Assembly (NCBI GenBank): GCA_021325675.1
Contig: JAJTCM010000007.1
Coordinates: forward strand, 62,001 to 126,000
Length of the DNA stretch: 64,000 nt
Source: Crocinitomicaceae bacterium
Lineage (GTDB): Bacteria > Bacteroidota > Bacteroidia > Flavobacteriales_D > Crocinitomicaceae
Direction: 5' to 3'
In this document: in pieces, positions 1 to 64,000 of the stretch
How the letters are laid out: each line of letters starts with the position of its first letter
Numbering within the stretch: the first letter of the stretch is position 1
Program-made: the position numbers and the translations under genes
The notes under the pieces: generated by a model
Databases searched by the model: none
Seen by the model: the letters and a program-made list of their open reading frames with translations, nothing else
What the model was told of the DNA's origin: nothing

Positions 1-129
1 AATTGATCGCTTTTATTTGGTATTACGGCCTTTGAAAAGCAAGTATTTATCAACAAAATATTAACTTTTCAACAGCTTTTAAGAAGAAATGAAACTAATT
101 TTTCCGCTAAAAAAGGGAGGAATTAAAAG

Positions 130-1095
130 CTAATGAATAAGTACGATTCTTTTGACGGTGGAAACGTTTTGATTTTGCGCTTTTACGAAGTAATTTCCAT
201 CGGGAAGACCAGCGAGATTGAAACGCATTTTATCACCCTCCACAATTCCTTCGAGCCAGATTTCTTCCCCCAGGTTGTTTACAATTGAAACCCGGCTGTT
301 TTCAATCTCCGGTCCTTTGACATACACAAGCTCTTTCACCAGCGAAGGATACACGAGGTAATCTCCTCCGTAAAACGTATTGGAAAGACTTTGCAGTATT
401 TGCGTTTGCCCGTTGAAATCCGTTTGGCTCAGGCGGTAATAGGCTTCCCCGGTAAAAGGATTTTTGTCCGTATAAGAATATGCTGCAGTTTCCGCTGTCG
501 TGCCGGCGCCATCAATGATTGCCAGCTCCTGCCAGTATTCACCGTTTGAAGAAACCTCCAGGCGATAAAAATCGTTATTACGCTCACCCTGGCTCATCCA
601 GCTCAGCACCACTTCTTTCGGTTTATTTTCCAGGTCAAAACCTGTCAGCTGGACCGGCAGAGGCGCCGAACAGCCAATCCCCGCCGGACCGATCACCGGC
701 AGCGTTAAAAGCGTACCGCTCCATTCTGTCACACCACCGATAAGTACGGTATTCGTACTGAACACGTTGAGACTTGGCACGAGCGTTCCCAGGAGAAAAA
801 AACCAAGACAGGAACCGGCAGGCAGGCTGATAGAGCGGTTTGAGCCAAAGAGGAGCTCACCCCCAACAAAAATATTTACCGGTGAGCCGCAGGCAGACAT
901 ATTCACATTGGCGCTTACCGTCACAATTGATCCGAACGGGATAAAAATATCATCGCCACAGGCAGGGACACGTCCGCAGCTCCACGTTCCGGCGTTGTTC
1001 CAGTTGCCACCGATTAAATTAGCTGTGCAAAGGGCTGCGCGTGCCTGAAAATTTGACAATAGAATTGCCAGCGAAAGGAATAGAAATGCTTTCAT
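130..1095 (-). CDS. Secreted protein with type IX secretion (Por) C-terminal sorting domain
   Basis: N-terminal signal peptide; C-terminal 'GNYFVKAQNQNVSTVKRIVLIH' typical of T9SS type A sorting tails. Confidence 0.8.
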   Translation of the reverse strand: MKAFLFLSLAILLSNFQARAALCTANLIGGNWNNAGTWSCGRVPACGDDIFIPFGSIVTVSANVNMSACGSPVNIFVGGELLFGSNRSISLPAGSCLGFFLLGTLVPSLNVFSTNTVLIGGVTEWSGTLLTLPVIGPAGIGCSAPLPVQLTGFDLENKPKEVVLSWMSQGERNNDFYRLEVSSNGEYWQELAIIDGAGTTAETAAYSYTDKNPFTGEAYYRLSQTDFNGQTQILQSLSNTFYGGDYLVYPSLVKELVYVKGPEIENSRVSIVNNLGEEIWLEGIVEGDKMRFNLAGLPDGNYFVKAQNQNVSTVKRIVLIH

Positions 1096-1295
1096 AAACA
1101 GAATTTTTGGTCAGAATTAAAGTTAGCTAGCGAATAGTTGCAAAAAAGAGGGGTCAGAAATGTTAATATCAAGCTACCACTTATTTTTTGAATCCTGGAA
1201 TGAAAGTCTGTAATTAACCTCCCTCAGCCGTTAATTGACGTGAACCAATCGACAACCTGTAACTCAATTTAAACTATAAAAATCGTTTAAAGTTG

Positions 1296-1787
1296 TTAAT
1301 AAACCTTTCGAAAAGTAAGATTAACCCTTGGAATTGAGACTTTTGCACTTTTAGCAACCTGGTGTTTCCAAAAATGCTGCATTTCTCCACCCATAACGAG
1401 CAAACTGCCGGATTTAAGCTGTAATGAAATTTTTTCTTTAGTGATTTTATGTCTCAGGTCAAAACGCCGTTCGGCCCCAAGGCTCAGCGATGCAATCAAC
1501 GGGTTTTTCCCCAGCTCTTTTTCATCATCCGAATGCCATCCGTTGGAATCCATTCCGTTCCGGTAAAGATTAGCCAGTACACAATTAAATTCTGAAGGAA
1601 TATTTTCCGTTTCGAGGAGATGAACAATCTTGTTTTTGACTGCTGATAATTCAGGTGTAAAAGGATTTACTGTAAGCTTTTTCCCGGAATAAGCATAGTG
1701 CTGCCCGTTTTCGGCGTAAAAAGCCTCCAGCCGCGGTGTGTCATAGGTTTTTCCGAAGATTTGAATACGGCTGCTTTCCCAGGACAA
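1296..1787 (-). CDS. AlkB-like 2OG-Fe(II) oxygenase; annotated TTG start truncates the conserved N-terminus (open frame continues upstream)
   Basis: Motifs 'NLYRNGMDSNGWHSDDEKELG...IASLSLGAERRFDLRHK...LLVMGGEMQHFWKH...RVNLTFR'; in-frame upstream translation GWYACYEDFLDQRSAEFYFDLFQREL resembles the AlkB-family N-terminus. Confidence 0.85.
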   Translation of the reverse strand: MSWESSRIQIFGKTYDTPRLEAFYAENGQHYAYSGKKLTVNPFTPELSAVKNKIVHLLETENIPSEFNCVLANLYRNGMDSNGWHSDDEKELGKNPLIASLSLGAERRFDLRHKITKEKISLQLKSGSLLVMGGEMQHFWKHQVAKSAKVSIPRVNLTFRKVY

Positions 1788-1867
1788 TTCGCGCTGGAAT
1801 AAATCAAAGTAAAATTCAGCTGAACGCTGATCCAGGAAATCCTCGTAACAGGCGTACCAACCGTTGA

Positions 1868-2386
1868 CTACTTCTTTTTTGATGCCGGCTTGAGTTGTTT
1901 TTCGATTTCCACATGCAGGCCGAGACCGCGCAGGGAAGTTCCCGCAGCAACGATCATACCTTTGCCGTCAACGAGGAAAGCGGAGGGAATAGAATAAACA
2001 CTGTACATTTTGGAAGCGATGCCGTCTTTGTCCCACACATGGTTTTTCCAGCTAAGCTTATCGGTTTCGATCGCTTTTTTCCAGGGCTCTTCCGTACGGT
2101 CAAGGGAAACGGAGAAAACTTCAAAGCCCTTTGCGTTCTTGAATTTTGCTTTACGGTATTTGTTGTATGCCTCTACAACGTTCGGGTTTTCTTTCCGGCA
2201 AGGACCGCACCAGGAAGCCCAGAAATCGATCAGCACGAGCTTTCCTTTCAGGGACGAAAGCTTGACTTTTTTGCCTTCTTTATTGATCAGCTCAATATCG
2301 GGCGCCTTTTCTCCCACTGCGGGAACCAGGGCAAAGCTTCCAAGAAGCCAGAAGGCAACAAGTGCCGCTAATGCAATTACTCTCAT
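1868..2386 (-). CDS. TlpA-like thioredoxin family protein
   Basis: 'VLIDFWASWCGPCRKENP' CxxC thioredoxin motif, signal peptide; 4-nt ATGA overlap with the upstream murA stop. Confidence 0.9.
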   Translation of the reverse strand: MRVIALAALVAFWLLGSFALVPAVGEKAPDIELINKEGKKVKLSSLKGKLVLIDFWASWCGPCRKENPNVVEAYNKYRKAKFKNAKGFEVFSVSLDRTEEPWKKAIETDKLSWKNHVWDKDGIASKMYSVYSIPSAFLVDGKGMIVAAGTSLRGLGLHVEIEKQLKPASKKK

Positions 2387-3690
2387 CCTATTCTGCGTAT
2401 ATCAGCGCCCAGGTTATTCAAACGAATGTCGATATCCTGGTAGCCGCGGTCAATTTGTTCGATATTGTGGATCACGCTTTTTCCTTTGGCGGATAAAGCA
2501 GCGATCAGCAGGGAAACCCCGGCACGGATATCCGGCGAAGTCATGGAAATGCCTTTCAGCGTATGGGCGTGGTTCATCCCGATCACCGTTGCGCGGTGCG
2601 GGTCACATAAAATAATTTGCGCTCCCATGTCGATCAGCTTATCAACGAAAAACAAGCGTGATTCAAACATTTTCTGGTGAATGAGCACACTTCCTTTTGA
2701 CTGCGTTGCCACTACCAATACAATGGAGAGCAAATCCGGCGTGAAAAGCGGCCACGGGCCATCGGCGATGGTCAACAGGGAACCGTCAATAAATGTATCT
2801 ATTTCGTAAGAATCCTGGGCAGGAACAAAAATATCGTCGCCGCGGCGCTCAAGCTTAATTCCCAGCTTACGGAACACATTCGGGATAATCCCCAGGTTTT
2901 CGTAGCTCACGTCTTTGATCGTAATTTCGGATTTCGTCATAGCCGCAAGGCCAATGAAGCTTCCAATCTCGATCATATCCGGCAAAATGCGGTGGAAACA
3001 GCCGTTTAAGCTTTTTACCCCTTCAATACGAAGCAGGTTGGAGCCGATGCCCTCGATTTTCGCTCCCATGGAGTTCAGCATTTTGGATAATTGCTGTAAA
3101 TAAGGCTCGCATGCAGCGTTGTAAATCGTTGTTTCACCTTCCGCCAGTACAGCCGCCATCAGGATGTTTGCCGTTCCGGTTACAGACGGCTCATCGAGGT
3201 GAATGTATGCTCCCTGGAGCTTTTTGGATTCGATGGAGTAAAAATGTTCGCCGGCATCGTAATTGAATTGAGCGCCGAGCATTGCCAACCCTTCGAAATG
3301 CGTATCCAAACGACGACGGCCGATTTTGTCACCACCGGGTTTCGGAATAAAAGCTTTTCCAAAACGGGCCAGCAGCGGGCCGACAATCATGATCGAACCG
3401 CGCAGGGCAGCAGCGCGTTTTTTGAAATCTTCGCTCCCAAGGTAGTCGATATCAACATCTTTCGCCTGGAAAATAAACGTCCCTTTTTCAACCTTCTCCG
3501 TTTTCACTCCCATCACCTGCAGCAGGTTGATGAGCTTGTTTACATCGATGATATCGGGAATATTGGAAATGGTCACTTTTTCCGGGGTAAGCAGCACGGC
3601 ACATAAAATCTGTAATGCTTCATTTTTTGCCCCTTGCGGGATTAATTCCCCTTTGAGCGGCTTACCGCCATGTATTTCAAAAGACGCCAT
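2383..3690 (-). CDS. murA: UDP-N-acetylglucosamine 1-carboxyvinyltransferase
   Basis: Full-length MurA-like sequence 'GGKPLKGELIPQGAKNEALQILCAVLLT'. Confidence 0.95.
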   Translation of the reverse strand: MASFEIHGGKPLKGELIPQGAKNEALQILCAVLLTPEKVTISNIPDIIDVNKLINLLQVMGVKTEKVEKGTFIFQAKDVDIDYLGSEDFKKRAAALRGSIMIVGPLLARFGKAFIPKPGGDKIGRRRLDTHFEGLAMLGAQFNYDAGEHFYSIESKKLQGAYIHLDEPSVTGTANILMAAVLAEGETTIYNAACEPYLQQLSKMLNSMGAKIEGIGSNLLRIEGVKSLNGCFHRILPDMIEIGSFIGLAAMTKSEITIKDVSYENLGIIPNVFRKLGIKLERRGDDIFVPAQDSYEIDTFIDGSLLTIADGPWPLFTPDLLSIVLVVATQSKGSVLIHQKMFESRLFFVDKLIDMGAQIILCDPHRATVIGMNHAHTLKGISMTSPDIRAGVSLLIAALSAKGKSVIHNIEQIDRGYQDIDIRLNNLGADIRRIG

Positions 3691-3693
3691 GTT

Positions 3694-4353
3694 TTAATAC
3701 TTCTTTTTTACGAATTTCTTCTGATTTTTATTGTTGTTATTGTTTCCGCGGTCACGGTCCTGCCCTTTTTTATTGCGCTTGTTCGGCGTAAACCCAAAAG
3801 TTTTGAGGATATGGTTCGTTTGCATCAGGGTATCCGGGTTTTCCAGTACCAGCTCACCATTTGTCAAATCGGAAAGCTGCTGCGCGATCACGTTATTTTC
3901 TACCGCATCGTTATTGTAGGCCAGGAATTGCTTTTTCATGAAATTCGCCATGGAGTTCAGCAAAACTTCCTTCACACGCGGGTCATTTTCACGGACAATT
4001 TCTTTCAGGATCCTTTCGGTATAGCTGCCGTAATGGCCGTACCTTATTTTATTTTTCGGATAGCCAATCACTTCAGGCTTCTCACTCAGCACTTCGCGGT
4101 CAGGCTTTTCGTAAGGCGAATCCACGTCGAGCTTAAAATCAGACATTACGAACAAATGCGTCCATAACTTGTGCTTGAAATCGTCCACATCCCTGAGGTG
4201 CGGGTTCAATTGCCCCATCACTTCAATAATAGCATTTGCGGCACGGTTGCGCTCGTTGCGGTCACCGATCTCCATGGCAAAAGCGATCATATTCTGAACG
4301 TTCCGGCCATACTCGGGCAAAATCATGTGCTCACGCTGTGTATTGTATTCCAT
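3694..4353 (-). CDS. DUF4290-type conserved Bacteroidota protein
   Basis: 'MEYNTQREHMILPEYGRNVQNMIAFAMEI' recognised as the DUF4290 family; basic low-complexity C-terminus. Confidence 0.75.
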   Translation of the reverse strand: MEYNTQREHMILPEYGRNVQNMIAFAMEIGDRNERNRAANAIIEVMGQLNPHLRDVDDFKHKLWTHLFVMSDFKLDVDSPYEKPDREVLSEKPEVIGYPKNKIRYGHYGSYTERILKEIVRENDPRVKEVLLNSMANFMKKQFLAYNNDAVENNVIAQQLSDLTNGELVLENPDTLMQTNHILKTFGFTPNKRNKKGQDRDRGNNNNNKNQKKFVKKKY

Positions 4354-4372
4354 CTAATAAATTGCTAAAGGT

Positions 4373-4380
4373 CAAAAGTA
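4373..4380 (-). promoter_or_regulatory. -7 box TACTTTTG upstream of the DUF4290 gene
   Basis: + strand CAAAAGTA; matches Bacteroidota TAnnTTTG, 19 nt from the ATG. Confidence 0.5.
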
Positions 4381-4459
4381 AGTATTTTTTTCATATAAAA
4401 CGGCATTTCCTGCTTTCAAAAAAGATCGAAACACCACCTGACAAAAGGGAAAACGGTAT

Positions 4460-4933
4460 TTAGTGTTTTTCCAGCAGGCAAACGCAGTAGGCTTTAATCG
4501 CCAGGCTTTCTCCAAAAGAATCAACGCGCTCGTGGGTTGTCGCTTTGATGGAAACCGCGTCGGTATCACACTCCAGGATTTGAGCGATGATTTCCTGCAT
4601 TTCCGGGATATGCGGATTGAGCTTCGGTTTTTCGAGGATCACTGTTGAATCGAGGTTCGCCAGGCGGTACCCTTTTTCACGAATCAGGGCATACACATTC
4701 TTCAGCAGGATTTTACTGTCAATCCCTTTGTACTGCGGATCAGTATCTGAAAAATGAAAGCCGATATCGCGCAGGTTCAAAGCGCCGAGCAATGCATCGC
4801 AAATAGCATGGAGCAGAACGTCAGCATCAGAATGGCCCACCGCCCCAAACGAAGAAGGAATTTCTTTCCCGCCTACCATGAGGGTCAGCCCGTCAGCTAA
4901 ACGGTGTACATCTATGCCAAAACCGATACGCAT
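4460..4933 (-). CDS. ispF: 2-C-methyl-D-erythritol 2,4-cyclodiphosphate synthase
   Basis: 'MRIGFGIDVHRLADG...GHSDADVLLHAICDALLGA' signature. Confidence 0.95.
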   Translation of the reverse strand: MRIGFGIDVHRLADGLTLMVGGKEIPSSFGAVGHSDADVLLHAICDALLGALNLRDIGFHFSDTDPQYKGIDSKILLKNVYALIREKGYRLANLDSTVILEKPKLNPHIPEMQEIIAQILECDTDAVSIKATTHERVDSFGESLAIKAYCVCLLEKH

Positions 4934-4934
4934 T

Positions 4935-6197
4935 TTATTCCGGTGTTCCGCTGTTGTCTTCTTTCGCTTTCGAACCGATATCGAAACGCAGGGTAAAACG
5001 CAGGGTATTCGCCAGCGGGTTTCCTTTTTTCAAGGCGAGCAGATAAGAGATATCGATCCCGATGATGTTGTATTTCAATCCAATCCCAGCATTAAAATAC
5101 TGGCGCGCTCCTTTGGTATAATGTTCGTAAAAGAACCCGCTGCGCAGGGCAAAGGTATTGTTGTACCAATATTCAATTCCCGCTGCGATGTTGATCTCGC
5201 GCAGCTCTTCTTTCAAAACAGAGCCTTTGACCGGTGTTCCTTTCCCGTTTTCATCCAGGATATAATCACCATTTTCGTCTTTTTCCAGCTGGCCCGGGGC
5301 ATCGTAGAAAGATTGCAGCATCCCGGCAATTACACCAACATCATCCGTTCTTCCGCCGATAATCTGGCCGGTATCCCCGTAAATTGCAGGAGTTGGAACC
5401 AGTAATTTTTGTAAATCAACGGCAAAAGTGAAGGAGTTGTAAGCATCAATTTCCATATTGTAAGCCGTACCAACTTTCAGGTTCATCGGCAGGAAATCAC
5501 GCTCCAGCGTACTGGAGTAGCTCACTTTGTTACCAATATTGTTAATCGTTGCCCCAAAGGAAAATGTTCCGTTTGAGCTCCCCAATTTAAATTCATCATC
5601 AACATAAGCAAAGGAGATATCGGATGCGCCGGCAATTCCTGCTTTGGTTTCAGCACCGGCAACCGGTAAACCGCCTGTCAGGTTTGAGTACGCAAATTTT
5701 CCGTTGATCCCGAAGCTCATTTTTTCAGAAAGCTTGAAAGCATATCCGCCCGTAACTTCAAATTCATTCGGCTTATCATCCCGGATCACGTTACCCAGCT
5801 GATCGGTAAAGGTGATCGAGCCCAGGCTGAAATAACGCAAAGCGCCGCCTATAGCATGACGGGAGCCTACTTTCGTATAAGCGGAAACGTAAGATAAATG
5901 GATATCATTGGTCAGCTGGCGCAGCCACGGAGTATAAGAAACGCTGACTTCGGATTTCTTTTCAGCGAAGTTAAGCATTCCTGTGTTCCAGTAAATTGAG
6001 CTTGAAGTAGCGCTCAGGGCCGTACCTACGTCGCCCATAGCCCCGGAACGGGAATCCGGTGTAATACTCATAAAAGGTAAAGCTGTAGTAATCGTGTTCA
6101 GTTGTAAATCATCATCTGTAGCACCTTGGGAAAAGCCCTGAAAATGAGCTAATAAACAAGACGTTACAGCTAATAATTTGAAAGATTTTTTTATCAT
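4935..6197 (-). CDS. porV: Type IX secretion system outer membrane protein PorV (LptO)
   Basis: 'TALPFMSITPDSRSGAMGDVGTALSATSSSIYWNTG' PorV signature; adjacent to porU. Confidence 0.92.
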   Translation of the reverse strand: MIKKSFKLLAVTSCLLAHFQGFSQGATDDDLQLNTITTALPFMSITPDSRSGAMGDVGTALSATSSSIYWNTGMLNFAEKKSEVSVSYTPWLRQLTNDIHLSYVSAYTKVGSRHAIGGALRYFSLGSITFTDQLGNVIRDDKPNEFEVTGGYAFKLSEKMSFGINGKFAYSNLTGGLPVAGAETKAGIAGASDISFAYVDDEFKLGSSNGTFSFGATINNIGNKVSYSSTLERDFLPMNLKVGTAYNMEIDAYNSFTFAVDLQKLLVPTPAIYGDTGQIIGGRTDDVGVIAGMLQSFYDAPGQLEKDENGDYILDENGKGTPVKGSVLKEELREINIAAGIEYWYNNTFALRSGFFYEHYTKGARQYFNAGIGLKYNIIGIDISYLLALKKGNPLANTLRFTLRFDIGSKAKEDNSGTPE

Positions 6198-6252
6198 AGG
6201 AAAATAAAAATTCGACTACAAATATACGCCAAAAATAGATATTTATTGTGCA

Positions 6253-9200
6253 CTATTTTAAAATAACGAGTTTTTCCAGCTTTTCAGCTTTCTCGTTATC
6301 GGGGTTCGTCACAGAAAGACGGTAGATGTAAACCCCTTTCGCCAGCTGGTCGCCGTAATCATCGCGGCCGTCCCATGTAATCTCATCGGAGCGGTAGCAT
6401 TCGTTATATACTTCGCGGTTGATCGTTTTGACCAACCTTCCGGAAACCGTGAAAATCTGCACCTGCACTTCGAGATTGGAACAGAGCTGGTTGTGCTCAA
6501 AGAAAAAGGCTGTACTTGTTGTAAAAGGGTTCGGGTAATTAAGCACATGGCGCAATTCGAAATCTTCTTGTTTCTGTACTTCAAATTCAATGGAAGCCTC
6601 CGACGAATTATTGTTCACGTCCCATACTTTAAAGCTCAGGCTATGCGTTCCTGGCTCCAGGTTTTGCAGCTGGTAACGTACGCTCCCCGACTGGTAAGTG
6701 TCCAGGTCGGCGTTATAATAGTCATTCAGGACAATCGGGTTGGCGCTCTCCTGGTCGATTACCGCCAGGATGTCGTGCCCGATCCCGTTCCCTACCGTAT
6801 TGATCCCGTTCTCATCAAAGAGCTTCGCCACGAGGGTCGGGGATTCGTCCGTCAAACCGCCGTTCACGAAATCTTCCGTATTGAAGTAAAGCGTAATTTC
6901 CGGTCCGGCGTTATCCGTGATCCCGTTCGGGTCGATCCCGCCAATTACAACACGCTTTTCAGCTCCGCCCGCATCTGCATCCGGTGTATTTCCATAAAGG
7001 GAGATTTTCCCAAAACCATAGTCGTAGCGGATATCTTTAGGCACAATGAAAGAAAACTCGAACTTCCCATTGGTAACGGAGCATTTTCCTTTATAGAGGA
7101 TATTTTTCTGGGTTTCAAAAGGGATTATCGGTGAATCTTCGTTTTGACCGAGGGTTTGCACCGTTTTCTTCTTATCGTAGATCGTTGGGTTAACCTGCCC
7201 GTTGAAATTACTGATCAGGTTGCCATTAAAATCTTCCACGTGCCCTTTAATTACAACCCTGGACAAAGCCGAAAGCGTATCCGTATAAATCTCAGGTGAA
7301 AAAGAGTTGATACTATCAGTCACAATGCGGTACTGAGGTAAAGCCAGCCTCAGCGCCGGGTCTCCGATCAGGTTAAAGCTGCGCTTGTTCGAGCTTGAAT
7401 TCGCCTGGTTTTTGCTTAGCCTCATAATTTCACCAAAGGTTTTTGGCTTGAAGTCCGCATCCCGCTGATATATGTTTTCAAACACTTTTTTGCCCACAGA
7501 GGTGTTAACATTAAAATACACCGAACGCGTCGTTGTCATCAGTGCAATAGCGCCGCCTTTGGCATTCAGGTAAAGCCATTCTCCCGCTGAAACACGGGAA
7601 GGGTCATCAAATTTTGTAAACTCACACGTTGCGGAAACAAAGAGGTTCAAATGACAGAGGTTGCTCCATTCCTGGATCTGGGGAATTGTTATTACCCGTT
7701 CTTCCGCTACGCCTTTCTCACCGCCATGACCTACGTAATTGATCACCAGAGCACCGCGCTGCACCCGGTCCGTAATCGCATCAAACACATCGGGAAAACG
7801 CTCCCCTCCTGCTGTTGTTACCTGCTGATAAGCATCGAGGTAAATTTTATCAACGTTCATAAACGGAAAAGTGCTTTCAACGCCTGTATACTGGGGTTCA
7901 GTATCTTTATTGATAAAATAACCACCTTCCTCATCATCCGCAATCTGGATGTATTTCTGGCGCCAGTCACCGAAAGAGCTGCAATTTGATGCCTGGTCAT
8001 CCGAACAAATACCTGTTTCGGAAGTTACCATGCCCTCGCGGAGGTACTGCACCACTTTATCCACCATTTCCCTGGCCTGGTCGTTATTTGAAACGATCAT
8101 CCGGCCAACCCCGATATCCATCATGTCGCTGTTGCTGATAGATTCGTTATCATCGAGCATCCCGAAATAATCGTCGGTTACAAGCGCATTGATGTGATCC
8201 TCCGAGCTATCCACCTGGTAAGTCGGAACAAAGTAATTATTATCGGAAACGCGGTTTTTAGGATCATATGTTCCATCACCGAAAAGCAGCAGGTTTTCCG
8301 GCATCAGGCTCACGTCACCATTGGCGCGGTCGTAGAACATCTTAGCAAACCACTTGATAGCAGTCGGGTCCAGCATACCGCTCGAAAACTCGTTGTATAC
8401 CTGCTCCGTCGTAACCACATGCGTTGAAGTCCCGTCATTCTCATGAATTTGTGCCAGGCGCTGCGCTTCACCCAAAAAGTCAGGATGCGTAACAATCAAT
8501 AAATCCGCATACGGCAGGCCGTGGAGATTTTGAGAAGAAACCTGCTTCGTGAAAACCGGCGTCAAAAACCCGGAATTATTAGAGCAAACGTATTCACGCA
8601 AACTATCGGCAGTAGCATTGAAGCTGAAAGTTGTCCCCACATAATCACCGTTGATAATTTTCGGCTCCTGCTTGTCCGTGACATCCCAGACGAAACCCGA
8701 AGCAGGGAAACCTGTAAGCTCGTAACGGGCAATATTTCCCGCGCCGACACTCCGGACGTCCCGGAAACGGAATTGGGAACCGCTCATTACCAACTGGCGG
8801 CGGGCATTGAGCTCAACCTTATCGAGATACGTCAAAATAGCCGGGCTTGAGCGGTTTACAGTAATCGTCAGCGGAACACTTGATGCTGAAGTTTTGAATT
8901 CAAATTCAACTTCTTTGCGGCCGTAATCTTCCGGTGTGGTTGGAAGAGAAGTATTTTTCAGCACCTGGCTCCCGGACGAGTAAACAATTGTACTGCCACC
9001 GGATGACCCGTTGCTGGCAAAGGATGAAATAAACTTTACGCTGTCTCCTGGCACAAGGTTAGGAGTGGTGAAACTGATCGACTTCGTCAATTCGGTATCA
9101 AACAAATCCCCGTACCAGCGCTTTCCGCCGCCGATCAGGTTTTTAAGCTCTGCCTCGTAAATATCATAATAGTTGTAGCTTCCAACGATTTCCGTATGGC

Positions 9201-10125
9201 CCAAAGCAGTAGACCCCACCTGCTGAATCCGCTTCGGCGCTTCTGTAGAGCTGATCCGGATAAAATAGTAGGAATCGTCTGAGTAAATATTCAAATCGCG
9301 GCGAAAGGTTTCCCCAATATTATCCCAGGAGCTCGGCCCCCAGCCGTAAAAAAGGAAATATTCATTATCCTCAAAGCTGTTATCGGCATCGCCCACAAAC
9401 AAGATGGCATTTTTGCCCAGATCATCCACGCGGTATTCGTTATTGGCTTCCGGCAAGCGCCCGCTACCGTTTCCATATACATTCAGATGGTTTGGGTTCA
9501 GCGAAGAGACCGAAATGCCGGCTGACTCCAGGAAGTTCCGGTCAAGCTTATAAACGCCGTCCGAACGTACCGAGATTTTATACCAGGCGCTCGAAGCATC
9601 ATTCAGCACTGATTCCGTTACAAAGGTTTTTTCAAAATTGTGCTGCACGGCATATCCGTCCATATCCAGCTGAAAATCCAGGATCCGGTAAATCTGACCG
9701 TTCTTTTTCAGGAAAGGGAAAAGCTCCAGGCTAAGGTAACGCTCATTCCGGGACCTGCTATTTGCAAACTGATAGGCTGGCTGCTCCGGTATTTCGAGCT
9801 TGAATTTGGTGAGATAGTTTACATCCGCCTGCTTTGCAAGCTCCAGGGAACCAACGATGAGCCTTGCTTTGAATTCAATATTTTTCTGGCTGTTTTTTTT
9901 CCTCCAGCTGAAAACCGGCTTGCTGCCGTCATATTCCTGTCCTTCAATGCGTGGAATTTCTAACATTTCTTCCTGGAAACGAATTTTTTCATTCTCAAGC
10001 CAGGGAAGGGAAATTTTTTCAGACAGCGATTGTGAAAAACCAATATTTATTCCCAGAAATAAAATAAAACTGATAATCAAAGCCTTAATCCTGCCCGCCT
10101 TTTCCTTTTCCATTACATGCATCAT
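6253..10125 (-). CDS. porU: Type IX secretion system sortase PorU (C25-like peptidase)
   Basis: 1290 aa; gingipain-like fold segments with 'NYVGHGGEKG' (His) and 'FVSATCEF' (Cys). Confidence 0.92.
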   Translation of the reverse strand: MMHVMEKEKAGRIKALIISFILFLGINIGFSQSLSEKISLPWLENEKIRFQEEMLEIPRIEGQEYDGSKPVFSWRKKNSQKNIEFKARLIVGSLELAKQADVNYLTKFKLEIPEQPAYQFANSRSRNERYLSLELFPFLKKNGQIYRILDFQLDMDGYAVQHNFEKTFVTESVLNDASSAWYKISVRSDGVYKLDRNFLESAGISVSSLNPNHLNVYGNGSGRLPEANNEYRVDDLGKNAILFVGDADNSFEDNEYFLFYGWGPSSWDNIGETFRRDLNIYSDDSYYFIRISSTEAPKRIQQVGSTALGHTEIVGSYNYYDIYEAELKNLIGGGKRWYGDLFDTELTKSISFTTPNLVPGDSVKFISSFASNGSSGGSTIVYSSGSQVLKNTSLPTTPEDYGRKEVEFEFKTSASSVPLTITVNRSSPAILTYLDKVELNARRQLVMSGSQFRFRDVRSVGAGNIARYELTGFPASGFVWDVTDKQEPKIINGDYVGTTFSFNATADSLREYVCSNNSGFLTPVFTKQVSSQNLHGLPYADLLIVTHPDFLGEAQRLAQIHENDGTSTHVVTTEQVYNEFSSGMLDPTAIKWFAKMFYDRANGDVSLMPENLLLFGDGTYDPKNRVSDNNYFVPTYQVDSSEDHINALVTDDYFGMLDDNESISNSDMMDIGVGRMIVSNNDQAREMVDKVVQYLREGMVTSETGICSDDQASNCSSFGDWRQKYIQIADDEEGGYFINKDTEPQYTGVESTFPFMNVDKIYLDAYQQVTTAGGERFPDVFDAITDRVQRGALVINYVGHGGEKGVAEERVITIPQIQEWSNLCHLNLFVSATCEFTKFDDPSRVSAGEWLYLNAKGGAIALMTTTRSVYFNVNTSVGKKVFENIYQRDADFKPKTFGEIMRLSKNQANSSSNKRSFNLIGDPALRLALPQYRIVTDSINSFSPEIYTDTLSALSRVVIKGHVEDFNGNLISNFNGQVNPTIYDKKKTVQTLGQNEDSPIIPFETQKNILYKGKCSVTNGKFEFSFIVPKDIRYDYGFGKISLYGNTPDADAGGAEKRVVIGGIDPNGITDNAGPEITLYFNTEDFVNGGLTDESPTLVAKLFDENGINTVGNGIGHDILAVIDQESANPIVLNDYYNADLDTYQSGSVRYQLQNLEPGTHSLSFKVWDVNNNSSEASIEFEVQKQEDFELRHVLNYPNPFTTSTAFFFEHNQLCSNLEVQVQIFTVSGRLVKTINREVYNECYRSDEITWDGRDDYGDQLAKGVYIYRLSVTNPDNEKAEKLEKLVILK

Positions 10126-10289
10126 AATAAGTGGTGTAAAAATACAACAATCCGCGATAAAAAACGTTTAGAATATTTGATTATTGCATTTTGATTTGCA
10201 TATTTGTAACCAATTTGTAATAATTTCGTAATATTGTGAGATTTTTACACTCACCAGTTGCTTGTAAATTATAAAAACACAAGGTAAAC

Positions 10290-11258
10290 ATGAATAAATT
10301 AAAATACTTATTTATCGCGGTTTTAGGGCTAAGTATTTCCGGACAACTCTTCGCACAGGATCCTACCTTCACTCAGTTTTATGCCAACCCGCTCTACCTG
10401 AACCCTGCATTTGCCGGGTCTCACGGATGCCCGCGGTTTAACCTGAACTACAGGAACGAGTGGCCGAGCTTATCCAGCAACTATGTTACCTACAGCGCTT
10501 CTTATGACACATACATAAAAGGAATTTCGGGCGGTTTAGGACTCCTTGCAACCCACGACAGACAGGGAAGCGGAACAATAAATACTTCCAACCTGGGCCT
10601 AATTTATTCATTTCACTTAAAATTCAACCGTAAATTCTCTATGCTCTTCGGCGCCAAAGCTGCCTGGACACAGAAATTCCTGGATTGGGACAAGCTGACT
10701 TTCGGTGATATGATCGATCCGCGCAAAGGTTTTATTTACGAAACCAAGGATGTCCGCAATGACGGATCACGCGGATTTTTTGATGCCTCTGCCGGTATGG
10801 TAGGTTTTTCCAAGCGTTTTTTCTTCGGTTTTGCGGCACACCACCTCAACCGTCCCAACGAATCAATGATCGAGCAGGAATCGCCGATGCCAATCCGCTA
10901 CACTTTCCACGCGGGGGCTGATATCGAGATCGGCAAGCGTTCACGCTTTGAAACCAAAACTTCCATTATGCCAAATGTTATTTTCCAATACCAGCGTGGT
11001 TTTATGGAAATGAACATTGGTACATATATCAAACACGGTGCTTTCCAGGCAGGTGTCTGGTTCCGTAACCGCGATGCATTTATTCTTACTATCGGCTTAA
11101 ATACCGGCACAATGCGGATCGGTTACAGCTATGATATTACGGTGTCCAAATTAAATAACGGTGTTTCCGGCGGTTCACATGAAGTATCCCTCGGGCTGAA
11201 CCTCAAATGCCGTGACAAGCAGGTAGCTTTCAAAACCTTATCCTGCCCGTCCTTTTAA
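10290..11258 (+). CDS. PorP/SprF family type IX secretion membrane protein
   Basis: 'AQDPTFTQFYANPLYLNPAFAGSHGCPRFNLNYRNEWP' PorP/SprF N-terminal signature. Confidence 0.92.
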   Translation: MNKLKYLFIAVLGLSISGQLFAQDPTFTQFYANPLYLNPAFAGSHGCPRFNLNYRNEWPSLSSNYVTYSASYDTYIKGISGGLGLLATHDRQGSGTINTSNLGLIYSFHLKFNRKFSMLFGAKAAWTQKFLDWDKLTFGDMIDPRKGFIYETKDVRNDGSRGFFDASAGMVGFSKRFFFGFAAHHLNRPNESMIEQESPMPIRYTFHAGADIEIGKRSRFETKTSIMPNVIFQYQRGFMEMNIGTYIKHGAFQAGVWFRNRDAFILTIGLNTGTMRIGYSYDITVSKLNNGVSGGSHEVSLGLNLKCRDKQVAFKTLSCPSF

Positions 11259-11307
11259 TTTTAATTTAAAAAAAATGTAACTTTTTTAATCATATCCGTT
11301 AAAAGAG

Positions 11308-11315
11308 TAAATTTG
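11308..11315 (+). promoter_or_regulatory. -7 box TAAATTTG upstream of gldJ
   Basis: Match to TAnnTTTG, 11 nt from the ATG. Confidence 0.45.
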
Positions 11316-11326
11316 CAAACGAAAAA

Positions 11327-13381
11327 ATGAAAACACAACACAAACATATGAAAATGCTTCGATTCATTGCAGTTGCGATTTTAGGCTCAGCCCTGATCTC
11401 ATCCTGCTCAAACGAAACATCCTCTTCTACCGGTTGGGACTACAACAACATGAAGCAGGGCGGTTTTCAAAAAATCCCTTTTGTTGACCAGGAAACAGGT
11501 CCGGGGCTTATCCTTGTTGAAGGTGGTACTTTCACTATGGGCCAGGCCGAGCAGGACATCATGTACGACTGGAACAACAGACCGGCACGTGTAACCGTAT
11601 CCTCTTTCTACATGGACCAGACGGAAGTAACTAACTTTCACTGGTTAGAATACCTTTACTGGTTAGGAAGAGCTTACCAGACTTACCCGATGGTTTACCG
11701 CAACGCGCTTCCTGATACGCTTGCATGGAGATCCCCGCTTGGGTTCAATGAGAAATATGTTGATTATTACCTGCGCCACCCGGCATACAGGGATTATCCT
11801 GTTGTTGGTGTTTCCTGGCTCCAGGCATCTGACTACTGTAAGTGGAGAACTGACAGGGTGAATGAATACATCCTCATCCGTGAAGGCGTTTTGCGTTTCG
11901 CACCGGAGCAGGCAAACGAAGAGACATTTAACACTGAATCATATCTTGCTAACCAATACCGTTTGAGCGAAATCGTTCCTGAAGGTGGTATGCAGGATTA
12001 TGACCCATCCAAAGTGAACGGTAAAAAACCGGGACAGCGGATCGTAAGAATGGAGGACGGTCTCCTTCTGCCACGCTACCGCCTCCCAACTGAAGCTGAA
12101 TGGGAATACGCATCATACGGTTTGATCGGTAACCTCGAGCCGCATACAGAAAACGTTTCTGACAGAAGACAATATCCATGGGACGGACACTGGGTTCGTA
12201 ACGAAGACGATCAGTTCAAAGGATCCATCCGTGCCAACTTCGTCAGAGGACGAGGTGACTATATGGGGGTTGCAGGCCAGCTGAATGATAATGCCGACGT
12301 AACTGCTCCTGTTGAGTCTTACTGGCCGAACGATTACGGTTTATACAACATGGCAGGTAACGTTTCCGAATGGGTACTTGACACTTACAGACCGTTATCA
12401 TCCGAAGATTTTGATGAATTCCGTCCGTTCCGCGGTAACGTGTTCACCACTAAACTGCTCGATAACCAGGGTGTGATCTCTACCAAGAACGCACAGGTAC
12501 AATTCGATGTTCACGGGATGAAAGAATACCTGAACGAATTTGAGCGCGTACGCTACCAGCGTGTGTCAGCAAGCAAGCACGACCCGAATGACTCCCTGAT
12601 TTCAGGACTTGAGAAAAACATCGGTTCCCGCAACCCTGTTAAGCTCGGTTATTCACCGGATCCTTACTATGTATCCCACAGCAAGAAGAAAGATACTATT
12701 GAGCTCGGTTTGCTCAGACGTATCAACGATATCCTTGACCAGGCGATCAAGTACAAAAACGAAAAATACGATATCGACGCGAACCAGCTGATCCAGGATC
12801 AAATCTTCGAAGGCTTATTTGTAGATGAAATCCGTACAAGTGCTGACGGTGAGGAATACGCTCACGAAGTTATTACTTTACTGCGCCAGGGCTTCTCCGA
12901 GTTTATCCTGAACACTCCTGGTAAACTGAAGTACCGCAATGTAACCGAGGAAGAAAATATCGGCCGTCTCAACTACCGCCGTGATGACTATGTCGACTAC
13001 CTTGACGGTGATATCGAAAGCTCCATCTACTATGCCAACGATGACCGCAAAAATGCGATCAACCAGGCTAGCAGGGACCCGAACCTGATCATGTACCAAA
13101 GCCAGCACGAGGAATACAACCTGGAAGGTTCCGACCTGAAACCAAGTGACAGAACTTCCTGGCCGACAACCCTGATCTCCGACAAGTCCAAAGTTTACAA
13201 AGGAGGATCCTGGAAAGACCGTGCTTACTGGCTGGTTGGCGCAAACAGAAGATTCCTTGACGAAGACAAATCTATGAGCACACTTGGTTTCCGATGCGCA
13301 ATGGATAGAGTTGGAAGTCCAATGGGACTCAGCGGCAAGAAATCCAAGAGAGTTCAGAAAAAAGAACAAAAAAGAAGATAA
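11327..13381 (+). CDS. gldJ: Gliding motility / T9SS lipoprotein GldJ (SUMF1-like domain)
   Basis: Lipobox 'LISSCS'; 'ILVEGGTFTMGQAEQD...VSSFYMDQTEVTN...YRLPTEAEWEYAS' formylglycine-generating-enzyme-like fold; neighbourhood with porU and murF. Confidence 0.92.
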   Translation: MKTQHKHMKMLRFIAVAILGSALISSCSNETSSSTGWDYNNMKQGGFQKIPFVDQETGPGLILVEGGTFTMGQAEQDIMYDWNNRPARVTVSSFYMDQTEVTNFHWLEYLYWLGRAYQTYPMVYRNALPDTLAWRSPLGFNEKYVDYYLRHPAYRDYPVVGVSWLQASDYCKWRTDRVNEYILIREGVLRFAPEQANEETFNTESYLANQYRLSEIVPEGGMQDYDPSKVNGKKPGQRIVRMEDGLLLPRYRLPTEAEWEYASYGLIGNLEPHTENVSDRRQYPWDGHWVRNEDDQFKGSIRANFVRGRGDYMGVAGQLNDNADVTAPVESYWPNDYGLYNMAGNVSEWVLDTYRPLSSEDFDEFRPFRGNVFTTKLLDNQGVISTKNAQVQFDVHGMKEYLNEFERVRYQRVSASKHDPNDSLISGLEKNIGSRNPVKLGYSPDPYYVSHSKKKDTIELGLLRRINDILDQAIKYKNEKYDIDANQLIQDQIFEGLFVDEIRTSADGEEYAHEVITLLRQGFSEFILNTPGKLKYRNVTEEENIGRLNYRRDDYVDYLDGDIESSIYYANDDRKNAINQASRDPNLIMYQSQHEEYNLEGSDLKPSDRTSWPTTLISDKSKVYKGGSWKDRAYWLVGANRRFLDEDKSMSTLGFRCAMDRVGSPMGLSGKKSKRVQKKEQKRR

Positions 13382-13396
13382 TATTTAAATACTTCC

Positions 13397-13430
13397 AAAA
13401 ACCCATTCGTCTTCAGGCGGATGGGTTTTT
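13397..13430 (+). terminator. Rho-independent terminator downstream of gldJ
   Basis: Inverted repeat aaaaacccat / atgggttttt with T-tract, immediately after gldJ and before murF. Confidence 0.75.
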
Positions 13431-13439
13431 TATTTCATT

Positions 13440-14732
13440 ATGAAACAGCTTTTTGACTTATTTTACCAAAGTACGGGAGTTTGTACAGATACCCGTAAAA
13501 TCCAGCCTGACTGCCTTTTCATCTGTCTTTCAGGAGCAAACTTCAACGGGAACACCTTTGCTTCCCAAGCCCTTGAGCTCGGCGCGAAATATGTTATTTC
13601 AGACGATGCAGCTTTTTGTACAGATGAGCGTATACACCTGGTGGACGACACGCTTATTTACCTGCAGCAGCTTGCACTCCAGCACCGGAACAAATTTGAC
13701 ATTCCTGTCATAGGGATTACCGGCAGCAACGGCAAAACCAGCTCGAAAGAACTGATCCGGGAAGTGCTTTCACAAAAATATACGGTGCTGGCAACGGAGG
13801 GAAACCTCAACAACCACATTGGAGTTCCACTCACCCTGCTTCAGTTGAACAAGCAGCATGAAATCGCTATCATTGAAATGGGAGCGAATAAATTCAAAGA
13901 CATTGAAGAACTGTGCGAGATCGCCGAACCCAATTATGGTATTATTACAAATATCGGGAAAGCGCACCTGCAAGGCTTCCTGAATTTTGAAGGTGTCCTG
14001 AAAACCAAAAAAGAACTATATACTTCTGTCAGTAAAAACGGGGGCACTTTGTTTTACAACAACGACGATGAAACGCTGAAAAACAATTTACCGGCCGGAA
14101 CAAAAATATTCAGCTTCGGCACGCAAGGAAATACGGATGTAAGCGGTGAACTGTGCTCTCTCACGCCTTACGTCAACATGAAATGGCGGACAGCGACTTA
14201 CGAATCGGGAGAAATTGAAACCTCCATGATTGGCAAATATAACTTTTACAATTTCCTGGCAGCGATTTCTTTTGGAGTATATTTCAAAGTCGAAAACGAG
14301 CTCATCAGCAAGGCTATCAGCAGCTATCAGCCGGCCAATAACCGTTCGCAGGTTCAAAAAACAGAACGGAACACACTGATCCTGGACGCTTACAACGCCA
14401 ACCCGACAAGCATGCGATCAGCCCTCGAAAGCTTTGCCCTGATTGAAAACAACAGGAAGCTGGCGATCCTCGGTGATATGTTTGAGCTGGGAAATGAATC
14501 TTCAGCGGAGCACAAAAACATTATTTCCATGCTGGATGAGCTTGGCCTGTCAAGCTTTTTAGTAGGCGACCGCTTTTATGAGCACAAGAACGGGGCAGGC
14601 GAAAAACTGGCTTTCTTCCGGAACAAAGACGAAATGAAGCAATTCCTGGACAGCGAAAGCCCGCAGGGAAGCTTAATTTTACTCAAAGGTTCCCGTGGAA
14701 TAGGCCTCGAAGACCTTGTTGAAAAACTTTAG
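13440..14732 (+). CDS. murF: UDP-N-acetylmuramoyl-tripeptide--D-alanyl-D-alanine ligase
   Basis: 'VIGITGSNGKTSSKELI' and 'DAYNANPTSMRSALESF' Mur ligase motifs. Confidence 0.95.
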   Translation: MKQLFDLFYQSTGVCTDTRKIQPDCLFICLSGANFNGNTFASQALELGAKYVISDDAAFCTDERIHLVDDTLIYLQQLALQHRNKFDIPVIGITGSNGKTSSKELIREVLSQKYTVLATEGNLNNHIGVPLTLLQLNKQHEIAIIEMGANKFKDIEELCEIAEPNYGIITNIGKAHLQGFLNFEGVLKTKKELYTSVSKNGGTLFYNNDDETLKNNLPAGTKIFSFGTQGNTDVSGELCSLTPYVNMKWRTATYESGEIETSMIGKYNFYNFLAAISFGVYFKVENELISKAISSYQPANNRSQVQKTERNTLILDAYNANPTSMRSALESFALIENNRKLAILGDMFELGNESSAEHKNIISMLDELGLSSFLVGDRFYEHKNGAGEKLAFFRNKDEMKQFLDSESPQGSLILLKGSRGIGLEDLVEKL

Positions 14733-14794
14733 GTAAATTTTGTACGTATGTTCATTCAAATCAATTAATTTTACGCTTTTAAACCAAATTTTCA

Positions 14795-16777
14795 ATGTCG
14801 TCAGGTCACAGTTCACACCATAAGGTAACCTTAGCCGGAATCATCATTACAATAGGTATTGTTTTCGGGGATATCGGTACTTCCCCGCTGTATGTATTCC
14901 AGGCTATCACGCACCAGGGAAAAAACATTTCTCCCGACCTGATCCTCGGAGGCTTGTCCTGTGTGATCTGGACACTCATCCTGCTGGCAACGATCAAGTA
15001 TATTTACTTTGCGCTCAATGCTGATAACCGTGGTGAGGGTGGTATTTTCGCCCTGTTCGCCTTACTAAAAGCCAAGAAGGTCAAGTGGATCATCATTCCG
15101 GCGCTGATCGGCTGTGCTACGCTGATGGCGGACGGTTTTATCACCCCGGCAATTTCCATTTCCTCGGCTGTGGAAGGGATTGAGAACATCAACTCAGACT
15201 TCCCTACCCTGCCCGTCGTCTGCTGCATTATCTTCATTTTATTCGTCGTCCAGCAATTCGGAACCGCAGTTATCGGAAAGGCTTTCGGGCCAATTATGAT
15301 CCTCTGGTTTGGTTTCCTGGCTTACCTCGGTTTCATGAACCTGCAGCACAACCCGGAAGTCCTGAAAGCTTTTAACCCGTATTACGCCTATAACCTGATT
15401 GTAAACGTAGAAGGCGGTTTCTGGGTACTGGGAGCTGTTTTCCTCTGTACAACGGGAGCTGAAGCCCTCTATTCCGATCTCGGCCACTGCGGCAAGAACA
15501 ATATCCGGATTTCATGGGCCTTTATGTCGAGCATTCTCGTGCTGAACTACCTGGGACAAGCTGCTTTGTGCCTTTCTCCGGGCTTTCGCCTGGAAGAAGA
15601 TCAGACTGTTTTCTACAAAATGGTTACAACCGTTTCTTCCGACTTGCTTCCCTGGGCCATTGGAATTGCCACAGCTGCTGCCATTATTGCTTCCCAGGCT
15701 TTGATCACAGGTGTATTCACCCTAATGAACGAAGCGATCAAACTAAAGCTCTGGACGAACCTCAAGGTAAAATATCCGTCCGACCACCAGGGACAAATTT
15801 ATATCCCGTTTATCAACTGGTTCCTGATGTGCGGCTGTTTCCTCGTAATTGCCGTTTTCCAGCGCTCAACCAAAATGGAAGCCACTTACGGACTCGCTAT
15901 TACGATTGACATGGTAATGACATCGATCCTGATGCTCATGCTCCTGATGATGAAACATCCTAAGGCCAAAGTATTTTATATCCTGATCTTTACTTTATTT
16001 TTCGCTATTGAAGGCAGCTTCCTCTTTTCTAATCTCGGAAAAATCGTTGACGGCGCCTGGTTTACGCTCATTCTGGCAATCGGTTTCTTTGTGATGCTGT
16101 TTTTCTTTTACAAAGCCCGCCAGCTGCGTAAGAGCATCACTGAATATGTTCCGATGGAAAAAGTTATTCCTTTGCTCAACAAAGTGCGCGCTGACGAAGC
16201 GATTGCCTATGAAGCGACAAACCTTGTTTTCCCGACACGCAGTGATTCACCGAAGAAACTGGACGCCACGATCTTTTATTCGCTTTTCCGCAAAAAACCG
16301 CGTAAATCCAAAATTTACTGGTTCCTGCATATTGATATCAAACCGGAGCCCTGGGGCGTGAATTACTCTGTCAACGAAATCATCGATAAGCATTGCTATT
16401 TTGTTTCCCTGCAACTGGGCTTCAAGGAAGAACACCGCATTGAGTACATGCTTTACAAAATTCAGAAGCACATGGTGGAAAAAGGTGAGATCACGAACGA
16501 AAGCGTGTTTGATTGCGTGAAAAATGAGTTCTCCCGCCCGGATTTCAAGTTCATCATGCTCAACTCCCGTGTTGCAACTGATAACAAGCTGACGGCTTTC
16601 CAGATTATGAGTATCAAAGTGTACCGTTTCATCAAATCCATTGGTTTAACGCCGGCAGAAGATTTCGGGCTTGACAAAACAAATGTTGTGGTGGAATATG
16701 TACCAATTAACATCACGAAGCGTTTCAATAAAAAGATGGTTGAGGATTACGAAGATTACTCTTTGCCGAAATGTTGA
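14795..16777 (+). CDS. kup: KUP family potassium transporter
   Basis: 'GIVFGDIGTSPLYVFQAI' and 12-TM KUP architecture. Confidence 0.95.
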   Translation: MSSGHSSHHKVTLAGIIITIGIVFGDIGTSPLYVFQAITHQGKNISPDLILGGLSCVIWTLILLATIKYIYFALNADNRGEGGIFALFALLKAKKVKWIIIPALIGCATLMADGFITPAISISSAVEGIENINSDFPTLPVVCCIIFILFVVQQFGTAVIGKAFGPIMILWFGFLAYLGFMNLQHNPEVLKAFNPYYAYNLIVNVEGGFWVLGAVFLCTTGAEALYSDLGHCGKNNIRISWAFMSSILVLNYLGQAALCLSPGFRLEEDQTVFYKMVTTVSSDLLPWAIGIATAAAIIASQALITGVFTLMNEAIKLKLWTNLKVKYPSDHQGQIYIPFINWFLMCGCFLVIAVFQRSTKMEATYGLAITIDMVMTSILMLMLLMMKHPKAKVFYILIFTLFFAIEGSFLFSNLGKIVDGAWFTLILAIGFFVMLFFFYKARQLRKSITEYVPMEKVIPLLNKVRADEAIAYEATNLVFPTRSDSPKKLDATIFYSLFRKKPRKSKIYWFLHIDIKPEPWGVNYSVNEIIDKHCYFVSLQLGFKEEHRIEYMLYKIQKHMVEKGEITNESVFDCVKNEFSRPDFKFIMLNSRVATDNKLTAFQIMSIKVYRFIKSIGLTPAEDFGLDKTNVVVEYVPINITKRFNKKMVEDYEDYSLPKC

Positions 16778-16817
16778 TTTTTGGAACAAAATTCGCTTGT
16801 TGATCATAAAAGCTCCT

Positions 16818-17678
16818 ATGAAAAGCTGTTTTATTCTTGTATTCACCTTGTTTTCCTTCATCCTGGCGGCACAGGCCAATTTTAAGGGGGTATGGCAGGG
16901 AATCATCCTGAAAGACGGTTTCAAGGAAAAAGAATCAGCTATTTTTTATGTGAACTTTTTACCGGACGGCACAACGCTTACCGGAAAAACACGCGAGGAA
17001 GTTTACACCACAGATCTTTACGCCATTCAGAAAATTAAGGGTACGATCAAAAACAATACGGTTGAATTTAAACAGTTTGTGGTCGAAGCTAAAAAAACCA
17101 GCTCGAAAATTACGTGGTGCTCTGCCGATTTCACAGGCGAATACAATGATTCCACCGGCTACCTGAAGGGTACATTTAAAAGCTCCACCTGCAAACGCTA
17201 TTCCGGCACTTTTATCCTTTACCGGTCGAAAGCGCCCTTTTCAGAAACTGAAACACCGGCCTTAGGCCACAGCTGGAGGGATGAGTTCCTGCTTGATCTC
17301 AAATACAAACGCAATGCCCCTGAAATCCGCGACAAGGAACGGGCGAGCTTTAAGTTTCAGCCAATTTATTTTGACCACGATCAAACAGAGATTAAAGCCG
17401 AGTTTCAGCCTTACCTCATCGAAATGATCCGCGTTGTGAACGGCCACTCGGATTTGCGGATCCAGGTAACAGGGCACACGGATGCTGTTGGCTCCGATCT
17501 GTACAACCAGGATTTATCACGCCGCCGGGCAGAATCGATCAAGAAATTTTTCAAGGATAACGGCTTTGAGATCAAAAAGCTCGTCATCGATTTCAAGGGC
17601 GAAAGCGAACCGATCGACAATAATAATACCGAAGAAGGAAAGCAGCGCAACCGCAGGGTGGATTTTAAATTTATTTAA
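16818..17678 (+). CDS. OmpA family protein
   Basis: Start corrected to MKSCFILVFTLFS (signal peptide); C-terminal 'IQVTGHTDAVGSDLYNQDLSRRRAESIKKF' OmpA-C. Confidence 0.85.
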   Translation: MKSCFILVFTLFSFILAAQANFKGVWQGIILKDGFKEKESAIFYVNFLPDGTTLTGKTREEVYTTDLYAIQKIKGTIKNNTVEFKQFVVEAKKTSSKITWCSADFTGEYNDSTGYLKGTFKSSTCKRYSGTFILYRSKAPFSETETPALGHSWRDEFLLDLKYKRNAPEIRDKERASFKFQPIYFDHDQTEIKAEFQPYLIEMIRVVNGHSDLRIQVTGHTDAVGSDLYNQDLSRRRAESIKKFFKDNGFEIKKLVIDFKGESEPIDNNNTEEGKQRNRRVDFKFI

Positions 17679-17760
17679 TGGATAAATATGCTAATCGATT
17701 AATGTATTAGATAGATACAACCGATCAGCTCATTAGCATATTCAATTTAGCACATTAAAA

Positions 17761-17787
17761 AAACCGTCCCAAAACATGAAACGGTTT
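17761..17787. terminator. Probable bidirectional terminator hairpin between convergent genes
   Basis: aaaccgt (17761-17767) / acggttt (17781-17787) followed by T-rich tract, between convergent CDSs. Confidence 0.5.
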
Positions 17788-17847
17788 CCGTATTTTTAGT
17801 GATATTACGCTATCATTAGCCTATTAACACATTAAATTATCAGCACA

Positions 17848-18828
17848 TTAATTTCTGTACAAAGTCGATTTAACCGCATCGATCAAACGCTTCACATTTG
17901 GCAAAGCTTCATCGATCAACGTTGGTGAAAATGCGAACGGCGTATCAGTTTGAGTAACGCGTTTTACCGGGGCATCGAGGTAATCGAAAGCATAATTCTG
18001 CAAATGGTAAGCAATTTCGGAAGAAATGGAAGCCAGCGGCCAGGATTCTTCTAAAACTACACAGCGATTTGTTTTCTTAACGGATTCAACAACAGCGCCG
18101 TAATCAATCGGGCGAATGGTGCGTAAATCGATAATTTCGATGGAAATCCCTTCTTTTTCGAGTTGTTCCGCAGCTTCGTAAGCCACTTTGAGGATTTTCC
18201 CGAAGGAAACAACTGTTACGTCAGTTCCCTTGCGTTTTACGTCAGCAACACCGATCGGGATAATGTATTCCCCTTCCGGAATTTCGCCTTTGTCCCCGTA
18301 CATTTTTTCGGATTCCAGGAAAACAACAGGGTCATTGTCACGAATAGCAGCTTTCAGCAAACCTTTCGCGTCGTATGGGTTAGATGGTGTAATAACTTTT
18401 AACCCCGGAACGTGGGCGTAAAATGCTTCGAAGCTCTGAGAATGCGTTGCAGCAAGCTGGCCTGCTGTTCCGTTACCTCCGCGGAAAACGATCGGGCAAT
18501 GATACTGACCACCGGACATTTGCAGCATTTTCGCAGCACTGTTGATGATCTGGTCAGCTGCTAAAATCGCGAAATTCCAGGTCATGAACTCAACAATCGG
18601 GCGAAGACCGTTCATCGAAGCCCCAACAGCGATCCCGGCGAAGCCCAGCTCAGCGATTGGCGTATCGATCACACGCTTCGGACCAAACTCGTCCAGCATT
18701 CCCTGGGAAACTTTGTAAGCACCATTGTATTCGGCTACTTCCTCTCCCATCAGGAACACGCTCTGGTCGCGGCGCATTTCCTCTGACATTGCTTCTCTTA
18801 ACGCTTCTCTAAACTGTACTGTCTTCAT
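17848..18828 (-). CDS. Pyruvate dehydrogenase E1 component subunit beta
   Basis: 'MKTVQFREALREAMSEEMRRDQSVFLMGEEVAEYNGAYKVSQGM'; upstream ORF extension judged non-coding. Confidence 0.93.
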   Translation of the reverse strand: MKTVQFREALREAMSEEMRRDQSVFLMGEEVAEYNGAYKVSQGMLDEFGPKRVIDTPIAELGFAGIAVGASMNGLRPIVEFMTWNFAILAADQIINSAAKMLQMSGGQYHCPIVFRGGNGTAGQLAATHSQSFEAFYAHVPGLKVITPSNPYDAKGLLKAAIRDNDPVVFLESEKMYGDKGEIPEGEYIIPIGVADVKRKGTDVTVVSFGKILKVAYEAAEQLEKEGISIEIIDLRTIRPIDYGAVVESVKKTNRCVVLEESWPLASISSEIAYHLQNYAFDYLDAPVKRVTQTDTPFAFSPTLIDEALPNVKRLIDAVKSTLYRN

Positions 18829-18940
18829 ATCATTCACATTAACCCATAAGGGACGCCAAAAATAAGAAATTTTGACATAAAAACATAACGAAAGTGATAA
18901 AATGAAGAATGGAAAATTGAGAATTGAGAATTTGGCTGTT

Positions 18941-19609
18941 TTATTCGACAGTAATAAGAAGATCACTGGCAAAAATTGCCGCAGGAGAGATTACTGTTTC
19001 CTCAACCGGGATTTTTTCGCCATAACGCTCTTTTACAATGCGCTGCACCACCGGGTGTGACAAATCAAAATCCCCGAGATGCTGCAATTGACCGACTTCC
19101 AAACCACAAGCCCGCTTGTAAAGCTTCCAAACGAATTCGGAGCAATAAATCCGGTCATCACTCCACTCAAAGGTCATATCGTAGTTTTTGCCCAGCATTC
19201 CTTTTATCAGGCCTTTCATTTCTTTTACGGAAGCATCAGTGAGGTACTTATCCGCTTCTTTGAGCCGTTTTACAACGTATTTCTTCTCATCACCATAAGT
19301 TACCCATTCTTCCAAAGGCGTTCTTTTAACAGGCTGAACCGCTTCATACACGTAGTATCTGCCGTTTTCAATAAACACCATCCCGCAGTGTGAATAAGGA
19401 GATTTTGTAGCCAATTGAATGGCCAGGCTTTGCCCCGATTTAGAGCTCTGAAAAACAATATCGCCATTCCGCAGCTGAGCCGACGAGTCCGCCGGGGCAA
19501 GTGTCGATTTTACTTTTAGAAGATTGACCGTTTTCGCGTTACCGGCAACTATAAAGCCGCAAAAAAACAAAATAATCAGCAGGATGAGATATACCGTATT
19601 TTTTTTCAT
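18941..19609 (-). CDS. YiiX/YebB-like permuted NlpC/P60 family cysteine hydrolase
   Basis: 'LRNGDIVFQSSKSGQSLAIQLATKSPYSHCGMVF...RIYCSEFVWKLY'. Confidence 0.8.
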   Translation of the reverse strand: MKKNTVYLILLIILFFCGFIVAGNAKTVNLLKVKSTLAPADSSAQLRNGDIVFQSSKSGQSLAIQLATKSPYSHCGMVFIENGRYYVYEAVQPVKRTPLEEWVTYGDEKKYVVKRLKEADKYLTDASVKEMKGLIKGMLGKNYDMTFEWSDDRIYCSEFVWKLYKRACGLEVGQLQHLGDFDLSHPVVQRIVKERYGEKIPVEETVISPAAIFASDLLITVE

Positions 19610-19834
19610 ATCATGAGCAGTACAAGAATTATACCGAAGGAAACTTCTTCGCTGAAACTACGAAATTTGAAATGTAAAATTGAGAATGGATTGTCAGATA
19701 ACCGGATTATTAGATGATTGGACGCTTTCTCAAAAAAAGAACCACATCAGTTCCGCCACGACGGATTAATTCATTGGCACATTTTCCTACATAAAATAAA
19801 GCTCCGCGTCACCTGAAATGTAAAAATTAATTCC

Positions 19835-19842
19835 TACTTTTG
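19835..19842 (+). promoter_or_regulatory. -7 box TACTTTTG upstream of etfB
   Basis: Match to TAnnTTTG, 23 nt from the proposed ATG at 19866. Confidence 0.5.
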
Positions 19843-19865
19843 CGGTGTTTTTTAAGAATAAGATA

Positions 19866-20606
19866 ATGAAAATACTTGTTTGTATTAGTAAATCCCCGGA
19901 CACTACGTCAAAAATTGCGTTTACGGACGGCAATACCAAATTTGATGAGAACGGTGTTCAATATATCGTAAACCCTTACGATGAGTGGTACGCCCTCGTA
20001 AGAGCGCTTGAAATCAAGGAAGCTCAGGGTGGCAATGTTACCATCATCACTGTTGGAAACGCGGCTGATGAAGCTGTGATCCGTAAGGCTTTGGCGATTG
20101 GCGCTGACGATGCTGTACGTATCGATGCTGATCCGACGGATGCTTATTTCACGGCTTTCCAGATTGCGGAATACGCAAAAAATAACCAGTTCGACCTCGT
20201 TCTGACAGGTAAGGAAACCATTAACTACAACGGTTCACAAGTAGGTGGAATGATCGCTGAAGCAATGGACATCCCTTTTATTTCCCTGGCTACGAAACTC
20301 GACATCAACGGTTCTACGCTGAAGCTTGAGCAGGAAATCCTCGGAGGAATCCAGGTTGTTGAAGTGAACGCACCGGCTGTAGTAAGCTGCGCAAAAGGAA
20401 TGGCTGAACAGCGAATCCCGAATATGCGCGGAATCATGGCTGCCCGTACAAAGCCTTTGCAAGTAGTTGCACCGGTTGCCTGCGACGTTATGACGGCTTA
20501 CACTTCGTACTCCCTTCCGGAAGCGAAAAAAGCATGCCGCATGATCGATCCGAACAACATGGACGAGTTGGTGAATTTATTACACACAGAAGCGAAAGTT
20601 ATTTAA
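19866..20606 (+). CDS. etfB: Electron transfer flavoprotein subunit beta
   Basis: 'MKILVCISKSPDTTSKIAF...VQYIVNPYDEWYALVRALEIKE'; GTG extension at 19845 rejected. Confidence 0.93.
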   Translation: MKILVCISKSPDTTSKIAFTDGNTKFDENGVQYIVNPYDEWYALVRALEIKEAQGGNVTIITVGNAADEAVIRKALAIGADDAVRIDADPTDAYFTAFQIAEYAKNNQFDLVLTGKETINYNGSQVGGMIAEAMDIPFISLATKLDINGSTLKLEQEILGGIQVVEVNAPAVVSCAKGMAEQRIPNMRGIMAARTKPLQVVAPVACDVMTAYTSYSLPEAKKACRMIDPNNMDELVNLLHTEAKVI

Positions 20607-20684
20607 ATTAAGACTTAAAGACAGAAGAAACAAGACGAAAGACCAGTCTTATGTCTAATGTCTCCAGGTCTAAAATCTAAGAAA

Positions 20685-21626
20685 ATGAAAACATTAGTTT
20701 ATATTCATAGCGATAACGGGATCTCCAAAGCATCATTGGAAGCTGTTACTTACGCAAAAAAAATCGGAAGTGAAGTAATCGCTGTTTCAGGCGGAAGCTC
20801 TTCAGACCTCGCTAAACTAGGCGAATACGGCGCTTCTAAAGTATTGGTTGACCGCGCAGTTGTTAACGGCGACGCACAGCAAATCACACGCATGGTAGCC
20901 GCAGCAGCTGAAAGCACAGGAGCTGAAATCATTGTTTTTTCACATGAGATCACTGCGAAAGCCGTTGCACCGCGTTTATCCGTTCGCTTGAAAGCGGGAT
21001 TGATCTCCGGGGCAATTGCGCTGCCAGACCTTTCCAACGGTTTTTCCTGCAAAGTGAACGTATTTTCCGGGAAAGCTTTCGGAAACGTGACTGTAAAAAC
21101 AGACAAAAAAATCATTTCCCTTTTACCTAACTCGCTTCAGCCGGAAGTTACAGGTGCTGCCTGTGCAGTGGAAGAATTCAACTCCAACGCCGGAAGCGCT
21201 GCGATTAAAGTAGTAGAAACTAAAAAACCGGAAGGAAACATTCCATTGCCGGAAGCTGAATTGGTTGTTTCTGCAGGACGTGGCTTGAAAGGACCTGAAA
21301 ACTGGGGGATCGTTGAAGACCTCGCTAACGCTTTGGGCGCTGCAACTGCTTGTTCCCGTCCGGTAGCTGATATCGGCTGGAGACCTCACCACGAGCACGT
21401 AGGGCAAACAGGTGTTGCTATCCGTCCGAACCTCTACATTGCTGCCGGGATTTCCGGTGCTATCCAGCATTTAGCGGGTGTAAACGGTTCAAAAGTGATC
21501 GTTGTTATCAATACGGATTCTGAAGCACCGTTCTTCAAAGCTGCCGATTACGGAGTTGTAGGGGACGTTTTCGAAATTTTACCGAAACTGACGGAAGCCG
21601 TAAAAAAATTCCACGCTGCTAATTAA
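20685..21626 (+). CDS. etfA: Electron transfer flavoprotein subunit alpha
   Basis: 'SAGRGLKGPENWGIVEDLANALGAATACSRPVADIGWRPHHEHVGQTG' ETF-alpha signature. Confidence 0.95.
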   Translation: MKTLVYIHSDNGISKASLEAVTYAKKIGSEVIAVSGGSSSDLAKLGEYGASKVLVDRAVVNGDAQQITRMVAAAAESTGAEIIVFSHEITAKAVAPRLSVRLKAGLISGAIALPDLSNGFSCKVNVFSGKAFGNVTVKTDKKIISLLPNSLQPEVTGAACAVEEFNSNAGSAAIKVVETKKPEGNIPLPEAELVVSAGRGLKGPENWGIVEDLANALGAATACSRPVADIGWRPHHEHVGQTGVAIRPNLYIAAGISGAIQHLAGVNGSKVIVVINTDSEAPFFKAADYGVVGDVFEILPKLTEAVKKFHAAN

Positions 21627-21716
21627 TATTGTAAAAAACAATTTAGTATATTTACGAGAATTTTAATGGGGAAGTCGCAAGCTTCCCTATTAAATTTTAC
21701 AAACTTTTGGAAACGA

Positions 21717-22295
21717 ATGGATAAAATTAAACTCGAAATTGCAGGATTATCTTACAGCCAGACCCAATCAGGCGCTTATGCGCTTGTGTTGACCGAATCG
21801 GGAGGAAAAAGAAGTTTACCTATCATCATCGGTGGCTTCGAAGCCCAGGCTATTGCAATCGAGCTGGAGAAAATGACGCCAACACGCCCTTTGACCCACG
21901 ATTTATTCAAAAGTTTCGCCCTTTCCTTCGGGATTTCCGTTCGTGAAGTCGTGATTTATAACCTGAACGAAGGGATTTTTTACGCCAAGCTGATCTGCGA
22001 ACGCGACGGACAACTGAGCGAAATTGACGCACGAACTTCCGATGCCATTGCTTTAGGCGTACGTTTCAAATGCCCGATCTTTACTTTTGAAAATATCCTT
22101 GCTTCCGCCGGGATCATTTACGATGAAAATTCAGATACTACAGAAGAAAAAAGTACCGGAACTACAGAAAAGCAAGAAAACCCGATGAGCTCCATGAGCC
22201 TGGAGGAGCTGAAAATTATCCTGGAAGAAGCGGTTAACGAAGAAGATTACGAAAAAGCTTCCAAGATCCGCGACGAGATCAACAAACGCAAATAA
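21717..22295 (+). CDS. Bifunctional nuclease family protein (DUF151) with C-terminal UvrB/UvrC motif
   Basis: 'RSLPIIIGGFEAQAIAIELEKMTPTRPLTHDL' and C-terminal 'LEEAVNEEDYEKASKIRDEINKRK'. Confidence 0.88.
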   Translation: MDKIKLEIAGLSYSQTQSGAYALVLTESGGKRSLPIIIGGFEAQAIAIELEKMTPTRPLTHDLFKSFALSFGISVREVVIYNLNEGIFYAKLICERDGQLSEIDARTSDAIALGVRFKCPIFTFENILASAGIIYDENSDTTEEKSTGTTEKQENPMSSMSLEELKIILEEAVNEEDYEKASKIRDEINKRK

Positions 22296-22316
22296 CTACT
22301 AAAAAACACCATCTCC

Positions 22317-23570
22317 ATGGGACTGAAAATGCGCTTAATCACTATGAGTTTCCTACAGTTCTTCGTGTGGGGTGCCTGGCTGATCACAATTGCAAATTAC
22401 TGGTTTGCGACCAAACAATGGGGACCGGCTGAGTTCGGCAGTATTTTCATGACTTTGGGACTTTCTTCCCTGTTTATGCCTGCCATTACCGGGATCATTG
22501 CCGATCGCTGGATCAACGCGGAACGTCTTTACGGGGTTTTGCATATCCTGAGCGGGATCAGCATCTTTTACCTCGCCCAGGTCGACAATCCACAAGACTT
22601 TTTCTGGGTGATGTTCGTGGCCATGATCTTTTACATGCCAACCATTGCGCTTTCCAATTCCATTGCTTACAACGTACTGAAATCCAATAATTTTGACGTA
22701 ATCAAGGTCTTCCCTCCTATCCGGGTTTGGGGAACGGTCGGTTTCATTGCGGCGATGTGGACCACCAACCTGACAGGACACAAAGCGACTGAATATCAAT
22801 TTTATATCTCGGCAATCGGCTCTTTGATCCTGGGAATCTATTCCTTCACCCTGCCAGCCTGCCGCCCGGACAAATCGGGTAAAGCCAAAGGTTTTGCGGA
22901 ATCCATGGGACTGAATGCTTTCAAGCTGTTCGCTAACTCCAAAATGGCGCTGTTTTTCCTCTTTGCGATGCTTCTTGGGGCAGCCCTGCAGTTGACAAAT
23001 ATGTACGGCGACCGTTTTGTAGACAATTTCAAAGATGTTCCCAAATATGCAGATTTATTCGTTGTGAAATATTCCACGATCATCATGTCTATTTCGCAGG
23101 TTTCCGAAACTTTGTTTATCCTCGCCATTCCTTTCTTCCTGAAGCGCTTCGGGATCAAAAAAGTGATGCTCATCAGTATGGTGGCCTGGGTTTTACGTTT
23201 CGGGCTTTTGGCATTCGCTAACCCGGCCGACGGACTTTGGATGATCATCCTTTCCTGCATCGTTTACGGAATGGCCTTCGATTTTTTCAACGTTTCCGGC
23301 TCTCTTTTCGTGGAAACACAAACCAGCGCTAAAATCCGTTCCAGCGCGCAGGGCCTGTTTATGATGATGGTCAACGGCATCGGGGCAATCATTGGAAGTA
23401 TTACCAGCGGATACATCATTGAAAGCTATTACACCAACGCTGACGGATCTTTCCAGTGGAAGGGGATCTGGATTGCTTTTGCGATTTACGCTGCCATTGT
23501 AGCCGTTTTGTTTGCCGTGCTTTTCCGCCACAAACATGATCCGAACGTGGAACTGGATGTGAAGCATTGA
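22317..23570 (+). CDS. MFS transporter, nucleoside:H+ symporter (NupG-like) family
   Basis: 12-TM protein 'LITMSFLQFFVWGAWLITIANYWF' typical of the NupG/XapB-like family. Confidence 0.8.
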   Translation: MGLKMRLITMSFLQFFVWGAWLITIANYWFATKQWGPAEFGSIFMTLGLSSLFMPAITGIIADRWINAERLYGVLHILSGISIFYLAQVDNPQDFFWVMFVAMIFYMPTIALSNSIAYNVLKSNNFDVIKVFPPIRVWGTVGFIAAMWTTNLTGHKATEYQFYISAIGSLILGIYSFTLPACRPDKSGKAKGFAESMGLNAFKLFANSKMALFFLFAMLLGAALQLTNMYGDRFVDNFKDVPKYADLFVVKYSTIIMSISQVSETLFILAIPFFLKRFGIKKVMLISMVAWVLRFGLLAFANPADGLWMIILSCIVYGMAFDFFNVSGSLFVETQTSAKIRSSAQGLFMMMVNGIGAIIGSITSGYIIESYYTNADGSFQWKGIWIAFAIYAAIVAVLFAVLFRHKHDPNVELDVKH

Positions 23571-23582
23571 TCAAATCAGCTG

Positions 23583-23696
23583 TTGCCACGAATTTTTCTA
23601 AAAAGAATTTCACACATAATTCAAAAGTGAATTATTTGAATTTGTGATATTATTTCAAATACCAAAATCCATGAATCAGTTAAAAATTCGTGGCAA
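23583..23696. repeat. Intergenic palindromic element with perfect 15-bp inverted ends
   Basis: ttgccacgaattttt (23583-23597) and aaaaattcgtggcaa (23682-23696). Confidence 0.75.
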
Positions 23697-23818
23697 AAAA
23701 CGAAAAACGTCAGCACATCACAATTTTCAGGAAAGCAATTGATGGTTAACAACTTTTGAAAACTCAATTTGACCATTTAGGCCTTAATTCTTAATTTCGT
23801 TGTCGCAATTCAAGGACG

Positions 23819-24613
23819 ATGAAACAATATCACGATTTATTACAGCACATTTTAGATAATGGCACGCAGAAAGGCGATCGCACGGGAACGGGAACTTTAT
23901 CTGTTTTCGGTTACCAGATGCGTTTTGACCTGAGTGAAGGCTTTCCGGCGGTGACAACGAAAAAACTGCATTTACGCTCCATTATTATTGAATTGCTGTG
24001 GTTTTTGCGTGGTGATACCAACATCAAGTACCTGAAAGACAATAACGTGAGCATCTGGGACGAATGGGCGGATGAAAACGGGAACCTGGGGCCTGTTTAC
24101 GGTCACCAGTGGCGTTCCTGGCCGGCAAAAGACGGTGGAACAATCGACCAGATCACAAACCTCATCCAGCAAATTAAAAACAACCCGAATTCGCGCCGTC
24201 TGCTCGTTTCTGCCTGGAATGTAGCCGATGTCGACCATATGGCCTTGCCGCCGTGCCATACGATGTTCCAGTTTTATGTTGCTGACGGCAAACTGAGCTG
24301 CCAGCTCTACCAGCGCAGCGCGGACACTTTTCTCGGCGTTCCTTTCAACATCGCGTCTTACGCTTTGTTAACGATGATGATCGCCCAGGTGTGTGACCTT
24401 GAGCCGGGTGAATTCATCCACACTTTCGGTGATGCGCATTTGTACAACAATCACATCGAACAGGCGCAATTGCAGTTATCCCGCGATTTACGTCCTTTGC
24501 CAACGATGAAGATCAACCCGGAAGTGAAAGATATTTTTTCCTTCACGTATGAAGATTTCGAGCTGCTGAACTACGATCCGCACCCACACATTAAAGCCGT
24601 AGTAGCGGTTTGA
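23819..24613 (+). CDS. thyA: Thymidylate synthase
   Basis: '[38 protein letters not shown]...[12 protein letters not shown]'. Confidence 0.97.
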
Positions 24614-24629
24614 TTTCTTTATAATCTAA

Positions 24630-24771
24630 CCACATAGGAACCTAGAATAATTTAGAAGTGCTTCTCTATACAAAGTGCACATGAGTAATCCCATGTTTTC
24701 CAATCTGCTATAGCTGATTCAGAGGCTATTGTTCCCTGAATACAACTCACATACAACCTGAACCTATGTGG
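24630..24771. repeat. Intergenic element with ccacatagg/cctatgtgg inverted ends
   Basis: ccacatagg (24630-24638) and cctatgtgg (24763-24771); related words at 33008-33045. Confidence 0.5.
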
Positions 24772-24816
24772 GTATGTGATTGAAAAAAACTACTTTTGAA
24801 ATCTATCCGGGAGAAT

Positions 24817-25338
24817 TTGGAGTTTGAAACTTTATACACAAAGTACAATAAAATGGTTTTCAACCTCGTGCTTCAGTATGTTCAAAACCAGGAAGATGCA
24901 CAGGAAATTACGCAGGATATTTTCCTGAAGGTCCACCAAAATCTACCCGGTTTCAATGAAAATTCAGCTGTATCCACCTGGATTTACCGCATCAGTATCA
25001 ATACTTCGCTCGATTTTATTAAATCACGTCAGCGCAAAAAACGCTGGGCAAAACTGACTTCGCTTTTTCATGCGGACAGCAGTGAAATCCGCCACGAAGC
25101 GCAACATTTCGACCATCCCGGCGTGGAACTCGAGCAGAAAGAAGCCACCCAACGGATTTTTGAGGCAATCAATGCTTTGCCGGACAAGCAGAAAACGGCT
25201 TTGATCCTGAGTAAGATCGAGCACAAAAGCCAGGCGGAAACCGCGCAAATCATGGACCTGAGCCCCAAAGCTGTGGAATCACTGATCCAGCGGGCCAAAA
25301 GTAATTTAGCGCAGAATATCAAACCAAACGAAGGATAA
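24817..25338 (+). CDS. ECF-type RNA polymerase sigma factor (candidate CnrH-like)
   Basis: 'VQNQEDAQEITQDIFLKVHQNLPGFNENSAVSTWIYRISINTSLDFI' region 2 and 'LSKIEHKSQAETAQIMDLSPKAVESLIQRAKSNL' region 4; 24817 is the second in-frame TTG, because the first (24796) sits inside a TACTTTTG box. Confidence 0.85.
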   Translation: MEFETLYTKYNKMVFNLVLQYVQNQEDAQEITQDIFLKVHQNLPGFNENSAVSTWIYRISINTSLDFIKSRQRKKRWAKLTSLFHADSSEIRHEAQHFDHPGVELEQKEATQRIFEAINALPDKQKTALILSKIEHKSQAETAQIMDLSPKAVESLIQRAKSNLAQNIKPNEG

Positions 25339-25369
25339 AACAAAAAACGTCGTCTAAAAGAAAAGAGCT

Positions 25370-25630
25370 ATGAAAGATCCATTGGAAATCATCGGGAAAA
25401 TCAAGCAGGTAGAAACACCGCCGTTTTTATACAGCCGGATATTGCAGCAGATCGAAAATTCTGCGCTGAACAAAGTTTCGCGTCCACTCGCCTGGTCGCT
25501 CGGAAGCGCTTGCGTTGCCCTATGCATTTTCAGCCTCGTAATTAGCTTCAAAGCCCGTCAAACAGATACTGCAAGCGACTTAGGACAAGGTATGAATTTA
25601 ATCCCTGAAAATTCCCTCTACTATGAATAA
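25370..25630 (+). CDS. Small single-TM protein, candidate anti-sigma factor
   Basis: Cytoplasmic N-terminus 'QVETPPFLYSRILQQIE' plus one TM segment, directly after the sigma factor. Confidence 0.55.
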   Translation: MKDPLEIIGKIKQVETPPFLYSRILQQIENSALNKVSRPLAWSLGSACVALCIFSLVISFKARQTDTASDLGQGMNLIPENSLYYE

Positions 25631-26066
25631 AGCTAAATTTTACGGGTTTCTTTGCATTGTTTTGCTGCTCTCCAACGGGTTTTTGCTTTACTTCGTGCTG
25701 CAGCCCCCGAACAGACCGGAAGGCCCGAAAAAGCTCATCATTGAAAAGCTTCACCTGGATGAAAAACAAACGGCAGCCTATGAAAAATTAATTCATGAGC
25801 ACCGGAATTCCATCAAAAAGACCGAAAAACAGATCGGACAGCTTAAGCAAAAATTGTATTCCGGATTATCTTCGGAAAATACAGCCGAAACTGATTCGCT
25901 CGTTGGCTTGCTTGGAAAAAAACAAATGCAAATCGAGAAAATCCACTGTGAGCATTTCCGTGACATCAAAGAATTATGCCGCCCCGATCAGCAAATTTAT
26001 TTCGGGGGCCTGAGCAAAGAACTGGCACGCTTATTTGATCACCGTCCACCTCATCACCGCAAATGA
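25623..26066 (+). CDS. Periplasmic heavy-metal sensor / Spy-CnrX-like protein
   Basis: N-terminal TM, 'HLDEKQTAAYEKLIHEHRNSI', 'HFRDIKELCRPDQQIYF', His-rich tail 'DHRPPHHRK'; overlaps previous ORF by 8 nt. Confidence 0.75.
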   Translation: MNKAKFYGFLCIVLLLSNGFLLYFVLQPPNRPEGPKKLIIEKLHLDEKQTAAYEKLIHEHRNSIKKTEKQIGQLKQKLYSGLSSENTAETDSLVGLLGKKQMQIEKIHCEHFRDIKELCRPDQQIYFGGLSKELARLFDHRPPHHRK

Positions 26067-26764
26067 AAAACGCGTTCCTGTTTTGCTTTTTAATCTGTTA
26101 TACGGCTTTCGGGCAGGCCAATCTTCCTGTTGAAGTCAGCTTATTTTTCAAAGGTGAAAAACTGGAGCTGGAAAAATGGTACATATACGAGAGCGAGAAA
26201 CAGAATGAGAAGGATGAAAATGTGGATAGTGTGTTATTTGAAAGCCTGCGGTTTTACCTTTCCGGTTTTGAGCTGACTAAAAAAGGAAAAAGTGTTTGGA
26301 AAGAAAAAGAAAGTTACCATTTAATTGATGCCGAAAATCCCGCTTCCTGCCAAATCAACTTGAATTTTGCGAAAAACACTGATTTTGACGGCCTGAAATT
26401 CAATTTAGGCATTGACAGCATTACCAATTCAGGCGGAGTGAAAGGCGGTGATCTTGACCCCGTAAAAGGCATGTACTGGACCTGGCAAACGGGCTATATC
26501 CATTTTAAGCTGGAAGGTAAAAGCAATCTCTGTCCTACCCGGGACAATCAATTCAGTTTGCACCTCGGAGGTTACAGCTTTTCGCAAAACACCATGCAAT
26601 CGTTAAGCTTCGATTTGAAAAATCCTGAAAAAGCTGTACTTGAGCTTGATCTCTCTGATTTTCTCCGGGGAATTGATTTCAAAAACCTCAATCACGTCAT
26701 GTCTCCAGGCGCGGAAGCTGTCCGGCTTTCTCAGCAAGCTGCCGCTTTATTCCTGCTCCGATGA
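26063..26764 (+). CDS. MbnP family (copper-binding) protein
   Basis: 'LRFYLSGFELTKKG...FNLGIDSITNSGGVKGGDLDPVKGMYWTWQTGYIHFKLEG' hallmark; followed by a di-haem peroxidase. Confidence 0.85.
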   Translation: MKNAFLFCFLICYTAFGQANLPVEVSLFFKGEKLELEKWYIYESEKQNEKDENVDSVLFESLRFYLSGFELTKKGKSVWKEKESYHLIDAENPASCQINLNFAKNTDFDGLKFNLGIDSITNSGGVKGGDLDPVKGMYWTWQTGYIHFKLEGKSNLCPTRDNQFSLHLGGYSFSQNTMQSLSFDLKNPEKAVLELDLSDFLRGIDFKNLNHVMSPGAEAVRLSQQAAALFLLR

Positions 26765-27795
26765 AACAGCTTTTGTATCTTTTTGTGCTCGTTTCTGCGG
26801 CTTTGCTGGCTTTCAGGAACCCCAAAGAAAAATTGTTCACCATTCCTAAAAAATGGCCAAAACCGTTGTATGATTTTTCACAGAATAAGCTGAGTGAAGC
26901 CAAAATCAAGTTGGGACGGGCCTTGTTTTACGATCCGCTTTTATCTGCCGACAACACTATTTCCTGCGCTTCCTGCCATTCGCCGTATAACGCTTTTACA
27001 CATGTTGACCACGACCTGAGCCACGGGATCAATGACCGCATCGGGACGCGCAACTCCCCTGCCCTGATGAACCTCGCCTGGAAAAGCAGTTTTATGTGGG
27101 ACGGAGCAATTGCGAACCTTGATATGCAATCTTTAGCGCCTATTTCCCACCCCGACGAAATGGGAAGCTCCATCGAAAAAGTTGTTTCAGAGCTGAATCG
27201 CTCGGCGCTTTATCGCAAAGCTTTTTACCAGGCTTACGGAGATTCTCTTATCACCGGGGAAAAAACGCTCAAAGCCCTGAGCCAGTTTATGCTTTCCCTG
27301 GTCAGCTCGGATTCGAAATACGACCGCGTGATGTTGAAGCAAGAACAATTTACTGAACAGGAAGCCAGAGGTTACTCCTTATTCAGGCAAAACTGCGCTG
27401 CGTGTCACCGCGAACCCTTATTTACCAACGATGCTTTTGCCAACAACGGGCTTCCGGTTGACCCAAGTCTGAATGACTGCGGAAAAATGAAAATTTCCAA
27501 AAAAAGCGCAGATTCCCTCCTGTTCAAAGTGCCGACTTTACGTAACCTGGAATATTCATTTCCTTACATGCATGATGGCCGTTTTAAAAAGCTCAGCCAG
27601 GTGATCAACCATTACGTTTCGGGCATTCAGCACAGTAAAACGCTCGCCCCGGAATTGCAAAAACCAATTATTTTGTCGTCCAATGAAAAAGTCGATTTGC
27701 TGGCTTTCCTGCTGACGCTCAGTGACAAAAACTTCGTTTTCAATCCTGATTTTGCCTACCCGAAAGATTTTTTCACACCGGCAGCGAAGGATTAA
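26761..27795 (+). CDS. Di-haem cytochrome c peroxidase / MbnH-MauG-like protein
   Basis: Two CxxCH motifs (CASCH, CAACH), 'LGRALFYDPLLSADNTISCASCH'; partner of the adjacent MbnP. Confidence 0.9.
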   Translation: MKQLLYLFVLVSAALLAFRNPKEKLFTIPKKWPKPLYDFSQNKLSEAKIKLGRALFYDPLLSADNTISCASCHSPYNAFTHVDHDLSHGINDRIGTRNSPALMNLAWKSSFMWDGAIANLDMQSLAPISHPDEMGSSIEKVVSELNRSALYRKAFYQAYGDSLITGEKTLKALSQFMLSLVSSDSKYDRVMLKQEQFTEQEARGYSLFRQNCAACHREPLFTNDAFANNGLPVDPSLNDCGKMKISKKSADSLLFKVPTLRNLEYSFPYMHDGRFKKLSQVINHYVSGIQHSKTLAPELQKPIILSSNEKVDLLAFLLTLSDKNFVFNPDFAYPKDFFTPAAKD

Positions 27796-27845
27796 ACCAA
27801 AGCTGTCGTCTAACTGAACAACGAAAACTTTAAACGCTTCAATCT

Positions 27846-29210
27846 ATGAAAAAAAACACGGTAATATTAGCCCTGGCCTTAGGCTCAACTTTGGCTTTCG
27901 GGCAAACAAACCCGGCAATAACCCAATGGCTGCAAAATACCACCGGAATCCTCGGCAGGCATTATGTGAGCGGCAACTCTACCCCTATCCAGGATAATGT
28001 GGAGGCCAATGTGCAAACCGTTCAATATTCAGGCACTTCTGTTTACGTGAGCACAAACGGGATCCCGGCGTATATTACCGGGCCGTTTCTCGACGGAAAT
28101 CCTTCCCAGGCTACGGATCAGAATGCGATTTTTAAATTTCCGCTGAACCCGGTGGAAAATACAGGAACACCAACCGCTACAACGATGGGTAATATCGGTG
28201 TTTTCATTAATGGCGTTGCCTTATTTGATTACCGCGACGGTGTTTCCTGGCAAAGCTCGTCCAGCTCACTGAAAGGCGGCCCTCTTGGCGGTCAGGGCGA
28301 TAATATCTGGAACAGGGATGCTATTGTTGCTGAGCGTGCCGGATTTGATTGTTCCAAAGGCCACCCGGCGATGGGAAATTACCACCACCACCAAAACCCT
28401 TCGGCTTTCAATCTTGACCTGGCAGTTATTTCTAATGTTTGCGATCTCTACACTGCTGACGGCTTGTATGCCATTGATGACCATGCACATTCTCCATTGA
28501 TCGGTTTCGCCTACGACGGCTTTCCTATTTACGGGGCTTACGGTTATGCAAATACGGACGGAACAGGAGGAATTGTACGCATCAAATCCGGATATTCGTT
28601 ACGCAACATCAGCGTTCGCACACATTATTCTGACGGAACGGATGTATCCGATGGCCCGGCTGTCAGTACAACGTATCCTTTGGGCCTTTTCAGGGAAGAC
28701 TACGAATTTATTTCCAACGCTTCCCAGGATTACCTCGACGAGCATAACGGCCGTTTTTGCGTAACACCGGAATACCCGAATGGAACGTATGCGTATTTCT
28801 GTACGGTTGATGCAAACTGGAACTCTGCTTACCCGTATGCTGTTGGCCCGACTTTTTACGGAATCAAAACTGCTGCTAAAGTGACAAGCATTACAGAAAC
28901 CGTTACCACGTATGAAGCAACTTCAGTTGTCGGTGAGCTCGCGCTTGAAAACCTCGATGTAACGGTTTACCCGAACCCGGCAAGTGATTTGGTCGCTATC
29001 CAGGTACCGAAAGCCATGCAGGAAAATTACATCATGACGCTTTTTGACCTGAACGGCAAAAAAGTCATGGAAACCACCCTTTTTCAAGGGAGCACTATAG
29101 CACATTTCGATACACGTACGTTGTACAGCGGCGAATACAACCTGGAGATCCGGAGCGGGGACAATCCCGATAGCTATCGGAACGTGAAAAAGATCATTCT
29201 TGAAAAATAA
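27846..29210 (+). CDS. YHYH domain-containing protein with T9SS C-terminal sorting domain
   Basis: 'GHPAMGNYHHHQNP...LIGFAYDGFPIYGAYGY' YHYH-domain signature; C-terminal 'VTVYPNPASDLVAIQV...NVKKIILEK'. Confidence 0.88.
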   Translation: MKKNTVILALALGSTLAFGQTNPAITQWLQNTTGILGRHYVSGNSTPIQDNVEANVQTVQYSGTSVYVSTNGIPAYITGPFLDGNPSQATDQNAIFKFPLNPVENTGTPTATTMGNIGVFINGVALFDYRDGVSWQSSSSSLKGGPLGGQGDNIWNRDAIVAERAGFDCSKGHPAMGNYHHHQNPSAFNLDLAVISNVCDLYTADGLYAIDDHAHSPLIGFAYDGFPIYGAYGYANTDGTGGIVRIKSGYSLRNISVRTHYSDGTDVSDGPAVSTTYPLGLFREDYEFISNASQDYLDEHNGRFCVTPEYPNGTYAYFCTVDANWNSAYPYAVGPTFYGIKTAAKVTSITETVTTYEATSVVGELALENLDVTVYPNPASDLVAIQVPKAMQENYIMTLFDLNGKKVMETTLFQGSTIAHFDTRTLYSGEYNLEIRSGDNPDSYRNVKKIILEK

Positions 29211-29290
29211 GTAACCACTATTTTCGATCACAGTAAAAGCATGGCCCGCAAGCCGTGCTTTTTTTGCTTTTGAATTCCAACTAAATCCCG

Positions 29291-29298
29291 TAATTTTG
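29291..29298 (+). promoter_or_regulatory. -7 box TAATTTTG 4 nt upstream of the folA ATG
   Basis: Match to TAnnTTTG; ATG at 29303. Confidence 0.5.
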
Positions 29299-29302
29299 CC
29301 GC

Positions 29303-29815
29303 ATGAAAGTCAAATTGATCGTAGCAATGGATGCCAGTTCCGGAATCGGGAAAAACAATGATTTGCTCTGGCATTTGCCGGCCGATATGAAATTTTTCAG
29401 GGAAACTACCACAGGCCACATTGTTGTTATGGGACGCAAAAACTACGAATCAATCCCGGAACGCTTTCGGCCGCTGCCAAACCGGGAAAATGCCGTGCTG
29501 ACCCGCCAGGCTGATTTCGAAGCGCCGGGCTGCGTTGTTTTCAATTCACTGACAGCCTGCCTGGAACATTACCGCAATGAAAGCGAGCGGATTGTTTTTA
29601 TCATTGGCGGCGGTCAAATCTACAACGAAGCTTTGCGCCTGGACTGCGTGGACGAAATGTTCATCACCCATGTGGAAACCAGCCTCGATGCCGATACTTT
29701 TTTCCCTGCCTGCGATCCTGCCGACTGGGAAGCGGAAATCATCCTGGAACACCCTGCTGATGAAAAAAATCCGTATGCGTTTACCGTGAAAAAATACACC
29801 CGGACCAGATCATAA
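29303..29815 (+). CDS. folA: Dihydrofolate reductase
   Basis: 'MDASSGIGKNNDLLWHLPADMKFFRETTTGHIVVMGRKNYESIP'. Confidence 0.96.
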   Translation: MKVKLIVAMDASSGIGKNNDLLWHLPADMKFFRETTTGHIVVMGRKNYESIPERFRPLPNRENAVLTRQADFEAPGCVVFNSLTACLEHYRNESERIVFIIGGGQIYNEALRLDCVDEMFITHVETSLDADTFFPACDPADWEAEIILEHPADEKNPYAFTVKKYTRTRS

Positions 29816-29913
29816 TCCGCTTAGGTTTTTCTTACACATTTTACACCTTTTAACAGATTTATCTCCTGTCAAGGCATTTTTTTAAGTAGTTTTAGGCATT
29901 AAACTTTTAGAAG

Positions 29914-31707
29914 ATGTCTGAGAAAAAAGTAGTCACATTCGGCCGTGTTTTCTGGCCCAGCCTGCTCGCTGTATTTATTGTTTCGCTGATTGGTATGCTG
30001 ATCTTCCTGATCGTCATCGGTGGCTTGATCAGCGGGTTCAGTGAACAGCAGCCCATGAACGTGACCCAAAATACCGTGCTTCACCTTACACTCGAAGGCG
30101 ATTTGGCTGAAAAATCCAGCTCCAGGCTTGATCCGGCGAGTATGAGTGTACAAAGCGTGACGGGCCTGTGCGATATCCTGTATGGCTTTGAACGGGCAGA
30201 AAAAGACGATCGTATCAAAGGCGTTTTCTTAGAAATCAAAGGTGCACGCTGCGGCATGGCAACGGCCAAAGAAATCCGGAACGCAATCAACCGCTTTGAG
30301 AAAAAAGGCAAATTTGTTGTCGCTTACCTGAGCGGTGAAGTGATTACCCAAAAACAATATTATATTGCCAGTGCGGCCAATGAGATTTACGCTTTTCCTA
30401 CTTCCATGATGGAGTTTGTTGGTTTGGGCGCTGAACTGACTTTTTTCAAACGGACACTGGATAAGCTGGGAGTTGAAATCCAGGTAATCCGCGGGCGTGA
30501 CAACGATTTCAAAAGTGCCGTCGAACCCTTTTTCCTGGAAAAAATGAGTGATTCAAGCCGCGTGCAGGTTCAGCGTTACCTCACCAGTATTTGGTCGGAT
30601 ATGCGCGCCGATATTGCAAACGACCGGAAAACTTCGTCTGAGAGGTTGTTCCAGGCCGCTGAGAACATGGAAATCAAGCGCGCGCAGGATGCTGTTGGCC
30701 TGAAGCTTGTTGACGGCGTAAAATACCGGGACGAAGTGGTTGCGATGCTCGTTAAAAAAACCGGGCAAAAGAAAAACGAGCTGCGCCTGCGTTCTTTTGA
30801 GAAATACGCCAAACGTAAGTTCAAGGACAACCAGTCTATCGTGAAAATGAACAATCCAAACATTGCCGTTTTGATCGCAGAAGGCGATATTTCCGTGAAC
30901 GGCGAAGGATTAAGCTCTGAAAGAATCTGTGAATCCCTGCGTGAAATCAGACAGAATAAAGACATCAAAATTTTGGTGCTCCGCATCAACAGCCCGGGAG
31001 GAAGCGCTTTAGCCAGCGACGAAATCTGGCGGGAAGTCAAGCTCCTGAAGGAACGCATGAAAGTAATCGTTTCGATGGGTGACGTAGCGGCTTCGGGAGG
31101 TTATTACATCGCAGCACCGGCAAACTACATCTTTGCAGAAAACACAACCATCACCGGTTCCATCGGCGTATTTGGCGTAATTCCTTATACCGGGAAATTC
31201 CTCGAAGATAAGCTTGGGCTTACGTTTGACCGCGTTTCAACGAATAAGCACGCCGTCGTTTCTCCCAACCGCCGTTTAACCCCCGAAGAAACGGGAATGG
31301 TACAGACCGAAGTGGACGAAATTTATGCGGAATTCATTCAGCGTGTTGCTGATGGGCGCGGTTTGAGCACTGAACGTGTTCACCAACTTGCCCGCGGACG
31401 TGTATGGACAGGAACAGATGCTTTAAAAATCGGGCTCGTAGACAAACTGGGCGGCCTGGATGATGCCATCAAATACGCACAAAAAACGGCTAAACTGAAA
31501 GATGCCCGGGTTATGTACTATCCGAAGCATAAGGAAGAGCCTTTTGATGCCATACTCGAAATCCTGGAAGAACAGGACGGCGCTGAAATGCTGGTGAAAG
31601 ATAAGCAAATCCCGTCAGAATTTATGGTGTATTACCGACAATTGATGAAACTGGAGCAAGTAAAAGGAATCCAAATGCGATTGCCTTATGAGATCAAAAT
31701 CGATTAA
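29914..31707 (+). CDS. sppA: Signal peptide peptidase SppA (67K type)
   Basis: Tandem S49 domains; 'SMGDVAASGGYYIAAPANYIFAENTTITGSIGVFG'. Confidence 0.95.
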   Translation: MSEKKVVTFGRVFWPSLLAVFIVSLIGMLIFLIVIGGLISGFSEQQPMNVTQNTVLHLTLEGDLAEKSSSRLDPASMSVQSVTGLCDILYGFERAEKDDRIKGVFLEIKGARCGMATAKEIRNAINRFEKKGKFVVAYLSGEVITQKQYYIASAANEIYAFPTSMMEFVGLGAELTFFKRTLDKLGVEIQVIRGRDNDFKSAVEPFFLEKMSDSSRVQVQRYLTSIWSDMRADIANDRKTSSERLFQAAENMEIKRAQDAVGLKLVDGVKYRDEVVAMLVKKTGQKKNELRLRSFEKYAKRKFKDNQSIVKMNNPNIAVLIAEGDISVNGEGLSSERICESLREIRQNKDIKILVLRINSPGGSALASDEIWREVKLLKERMKVIVSMGDVAASGGYYIAAPANYIFAENTTITGSIGVFGVIPYTGKFLEDKLGLTFDRVSTNKHAVVSPNRRLTPEETGMVQTEVDEIYAEFIQRVADGRGLSTERVHQLARGRVWTGTDALKIGLVDKLGGLDDAIKYAQKTAKLKDARVMYYPKHKEEPFDAILEILEEQDGAEMLVKDKQIPSEFMVYYRQLMKLEQVKGIQMRLPYEIKID

Positions 31708-31885
31708 TTTCAGAAGTCGCAGATTTTAAGCGCGGAGAGACGCAGATTTATTTCTTGGATGTTTTTGGGGTAATGCGAAGTTTACAAAAATTTTCGCGAA
31801 GCAGACAAAGCTTTAATAAATCAAAGAAAACATAAAATAACACTCTGCAAACTCTGCGCAAACATAGCGTAATGCGATCCGTTAC

Positions 31886-32893
31886 TTAAATTACGTTTAC
31901 TTCACGCTCCAGCTCAACGCCGAATTTAGTGTTGATGTCTTCCAGGATCATGGAAGAGAGGTCCCAGATTTGACGGCCGGTGGCTCCGCCGTAATTCACC
32001 AGAACTAAAGCCTGGTTTTTGTGTACCCCGTAATTCTCAAAAGTTTTTCCTTTCCAGCCCGCTTGTTCGATCAGCCAGCCAGCCGGGATTTTCACCTTAC
32101 CCGTTTCCGCCGGATAGCTCGGAACATCCGGATGATTAGCCCGGATCCTTTCAAAAACAGATTGTTCCACCACCGGATTTTTGAAAAAGCTTCCCGCATT
32201 CCCGATTTCCTTCGGATCAGGCAGCTTGCTCTGGCGAATGGCGATCACAGCATCGCTTACATCTTTAATCGTTGGTTCACTGATCCCGCGGGTTTTGAGC
32301 TCACTTTCAATCGCACCGTAAGAAGTATTGATTTTCGGATTAGCCGACAGCTTAAATGTTACATGCGTAATAACATATTTTCCTTTTAAGGCTCGTTTGA
32401 ACACGCTTTCACGGTAACCAAATTCACACTCTTCGTTAGAGAATACCTGAACGGCTTTATTTTCGAGGTTAAAAGCTTCTACCTCGAAAATCACGTCTTT
32501 CACCTCAACACCATACGCGCCGATATTCTGCATCGGGCTTGCGCCTACATTTCCGGGAATAAGCGAGAGGTTCTCAACGCCCGCATAACCATGCTCAACG
32601 CAGTAAAGCACAAACTCATGCCATACTTCGCCGGCGCCAACGCGAACAAGCACGGAATCGTCGTCTTTTTCAACCAGCTCCATGCCTTTGATTTCATTTT
32701 TCAGCACCAGGGCATCAATATCCTGCGTGAGGAGAATGTTGCTTCCGCCGCCCAAGATAAAAAGCGCCTGACCCTCAGCAGCAGCCAGTATTTCATTGAG
32801 CTCATCAACTGAGCCGAAACGCGTAAATTGAGCTGCTTTGGCTGCTACACCAAACGTATTGAAGGGTTTTAAATCTACATTCTCGGAAATCAT
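31886..32893 (-). CDS. murB: UDP-N-acetylmuramate dehydrogenase
   Basis: 'LKPFNTFGVAAKA...LILGGGSNILLT...NVGASPMQNIGAYGVE'; start placed at MISENVD because a -7 box lies just upstream. Confidence 0.95.
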   Translation of the reverse strand: MISENVDLKPFNTFGVAAKAAQFTRFGSVDELNEILAAAEGQALFILGGGSNILLTQDIDALVLKNEIKGMELVEKDDDSVLVRVGAGEVWHEFVLYCVEHGYAGVENLSLIPGNVGASPMQNIGAYGVEVKDVIFEVEAFNLENKAVQVFSNEECEFGYRESVFKRALKGKYVITHVTFKLSANPKINTSYGAIESELKTRGISEPTIKDVSDAVIAIRQSKLPDPKEIGNAGSFFKNPVVEQSVFERIRANHPDVPSYPAETGKVKIPAGWLIEQAGWKGKTFENYGVHKNQALVLVNYGGATGRQIWDLSSMILEDINTKFGVELEREVNVI

Positions 32894-32897
32894 AGCG

Positions 32898-32905
32898 CAA
32901 AAGTA
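32898..32905 (-). promoter_or_regulatory. -7 box TACTTTTG 4 nt upstream of the murB ATG
   Basis: + strand CAAAAGTA; ATG at 32893-32891. Confidence 0.5.
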
Positions 32906-32933
32906 TTCATTTTTCATGAAATGTGATGTTTTT

Positions 32934-33180
32934 TTGGATCGAGATGGGCGCTAAGGTTCGCAGAAGATGCAAAGTTTAAGTTAAGCAAAGAACCAAAGGA
33001 AGATGAACCACATAGCACACAATAGGAAACATAGGGCACATGAGTTATGGATCGCAGAGGACGCTAAGTGTTCGCAAAGGGTACAAAGCTTGAGTTGAGA
33101 AAAGTATATGATGTTCTAAATTGTCGATTGAAGAATGGGGTATAGCGCAAAACATTTTTGGATCGCAGGGGATACAAGTT
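32934..33180. repeat. Cluster of 'ggatcgcagaggacgctaag..gttcgcaaag' intergenic repeats
   Basis: Near-direct copies at 32934-32990 and 33047-33104, partial third at 33156-33180. Confidence 0.65.
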
Positions 33181-33213
33181 ACTACTGCGATTATGCAAGA
33201 GCGGGATCACCTA

Positions 33214-34119
33214 TCAGGGCTTATTTTTAACTTCGATGAGCTGCAGCCACGGGTCGAGGTACACATCAAAACGCTTCAGCACCAAGTCACCATCCGTATC
33301 TTTCATACTGCATTCATAATCGATGTAATAATACAACAGCTCTTTTTCTTCATTGAAAAATTCCTCCATTTTCAGGAAATTCTCATCGAGCATATTGCGG
33401 GCGGTACCCTGTACATATTGCCGGGTAAATTCCTGGATCAGGAAGGCCTTGTCGAGCGATTCATACCGGCTGGCAGTGCGCATCACAGAAAGCATAAAGT
33501 CAAGGAAATCCTGCTTCTCTTTTCCTGAAAGGCCCTGCAGTTTTGAATTATACAACGCATAAAACTCAACTTCAGCTGCGTCGGGATAGGAATGCGGATA
33601 AAGAAATGATTCCTGCAAGACATAACAGGAATACATATTGGCATCTTTTCGCTGGACTTTTGCGGATTCACGGATTTCAACGCTTTCGATCTTATTGCTG
33701 TTGTTCACATACAAATCGGCGTAAAAGACCTCAAAATTCGTCGAATCTTCAACACTGAATACATGCTTTTCCAGGAAATAAGACGGTGTTGTGTCGCTGC
33801 TGACAACCAATTGCTGTACCTTGATCTGCTCTTCAATTCTAGCGCTGACCTGGTTCATTTTTTCAAGCTCGTATTTGATTGCGTAAAGCGAATCGAGCGT
33901 AAAATGTGAAGGCGATTTAACCACGCTCGGCATTCCAAAAGTTATGGGAGCGTATTTCATCCCGGTTTTCCGGAAATCCTCACGCAATTGCTGCACAACG
34001 GCTTCGCGGCGCTCTACCTCGAATTCAGCGGGTGTTTTTACGGGAACATAAGTCAGTCCGCCACAGGAAACGAGCAGGAAAAGAATACCGGAATATGTCA
34101 GAACCGCCGTGCGACCCAT
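33214..34119 (-). CDS. Hypothetical lipoprotein-like protein
   Basis: Long ORF; 'LLVSCGG' lipobox-like N-terminus; same strand as neighbour. Confidence 0.6.
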   Translation of the reverse strand: MGRTAVLTYSGILFLLVSCGGLTYVPVKTPAEFEVERREAVVQQLREDFRKTGMKYAPITFGMPSVVKSPSHFTLDSLYAIKYELEKMNQVSARIEEQIKVQQLVVSSDTTPSYFLEKHVFSVEDSTNFEVFYADLYVNNSNKIESVEIRESAKVQRKDANMYSCYVLQESFLYPHSYPDAAEVEFYALYNSKLQGLSGKEKQDFLDFMLSVMRTASRYESLDKAFLIQEFTRQYVQGTARNMLDENFLKMEEFFNEEKELLYYYIDYECSMKDTDGDLVLKRFDVYLDPWLQLIEVKNKP

Positions 34120-34125
34120 GTGAAT

Positions 34126-35571
34126 TTAGTTGATTGCCCCGATTGATTTTTCGAGGTCTTTTACATAAACATTGACTACTTGCTTAAGAATATTTTCATC
34201 CGGGTTTTTGCCGGTGATAATCATTTGTGAGCCGTTGTTATCAACAGTGACCATGATATGACGGAAAGCATAAAGCGCCTTGCCTTCATTGCGCAGGCCT
34301 AGAGACTCCATGTCCATTCCATCAAAGTTTATGAAAGCCGTCACACCCTTTTTGCCGAATTCAGCAGCAAAGGCAGGAATACTAAGCTCTTTGGCATCAG
34401 AACCGCCGGAAGCGATATACACTTCTTTGTCGTTAACATTTACATGCATCCCATACAAACCGTCTTTTGGCAGGAAAGCGGCTAAAGCTTCGCTGACGTC
34501 CTTGCCTTTGTTTCCGAGGCCAATGTAAATATTTGCATCCGGAACGAGGCTTCCGTCACGCATCATATCCCCCACCATAACGAGACCAAGCTGGCCGTTC
34601 AACAGGTTTGTCAGCGGTTTATCTCCCAGGCTGGACATAATGAGCTGCATCTGGAAGCTCAGGCGTGAAAGACTGCGTTTAAAGTCGGGTGCAAAATCAT
34701 CCACGAAGCTTTCCATTTTATTCATATCCATGTTCATTGTCACACCAAGGCGCGCATTTCCTTTTCCTAATTTGGCAAGGATTGCTGCTCCCGGGTCTTC
34801 CTGGAAGAACATGCGGTCCATCAGCTCTTTGGAAAATAGGTTTTGTGATTCAAAAACCGCCTGGCCTTTCTCAAAAGAAATGCGGGACTGGATGTAAGAA
34901 TCGTTTACCAAAGCTTCGAACTGTTTCTTTTTTGCCGGCGGCAGTTCTTCCAGGCTTGTATTCGATGTCGCATACAAATTCTGGAAGCTCACCCCCATCA
35001 GGATATCGCCTTTCTGGCTGAGTATTTTCTCGATTTTTCCTTCGGAAGGGTCCTGCTCCGTTTTTTCAAACGCTTCTTTCAGGGCAACTTTTCCGTCGTA
35101 GTTTCCTTTTTTGGTGATAAAAATAGCGAGGTGCTCTTTCACACCGATTGAAACATCATTGTCCTGCGTAAATTTCATATCGCCTTCTTCTTCCATCATC
35201 AGGCCGAGTGAAGTGATTTTACTTGTCAGTGAATCCATGCTTTTCACCTTCACAAAAGCCAGGAATTTGGATGGTGCGGCATCTTTTGCAAAAGGGCCTT
35301 CCAGGGCAAAGCAAATACCCTGGGATAAATCCAGCGCAGCTTCGTATTGCTGCATTTCGCTTTTCAGCAGCACGGCAGCTTTTGGGATATTTTTATAATC
35401 CGCTTTCTCGAGGATCTGTTTGGCGTCAATTTTTCCGAACAATACAACCTGTTTGTTATCCTTCATATAAGCAGAAAGATACTCTTGCGCCGTTCTGTCT
35501 GACAAATCGCCTGAGCAGGACAGCATAAAAAATGCAGCTACAATTGTGATTAAAAATGTGTATTTTCTCAT
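34126..35571 (-). CDS. DUF4836-like lipoprotein
   Basis: 'FFMLSCSGDLSDRTAQEYLSAYMKDNKQVVLFGKIDAKQIL'; overall resemblance to the DUF4836 family from memory. Confidence 0.6.
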   Translation of the reverse strand: MRKYTFLITIVAAFFMLSCSGDLSDRTAQEYLSAYMKDNKQVVLFGKIDAKQILEKADYKNIPKAAVLLKSEMQQYEAALDLSQGICFALEGPFAKDAAPSKFLAFVKVKSMDSLTSKITSLGLMMEEEGDMKFTQDNDVSIGVKEHLAIFITKKGNYDGKVALKEAFEKTEQDPSEGKIEKILSQKGDILMGVSFQNLYATSNTSLEELPPAKKKQFEALVNDSYIQSRISFEKGQAVFESQNLFSKELMDRMFFQEDPGAAILAKLGKGNARLGVTMNMDMNKMESFVDDFAPDFKRSLSRLSFQMQLIMSSLGDKPLTNLLNGQLGLVMVGDMMRDGSLVPDANIYIGLGNKGKDVSEALAAFLPKDGLYGMHVNVNDKEVYIASGGSDAKELSIPAFAAEFGKKGVTAFINFDGMDMESLGLRNEGKALYAFRHIMVTVDNNGSQMIITGKNPDENILKQVVNVYVKDLEKSIGAIN

Positions 35572-35848
35572 GTGACAATTTATTTATCCAAATCTAACAA
35601 AAATAATTCAATCCCTTCGGGCAGGTAATATAAAATTGTAATTAATTCCTGGTTATTACAAAAAATACGCCATTTATATAAGTAAGTTTGATTCTACAGA
35701 TCACACAGATTAGCGCAGATTTTTATATAGCAACGTTAGCCTTCGAAACAGGCTTTCAATTTCTGACCAAGAGAATAAACCAATATTCACCGGATTAAAT
35801 AAATTAACCCTTATTTTATATCGATAAAAAACAAAATTAACCCTTATT

Positions 35849-37855
35849 TCAATCTAAATTATCCAAAATCTGGTCGTCAACGATCTCCGGAAGCGTTACT
35901 TTTAAACGCGGTTCCTGTTCCATAGCGCGTTTGATAGCAAACATCGCCCCTTCATTGCGTGCCCAGGAACGGCGGGAAATCCCGTTATTCACGTCCCAAT
36001 GCAGCATCATTTTCAGGCGGCGGTCAGCTTCAGTACTGCCATCGAGCAGCATCCCGAAACCACCATTGATGACTTCGCCCCAACCAACGCCGCCGCCATT
36101 ATGGATTGAAATCCAGGTAGCGCCACGGAAACCGTCACCAATCACATTGTGGATCGCCATATCGGATGTGAAGCGCGAACCGTCATAAATATTGGACGTT
36201 TCACGGTACGGAGAATCGGTTCCGGAAACGTCATGATGATCGCGGCCCAAAACTACCGGCCCGATTTCACCGTTGGCAATAGCGTTATTAAACGCTTCCG
36301 CAATGCGCATGCGCCCTTCGGCATCAGCGTATAAAATCCGGGCCTGGGAGCCAACAACCAGCTTATTCTGCTGCGCGCCTTTGATCCACTGGATATTATC
36401 GGCCATTTGCTGCCGGATTTCAGCCGGACTGTTTTCCATCATTGTTTCCAGTACCTGGCACGCAATCGTATCGGTTTTCTGCAAATCTTCTGCTTTGCCT
36501 GAAGCGCACACCCAGCGGAAAGGCCCAAAACCATAATCGAAGCACATCGGCCCCATGATATCCTGAACGTAAGACGGATACCTGAATTCCCGGCCTAAAG
36601 TTGGTTTCGCAGCCATCACATCAGCGCCGGCGCGGGAAGCTTCCAGCAGAAAGGCATTTCCATAATCAAAGAAATAAGTTCCTTTAGCTGTGTGCTTGTT
36701 TATTGCAGCTGCATGGCGAATCAGCGTTTGCTGTACTTTTTCCTTAAATAATTCCGGGTTTTCAGCCATCATTTTGTTGGACTCCCCGAAAGACTGACCC
36801 ACAGGATAATAACCGCCAGCCCACGGATTATGCAAAGATGTCTGATCGGAACCCAGGTCAATGTGCAGGTTTTCAGCATCGAACTTCTCCCAGACGTCCA
36901 CTACGTTACCAAGATAAGCGATAGAAACGATTTCTTTTCCTTCCAAAGCTTCACGCACGCGCTTCACCAATTCATCCTTGTCTTCGATCACTTCGTTGAT
37001 CCAGCCTTGTTCGTGACGGATTTTCGTAATTTTCGGGTTTACTTCAGCACACACCGTTACGCAGCCCGCAATATTTCCTGCTTTCGGCTGTGCGCCGCTC
37101 ATTCCTCCCAAACCGGAAGTGACGAAAAGCGAGCCTGAAGGTGATTTTTTAATTTTCCGGAAACCATTCAGAACTGTGATTGTTGTTCCGTGAACGATTC
37201 CCTGCGGCCCGATGTACATGTACGAGCCGGCAGTCATCTGACCGTATTGTGTGACGCCAAGTGCATTGAATTTTTCCCAATCGTCCGGTTTCGAATAATT
37301 CGGGATCATCATGCCATTTGTTACCACCACGCGCGGTGCATCTTTGTGGGACGGGAACAAGCCCATCGGGTGGCCGGAATACATCACGAGCGTTTGCTCA
37401 TCAGTCATTTCCGACAAATATTTCATCGTAAGGCGGTACTGCACCCAATTCTGGAAAACAGCGCCATTTCCTCCATAAGTTATCAATTCGTGCGGATGCT
37501 GCGCCACGGCATAATCCAGGTTATTCTGGATCATCAGCATAATCGCTTTTGCCTGCTGGCAATTGCCCGGATATTCTTCAATCGGGCGGGCATACATCCG
37601 GTAATCCGGGCGGTAACGGTACATGTAAATCCGTCCGTAAGTATTCAGTTCCTGCATGAACTCAGGCGCGAGCGCCGGGTGCAGATCCTTCGGGAAATAA
37701 CGTAAAGCATTGCGGACAGCCAGCTTTTTCTCTTCAGCGGTTAAAATTTCTTTCCGTTTCGGAGCGTGGTTGATGTTCTGTTCGTATTCTTTTTTCGCCG
37801 GTAAAACAGCCGGGATACCTTGCCTGATATCGTCCTGGAATTCTTGGAGGGTCAT
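35849..37855 (-). CDS. hutU: Urocanate hydratase
   Basis: 668 aa; 'GNGAVFQNWVQYRLTMKYLSEMTDEQTLVMYSGHPMGLFPSH' and 'SSLGGMSGAQPKA'-type motif (TSGLGGMSGAQPKAG). Confidence 0.93.
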   Translation of the reverse strand: MTLQEFQDDIRQGIPAVLPAKKEYEQNINHAPKRKEILTAEEKKLAVRNALRYFPKDLHPALAPEFMQELNTYGRIYMYRYRPDYRMYARPIEEYPGNCQQAKAIMLMIQNNLDYAVAQHPHELITYGGNGAVFQNWVQYRLTMKYLSEMTDEQTLVMYSGHPMGLFPSHKDAPRVVVTNGMMIPNYSKPDDWEKFNALGVTQYGQMTAGSYMYIGPQGIVHGTTITVLNGFRKIKKSPSGSLFVTSGLGGMSGAQPKAGNIAGCVTVCAEVNPKITKIRHEQGWINEVIEDKDELVKRVREALEGKEIVSIAYLGNVVDVWEKFDAENLHIDLGSDQTSLHNPWAGGYYPVGQSFGESNKMMAENPELFKEKVQQTLIRHAAAINKHTAKGTYFFDYGNAFLLEASRAGADVMAAKPTLGREFRYPSYVQDIMGPMCFDYGFGPFRWVCASGKAEDLQKTDTIACQVLETMMENSPAEIRQQMADNIQWIKGAQQNKLVVGSQARILYADAEGRMRIAEAFNNAIANGEIGPVVLGRDHHDVSGTDSPYRETSNIYDGSRFTSDMAIHNVIGDGFRGATWISIHNGGGVGWGEVINGGFGMLLDGSTEADRRLKMMLHWDVNNGISRRSWARNEGAMFAIKRAMEQEPRLKVTLPEIVDDQILDNLD

Positions 37856-37876
37856 CTGAATAATTTTTGGGCAAAG

Positions 37877-40273
37877 TTACATTTTTGATTCCTTTTCCTC
37901 CTCATCAAAGAGGATATTTTTGTATTTATTATACAAGAAAGAAATCACCAGCAGGATCACACCCAAAATGATAAACAGGACCGTTTTCCCCAGGGTTGAA
38001 AGCCTGTCGAGATCGTAGAGGAATAATTTCACGAGTGTAACGCCAAACAACGAAATCGCCCCAATCCGCAGGTAAGCTTTCTTGTCCCGGATACCGATCA
38101 CAATTAAAAAGAGTGAATAAACACCCCACAAAATGCTCAGCCACAATTTATAAGCCTGTTTGGAATTGAAGACATACATCCAGTTCACCAATTCGGCGCT
38201 CAGTATCCAAATGATCACCACATGAAGGAAATATTCGGAAAAAATCCTGAAAAAACGGTCTGTAAACTGCTTTTTCATGAACGTAAAATACGTGTACACA
38301 TAAGCCGCCACGAGAGCGTACATCGCATAACGGATTAATACAAGCGAGGAAGGTGCGTAATACGTTTCGGTTTTATACAGATGCTGGAGCTGCAGGAAGC
38401 TGAGCCAATAAAGGCCAAGCGTAAGAAAAACGAGTAAAACAAACCCACAGGTGATCACGGCAAAAACATTGAATTCGGAAGAGTTTTGCTTTGTACGGCG
38501 AACAAAAAGGATTACCCCGGTGAAAAGCAATGAAAATGCAATTTTGGATAGCGCTTCAAAGGCATGCACAATATCGGAAATATTGTAAAACAGGACGTTT
38601 TTGTCTTTTTGGAGAGTGATTATTTTAATATCCCAATACTGGTGGATTTCCAGGGAAATCCCGCTGAAAGGCACTACAATGAGCAGGATCACAAGCAATA
38701 CCCGGAAAAACTGCAGTAAATCGGGGTTGACATCGTAGCTAGCTACGCTGCTGCCTTCGGTGGTTTCAAGGTGTTTCTTAATCCCGTTCACGTAATAAGC
38801 AATCCCTAAAGCCGCAATAAAGCAGAAAGACGTGAGGAAACGGTAATTCAGCAAAAACGAGTTATCTGCCGTGATCTCAGCTTTTCTCCAGTCCTGAACC
38901 GCGCTGAACAAATCCAAACCTCCGTAAGTCCTTCCCCAAAACAGAACCAGGTTCAGGAAGGCGAGCAGTAAAACCGGGTAGGACATTTCTTCGAACAGGC
39001 TGATTTTACGTGTTCTGCCGAAAAGGAAAAGTACGAGAAACTCCAGCGTCCAGGTGAGCGTAACGGCATTTCCATCGAGGAGCAGCGGAACAGTAAGTGT
39101 AATAAACAGCAGGGCCATTGCACAGCTGAAATAATATATGGCACGGTCGGCCAGTTTATCACGGCACAAAAGAAGCGCAACAACCAGATGGACGAGGGCG
39201 TTTATCACAGAGAACAAGGCTAATTTGGTTTCAGAGCCATCCGTATACGTTCCGATTAAACTGAAACCCAAACCAGAGAAAATAAAGCTGTTGGCGATAA
39301 GAACCACCATGTCGCTGGCGTGGAACTTTTCGTGCTTTTTGACTTTATAGACAAGTCCAATCGCATAAAACACCAGGAAAAACAGGGAAAGAAAAAAGAG
39401 TGCAGCGCTAAAATGAATTTCTGCTTTATAAGCTGAAGCATACCAGGCGAAAAATATTGCCCAAGTGAGCCCGAAAGCTGAGTATATCAGCGATTTCCAG
39501 TTTTTAAAATATGAAACCGCGAGAATCCCGATGTTGATAATTGCTACGTAGGAAAAGAAAAACAGGATTTTTCCCGAGCCATCCGAAAGCAGGAACGGGA
39601 TCCCGTAAGCGCCGACAAAACCCAGGTGCGCAATGATCTGCCGGTCGTATTTGACCGCAGCGAAAACCGTTCCGACGGTGAACAAAACCATCAGCAGGAA
39701 GGTGAGCTGTAAAGGGAAAAAATGATAAAAGCTGAACGAAATATAAGTCAGGAAATAAAAGATCGCCAGCGAACCGCTCAGTAAAACAGCACTGAAATCC
39801 AGGTAATTTTTCTTGAGCCTGAGCGCAAAAAACAACAATCCTCCGCCGAGTAGGTAGCCGAGCATAATCCGCATCACGGGACTGAGCAGCTGGTGGTCGA
39901 TGGCGTATTTCGTACCGATACCGACACCAATAACCGTAATCAGGATCCCGATTTTGTTGATCAGGTTTTCGCCCACAAAGCGCTCCCAATCCTTTTTCTT
40001 TTGGGGCTGAGAAACTTTAGCTTGCGGTTGAAGCGGAACAGCTTCTTTCTGAACCTGAACCGGCGCGGCCTGAACAGGGACAGGAATGACTTCAGGCTGC
40101 TGATCTGCAACCGGCTGCCCTCCAGGACTTTTTATTTCCGCCCGGTTTTGCGCCACGCGGTCAATCTGTATTTTGAGGGATTGTATCTCCTGATACATCG
40201 CTGAGTTTTTGACTTCCAGCTCTTTCAACAACGCTTTGAGCCTGTCGATTTCAGTATTTTCCGGGTTATCCAT
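37877..40273 (-). CDS. DUF2339-type polytopic membrane protein
   Basis: N-terminal coiled coil, Pro/Gln-rich linker, 'DWERFVGENLINKIGILITVIGVGIGTKYAID' then many TM segments. Confidence 0.8.
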   Translation of the reverse strand: MDNPENTEIDRLKALLKELEVKNSAMYQEIQSLKIQIDRVAQNRAEIKSPGGQPVADQQPEVIPVPVQAAPVQVQKEAVPLQPQAKVSQPQKKKDWERFVGENLINKIGILITVIGVGIGTKYAIDHQLLSPVMRIMLGYLLGGGLLFFALRLKKNYLDFSAVLLSGSLAIFYFLTYISFSFYHFFPLQLTFLLMVLFTVGTVFAAVKYDRQIIAHLGFVGAYGIPFLLSDGSGKILFFFSYVAIINIGILAVSYFKNWKSLIYSAFGLTWAIFFAWYASAYKAEIHFSAALFFLSLFFLVFYAIGLVYKVKKHEKFHASDMVVLIANSFIFSGLGFSLIGTYTDGSETKLALFSVINALVHLVVALLLCRDKLADRAIYYFSCAMALLFITLTVPLLLDGNAVTLTWTLEFLVLFLFGRTRKISLFEEMSYPVLLLAFLNLVLFWGRTYGGLDLFSAVQDWRKAEITADNSFLLNYRFLTSFCFIAALGIAYYVNGIKKHLETTEGSSVASYDVNPDLLQFFRVLLVILLIVVPFSGISLEIHQYWDIKIITLQKDKNVLFYNISDIVHAFEALSKIAFSLLFTGVILFVRRTKQNSSEFNVFAVITCGFVLLVFLTLGLYWLSFLQLQHLYKTETYYAPSSLVLIRYAMYALVAAYVYTYFTFMKKQFTDRFFRIFSEYFLHVVIIWILSAELVNWMYVFNSKQAYKLWLSILWGVYSLFLIVIGIRDKKAYLRIGAISLFGVTLVKLFLYDLDRLSTLGKTVLFIILGVILLVISFLYNKYKNILFDEEEKESKM

Positions 40274-40358
40274 AAGTGTTTATCTTGAATCAAATCTACA
40301 TTATTTTTTGACATACCGATTTATTTCACTGGGGATTCTTTTTTACAGAAAAACAAAA

Positions 40359-40376
40359 AAGGGGCCGAAGCCCCTT
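40359..40376 (-). terminator. Rho-independent terminator of the fasciclin gene (TTCG tetraloop)
   Basis: Minus strand aaggggc-ttcg-gcccctt followed by tttt. Confidence 0.85.
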
Positions 40377-40408
40377 AACCTTTAAATTAATCGTCAATTT
40401 ATTCCGGA

Positions 40409-40966
40409 TTACATTTTCGGCATTACAATTTTATCCAATACGTGGATCACTCCGTTGGACTGGTAAACGTCATATGTTGTGATATTCGCTACAGCTCCTG
40501 TTTCGTCCATCAGAACAATATTGTGGCTTCCGTTCATCATAGCAGTCAGCTTGCCTCCGCTTACGGTTGTCAGGACAGCTTTGCCTTTGCCTTTTTCGAT
40601 GGCCATTTTGATCGCATCGAAATCCATTTTACCGGAAACTACGTGGTAAGTTAACACTTTAGCGAGCGTTGCTTTATTTTCTGGCTTCAGCAAAGTTTCA
40701 ACTGTTCCGGCCGGCAGGTTTTCAAAAGCGTCGTTCACCGGTGCAAATACTGTAAACGGACCAGCTCCCTGCAAAGTTGAAACCAGTTCCGCAGCTTTTA
40801 CAGCAGCTACAAGCGTTGTATGATCTTTGGAATTCACAGCGTTGTCGATGATATTTTTCTTCGGGTACATTTTTTCACCCCCTACCCAAACTTCCTGGGC
40901 GGATGCACTTGTTGCCATGATTGTCCCTAAAACAAATGTTGCGAGTGTTACTTTGAATGTTTTCAT
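40409..40966 (-). CDS. Fasciclin domain-containing protein
   Basis: 'LVAAVKAAELVSTLQGAGPFTVFAPVNDAFENLPAGTVETLLKPENKATLAKVLTYHVV'. Confidence 0.93.
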   Translation of the reverse strand: MKTFKVTLATFVLGTIMATSASAQEVWVGGEKMYPKKNIIDNAVNSKDHTTLVAAVKAAELVSTLQGAGPFTVFAPVNDAFENLPAGTVETLLKPENKATLAKVLTYHVVSGKMDFDAIKMAIEKGKGKAVLTTVSGGKLTAMMNGSHNIVLMDETGAVANITTYDVYQSNGVIHVLDKIVMPKM

Positions 40967-41092
40967 TTTTTTGGTTTTTAAATTGTTATAACCCACTTAC
41001 GACGCGTTTTGTTTTTTGGATTTAAAAGATGTATTTTTATTTCCTCAACCAATCGAAATTTGAACCGTTATTTATCTGTAAATTCACTGAAC

Positions 41093-41902
41093 ATGAGGTT
41101 ATTTGCTGCATTTTTATTTTCTTTTTCTTTCTGCATTATCTTGAGCCAGCAGGATTCCCTTCCCGCAAAAAAGCTTCTTATAGGCACGCACATTATGAAA
41201 TCCATCTATCAATTCAAGAACAATGGTCATGTTTTAATCCCCGGTAGCAATCCGTATGAATTTGTGTCTGATCCTATTAATTCACCTATTACATCCCAAG
41301 GCTTCGGTCTCAACCTGACTTTTATCAAAAAACGTTTACTTGTTCTGGTTGAGTTGCAGGGTTCGAAAACCAATCTAACTTACCAGGGAAGAGCCAGCCG
41401 TTATGTCTGGCCCGGCCATGTTGACATGATGTATCCCGGAACGGTCATCATAGACAAAGATAATTATACCTTAGATTATGTAGCCAACCCGATTGACATG
41501 GGCATCTCCGTGGGCGCAGGTTACAGGCTATTGAAAAACAAAATCTTTCATATTACCCCCATTCTAAGCCTGTATTACCGGGATGTCATCAAAAAAGGGA
41601 CTGTTACAGATTACTACAGTCACTACGAATATCACCATTACAGCACGCCTGGGAATCCGGGCGCAACGACAACAACAGAGCAAACTACTTACGGAAAAGC
41701 TACGGAATTTATCCCTATATCTACTGAAGCGGAGCTTAAAGCGAAAATCACACTGTCTTTTGCTGCGACTTTATTTTCAAATGTAGAGCTGAAACTGGAC
41801 CTTGCTTATCTTTTTCCAAGAATGAATTACTTTTATGACAACAAGTCGTTCGATCGTCGTTTCTACCAATACGGTTTAGGATTGGCCTACCATCTTCAAT
41901 AA
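41093..41902 (+). CDS. Hypothetical secreted / outer-membrane beta-barrel-like protein
   Basis: Signal peptide 'MRLFAAFLFSFSFCIILSQQ'; alternating strands. Confidence 0.5.
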   Translation: MRLFAAFLFSFSFCIILSQQDSLPAKKLLIGTHIMKSIYQFKNNGHVLIPGSNPYEFVSDPINSPITSQGFGLNLTFIKKRLLVLVELQGSKTNLTYQGRASRYVWPGHVDMMYPGTVIIDKDNYTLDYVANPIDMGISVGAGYRLLKNKIFHITPILSLYYRDVIKKGTVTDYYSHYEYHHYSTPGNPGATTTTEQTTYGKATEFIPISTEAELKAKITLSFAATLFSNVELKLDLAYLFPRMNYFYDNKSFDRRFYQYGLGLAYHLQ

Positions 41903-41927
41903 TCAGCCGGTTAAAATTGATGTTCGT

Positions 41928-44048
41928 TTACTCCGAAAGCATCGGAACGAAATCAGGTGTAAAGCCTATTTTTCCATCTACCGGTTTTGGGTTTCCGGGA
42001 ATGACAAGACCTTTGATTTTGGAAGTTTTGCCCTTGGAAAGCAATTCGTACACTTGCTTATCCGTCAGTTTTTTGCCTAAGATCTCAAACGGGATTTTGA
42101 AGCCGCAGGTCGCGAAATCACTGCAGCCGTAAGCCGTTTTGCCTTTTTTCAGAATTGCAGTTTTACATTTCGGGCAGCTCATGCTTTCGATGTTGATTTC
42201 TGCCTTTTCTTTCGGCTCGCGGGCTTTTTTGGGCTTTTCCTCTTTCACCGGCACTGCATTTTCAGGTGTGATCGTAATGATGCGCCGCGTATTGAAAATC
42301 ACTTCGTTACAGAGGTTAACCACCATTTCGATCAGCTCTTTTTTGAATACTTCGATGGAATAATCGCCTTTTTCGATCATGCGGAGCTTGCGTTCCCAAT
42401 CACCGGTGAGCTCGGCGCTTTTCAGCAATTCATTCTGGATCGTGTCAATGAGGTCCATCCCGGTTTGCGTAGCAACGAGGTTTTTCTTGACTTTAGTAAT
42501 GTAGCGGCGGCGGAAAAGCGTTTCAATGATATTCGCCCGGGTAGACGGACGTCCAATCCCGTTATCTTTGAGTAATTCACGCATTTCTTCGTCTTCCACC
42601 TGGCGGCCGGCGGTTTCCATAGCGCGGAGCAAAGTCGCTTCCGTAAATGCTTTCGGCGGTGACGTTTTGCCTTTGTGAACGCGCGGCTCATGCGGGCCTT
42701 TTTCGCCCTCCGTAAAGAGCGGCATTACTTTTTCTTCCTCCGGATTTTTCGTTGCAGCTTCCTCGTTCGCATACACAACGCGCCATCCCGGATCGAGGAT
42801 CTGCTTGCCGCTTGCTTTGAACTCAATTTGCCCGACCTTGCCTAAAACCGTTGTCGTGAAAATTTTACATTCCGGGTAAAACACTGAAATAAAGCGGCGC
42901 GCTACCAAATCGTAAATATGCTGCTCCTGCGGCGTGATGCCTGAAGGAACAATCCCCGTCGGGATAATCGCGTGGTGATCAGTCACTTTCTTATCATCGA
43001 ACACCGTTTTGGATTTCGGGATCGGCTGTGCTAAAAGCGGCGCTGTCAGCTGGGAATAGTATTTCATCCCGTTCAGAATGCCCGGGATTTTCGGGTGCAA
43101 ATCTTCCGAAAGGTAAGTCGTATCTACACGTGGGTAGGTCACGAGCTTTTTTTCGTATAAATTCTGGATCAGCTTCAGGGATTCATCCGCCGAATAACCG
43201 TATTTTTTGTTGGCATCCACCTGCAAGGCCGTGAGGTCGAACAAGCGCGGATTGCCTTCTTTTCCTTCTTTCTGCTCAAAGGAAGTCACTTCAAACTCAT
43301 GCTGTTTGAGATATTCCAGTCCTTTTCCCGCCTTTTCTTCAGAAGTCAGCCGGTCGATTGTGGCGTTGAACTCCGTTTCGCGGTACAGTGTTTTTAATTC
43401 CCAATAATCCTCCGATTTGAAGGCATCGATTTCTTTTTGCCGCTGCACGATCATTGCGAGGGTCGGGGTTTGCACCCGCCCGATAGACAAAGTTGCTTTT
43501 CCCTGGCCGAACTTTTTAGTAAACAAACGCGTCGCGTTCATTCCCAGGAGCCAGTCGCCGATTGCCCGGGCGCTTCCGGCAGCGTATAAATTGTCGTATT
43601 GTTTGCCTTCCCGCAGGTGCAGAAATCCTTCTTTGATCGCTTCTTCCGTCAGGGAAGAAATCCACAGGCGCTTGACAGGAACGCTGCATTTTGCCTTAAG
43701 CAGCACCCAGCGCTGGATGAGCTCTCCCTCCTGCCCGGCATCCCCGCAGTTGATGACTTCATCCGCCTGCTCCACCAAGCGGCGGATCACGTGAAATTGT
43801 TTCTGTACACCGCTGTCCTCCATCACCTTCACACCAAAGCTCGAAGGGATCATCGGAAGCTCTTCGAGCCGCCAGGGTTTCCATTTTTCGGTATAATCGT
43901 GGGGCTCCTTGAGCGTACATAAATGCCCGAAAGTCCAGGTCACCTGGTAGCCATTGCCTTCCATGTAGCCATCTTTGGCCTGGGTGGCACCGATCACTTT
44001 CGCGATGTCGCGCGCTACACTTGGTTTCTCAGCTATACAGACTTTCAT
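41928..44048 (-). CDS. topB: DNA topoisomerase III (type IA)
   Basis: 'MKVCIAEKPSVARDIAKVIGA' Toprim and C-terminal zinc ribbon 'CPKCKTAILKKGKTAYGCSDF'. Confidence 0.93.
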   Translation of the reverse strand: MKVCIAEKPSVARDIAKVIGATQAKDGYMEGNGYQVTWTFGHLCTLKEPHDYTEKWKPWRLEELPMIPSSFGVKVMEDSGVQKQFHVIRRLVEQADEVINCGDAGQEGELIQRWVLLKAKCSVPVKRLWISSLTEEAIKEGFLHLREGKQYDNLYAAGSARAIGDWLLGMNATRLFTKKFGQGKATLSIGRVQTPTLAMIVQRQKEIDAFKSEDYWELKTLYRETEFNATIDRLTSEEKAGKGLEYLKQHEFEVTSFEQKEGKEGNPRLFDLTALQVDANKKYGYSADESLKLIQNLYEKKLVTYPRVDTTYLSEDLHPKIPGILNGMKYYSQLTAPLLAQPIPKSKTVFDDKKVTDHHAIIPTGIVPSGITPQEQHIYDLVARRFISVFYPECKIFTTTVLGKVGQIEFKASGKQILDPGWRVVYANEEAATKNPEEEKVMPLFTEGEKGPHEPRVHKGKTSPPKAFTEATLLRAMETAGRQVEDEEMRELLKDNGIGRPSTRANIIETLFRRRYITKVKKNLVATQTGMDLIDTIQNELLKSAELTGDWERKLRMIEKGDYSIEVFKKELIEMVVNLCNEVIFNTRRIITITPENAVPVKEEKPKKAREPKEKAEINIESMSCPKCKTAILKKGKTAYGCSDFATCGFKIPFEILGKKLTDKQVYELLSKGKTSKIKGLVIPGNPKPVDGKIGFTPDFVPMLSE

Positions 44049-44066
44049 CGTTTTTTTTGAAGAAGA

Positions 44067-44074
44067 CAAAATTA
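44067..44074 (-). promoter_or_regulatory. -7 box TAATTTTG upstream of topB
   Basis: + strand CAAAATTA; 18 nt from the ATG at 44048. Confidence 0.5.
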
Positions 44075-44293
44075 CTCATAAGCGGATCATAAGTCAAGAA
44101 GAAAACCTATTAGTTATCCCCATTTTTACCGGATTGTGGATAACTTCGGCAAAAGCGGCGGCAGTTCCCTTATAATTCCTTATTGCTCAGCAATTAATGC
44201 TTTACCTTGTACCATTCCCTGTTCATCTATCAAAAGCATTCGCTGAAACATGATTTATCAACATTTACCTAATTTCTGTGCGAAGTGTATAAC

Positions 44294-44301
44294 TATCTTT
44301 G
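44294..44301 (+). promoter_or_regulatory. -7 box TATCTTTG
   Basis: Match to TAnnTTTG, 28 nt from the ATG at 44330. Confidence 0.55.
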
Positions 44302-44329
44302 TACTTTTGCATTATAGGTAAAACAACAT

Positions 44330-45754
44330 ATGAAGCAAGAGGCAAGGCTAACAACAGAAGAAAAAGCTTTAAAAATAAATTTAACGGGGGATATTTACGG
44401 ATGTTTTGCTGAAATCGGCGCGGGACAAGAAGTTGCGGCTAATTTTTTCAAGGCGGGCGGAAGCTCCGGGACTATCGCATATACCCAATCTGCATATGAC
44501 ATGAAGGTTTCCGACGCCATGTATGGCCCGGCTAACCGCTATGTCTGTGAGGAACGTTTATTGACCATGCTCAACACGGAGTTTGAGACAATGAAATACC
44601 GCTTGCCGGAGAAATACAAATCTTCGCGCTTTTTCGCGTTTTGCAACACCGTTGAATCGCTGAATTATCATAAAACCAACCAGGGACAAGGCTGGGTTGG
44701 CGTCCGCTTCCAGAATAACCTGGGCGAAGCGCCGAACGACGTGATCCTGCACCTCAAAATGCACGACAACAGCCACAAAGCACAGCAGGAAGCTATTGGG
44801 ATCCTGGGTGTTAACCTGCTGCACGCCTGTTATTTCCTGACGGATTCGATTGACGCTTTTTTTACCGGTTTGGTGCAGCGTTTACCGCGCGAGCGCATGG
44901 AAATCGATATGATCCGTGTTTCCGGCCCGACTTTCGCCAATATTGACAACCGGATCATTGCCCTGCACCTCGTAAAACGCGGCCTGACAGACGCAACGAT
45001 GTTTGACCTTTGCGGCAACGTCCTCCAGCCAACAGCAGCTTTATACAAGAAAAATATCCTCCTCATGCGCGGCCGTTTCCGCCCGGTGACGAAAGTACAC
45101 ATCGATATGATCGAGCGCGGCCGTGAACAGTTTTCGAAAGAAAACGGCGTGAAAGAAGACAATGTACAGGTGATTTTCGAGCTTACACTGAAAGATTTGA
45201 CGGCCGACGGCAAAATTTCCGTACGTGACTTTGTTGACCGTGCCGAATTGCTGGGATCGCTGGGCTACACCGTGATGATCTCCAATTACCTGAAACATTA
45301 CAAAATGGTCGATTACCTGGCAACGATTGCCCGCGGCCAGCTTTTAGGAGTAATCCTCGGTGTTTACAACCTGCATACAATTTTCGACGAACGTTATTAC
45401 GATAACCTTCCGGGCGGCTTGCTAGAAGCTTTCGGGCGCGGCTTCGGACACAACATCAAAATGTTCGTTTACCCTGCTAACGATGTAGAAACAGGCGAGC
45501 TATATGCGCTTGACAATTTCCGGATCCCAAGTCATTTGAGCGGCCTGAAAACGTACCTGATTGACAACAACAAGCTGGAGGCTATCACCAATTACGACAG
45601 CAGGCTGCTCCACATCCTTTCAGATGACGTACTTTCAAAAATCAAGGCCGGCGTTACAGCCTGGGAAGACGATGTACCATACGAAGTGGTGAAAGCTATC
45701 AAGTTCCTCGGTTTGTTTGGCTACGTGAAAAAGGAGGATTCGGTTTCCTGTTAA
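44330..45754 (+). CDS. Conserved Bacteroidota protein of uncertain function (possibly annotated as nicotinate-nucleotide adenylyltransferase-like)
   Basis: Full-length ORF with own promoter; no catalytic motif I can identify with confidence. Confidence 0.7.
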   Translation: MKQEARLTTEEKALKINLTGDIYGCFAEIGAGQEVAANFFKAGGSSGTIAYTQSAYDMKVSDAMYGPANRYVCEERLLTMLNTEFETMKYRLPEKYKSSRFFAFCNTVESLNYHKTNQGQGWVGVRFQNNLGEAPNDVILHLKMHDNSHKAQQEAIGILGVNLLHACYFLTDSIDAFFTGLVQRLPRERMEIDMIRVSGPTFANIDNRIIALHLVKRGLTDATMFDLCGNVLQPTAALYKKNILLMRGRFRPVTKVHIDMIERGREQFSKENGVKEDNVQVIFELTLKDLTADGKISVRDFVDRAELLGSLGYTVMISNYLKHYKMVDYLATIARGQLLGVILGVYNLHTIFDERYYDNLPGGLLEAFGRGFGHNIKMFVYPANDVETGELYALDNFRIPSHLSGLKTYLIDNNKLEAITNYDSRLLHILSDDVLSKIKAGVTAWEDDVPYEVVKAIKFLGLFGYVKKEDSVSC

Positions 45755-45994
45755 CAACAGAATTGTTCTAATCTAATTGAATGGCTACGCTCTGACGCAA
45801 AAACGATTGAAAAACGGTTATTCCGTACCCTAAATTAAAGCTTGATCAGTTTTTCGCTCAGGATCATCTAAAAAACTCCCTCAAGTGGATTAGGTGAAAC
45901 TGAGAATCCCGGATCCGAATTGAATTCTTCTAATACGCATGCTGAGTATTCAGCGTATTTATCATCAAGATTAGACAAGGAACGTAATAGCCTA

Positions 45995-46450
45995 TTATTT
46001 CTTCTTTAAAATCAATGTTTCGGTATCTCCGCCTGAAAACCCATTTGTAGATTTAAGATCTAATTTATCTTTCTCCCACATCAGATAATAAACAATGGAA
46101 GGATAATCAACCTCGCCCGTTTCCTGATCTATCACATTTGTCAATTTTAGCTGACTTTCCGTATTCTCGTATTTCATTTTATACGTGTAAATGTCACCTG
46201 CGTCACCGTTTATAACAACTATTGCTTCTTTTTCTTTATTAAAAGTAAAAACAGCCGATTGCACATCTGTTCCAATATGTTCTGCTTCTATTCCATCATT
46301 CCAGCTTTTCCATGAAGTAACACTCCATTCCCCACCTTTTTTCCAAAGGTTTTTTTCAATTTTCGTTTCTTTTTTACAGGCAGTTATCATAATTACTGCG
46401 AATAATACAAATAATATTTTTTTCATAATTACATGTTTTGTGACTACCAT
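45995..46450 (-). CDS. Hypothetical lipoprotein
   Basis: 'ILFVLFAVIMITACKKETK' lipobox. Confidence 0.55.
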   Translation of the reverse strand: MVVTKHVIMKKILFVLFAVIMITACKKETKIEKNLWKKGGEWSVTSWKSWNDGIEAEHIGTDVQSAVFTFNKEKEAIVVINGDAGDIYTYKMKYENTESQLKLTNVIDQETGEVDYPSIVYYLMWEKDKLDLKSTNGFSGGDTETLILKKK

Positions 46451-46569
46451 TTACAGGCAATCAATGATTAATAATAACTGTCGTACCTGAACGTTTTCGA
46501 TCTTCCGAAAACTTGCCGCAAAGATAATATTTTTTCCAACTCTCTAAACTTCTTATTTTTTTCATCCCG

Positions 46570-46800
46570 TCAAATCCCTTTTAAATAACTAATAATTATA
46601 GGATCAGAAGCTATTTCCAATGCTGTTTACCGTCAGCGCCCTTTAGCTTTGGTATCAACACCAATTGATATTAAGTATTTTAAACATTCAACAGCGCAAT
46701 CACCATCCGATTTTCTTTGCCCATTCTTTATATGACATCAATCCAGTCAACACCGCATCGTTGATTTTACAAAAACTGAATGAATTGGTCGTAAGGATGT
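46570..46800 (-). pseudogene. Degraded ankyrin-repeat-like 3' fragment
   Basis: Minus-strand fragments in different frames: CAVECLKYLISIGVDTKAK / KGADGK / TALEIASDPIIISYLKGI*, plus KINDAVLTGLMSYKEWAKKIG upstream. Confidence 0.5.
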
Positions 46801-47109
46801 CAAGATGACTTATCTGGCAGAAGCCTGGAAAAATAAACTTCTAAGAAAAAAGAGGAATAGTGATTTTTTTGCCCATAATCTATTATGATATGAATTCCCA
46901 AATATATTAATTTTGAATTATATGGCCAACACGTTTTCATACCTGTTCCAAAAACATTGAAAAAACTGCTTTCCACACGTCAGTGCGGCTTACACCGGAG
47001 CTCATTGCACAAAACGTCTGTTGTTGAATGAAGTCTGTTTTTTTAATCTTAGATGAAAGCCCGGATGAAAAAAATCGAAAAATTGCTTAAATTTATCCAA
47101 ATTTAAAGT

Positions 47110-48123
47110 ATGCCACACATTAAAAATGCGCTCATCCGCTTCCGGGTAATTGACCGGTGCATCCGCAATACATACAAGCCTTACCCAAGCAAGGAAGAGC
47201 TGCGAAAGGCATGCGAAGAAGCGCTCTTTGGCAGTGACGACGGCGCCAATATCTGCGATTCAACGATCGAAAAGGACATTTTCGCCATGCGCATGGAACA
47301 CGATGCGCCGATCAAATATAGCAAAAGACATCACGGCTATTATTACGAAGATCCTGATTTTACGATCAACGATATCCCGCTGACCGAAAACGACCTGGAA
47401 GCTATCAAATTTGCAGCGAATACGCTGATGCAGTTCAAGGATGTTGAAATGTTCCGCCAGTTTGGCTTTGCGATTGACAAGATCTTCGACCGGGTAAATA
47501 TTTCCAGTGACCCGCGCGAAAAAGACATTGCGCACCTCGTCCAGTTTGAAACCGCAACTTCAGCCAATGGCAACGAGTTTCTTGCCCCTTTGCTGGATGG
47601 CATCCGTACGAAAAAAATCATGCAGTTCGACTATGAGAGCTACCAGAGCGGTAAACGCAAACCCCGCCGGGTTGTTCCTCTGCTGCTGAAAGAATACCGC
47701 AACCGCTGGTACCTGATCTCCTACGATTGCATCAAGGAAAGCGTGATCACATACGCGCTCGAACGCATGGAAAACCTGGAGGATACTTCCGAGTTCTTCA
47801 ACCAGCGGATCGATTTTGACGCCCAGAAGTTTTTTAAAAATGCGATCGGAATTACAGCCAACGATTCCGCACCGGAAAAAATCCTCTTCAAAGCCGATAA
47901 TATTGCTGCCAAATACATTATTTCACAGCCTTTTCATCAGAGCCAGCAAGTCATCAAAGAAGGCAAAAACAAAACAACTTTCAGCATTGAAGTCATCGTT
48001 TCGGAAGAGCTGATCCGCAGCTTCCTGAGCTTTGGCGGAGAAATTGAGATCGTTGAACCGGAATCACTGCGCAGCACGATGATCAAGCGGATTGCAGCAA
48101 TGCGGGAAAGTTACGATATTTAA
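47110..48123 (+). CDS. WYL domain-containing transcriptional regulator
   Basis: N-terminal HTH, 'KIMQFDYESYQSGKRKPRRVVPLLLKEYRNRWYLISYD' WYL domain. Confidence 0.88.
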   Translation: MPHIKNALIRFRVIDRCIRNTYKPYPSKEELRKACEEALFGSDDGANICDSTIEKDIFAMRMEHDAPIKYSKRHHGYYYEDPDFTINDIPLTENDLEAIKFAANTLMQFKDVEMFRQFGFAIDKIFDRVNISSDPREKDIAHLVQFETATSANGNEFLAPLLDGIRTKKIMQFDYESYQSGKRKPRRVVPLLLKEYRNRWYLISYDCIKESVITYALERMENLEDTSEFFNQRIDFDAQKFFKNAIGITANDSAPEKILFKADNIAAKYIISQPFHQSQQVIKEGKNKTTFSIEVIVSEELIRSFLSFGGEIEIVEPESLRSTMIKRIAAMRESYDI

Positions 48124-48224
48124 CTAATATGGTAATATGCTAATAGGTTAATGGGATGATTATTTAATGTGATAATGAATGTACGGTTCAATCGGCACAT
48201 TAGCATAGTAAACCATTAACACAT

Positions 48225-48881
48225 TTATTTCGAGTATTTCATATTGAGCCGCTTTACACCTTCATAAAACAAAATGATACAAGCCAGCATCAGAACATGG
48301 CTCAGGTCATCCCGGTTCAGGTAACGGTGGAGGTTGATATTCATAAGAAAGATAAACATCGACGGGAAGAGGATAATAATCCCGTAAACAAAGAACCTCA
48401 TTTCAATTTTATTCTTCATCCACAGACGGAAGGCAATATAGCCTGAATACATAATGTAGGTGATAATCACATCTACAGCTACGTAAATGAATTTCAGGAA
48501 GACAAGGCTTAAGATCAGCAATACAATCGATTTCACTACCAGGAAAATGTTAAAAAAGCGGTAGGACGGATGATCTTTCCAATAGTATAAAACACCCTTT
48601 CCGATGTAGTAACCGGCCAGCGTTCCCAGGATCCAGGAAGGAATTTTACCATAAAGGCCGAAATATTGAAAAAGCAAATGTCCCAATCCTCCAAAAATCA
48701 TGGAAATACCGAGGACAAGGTAAAACATCCGAAAATATTTTACAGGATAAGCGTTTGACCATTTAATCCGGAGCAAAGCAAAAAAACAGAAAAAAGCAAT
48801 GAGCCAATTTGTTAGTAGCGCCATAGGTTCTTGCAGTTTCAATCCCCACAAGGAAAAATGAATGATCTCAAAGTCGTTCAT
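48225..48881 (-). CDS. Hypothetical integral membrane protein
   Basis: Several predicted TM segments; complete ORF. Confidence 0.6.
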   Translation of the reverse strand: MNDFEIIHFSLWGLKLQEPMALLTNWLIAFFCFFALLRIKWSNAYPVKYFRMFYLVLGISMIFGGLGHLLFQYFGLYGKIPSWILGTLAGYYIGKGVLYYWKDHPSYRFFNIFLVVKSIVLLILSLVFLKFIYVAVDVIITYIMYSGYIAFRLWMKNKIEMRFFVYGIIILFPSMFIFLMNINLHRYLNRDDLSHVLMLACIILFYEGVKRLNMKYSK

Positions 48882-48935
48882 GGGTCAAAATTATAAAAAA
48901 AATACGTTCTACAAGCCAAATGAAACTAATTTCCG

Positions 48936-48943
48936 TAATTTTG
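48936..48943 (+). promoter_or_regulatory. -7 box TAATTTTG 4 nt upstream of the recR GTG
   Basis: Match to TAnnTTTG; GTG at 48948. Confidence 0.5.
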
Positions 48944-48947
48944 CAAG

Positions 48948-49553
48948 GTGAGAATCCCGTCAAAATACCTGGAGCAAGCCGTTGATCAGCTGGCAATTTT
49001 ACCCGGCGTCGGGAAACGTACCGCCCTGCGGCTGGCAATCCATCTCCTGAAACAAAAACCGGAAGTTATCGAACAATTTGCCCAGGTTTTCCTGGACCTG
49101 AAAAATAACATCAAGAAATGTAAATCCTGCGGGAATATTTCCGATGTGGAATTGTGTTCCATTTGTTCCAACCCGGCCCGGAACCACGGCATGATCTGCG
49201 TAGTGGAGGATATCCGCGACGTGATCGCTATTGAAGAAACCGGATCTTTTCATGGCATTTATCACATTCTCGGCGGCATCATTTCTCCCATGGAAGGTAT
49301 CGGCCCGAACGACCTCAATATCCCGTCTTTGCTCGTTAAAATCGAAAGCGGGACAGTCAAAGAAGTGATTTTTGCCCTCAGCGCAACGATGGAAGGCGAT
49401 ACGACCAATTATTACCTCTACAAAAAAATCCAGCCTTTCCATGTTGACGTCACCTGTCTTTCCCGCGGGGTTTCGATCGGAACGGAACTGCAATATGCTG
49501 ATGGGATCACGCTCGGCAAATCGATTATACACAGGCTGCCATTTAAGGTTTAA
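48948..49553 (+). CDS. recR: Recombination mediator protein RecR (GTG start)
   Basis: 'LAILPGVGKRTALRLAIHLLK', Cys4 zinc finger 'CKSCGNISDVELCSIC', Toprim. Confidence 0.96.
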   Translation: MRIPSKYLEQAVDQLAILPGVGKRTALRLAIHLLKQKPEVIEQFAQVFLDLKNNIKKCKSCGNISDVELCSICSNPARNHGMICVVEDIRDVIAIEETGSFHGIYHILGGIISPMEGIGPNDLNIPSLLVKIESGTVKEVIFALSATMEGDTTNYYLYKKIQPFHVDVTCLSRGVSIGTELQYADGITLGKSIIHRLPFKV

Positions 49554-49700
49554 TGTGGCAAAATGCCAAATGAGTCAAATGCGCTAAGGGATGGATCAAT
49601 AACTCAAAAAAATTAGCATATTAGCGACCGCGAAGCAGCACGAAATGAATTAATTCATCAAACAATCAGCACATCAGTATATTAAAAAATTAGCATATAG

Positions 49701-52700
49701 ATGAAACCCTTACAAATATTAAGTGCATCGGCAGGAAGCGGGAAAACCTACAACCTGGTGCTCACGTATTTGAAGCTGGTTTTGAAAGATGACGAATACC
49801 CCGATATTTTCAGTGCGATCATTGCCATGACCTTTACCAATAAGGCGGCCAGCGAAATGAAGTCGCGGATTATTGACGCTTTAAACCTGCTGAGCACAAC
49901 CGATCCCAACAACGAAAAAGCGCAAAAATACCTCGCTGACATCAGCAGTAAACTGGAGCTTCCAAAGGAGAAAATCCAGCAGAAAGCGAAGCTCGTACTG
50001 AAGCAGATTCTCCACCAGTATGAGAATTTTGCCGTGCTGACGATCGATAAGTTCAATCTCAGGCTGATCCGTTCTTTTGCACGCGACCTGAATATTAACA
50101 ATGATTTCCAGACAACGACGAACGAGCAGGAAATCCTGAGCAGGCTCGTTGACCAGGTTTACAGTGAAATTAACAGTGGCGAGCAGCGCAAAACCTTGAC
50201 GGAAATCGCCCTTAAGCTTTCCCGCGAACGCTTCGAAAGTGAAGGAAAATGGGATTTTAAACAAGACCTGAACGAATTCGTGTCGATCCTGCTGAAGGAA
50301 CAAAACATGGCAATTATTGAAGCGATTACCCTGCAGGACTACAGCATGGACCGCTACAAAGGGCTGAAAGCCGAAGCCGCACGCCTGAAACAGCACATTC
50401 AGCAGAAAGCAACGGAATTGCATACCTTATTTTTCGCCGGCGATTACGATTCTTATCCCGGAGGAAGCACAACCATCAAAGCATTTGAAAAACTGAAGGA
50501 TGTTTTTGCGGCGAAAAGCGATTATGAGCTCTTTTTTTCACCCAGTCTTTACAGTAATTTCACCGCCGACCCGAAAACCAAAGCTTTCCCGGAAGATCTC
50601 AAGCAAAAAGCACTGGAATTTACCGCATATTATGAAAAACATTCGCTGGAATACCTGAAAATTACCAAATTTCTTGATCAGTATTTTTTTATCGCCCTGC
50701 TGAAAATCATTGCGCGTGAGCTTCAGAATTTCAAAAGAACGGAAAACATTGTCCTCATTTCCGAGTTCAATAAGCTGATTTCGGATTTGCTCAAGGACGA
50801 ATATGCGCCTTACATTTACGAGCGCATCGGCAACCGCTACAAGCATTTCCTGCTTGATGAATTCCAGGATACTTCCCGGCTGCAATGGATCAACCTCATC
50901 CCGCTGATCCACGAATCGCTGGGAAAAGGCCAGGACAACCTGATCGTTGGCGATCCGAAACAATCGATTTACCGCTTCAAAAACGGTTTGGCCGAGCAAT
51001 TTGTGGCTTTACCGGCAATTTACAACCCGGAAGAGGATTTGAAGCTGAACGAAAGCTCGCTTTTTTTCACGCAAATGGGCGAATTGAAACCCTTGGCGCA
51101 AAACTGGCGTTCCAAAAAGGAGATTGTTGAATTCAACAACGATTTCTTCAATTGTTTCCGGACGCTTTTCCCTGAAATAATCGGCAATTTTTATACGGAC
51201 ATTGTTCAAAGCCCGCAATCAGGCGACGGTGGTTATGTTTATATTGAATCTGAGCTGGACGTAAAACAGGACCTCTCCGCTTCATTTGATGAAGAAAACC
51301 CTGAAGGTGAAGAAAGCACGGAAGAAGAATTTCCTTTCCTGCTGCAATGGATCAGCGAATGCCTGGCTGCCGGTTATGATTACGGCGATATCTGCGTGCT
51401 CGATTACCAGAAAAGAAGCTGCAACGCTTACGCTTCTTACCTCAACCGGCAGGGAATTACGGTAGTTTCGACAGACAGCCTTTTGCTTGGCGCCGACAGG
51501 CAGGTGAAATTGCTGGTGCAGTATATCAAATGGCGCAACAATCCTTCGGCCGACAATGAAGCGCGCCGTTTTGCGGAAATGTACCTCGATTACAAAACCG
51601 AAAATGCCATCCGCCAGTTTGAAAAATACTGGACAAAACGCGAACGCGAAGGCAATGAATACTATATTTTCGATTCGGATGAATTTGTACAGCAGGAATT
51701 TGGCGGCGGGGAAAATTTCTTTTTTCACTTCGAAAACCTCTATCAATTGGTTCAGAAAGCCTATACTTTACTGGGTTTCGAAGAATTCAACTCTCCCTAC
51801 CTGAACCAGTTTTCAGATTATGTTTTTCTCTTCGACCAGAATTTCGGGCCGGAGCTCAAGCTTTTTATCGATTATTTTGAGAAAGAGGGACAAAACACGC
51901 CGGTAGCTATCCCGGAAAACAGAGATGCGGTCAAAATCATGACCGGCCACAAATCCAAAGGGCTTGAATTCCCCGTCGTAATGATGCCGTCGATGCGTTG
52001 GGAAATTCTCCGGAACCAAAGTAAATTCCTGATCCGGGAAGGAGAATATATTTTTTACACACCGCTTTCCAAAAGCTCCCGCATTGCTGCCATCCGCCAG
52101 AAATACGAAGAGGAATTCAACCAGGCCACGCTCGATAAAGTCAACCTGAACTACGTGATGTTTACCCGCGCGCAGGACAGGCTGTATGTGCGCAACGTCA
52201 GCCCGAAAGCCCGCAAATACGAAGCCATCACACACCGCGTCTTGCAGGAATATGCCGTTTCGGAAGATGCGAAAATCGTTCTGGAGCGGGGCGAAAAGCG
52301 ACCAAAATTCCGTGAAGAGGACTACGCAGAAAGTGAACACGGGAAGTTTTACCCGCAAACGGGCGGCGAACAGCTGTGGTTTCCTGAAATTTCGCTGCAG
52401 GACCGGGAATTGCTGACGGCCGATGCTATCAGTGAACAGCGCCGTTTCGGGAACCAGCTGCACGAAGCCCTATCGCTGGCCAATGAAGCGGAACAGCTTG
52501 ACAAAGTGATCGCTGAGCTCATTCTGAAAGGTAAGGTGGAGCTTGAATTAAGCGAACGCATCCGGCGACAGGCGCAAACTATCCTGGATTTCCCGGATTA
52601 CAGGAGCTTGTTTGACGATGCAGTTGAAATCCTGCGGGAACAAAGTATTTTGCTGTCGGAAAACGAAACCAAGCGGCCGGATATCATCATTCGCAAGGCG

Positions 52701-52859
52701 GCCGAAACAATCATCCTGGATTACAAAACAGGGTTGGAAGAAACCAGGCATATCCGGCAGGTGAAAACGTATTGCAATACGCTTGCAGCCATGCAGTTCC
52801 CGAATGTGAAAGGCATGATCTTTTATACTTCAACCCTGAAATTGGTGGCGGTGAATTGA
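49701..52859 (+). CDS. UvrD/RecB-like helicase-exonuclease (AddA-like)
   Basis: Walker A 'SASAGSGKTYNLVLTYL', 'LLDEFQDTSRLQW', 'MTGHKSKGLEFPVVMMP', C-terminal nuclease motif 'ILDYKTG'. Confidence 0.9.
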   Translation: MKPLQILSASAGSGKTYNLVLTYLKLVLKDDEYPDIFSAIIAMTFTNKAASEMKSRIIDALNLLSTTDPNNEKAQKYLADISSKLELPKEKIQQKAKLVLKQILHQYENFAVLTIDKFNLRLIRSFARDLNINNDFQTTTNEQEILSRLVDQVYSEINSGEQRKTLTEIALKLSRERFESEGKWDFKQDLNEFVSILLKEQNMAIIEAITLQDYSMDRYKGLKAEAARLKQHIQQKATELHTLFFAGDYDSYPGGSTTIKAFEKLKDVFAAKSDYELFFSPSLYSNFTADPKTKAFPEDLKQKALEFTAYYEKHSLEYLKITKFLDQYFFIALLKIIARELQNFKRTENIVLISEFNKLISDLLKDEYAPYIYERIGNRYKHFLLDEFQDTSRLQWINLIPLIHESLGKGQDNLIVGDPKQSIYRFKNGLAEQFVALPAIYNPEEDLKLNESSLFFTQMGELKPLAQNWRSKKEIVEFNNDFFNCFRTLFPEIIGNFYTDIVQSPQSGDGGYVYIESELDVKQDLSASFDEENPEGEESTEEEFPFLLQWISECLAAGYDYGDICVLDYQKRSCNAYASYLNRQGITVVSTDSLLLGADRQVKLLVQYIKWRNNPSADNEARRFAEMYLDYKTENAIRQFEKYWTKREREGNEYYIFDSDEFVQQEFGGGENFFFHFENLYQLVQKAYTLLGFEEFNSPYLNQFSDYVFLFDQNFGPELKLFIDYFEKEGQNTPVAIPENRDAVKIMTGHKSKGLEFPVVMMPSMRWEILRNQSKFLIREGEYIFYTPLSKSSRIAAIRQKYEEEFNQATLDKVNLNYVMFTRAQDRLYVRNVSPKARKYEAITHRVLQEYAVSEDAKIVLERGEKRPKFREEDYAESEHGKFYPQTGGEQLWFPEISLQDRELLTADAISEQRRFGNQLHEALSLANEAEQLDKVIAELILKGKVELELSERIRRQAQTILDFPDYRSLFDDAVEILREQSILLSENETKRPDIIIRKAAETIILDYKTGLEETRHIRQVKTYCNTLAAMQFPNVKGMIFYTSTLKLVAVN

Positions 52860-52865
52860 TTACTG

Positions 52866-53037
52866 AAGTTTTTTGGATCGCGAAGAGCGTAAAGTGAAGC
52901 AGAGTTTGCAAAGAGACCATGAGGTAAGCCAAATCGTAAATAATTCCTGCATATTATTTACCTTCCCGAACTTTGTACAACTTCGAGCTTCGCGACCTTC
53001 GTGTTTTTCTTTTTCGACTTTGCGATCCAAAAAACTT
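52866..53037. repeat. Intergenic palindromic element with perfect 16-bp inverted ends
   Basis: aagttttttggatcgc (52866-52881) and gcgatccaaaaaactt (53022-53037). Confidence 0.8.
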
Positions 53038-53076
53038 TTGCTTCGTGTTACTAAAAAAACACTATTTTCGTAGGGT

Positions 53077-54111
53077 ATGAATCACGAACATCCGGACATA
53101 TCCCTAAGCTGCCAGTTGTATGACTACAACAACGACGAATACAAGCTGACGCGCAATTCACCGAAGCATTACGCTGATAATTTTGTTAAGGAAAAGCTGC
53201 TTGACAGCCACGACGATAAAAACCACTGGCTGAATTACCATGATTTATCGGACCGTGAAAGTGTTGAAAAACTTTGCGAACAGCTGGGCATCGACAAACT
53301 GACCGTTGAAGATATTTACAGTGACCTGAAACGTCCCAAGCTGGAAGAATATACTAACTACGTGTTTTTTTCCGTGAGCTCGGCGCTGACGAAAGACGCC
53401 TATTCCGCCAGCCTGAAAAAAGAGAAGATTTCGTTTATCATCGGTAAGGACTTTTTGGTTTCTTTCCAGGCAAAAAGCTCAGACCATTTTACCGACGTGC
53501 GCGACCGGATTGAAAAACGCCGGGGAAAAATCCGTATGAAAGGCCCCGATTTCCTTTTATTCCGCATGCTGGAAGCCATTACAGACAATTACTTCGAAGT
53601 ATTGGACGATATCGTTGAGAATATTGAAAAAATCGAGCATAAAATAACCATCAACCCGAACAGTGAATTGCTGCGCCGCATTGAAATCGAAAAACGGAAG
53701 CTGATCGAGCTGCGCAAAGTCGTTTTCCCGCTGAAGGAGATCACTTCCCAGCTGGATAAATCAGAAAGCTCTTTTATACAAAAAGAAAACCACTATTATT
53801 TTTCTAACCTGAAAGACAATTGCCTGACCGTACTGGAAGAAATCGACGCCAACAAGCAAATCCTGGAAGGTATGGCGAATTTATATTACGCTGTTCAGGG
53901 CCAGAAAATGAACCAGATCATGAAAGTGTTGACCATTATGAGCTCGATCTTCATTCCGCTGACGTTCATCGTGGGCGTTTATGGTATGAATTTCGAATAC
54001 ATGCCTGAGCTGAACAGTCCGTACGGTTACCCGGCTGTGATGGCGTTTATGGCGCTTGTATCCATTATATTATTGCTTTATTTCAAAAAACGGGGATGGT
54101 TTAAGAAATAA
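53077..54111 (+). CDS. corA: CorA-type magnesium/cobalt transporter
   Basis: C-terminal 'SIFIPLTFIVGVYGMNFEYMPEL' GMN motif. Confidence 0.95.
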   Translation: MNHEHPDISLSCQLYDYNNDEYKLTRNSPKHYADNFVKEKLLDSHDDKNHWLNYHDLSDRESVEKLCEQLGIDKLTVEDIYSDLKRPKLEEYTNYVFFSVSSALTKDAYSASLKKEKISFIIGKDFLVSFQAKSSDHFTDVRDRIEKRRGKIRMKGPDFLLFRMLEAITDNYFEVLDDIVENIEKIEHKITINPNSELLRRIEIEKRKLIELRKVVFPLKEITSQLDKSESSFIQKENHYYFSNLKDNCLTVLEEIDANKQILEGMANLYYAVQGQKMNQIMKVLTIMSSIFIPLTFIVGVYGMNFEYMPELNSPYGYPAVMAFMALVSIILLLYFKKRGWFKK

Positions 54112-54192
54112 TGTGTTAATGTGTTAATGTGTTAATGTGTTAATGTGTTAATGTGTTAATGTGTTAATGTGTTAATGTGTTAATGTGTTAAT
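54109..54192. repeat. 8-bp tandem repeat (taatgtgt) x ~10.5
   Basis: Perfect uninterrupted units from 54109; the first three bases are the corA TAA stop. Confidence 0.97.
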
Positions 54193-54251
54193 TGAACGAA
54201 TTTATTAGCATATTAATTTGTCAGCATAATAGCACATTAAACAATCCTTCT

Positions 54252-54259
54252 TACCTTTG
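54252..54259 (+). promoter_or_regulatory. -7 box TACCTTTG
   Basis: Match to TAnnTTTG, 16 nt from the ATG at 54276. Confidence 0.5.
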
Positions 54260-54275
54260 CAAAAACAGACGACTT

Positions 54276-55379
54276 ATGGGGCTTTTCAAAAAAATGTTCG
54301 GAAAAGAAGAAAAACAAACTAACGTTACTACAACAAAAAAACATAAGGGTTATCATGATTTAAACATTCAATCCGTTGAAAAAGTGACGCCTGAAGCGGT
54401 ACGTGTAACCTTTGACATCCCGGAAGAATTGCGTTCTGCATATCACTTTACCCCGGGACAATACGTCAACATCTGCGTGATGATGAACGGCCAGGAAGAG
54501 CGCCGCTCCTACTCCATCTGTTCAGATGCATCCGATAACAGCACGATTGCGATTGCGATCAAAGCCATTCACAAAGGAAACGTTTCCCAATGGGCCAACG
54601 AAGAGCTGAAAGCCGGGGCAACACTCCAGGTTTCCGAGCCGGAAGGACATTTCAAACTGGCTTCCGAAGAACAGCAGGTTGTTGCATTTGCTGCCGGAAG
54701 CGGGATCACACCCATTTTATCCATTGCAAAGAAACTCCAGGAAAAAGGTGGAAAACTGCACTTATTTTACGGGAACAAAAACTTCGAGAGCATTATTTTC
54801 AGACAGGAATTCGATCAGCTTTCAAACACAACGGTAAAACATTTCCTTTCGCAGGAAGAGCGTGAAGGCTTTAATCACGGACGACTTTCCAAAGAGCAGA
54901 TCTCAGAGCAGATTAAAAACGATCTCAACCTCCTCAAAGCGGATGCTTTTTTCCTCTGCGGACCGGAAGCAATGATTTCAGCAGCGAAAGAAGTACTGGC
55001 TTTATTCGGTGTTCCGAAAGAAAAAGTACACTTTGAATTATACACAACCCCGGTTAACATGAAGCCGGAAACCCCTGCCGAGGAAAACAATTTTACGGGC
55101 AAAAGCAAGGTTTCCGTGATCCTCGACGATGAGCGCATCAATTTTGAGCTGGATTCCAAAGGAAAAACCATCCTCGAAACCGTGAGCAACGCCGGTTATG
55201 ATGCACCTTATTCCTGCCGCGGAGGTGTTTGCTGTACCTGTAAAGCCAAAGTACTCGAAGGAAAGGCTACTATGACGCTGAATTATTCGCTTACGGACGA
55301 GGAAGTTGCCGAAGGCTTCATCCTGACCTGCCAGGCGCGCCCTGCAAGCGAAAAACTGGTAATCAGCTACGATGAGTAA
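54276..55379 (+). CDS. FAD/NAD-binding oxidoreductase with C-terminal 2Fe-2S ferredoxin domain (PaaE-like)
   Basis: 'RRSYSICSDAS' FAD-binding, 'CGPEAMI', 'YSCRGGVCCTCKAKV' 2Fe-2S motif. Confidence 0.9.
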   Translation: MGLFKKMFGKEEKQTNVTTTKKHKGYHDLNIQSVEKVTPEAVRVTFDIPEELRSAYHFTPGQYVNICVMMNGQEERRSYSICSDASDNSTIAIAIKAIHKGNVSQWANEELKAGATLQVSEPEGHFKLASEEQQVVAFAAGSGITPILSIAKKLQEKGGKLHLFYGNKNFESIIFRQEFDQLSNTTVKHFLSQEEREGFNHGRLSKEQISEQIKNDLNLLKADAFFLCGPEAMISAAKEVLALFGVPKEKVHFELYTTPVNMKPETPAEENNFTGKSKVSVILDDERINFELDSKGKTILETVSNAGYDAPYSCRGGVCCTCKAKVLEGKATMTLNYSLTDEEVAEGFILTCQARPASEKLVISYDE

Positions 55380-56067
55380 AACGATCGTCATTGTCGGTGC
55401 CAGCCGCGGAATCGGCCGGGAGCTTGCTATCCGTTTTTCCAGTGACAGCAACAACCGCGTTTATGCCCTTTCCCGCTACCGGGAAGCACCCGAGCCGGAT
55501 GAGTTTTCGTTATACCCGAATATCACCCCGGTGGTTTTTGACCTGGCCCAGGACGATACACGCATCAAGGCCGAACGCTTTTTCGATTCGCTTTCCAATA
55601 TCGACATTCTGATCAACAACGCCGGCAAGCTGGTGAACAGGCCTTTCACGGAACTGACGCGTGAAGACTTCGTTTCGAGCTACCAGGTCAATATCATTGG
55701 CGTAATGGAGCTCATCCAGGCTGCCGTTCCGAAAATGCTCCCGAAAGGCGGCCACATCGTTAATATCAGCTCGATGGGCGGTTTCCAGGGCACGGTCAAA
55801 TTCCCGGGACTGGCAGCGTATTCCACTTCAAAAGCAGCGCTCGCAAGCTTTACAGAGCTTTTCGCCGAAGAATACAAAGAAACGCGTATTAAAATGAATT
55901 GCCTCTGCCTGGGCGCAGTTCAGACAGAAATGCTGGAAGAAGCGTTCCCTGGCTACGAAGCCCCGATAGATGCCCCGGAAATGGCGGAATATATTCATGA
56001 GTTTGCCGAAAATGCCCATCGCTTTATGAACGGGAAAATCATTCCGGTTTCGCTGTCGACACCTTGA
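55372..56067 (+). CDS. SDR family NAD(P)-dependent oxidoreductase
   Basis: 'IVGASRGIGRELAIRF', 'NNAGKL', 'YSTSKAAL'; 8-nt overlap with preceding gene. Confidence 0.93.
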   Translation: MSKTIVIVGASRGIGRELAIRFSSDSNNRVYALSRYREAPEPDEFSLYPNITPVVFDLAQDDTRIKAERFFDSLSNIDILINNAGKLVNRPFTELTREDFVSSYQVNIIGVMELIQAAVPKMLPKGGHIVNISSMGGFQGTVKFPGLAAYSTSKAALASFTELFAEEYKETRIKMNCLCLGAVQTEMLEEAFPGYEAPIDAPEMAEYIHEFAENAHRFMNGKIIPVSLSTP

Positions 56068-56173
56068 GGTAATTTTCTATTTCGGATTAACGCAAGAGTT
56101 CTCCCCTTTAATTCCCTCCTGCGCCTATGCTGAAACTACGGTGTGAGCATTGGGGGAATCCCAAAAAAGAAAA

Positions 56174-56202
56174 ACCCGGCCCCATCAGTGACGGAACCGG
56201 GT
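56174..56202. terminator. Bidirectional terminator hairpin
   Basis: acccgg (56174-56179) / ccgggt (56197-56202) between convergent genes, flanked by A- and T-rich tracts. Confidence 0.7.
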
Positions 56203-56292
56203 CTTTCAAAAAGGCTGGTTATTAGTTGAACTTCATTCTAAAACACCATTTCCTTTTCGAATGCCTGCTCAGGGCATTATCTGGTTTAAAAA

Positions 56293-57834
56293 TTATTTTA
56301 CGGAAACAATTCTAAATTCCACACGGCGGTTAACTGCGCGGCCTTCTGCCGTATCATTGGTTGTAGCCGGGGATGATTCACCAAAACCTTTGGAAGTTAA
56401 TCGTTTCGCATCAATCCCTTTGCTAACCAGGTAATCTACAACTGATTTAGCGCGGTTTTCAGATAAGGTCTGGTTCAAAGCAGTTCCTCCCTGGTTGTCC
56501 GTATGTCCGCGGATTTCAATCACCATTCCTGAGTTGTCGTTCAGGATTGCTACCAAACGGTCTAATTCATTCTGGGATGTTGGCAATAAAGTCGCTTTCC
56601 CTGTTTCGAAGAAGATGTTGTTCAGTCGGATAACCGCTTCAGCCTTGATTGGTCTCAGCAAAATGTCTTTTTTGATTACTGCAAACTCCCCTACCGTTGA
56701 TAAATCAAGGTTGACGTTTTCAGAATAGTAACCCTGGAGCTTTGCACCGAGGGAGTAATTCGAACCGTAAGGCAATACAACTTTGTAACCACCATCGATT
56801 ACGGATGAACGGGCTACACCTTCCACTGTGTTATTCCCAAGGTTGATGTAATCAATTGTAGCTCCCAGCGGCTGGTTTGTTTCAGCATCTTTTACCACAC
56901 CTTCCACGATAATTACCGGGTCAGGCTTGGCAGCTTCAACGATAACAGCGTCTTTTTTATCATCTTTTGCAAACAAAGGAATGCGGTACACGTCACTGCT
57001 TCCGTTGGAAGAGTTCACGATAAAAGCATAACGGCCGGTCGGTGAAACAGAGAAGTATGCGTCAAAATTCGGTGTGTTGATCCCTGTACCGAGGTTTTCA
57101 GGCTTGGACCAGTTCATCCAGGTGTCATCAAGGCGCTTGCTCACGAAGATATCGTTGCTTCCTGAACCTCCGCGCCCATCAGATGTGAAGTACATAGTTT
57201 TATTATCCGCAGCGATAAAAGGTGCATAATCCCCTTCTACTGTTCCGGTCATTTTTTTCGGCTGTGTCCATTTTTTATCCGTAATACGCTTGCAAACATA
57301 CAGCTCGGTTGTTTCGGAGCCCTTGTTTTCAGAGAAAGAAAGGATAATTACGTTACCGCTCGGCGCCATACAGAAGTGTACGTAACGGCCCTTTGCCATT
57401 TTATCGTATTTCTTGATGTTCATCGCAATCGGGTCAGACCAGCCTTCCGGCGTCAAAGTCGTGTAGGAGTACCCTTTTTTCTTGTATTGTCCGAATTTAT
57501 CGTATACCCCTTTGATGATCCGGAGGTTACCATCGGCGCTCTGGAACTCAATACTGTTGTATTCGATCGTGTTGAACGGGAAACCTAAGTGTTTTGCTTC
57601 CGTTACAACGCTGTCGTCCTGCAGGCGGACCCACCAAACATCCTGTGTTTCACCAACGAGGTTGTTTTGAGGGTGATTGGAACGGATAAAGAACATTTTA
57701 CTTCCATCCGGTGTGATATAGGGTGAGAAGTCACTGTAAGAAGAATTGATCAGCGGACCTAAATTCTCTAACTGGCTATTTACAATCGGATTCAGTCCTA
57801 ACAAACATAAAATCCCTAATGCTAACTTTTTCAT
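56293..57834 (-). CDS. OmpA family protein with WD40/PD40-like repeats
   Basis: PD40-like 'YFTSDGRGGSGSNDIFVSKRLDD' and OmpA-C 'IEIRGHTDNQGGTALNQTLSENRAKSVVDYL'. Confidence 0.9.
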   Translation of the reverse strand: MKKLALGILCLLGLNPIVNSQLENLGPLINSSYSDFSPYITPDGSKMFFIRSNHPQNNLVGETQDVWWVRLQDDSVVTEAKHLGFPFNTIEYNSIEFQSADGNLRIIKGVYDKFGQYKKKGYSYTTLTPEGWSDPIAMNIKKYDKMAKGRYVHFCMAPSGNVIILSFSENKGSETTELYVCKRITDKKWTQPKKMTGTVEGDYAPFIAADNKTMYFTSDGRGGSGSNDIFVSKRLDDTWMNWSKPENLGTGINTPNFDAYFSVSPTGRYAFIVNSSNGSSDVYRIPLFAKDDKKDAVIVEAAKPDPVIIVEGVVKDAETNQPLGATIDYINLGNNTVEGVARSSVIDGGYKVVLPYGSNYSLGAKLQGYYSENVNLDLSTVGEFAVIKKDILLRPIKAEAVIRLNNIFFETGKATLLPTSQNELDRLVAILNDNSGMVIEIRGHTDNQGGTALNQTLSENRAKSVVDYLVSKGIDAKRLTSKGFGESSPATTNDTAEGRAVNRRVEFRIVSVK

Positions 57835-57868
57835 AATTAATTTTTTTATTGCTGTTTTAGTACTGAGA

Positions 57869-58750
57869 TTATTCTTTTTCGCGGATTACCGTGAAGGAGC
57901 TCATTGATTTCACCCTGCGCTTGAAGTTGAAGCCCATTGTGTAAGTTCCGTAATAACCATCAATCGGCCTTGAACCGATCTCCAGCTTGTGATAAAATGC
58001 TGAACCGGCTAATTTTTTCGGCTCGGCCTTCAGGAATTGTACACCCAAACGGAAACCGATCACCCCTTTTTTGATGGTGCCTGTATAAGCATTTCCACTA
58101 AGGTCAGTAACCTGGTTTACCGGGTTGATCATTACATCAAGGTAATTTCTGCGCACAAACCCTGCGCTTTTAATTCCATATTCCTGGGTGTGGCATCTTG
58201 CATTCAAAGAAGAAGTCATCAATACACCGGCATAAATACCAATCGTTTTAACAAGCAGGTGCTCTTCAGCAGCAGTACCGTGCGCTTCAGGAGTTGTAGC
58301 CAACCCTCCGCTCAGCATAGTTAAGCCTGCGCGCAGACCGAAAGAGCGCTGGATCGTAGCAGGAACTTTGATGGAAACCTCTGAATTTCCGTTCTTTTTT
58401 TCCGCCAGGATTACTTTCTGGCTTTTTGTTTTGGATTTGGAAGCAAAATGGTAAAAGCCACCAATCTCAAACTGCCTGCTCGTTTTTGTAGTATCCAGGC
58501 TGAAAAAATTGTGCTTATAGAAAAGCTCGCCACCAAATTTGTTTTTGTAGTGTACAACGCCACCCAAACTTGAGCCTAAAAGTCCAAAGCCGGCATTGTC
58601 TGATGCATAGCCCAGCTCTACCACTCCAACATTGATCCAGTAATTGGCAATGTCATCCGGTGTGTCCTTAATTACCTTATACGTAATCGTTTGCCCTTGG
58701 GCAAAGAACGAAAATAAGGTAAAAACTGTAATCTGTTTCCAATATTTCAT
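57869..58750 (-). CDS. Hypothetical outer-membrane-type protein, probably co-transcribed with the OmpA gene
   Basis: Signal peptide 'MKYWKQITVFTLFSFFAQGQ'; same strand, short gap. Confidence 0.55.
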   Translation of the reverse strand: MKYWKQITVFTLFSFFAQGQTITYKVIKDTPDDIANYWINVGVVELGYASDNAGFGLLGSSLGGVVHYKNKFGGELFYKHNFFSLDTTKTSRQFEIGGFYHFASKSKTKSQKVILAEKKNGNSEVSIKVPATIQRSFGLRAGLTMLSGGLATTPEAHGTAAEEHLLVKTIGIYAGVLMTSSLNARCHTQEYGIKSAGFVRRNYLDVMINPVNQVTDLSGNAYTGTIKKGVIGFRLGVQFLKAEPKKLAGSAFYHKLEIGSRPIDGYYGTYTMGFNFKRRVKSMSSFTVIREKE

Positions 58751-58955
58751 AAGTTTTCTTTTTGGCAAAATTAGAATCTTATTTTAATACTGGCGTACGA
58801 CATATTACGTAATTCCTAATTTAAACCGATTAAAAATAAAGACTAATGGAATTTTTGAATTTAAAACGGAACATATAGAATCCAGAATTGGAAAGCCTCC
58901 CCCGATATGGCAGTAATTTTCTATTCCCTTGTTTTCCATTTCCCATTAAATTTCC

Positions 58956-58963
58956 TATTTTTG
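58956..58963 (+). promoter_or_regulatory. -7 box TATTTTTG
   Basis: Match to TAnnTTTG, 21 nt from the proposed GTG at 58985. Confidence 0.45.
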
Positions 58964-58984
58964 CTGACTTTTAAACATATTGAC

Positions 58985-60262
58985 GTGCTACAAAAAGCCA
59001 TTATTTTCGTCTTAATCACGATTTGCATCGATTCAATCGGGATCGGTATTATCATCCCAAGCTTTCCGGCCTTGATTGCAGAAACGACAAACGTTCCGGT
59101 CAACAAGGCTACCGTGTACTACGGGCTTGTTATGATGGTCTACGCCCTGATGCAGTTTTTGTTTTCACCGATGGTCGGCAACCTGAGCGACCGCTACGGA
59201 AGACGCCCGATACTATTGATGTCCGTATTGGGCATGGGACTGGACTACATCGTGATGTATTTCGCGCCAAGCTTATTCTGGCTCGTGCTCGGAAGGGCGA
59301 TTGCAGGTATGTTCGGAGCTAGTTTTACAACAGCTGCGGCGTATATTGCCGACGTTTCTACGGATGAAGACCGCGCCAAAAACTTTGGTATGATCGGCGC
59401 CGCTTTCGGGATCGGTTTTATTATCGGACCGGCTATCGGCGGCTTGCTGAGTGATTTTGGCTCACGTGCGCCTTTCCTGGCAGCGGCGGCATTTTCCCTT
59501 TTAAATTTCCTCTACGGGCTTTTTGTACTGAAAGAATCGCTCCCGGCGGATAAGCGCCGTAAATTTGAATTGAAGCGGGCCAATCCGTTAGGCGCTTTCA
59601 AGCAATTGAAGAAATTTGGGAAAAGCAAATACCTGTTTGTTGTTACTTTCCTGGTGATGTTCGCCAACTTTGCCATTCATTCCCTGTGGAATTTCTACAC
59701 GATGCACCGTTTTGAGTGGACTCCGAAAGATATCGGGATTTCACTGGCTGTGGTCGGTGTTTCCTTTGGTGTTGTACAGGGCGGCTTATCGGGTGTTCTT
59801 GTTAAAAAACTGGGAGAGCGCGGCACTTCAAGCCTGGGGATTATCGCTTTGATTGTTACAACTATTATTATCGGGATCATTCCTTACGGCTGGATGATGT
59901 ACGCGATTATCGTTCCTTATGCACTTTGCGGTGTGATCGACCCGGCAATCCGTTCAATTGTCACCCGGCAAACCGCCCAGAATGAACAGGGAGAATTACA
60001 GGGGATTTTTTCCAGCCTGATGAGCCTGGCCGAAATCCTCAGCCCGCTTTTCTTCGGGTGGATCTATTTTATGAGCACCCAGGTGAAACCAACTCCGGCG
60101 CTCAACTACGGAATTGCATTTTTCGTTTGCGCTTTCATTTCCCTGCTGGCTTTTCTGCTTCTCCGCTGGACGCTCAGCAAGAAACATTCAGCACTTTTGG
60201 ATGAGCCGGAAGAACCGCTCAAAGAAGAGATATCAACAATGACGGAAAATAACAATTTTTAA
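58985..60262 (+). CDS. TCR/Tet-type MFS transporter
   Basis: 'DSIGIGIIIPSFPALI', 'GNLSDRYGRRPILL', 12 TM; start moved to GTG 58985 downstream of the promoter box. Confidence 0.88.
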   Translation: MLQKAIIFVLITICIDSIGIGIIIPSFPALIAETTNVPVNKATVYYGLVMMVYALMQFLFSPMVGNLSDRYGRRPILLMSVLGMGLDYIVMYFAPSLFWLVLGRAIAGMFGASFTTAAAYIADVSTDEDRAKNFGMIGAAFGIGFIIGPAIGGLLSDFGSRAPFLAAAAFSLLNFLYGLFVLKESLPADKRRKFELKRANPLGAFKQLKKFGKSKYLFVVTFLVMFANFAIHSLWNFYTMHRFEWTPKDIGISLAVVGVSFGVVQGGLSGVLVKKLGERGTSSLGIIALIVTTIIIGIIPYGWMMYAIIVPYALCGVIDPAIRSIVTRQTAQNEQGELQGIFSSLMSLAEILSPLFFGWIYFMSTQVKPTPALNYGIAFFVCAFISLLAFLLLRWTLSKKHSALLDEPEEPLKEEISTMTENNNF

Positions 60263-60285
60263 TATTCTTTTCAGGAATAAGATCG

Positions 60286-60293
60286 TATTTTTG
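60286..60293 (+). promoter_or_regulatory. -7 box TATTTTTG 5 nt upstream of the dnaB ATG
   Basis: Match to TAnnTTTG; ATG at 60299. Confidence 0.5.
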
Positions 60294-60298
60294 CAATT

Positions 60299-61870
60299 AT
60301 GGAGAATAATGGGGGGGAAAACAAAAAAGCTCCGGCGCAACGTTTAAGAAGTACTACTTCCGGTTTAATCGGTGAATACGGCAAAGTTCCGCCGCAGGCA
60401 GTTGATTTGGAACAGGCTGTGCTGGGTGCGATGATGCTGGAGAAAAATGCGGTCAACGAAACGATCGATATTCTCACAGCCAACAGTTTTTACGATCCCA
60501 AACATTATTACATTTTCAAAGCCATCGTGGAGCTTTTCGGAAGCTCGAGCCCGATCGACCTGCTTACCGTTGTGAGCAAGCTCAAAAAAGACGGTGAGCT
60601 CGAACTGGCTGGCGGGGCGGTTTACGTTTCCCAGCTTACCAACCGGATTGCATCAGCGGCCCACGTTGAATATTACGCCCGCGTCATTTCCCAGAAACAT
60701 ATCCAGCGCGAAATCATCCGGATGTGCTCCGAAGTGCTGAAAGATGCCTTCGAAGAAACAACCGACGTTTTCGAATTGCTGAATAAAGCGGAATCCGACC
60801 TGTTCAAAATCGCTGAAAACAACATGAAAAAAAGTGTTGACAGCATGCAGAACGTCGTAAAGCAAGCCATCGATGAAATTGTGATCGCGAGCAAAAACAG
60901 CGACGGTATTTCCGGTGTCCCTACCGGTTTCCGTGAGCTTGACAAACTGACTTCAGGCTGGCAGCGCTCCGACATGATCGTGATCGCAGCCCGTCCCGCA
61001 ATGGGAAAAACCGCCTTCGTTCTTTCGATGGCGCGCAACACCGCGGTAGATTATGGCATGGGAGTTGCAGTCTTCTCTCTTGAGATGTCCTCTGTACAAT
61101 TAGTAAAACGTTTAATATCCAGCGAATCGCGCATCAGTGCGGAAAAACTGCGTAAGGGTGATCTGCGGGAAGATGAGTTCATCCAGCTCCACGCACGCAT
61201 CAACAAGCTTTCCACCGCACCGATTTTTATCGACGACACGCCCGGGATCAGTGTTTTTGACTTACGTGCCAAATGCCGCAGGCTGAAAATGCTCCACAAT
61301 ATTGAGCTCATCATCATCGATTACCTTCAGCTGATGACCGCCGGGGGAACCAAAGGCGCAGGAAACAGGGAACAGGAAATTTCAACTATTTCCCGCTCCA
61401 TCAAGGAAATTGCCAAGGAGCTGAACGTTCCCGTAATTGCGCTTTCCCAGCTGAGCCGTTCCGTAGAATCCCGCGGTGGGGACAAACGTCCGCTGCTATC
61501 CGACTTACGTGAATCCGGTGCCATCGAGCAGGATGCCGATATCGTGTCCTTCATTTACCGCCCGGAATATTACGGCCTGATCGAAAGTGAAACCGGGGAA
61601 TCCAATGCCGGCGTAGGTGAAATTATCGTAGCGAAACACCGGAACGGTGCGCTGGACACCGTGCGGCTTAAGTTTATCGGCCAGTATGCCCGCTTCGACA
61701 ACCTCGATTCTTACGGTGATGAAGAATTTACGACGATCAGCTCTTCGATGAACGCCAACCAGAACTTTGATGCGCCGTCCCCCGGCATGGTGACTATCGG
61801 AAGCAGGATTAACCAGGGCAACGATTTTGATAATTTTGAAAAAGACTATAACGATGATACGCCTTTTTAA
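60299..61870 (+). CDS. dnaB: Replicative DNA helicase
   Basis: 'AARPAMGKTAFVLSMARN', 'LIIIDYLQLM', 'SQLSRSVESRGGDKRPLLSDLRESGAIEQDADIV'. Confidence 0.97.
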   Translation: MENNGGENKKAPAQRLRSTTSGLIGEYGKVPPQAVDLEQAVLGAMMLEKNAVNETIDILTANSFYDPKHYYIFKAIVELFGSSSPIDLLTVVSKLKKDGELELAGGAVYVSQLTNRIASAAHVEYYARVISQKHIQREIIRMCSEVLKDAFEETTDVFELLNKAESDLFKIAENNMKKSVDSMQNVVKQAIDEIVIASKNSDGISGVPTGFRELDKLTSGWQRSDMIVIAARPAMGKTAFVLSMARNTAVDYGMGVAVFSLEMSSVQLVKRLISSESRISAEKLRKGDLREDEFIQLHARINKLSTAPIFIDDTPGISVFDLRAKCRRLKMLHNIELIIIDYLQLMTAGGTKGAGNREQEISTISRSIKEIAKELNVPVIALSQLSRSVESRGGDKRPLLSDLRESGAIEQDADIVSFIYRPEYYGLIESETGESNAGVGEIIVAKHRNGALDTVRLKFIGQYARFDNLDSYGDEEFTTISSSMNANQNFDAPSPGMVTIGSRINQGNDFDNFEKDYNDDTPF

Positions 61871-63124
61871 GCTTCAATTCAGGCTTGCTCTGCTTTTCTT
61901 CTGTTTTGCTTTCTTCGGACGCAGCTCACAGATCCTGATCCCCATGGACGAAACGCAGACGAACCACCTGAAATCCTACGGGATAGCTTACTGGATCCTT
62001 GAAAACGATGTGGTGATCGAATGGCTGCTGAATTACCGCGGCGGTTCTTTCCTATGCCCAAACCTCCAAAAAATTGAAGAAGAGCTGATTATCCGCGGAG
62101 TGAAGTATGAAGTGATTTCCGACGGGCAGGCCAATACCATAAAAAACGAAATCGCCAACCCGGAAGTTAACCAGGAACTGGTGCAATTGGAAAAAGCGCC
62201 GAAAATTGCTGTGTATACACCCAAAGGAAGTCTTCCCTGGGATGACGCCGTAACGATGGTGCTTGAATATGCCGAGATCCCTTACGAAAAAATCTACGAT
62301 TCGGCCATTATCATGGGCGTTTTGCCGAAATACGACTGGCTGCACCTGCACCACGAGGATTTCACCGGGCAATACGGTAAATTTTATTCTTCCTATAAAG
62401 ATTTTCCCTGGTATAAAGAACAGGTAGCCCAGGCAGAAGCCGACGCTCAAATGCTTGGTTTCAAAAAGGTTTCCCAGCTCAAGCTGGCTGTTGCCAACAA
62501 TATAAAGAATTTCGTTGTAGGCGGTGGTTTTCTCTTCACGATGTGCAGCGGCACCGATAGCTTCGACATTGGGCTTGCAGCCCACAACACGGACATCTGC
62601 GAACGCATGTACGACGGCGATGCCATGAACCCGAATTGCCAGGAACAGCTTGATTTCGGCAATACACTCGCCTTTGAGGATTTTAAGCTCGTTAAAGACC
62701 CTTATGTTTACGAATATTCCAACATTGACGGAACGGAGCTGCACCGTATGCCCGAAAACACCGATAAATTCACCTTATTTGAGTTTTCCGCCAAATGGGA
62801 CATTGTTCCTACGATGCTGACACAGTGCCACACGGATGTGATCAACGGTTTCATGGGCCAAACGACTGATTTCAAGAAAGACCTCATCAAGCCGAACGTA
62901 CTTATCCTGGGTGAAAACAAAGCTTTGGGGACAGCCAAATACCTGCACGGCGAATACGGCCAGGGCACCTGGACTTTTTATGGCGGCCACGACCCTGAAG
63001 ATTTCCAGCACCGCGTAGGCGATCCTCCAACAGACCTGAACCTGCACCCGAACTCACCGGGATATCGTTTGATCCTCAACAACATCTTGTTCCCGGCGGC
63101 GAAAAAGAAAAAACGCAAGACTTA

Positions 63125-63125
<1 letters not shown>
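61854..63125 (+). CDS. Asparagine synthetase B-like secreted protein (Bacteroidota family)
   Basis: 'LIPMDETQTNHLKSYGIAYWILENDVVIEWLLNYRGGSFLCP'; 17-nt overlap with dnaB; family name from recognition only. Confidence 0.65.

Positions 63126-64000
<875 letters not shown>

Follow-up and report, generated by a model that had tools for sequence, protein, structure and literature searches.

An operon of Crocinitomicaceae bacterium that sets a CnrYXH-like ECF sigma factor triad beside MbnP, MbnH and a YHYH protein, and its putative promoter

In CnrYXH and NccYXH of Cupriavidus, an ECF sigma factor, a membrane anti-sigma factor and a periplasmic sensor are encoded beside their target genes. A similar triad opens an operon of Crocinitomicaceae bacterium, but unlike in CnrYXH, the genes downstream encode MbnP, MbnH and a YHYH protein and not an RND metal efflux pump. 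What would such a triad sense, and do the genes behind it belong to its regulon? The answer preferred here, which is considered moderately probable, is a regulon that limits itself, takes its signal from the envelope and serves exported copper/redox proteins.

Layout of the operon

The DNA analysed (hereafter the window) is a stretch of 64,000 nt on contig JAJTCM010000007.1 of assembly GCA_021325675.1, the genome being 3.57 Mb in size. On the plus strand of the window, six co-directional ORFs encode in order the sigma factor, the anti-sigma candidate ("anti"), the sensor, MbnP, MbnH and the YHYH protein (Table 1), with overlaps of 8 nt (anti/sensor), 4 nt (sensor/MbnP) and 4 nt (MbnP/MbnH) and intergenic gaps of 31 nt (sigma–anti) and 50 nt (MbnH–YHYH). 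The genes, order, strand and overlaps given by an earlier sequence-only reading agree exactly with the ORF coordinates. Its start of the unit at 24791 has to be given up, there being no start codon at that position; the ORF runs from TTG 24796, and the starts of homologues suggest that TTG 24817 is the more likely start of the sigma factor. Among the protein families it had named, the sigma factor, MbnP, the di-haem enzyme, the YHYH domain and the Por tail are borne out by Pfam, but neither the 86-aa protein nor the sensor by itself scores above the cut-off of any family. The terminator-like hairpin behind the YHYH gene would end the transcription unit. In the operon region no Rfam family was found, and sigma-70 promoter-like sites showed no excess over shuffled sequence.

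Table 1. Features of the operon, with positions counted from the first letter of the window
Feature	Position	Strand	Basis
ECF sigma factor of 180 aa (TTG start at 24796)	24796-25338	+	Pfam Sigma70_r2, Sigma70_r4_2
ECF-type promoter P1 (putative), sigma/anti gap, AAGGAT-N14-CGTCTAA	25331-25357	+	matrix score and genome search
86-aa protein with one TM helix, probably an anti-sigma factor of class II (CnrY-like)	25370-25630	+	position, TM helix
Membrane-anchored periplasmic sensor, CnrX fold, 147 aa	25623-26066	+	AF2 model, PDB fold matches
MbnP-family protein of 233 aa, signal-peptide-like at its N terminus	26063-26764	+	PF20243
MbnH/MauG/CcpA-type di-haem enzyme, 344 aa	26761-27795	+	PF03150
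ECF-type promoter P2 (putative) before YHYH, AAGGAT-N14-CGTCTAA	27787-27813	+	matrix score
YHYH-domain protein, T9SS C-terminal sorting domain, 454 aa	27846-29210	+	PF14240, PF18962
Terminator-like hairpin after YHYH	29235-29262	+	11-pair stem, then T-rich tail

The sigma factor, its candidate anti-sigma factor and the sensor

Regions 2 and 4 are both present in the sigma factor (Sigma70_r2, 2.2e-15; Sigma70_r4_2, 3.9e-15). Among solved structures SigH/RpoE are the closest to it, with CnrH (4cxf) at 3.8e-8; it stands nearer to RpoE than to CnrH. The 86-aa protein has one predicted TM helix, starting from residue 40, and no Pfam family match, and its position and single TM helix are kept in 33 loci. 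When its profile was compared with solved structures there was no match, and homology to CnrY was undetectable. By its size, TM helix and position it is probably a class II (CnrY-like) anti-sigma factor, and it would be expected to bind the sigma factor.

The sensor, membrane-anchored and of CnrX fold as in CnrYXH, was modelled by AF2 with a pLDDT of 91.9, giving a confident TM helix and a four-helix domain. In a Foldseek comparison with the PDB, CnrX chains made up most of the best matches (prob 1.0, TMt 0.70-0.77), with E-values of only about 0.05; a profile search gave NccX at 0.0055, and ZraP and Spy were weaker fold or profile matches. Since the sensor itself scores 11.7 bits against Metal_resist, under the cut-off of 29.2 bits, its kinship with CnrX is drawn from its homologues and its fold and not from that score. 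Three residues are near-invariant, namely His60, Cys119 and, in the TM helix, Asn18 (each 63/65). An Asn is also almost invariant in the TM helix of the anti homologues (the window protein has Ser instead), and a helix–helix contact between it and Asn18 may be guessed at.

Besides Met123, the metal ligands of CnrX include His42/46 and His119. The position of His119 corresponds to His111 of the sensor, which is His in 42/65, and no His equivalent of His42/46 was found in that region of the sensors. Unlike in CnrX, the position of Met123 is occupied by I/V/L in 65/65 sensors and never by Met, and Met123 is required for CnrX signalling (PMC7689651). The CnrX-like character ascribed to the sensor is upheld for the fold, but the Ni/Co ligand set of CnrX is absent, and with its loss a metal signal is not assured; the His-rich tail that had also been pointed out is present in the window but unconserved in the homologues. 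The system probably works like CnrYXH but is not a demonstrated member, as the ligand set and the target genes fail to agree.

It is rather unlikely, in our judgement, that the sensor reads envelope or redox stress, as a Spy/ZraP-like hairpin whose near-invariant Cys detects unfolded proteins or oxidants. MbnH, the YHYH protein, peroxiredoxin and multicopper oxidase would then make up an extracytoplasmic oxidant response, and the conserved Cys119, the CnrX Met that is never kept and the matches to ZraP and Spy all speak for such a role; however, CnrX is the clear best fold, the near-invariant His60 together with His111 resembles a metal site, and MbnP belongs to a copper-protein family.

MbnP, MbnH, the YHYH protein and the conservation of the set

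MbnP matches PF20243 at 1.2e-39 (136.7 bits against a gathering threshold of 27) and TIGR04052 at 44.3 bits, below the 140-bit equivalog cut-off, and its W139xW141, H167 and M137 are kept in at least 97% of 132 Bacteroidota MbnPs. The di-haem enzyme matches PF03150 (CCP_MauG) at 5.7e-53, carries two CxxCH motifs (residues 69-73 and 212-216) and is matched to the MbnH structure 6e1c at 1.2e-37; its top NCBIfam match is TIGR04039 with 201 bits, below the cut-off of 362.85. The adjacent genes, the WxW and His of MbnP and the two CxxCH of MbnH are as in MbnP/MbnH (CorA/CorB, MopE/SACCP), so the proposal of an MbnP/MbnH-type pair holds. Unlike known pairs, this one stays under the NCBIfam equivalog cut-offs and is set in an operon with an ECF triad and a YHYH gene; no mbnA/B/C methanobactin genes were recognised among the ORFs neighbouring the operon. 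The kynurenine of MbnP is reportedly the subject of work by Manesis in 2021, and the same Trp-to-kynurenine chemistry may be expected on MbnP in Crocinitomicaceae bacterium. It has been reported that MbnPH pairs occur far beyond methanobactin producers (PMC3621798) and that other bacteria have them within copper operons (PMC9426467).

The YHYH protein contains PF14240 (8.4e-59) and a Por_Secre_tail, PF18962 (4.6e-10); with this sorting tail and with the T9SS component GldN in the same genome (3.6e-54), the suggested T9SS route gains support. Unlike other YHYH (PF14240) proteins, it would thus be exported by T9SS, and it is tied to MbnPH and an ECF regulon. H173, H180, H182, H215 and D224 are invariant among 32 homologues including paralogues, and these four His and one Asp agree with the metal site predicted when YHYH was proposed, from its His/Asp residues, to be a Zn-dependent hydrolase (PMC7824862). 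The protein may have a metal-dependent activity; the structure prediction, from an alignment of 32 close rows, has a mean pLDDT of 49. The hydrolase prediction, together with the Ni/Co sensing of CnrX and NccX, would favour an operon that serves not copper but another metal (Zn, Ni, Co, Mn), YHYH then being a hydrolase that depends on zinc. This is regarded as improbable: the CnrX Ni/Co ligands are lacking in the sensor, and the promoter described below is common to multicopper oxidases, not to efflux pumps.

MbnP was found in 97/396 Bacteroidota genomes and in 143/148 genomes of the family of the window, and YHYH in 41/396 Bacteroidota genomes. Among 40 family loci, which were hand-picked for short MbnP genes and are therefore no random sample, the sigma gene adjoins MbnP or MbnH in 33; nearly all of these also have the sensor gene, and most have YHYH. 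Outside the family, the triad is present in three (L136, L139, L140) of 40 loci from the phylum list, which included two other MbnPs of the window's own genome, and a by-eye count in the phylum sample placed 10 of 27 strong YHYH places within ~4 kb of MbnP. Of the best 80 YHYH loci in named genomes, 27 have sigma, sensor, MbnP and MbnH all present, and 25 have the MbnP/MbnH pair but no triad. Represented among them are the isolate Flavobacterium sedimenticola YZ-48, a cultivated carrier of the whole operon, and MAGs with the labels Chitinophagaceae, Saprospiraceae, Crocinitomicaceae, Ignavibacteria and Kapaibacterium.

The sets are reordered yet linked in L077 (MbnP-MbnH-YHYH ahead of the triad), L221 (triad-YHYH-MbnP-MbnH) and L222, and this varied gene order argues for a functional, not merely inherited, link. 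Elsewhere the set is split: G463 and G510 have the triad and YHYH at one locus and MbnPH at another, and in G191, YHYH and a multicopper oxidase lie on a different contig from the triad with MbnPH. On the MbnH tree, YHYH- or triad-linked MbnHs fall almost wholly within one set of 97/132 rows, and the triad label changes ~16 times. Synteny, which the sequence-only reading had named as its test for refutation, recurs in dozens of genomes, more than by chance.

The promoter, the regulon and the copper link

Near-identical sites of the form GCGAAGGAT-N13/14-GTCGTCTAA are located in the sigma/anti gap (P1), a position that differs from CnrYXH, and before YHYH (P2). Their boxes resemble AACTT/TCTGA of the RpoE type. 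With a matrix built from 23 sites of other loci, P1 scored 35.4 bits and P2 35.8 bits, against 6.8 bits for the next non-operon site of the 64-kb window, but the training sites were chosen with a window-like pattern and the two scores are not fully independent. For this reason the exact motif search of 396 genomes is the less circular test: it gave 23 places, seven of which precede the anti, YHYH or di-haem peroxidase gene of such systems, and within the 3.57-Mb genome P1 and P2 are the only exact matches. Sites with one mismatch, at six other places of that genome, showed on inspection no convincing extra regulon gene. A promoter upstream of the sigma gene was also considered and rejected, as the window ranked only 505 in that motif search, the site being that of the sigma/anti gap; Gibbs sampling of the sigma-upstream regions gave a weak, mixed motif.

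Across loci, 62 motif matches lie on the operon strand, 33 of them ahead of anti or YHYH, and 7 on the other strand; 16/68 triad loci have no motif under the patterns used. None of the 62 precedes MbnP in the second MbnPH context of Bacteroidota, in which a ~125-aa Cys-containing protein, MbnP, MbnH and a ~310-aa CDICGC protein go together, and which shares with the operon the MbnPH pair only, having no triad, YHYH or such promoter. The sigma factor of the operon probably reads the P1/P2 type of promoter. The promoter evidence speaks for one regulon. As to the self-regulation that had been supposed, an autoregulated sigma gene is not visible; since P1 comes after the sigma gene, self-regulation in the window would mean feedback via the anti-sigma factor and the sensor.

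Multicopper oxidases lie beside YHYH/MbnPH in other loci, and in L148, L162 and L171 the motif directly precedes them, with a Por tail confirmed in L148 and L162. This shared neighbourhood, with the motif directly ahead of three of the oxidases, gives indirect support for copper. No multicopper oxidase was found in the window's own genome, so such a cuproenzyme client is not general. Judged from sequence, copper is the best-supported choice as both signal and cargo, and the inducer is probably copper. In G191 a single motif site is followed by YHYH, the multicopper oxidase, an AhpC/TSA protein and a sulfatase, and in G012 a second di-haem peroxidase stands behind the motif; the AhpC/TSA protein and this peroxidase would also suit the stress response weighed above.

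The self-limiting copper/redox regulon preferred here would work as follows. The 86-aa protein would tether the ECF sigma factor to the inner membrane until a periplasmic ligand, of which copper is the likeliest, binds to the neighbouring CnrX-fold sensor at or close to His60/His111 and makes it change shape. The freed sigma factor would then bring RNA polymerase to the P1/P2-type promoters, P1 driving the anti-sigma factor, sensor, MbnP and MbnH, so that sigma boosts its own brake, and P2 raising the YHYH protein. MbnH would turn a Trp of MbnP into kynurenine for the MbnP copper site, and the YHYH protein, exported by T9SS, would act in a metal-dependent way outside the cell, perhaps alongside a T9SS-exported multicopper oxidase in some species. 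Weighing against this reading are the CnrX ligands missing from the sensor, the undetectable homology of the 86-aa protein to CnrY and its Ser in place of the TM Asn, the scores below the NCBIfam cut-offs, the multicopper oxidase missing from the genome and the triad loci that have no motif. A more far-reaching form is held only tentatively and is doubtful as a whole: a sensor of CnrX fold, in which His60, His111 and Cys119 form a new arrangement, would sense copper or the MbnH/MbnP reaction and drive an exported copper-enzyme module, YHYH being a new secreted copper enzyme or carrier, in a Bacteroidota regulon across many families.

It is very improbable that the triad is a mere linked neighbour with a stress regulon of its own, MbnPH-YHYH not being its target. 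The YHYH loci with MbnPH and no adjacent triad and the repeated changes of the triad label on the MbnH tree point that way, as does G180, where the triad and the motif have neither MbnPH nor YHYH alongside; yet, both in the window and in further genomes, one promoter stands before anti and before YHYH, even where YHYH is on another contig.

In a literature search of limited reach, no account of the operon, regulon or promoter was found, and the sharply defined putative ECF-type promoter is regarded as new. Through one promoter, YHYH and MbnPH, joined by a multicopper oxidase in some species, are linked to probably one sigma factor, and a CnrX fold appears to be wired to something besides metal efflux. 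With the regulon, an inducible readout and metal-site mutants, the function of YHYH becomes testable. A second flavour of the motif, CGCAAGTTT ... CATCTAA, is found ahead of the sigma and YHYH genes in a sister group of loci; on the sigma tree (52 labelled loci, the second-flavour pattern being loose) the two flavours require three changes, and the motif type tracks the phylogeny of the sigma factor.

Promoter motif and triad away from the operon

The ECF-type promoter motif also precedes the gene of a 401-aa di-haem peroxidase in genome G012, which lies far from the operon and is likely a further member of the regulon. In G180, the triad (ECF sigma factor, probable anti-sigma factor and CnrX-fold sensor) carries the motif inside its own sigma/anti gap, with neither an MbnP–MbnH pair nor YHYH adjoining it; here the sensor type is the same and the targets are different.

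Other contexts of MbnP–MbnH and YHYH

Most of the loci L106–L134 contain a second recurring context of the adjacent pair, composed of a ~125-aa Cys-containing protein, MbnP, MbnH and a ~310-aa protein that starts with CDICGC, the last being Phenol_MetA_deg in L107. YHYH paralogues occur in tandem at L087, L092, L202 and L206, three of which also have MbnP–MbnH next to them. A second MbnP of the window genome, which has its own MbnH (L123), seems to be itself exported, because a T9SS sorting tail is present.

Genomic setting of the operon

The operon is flanked by thyA and folA. In the same-genus genome G428 (L229), a 462-aa CapA-like gene occupies the thyA–folA gap in its place, and MbnP-MbnH-YHYH is located elsewhere.

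Coordinates of the features described
Feature	Location	Position
Inverted repeat TCACATAC/GTATGTGA, upstream of sigma gene	window	24747-24779
Operon in its thyA–folA setting	window	23819-29815
Promoter motif and di-haem peroxidase gene	L266 (G012 C1)	4002-5318
Triad with motif in its sigma/anti gap	L273 (G180)	2409-3878
Second MbnP of window genome	L002 (G000 C1)	449721
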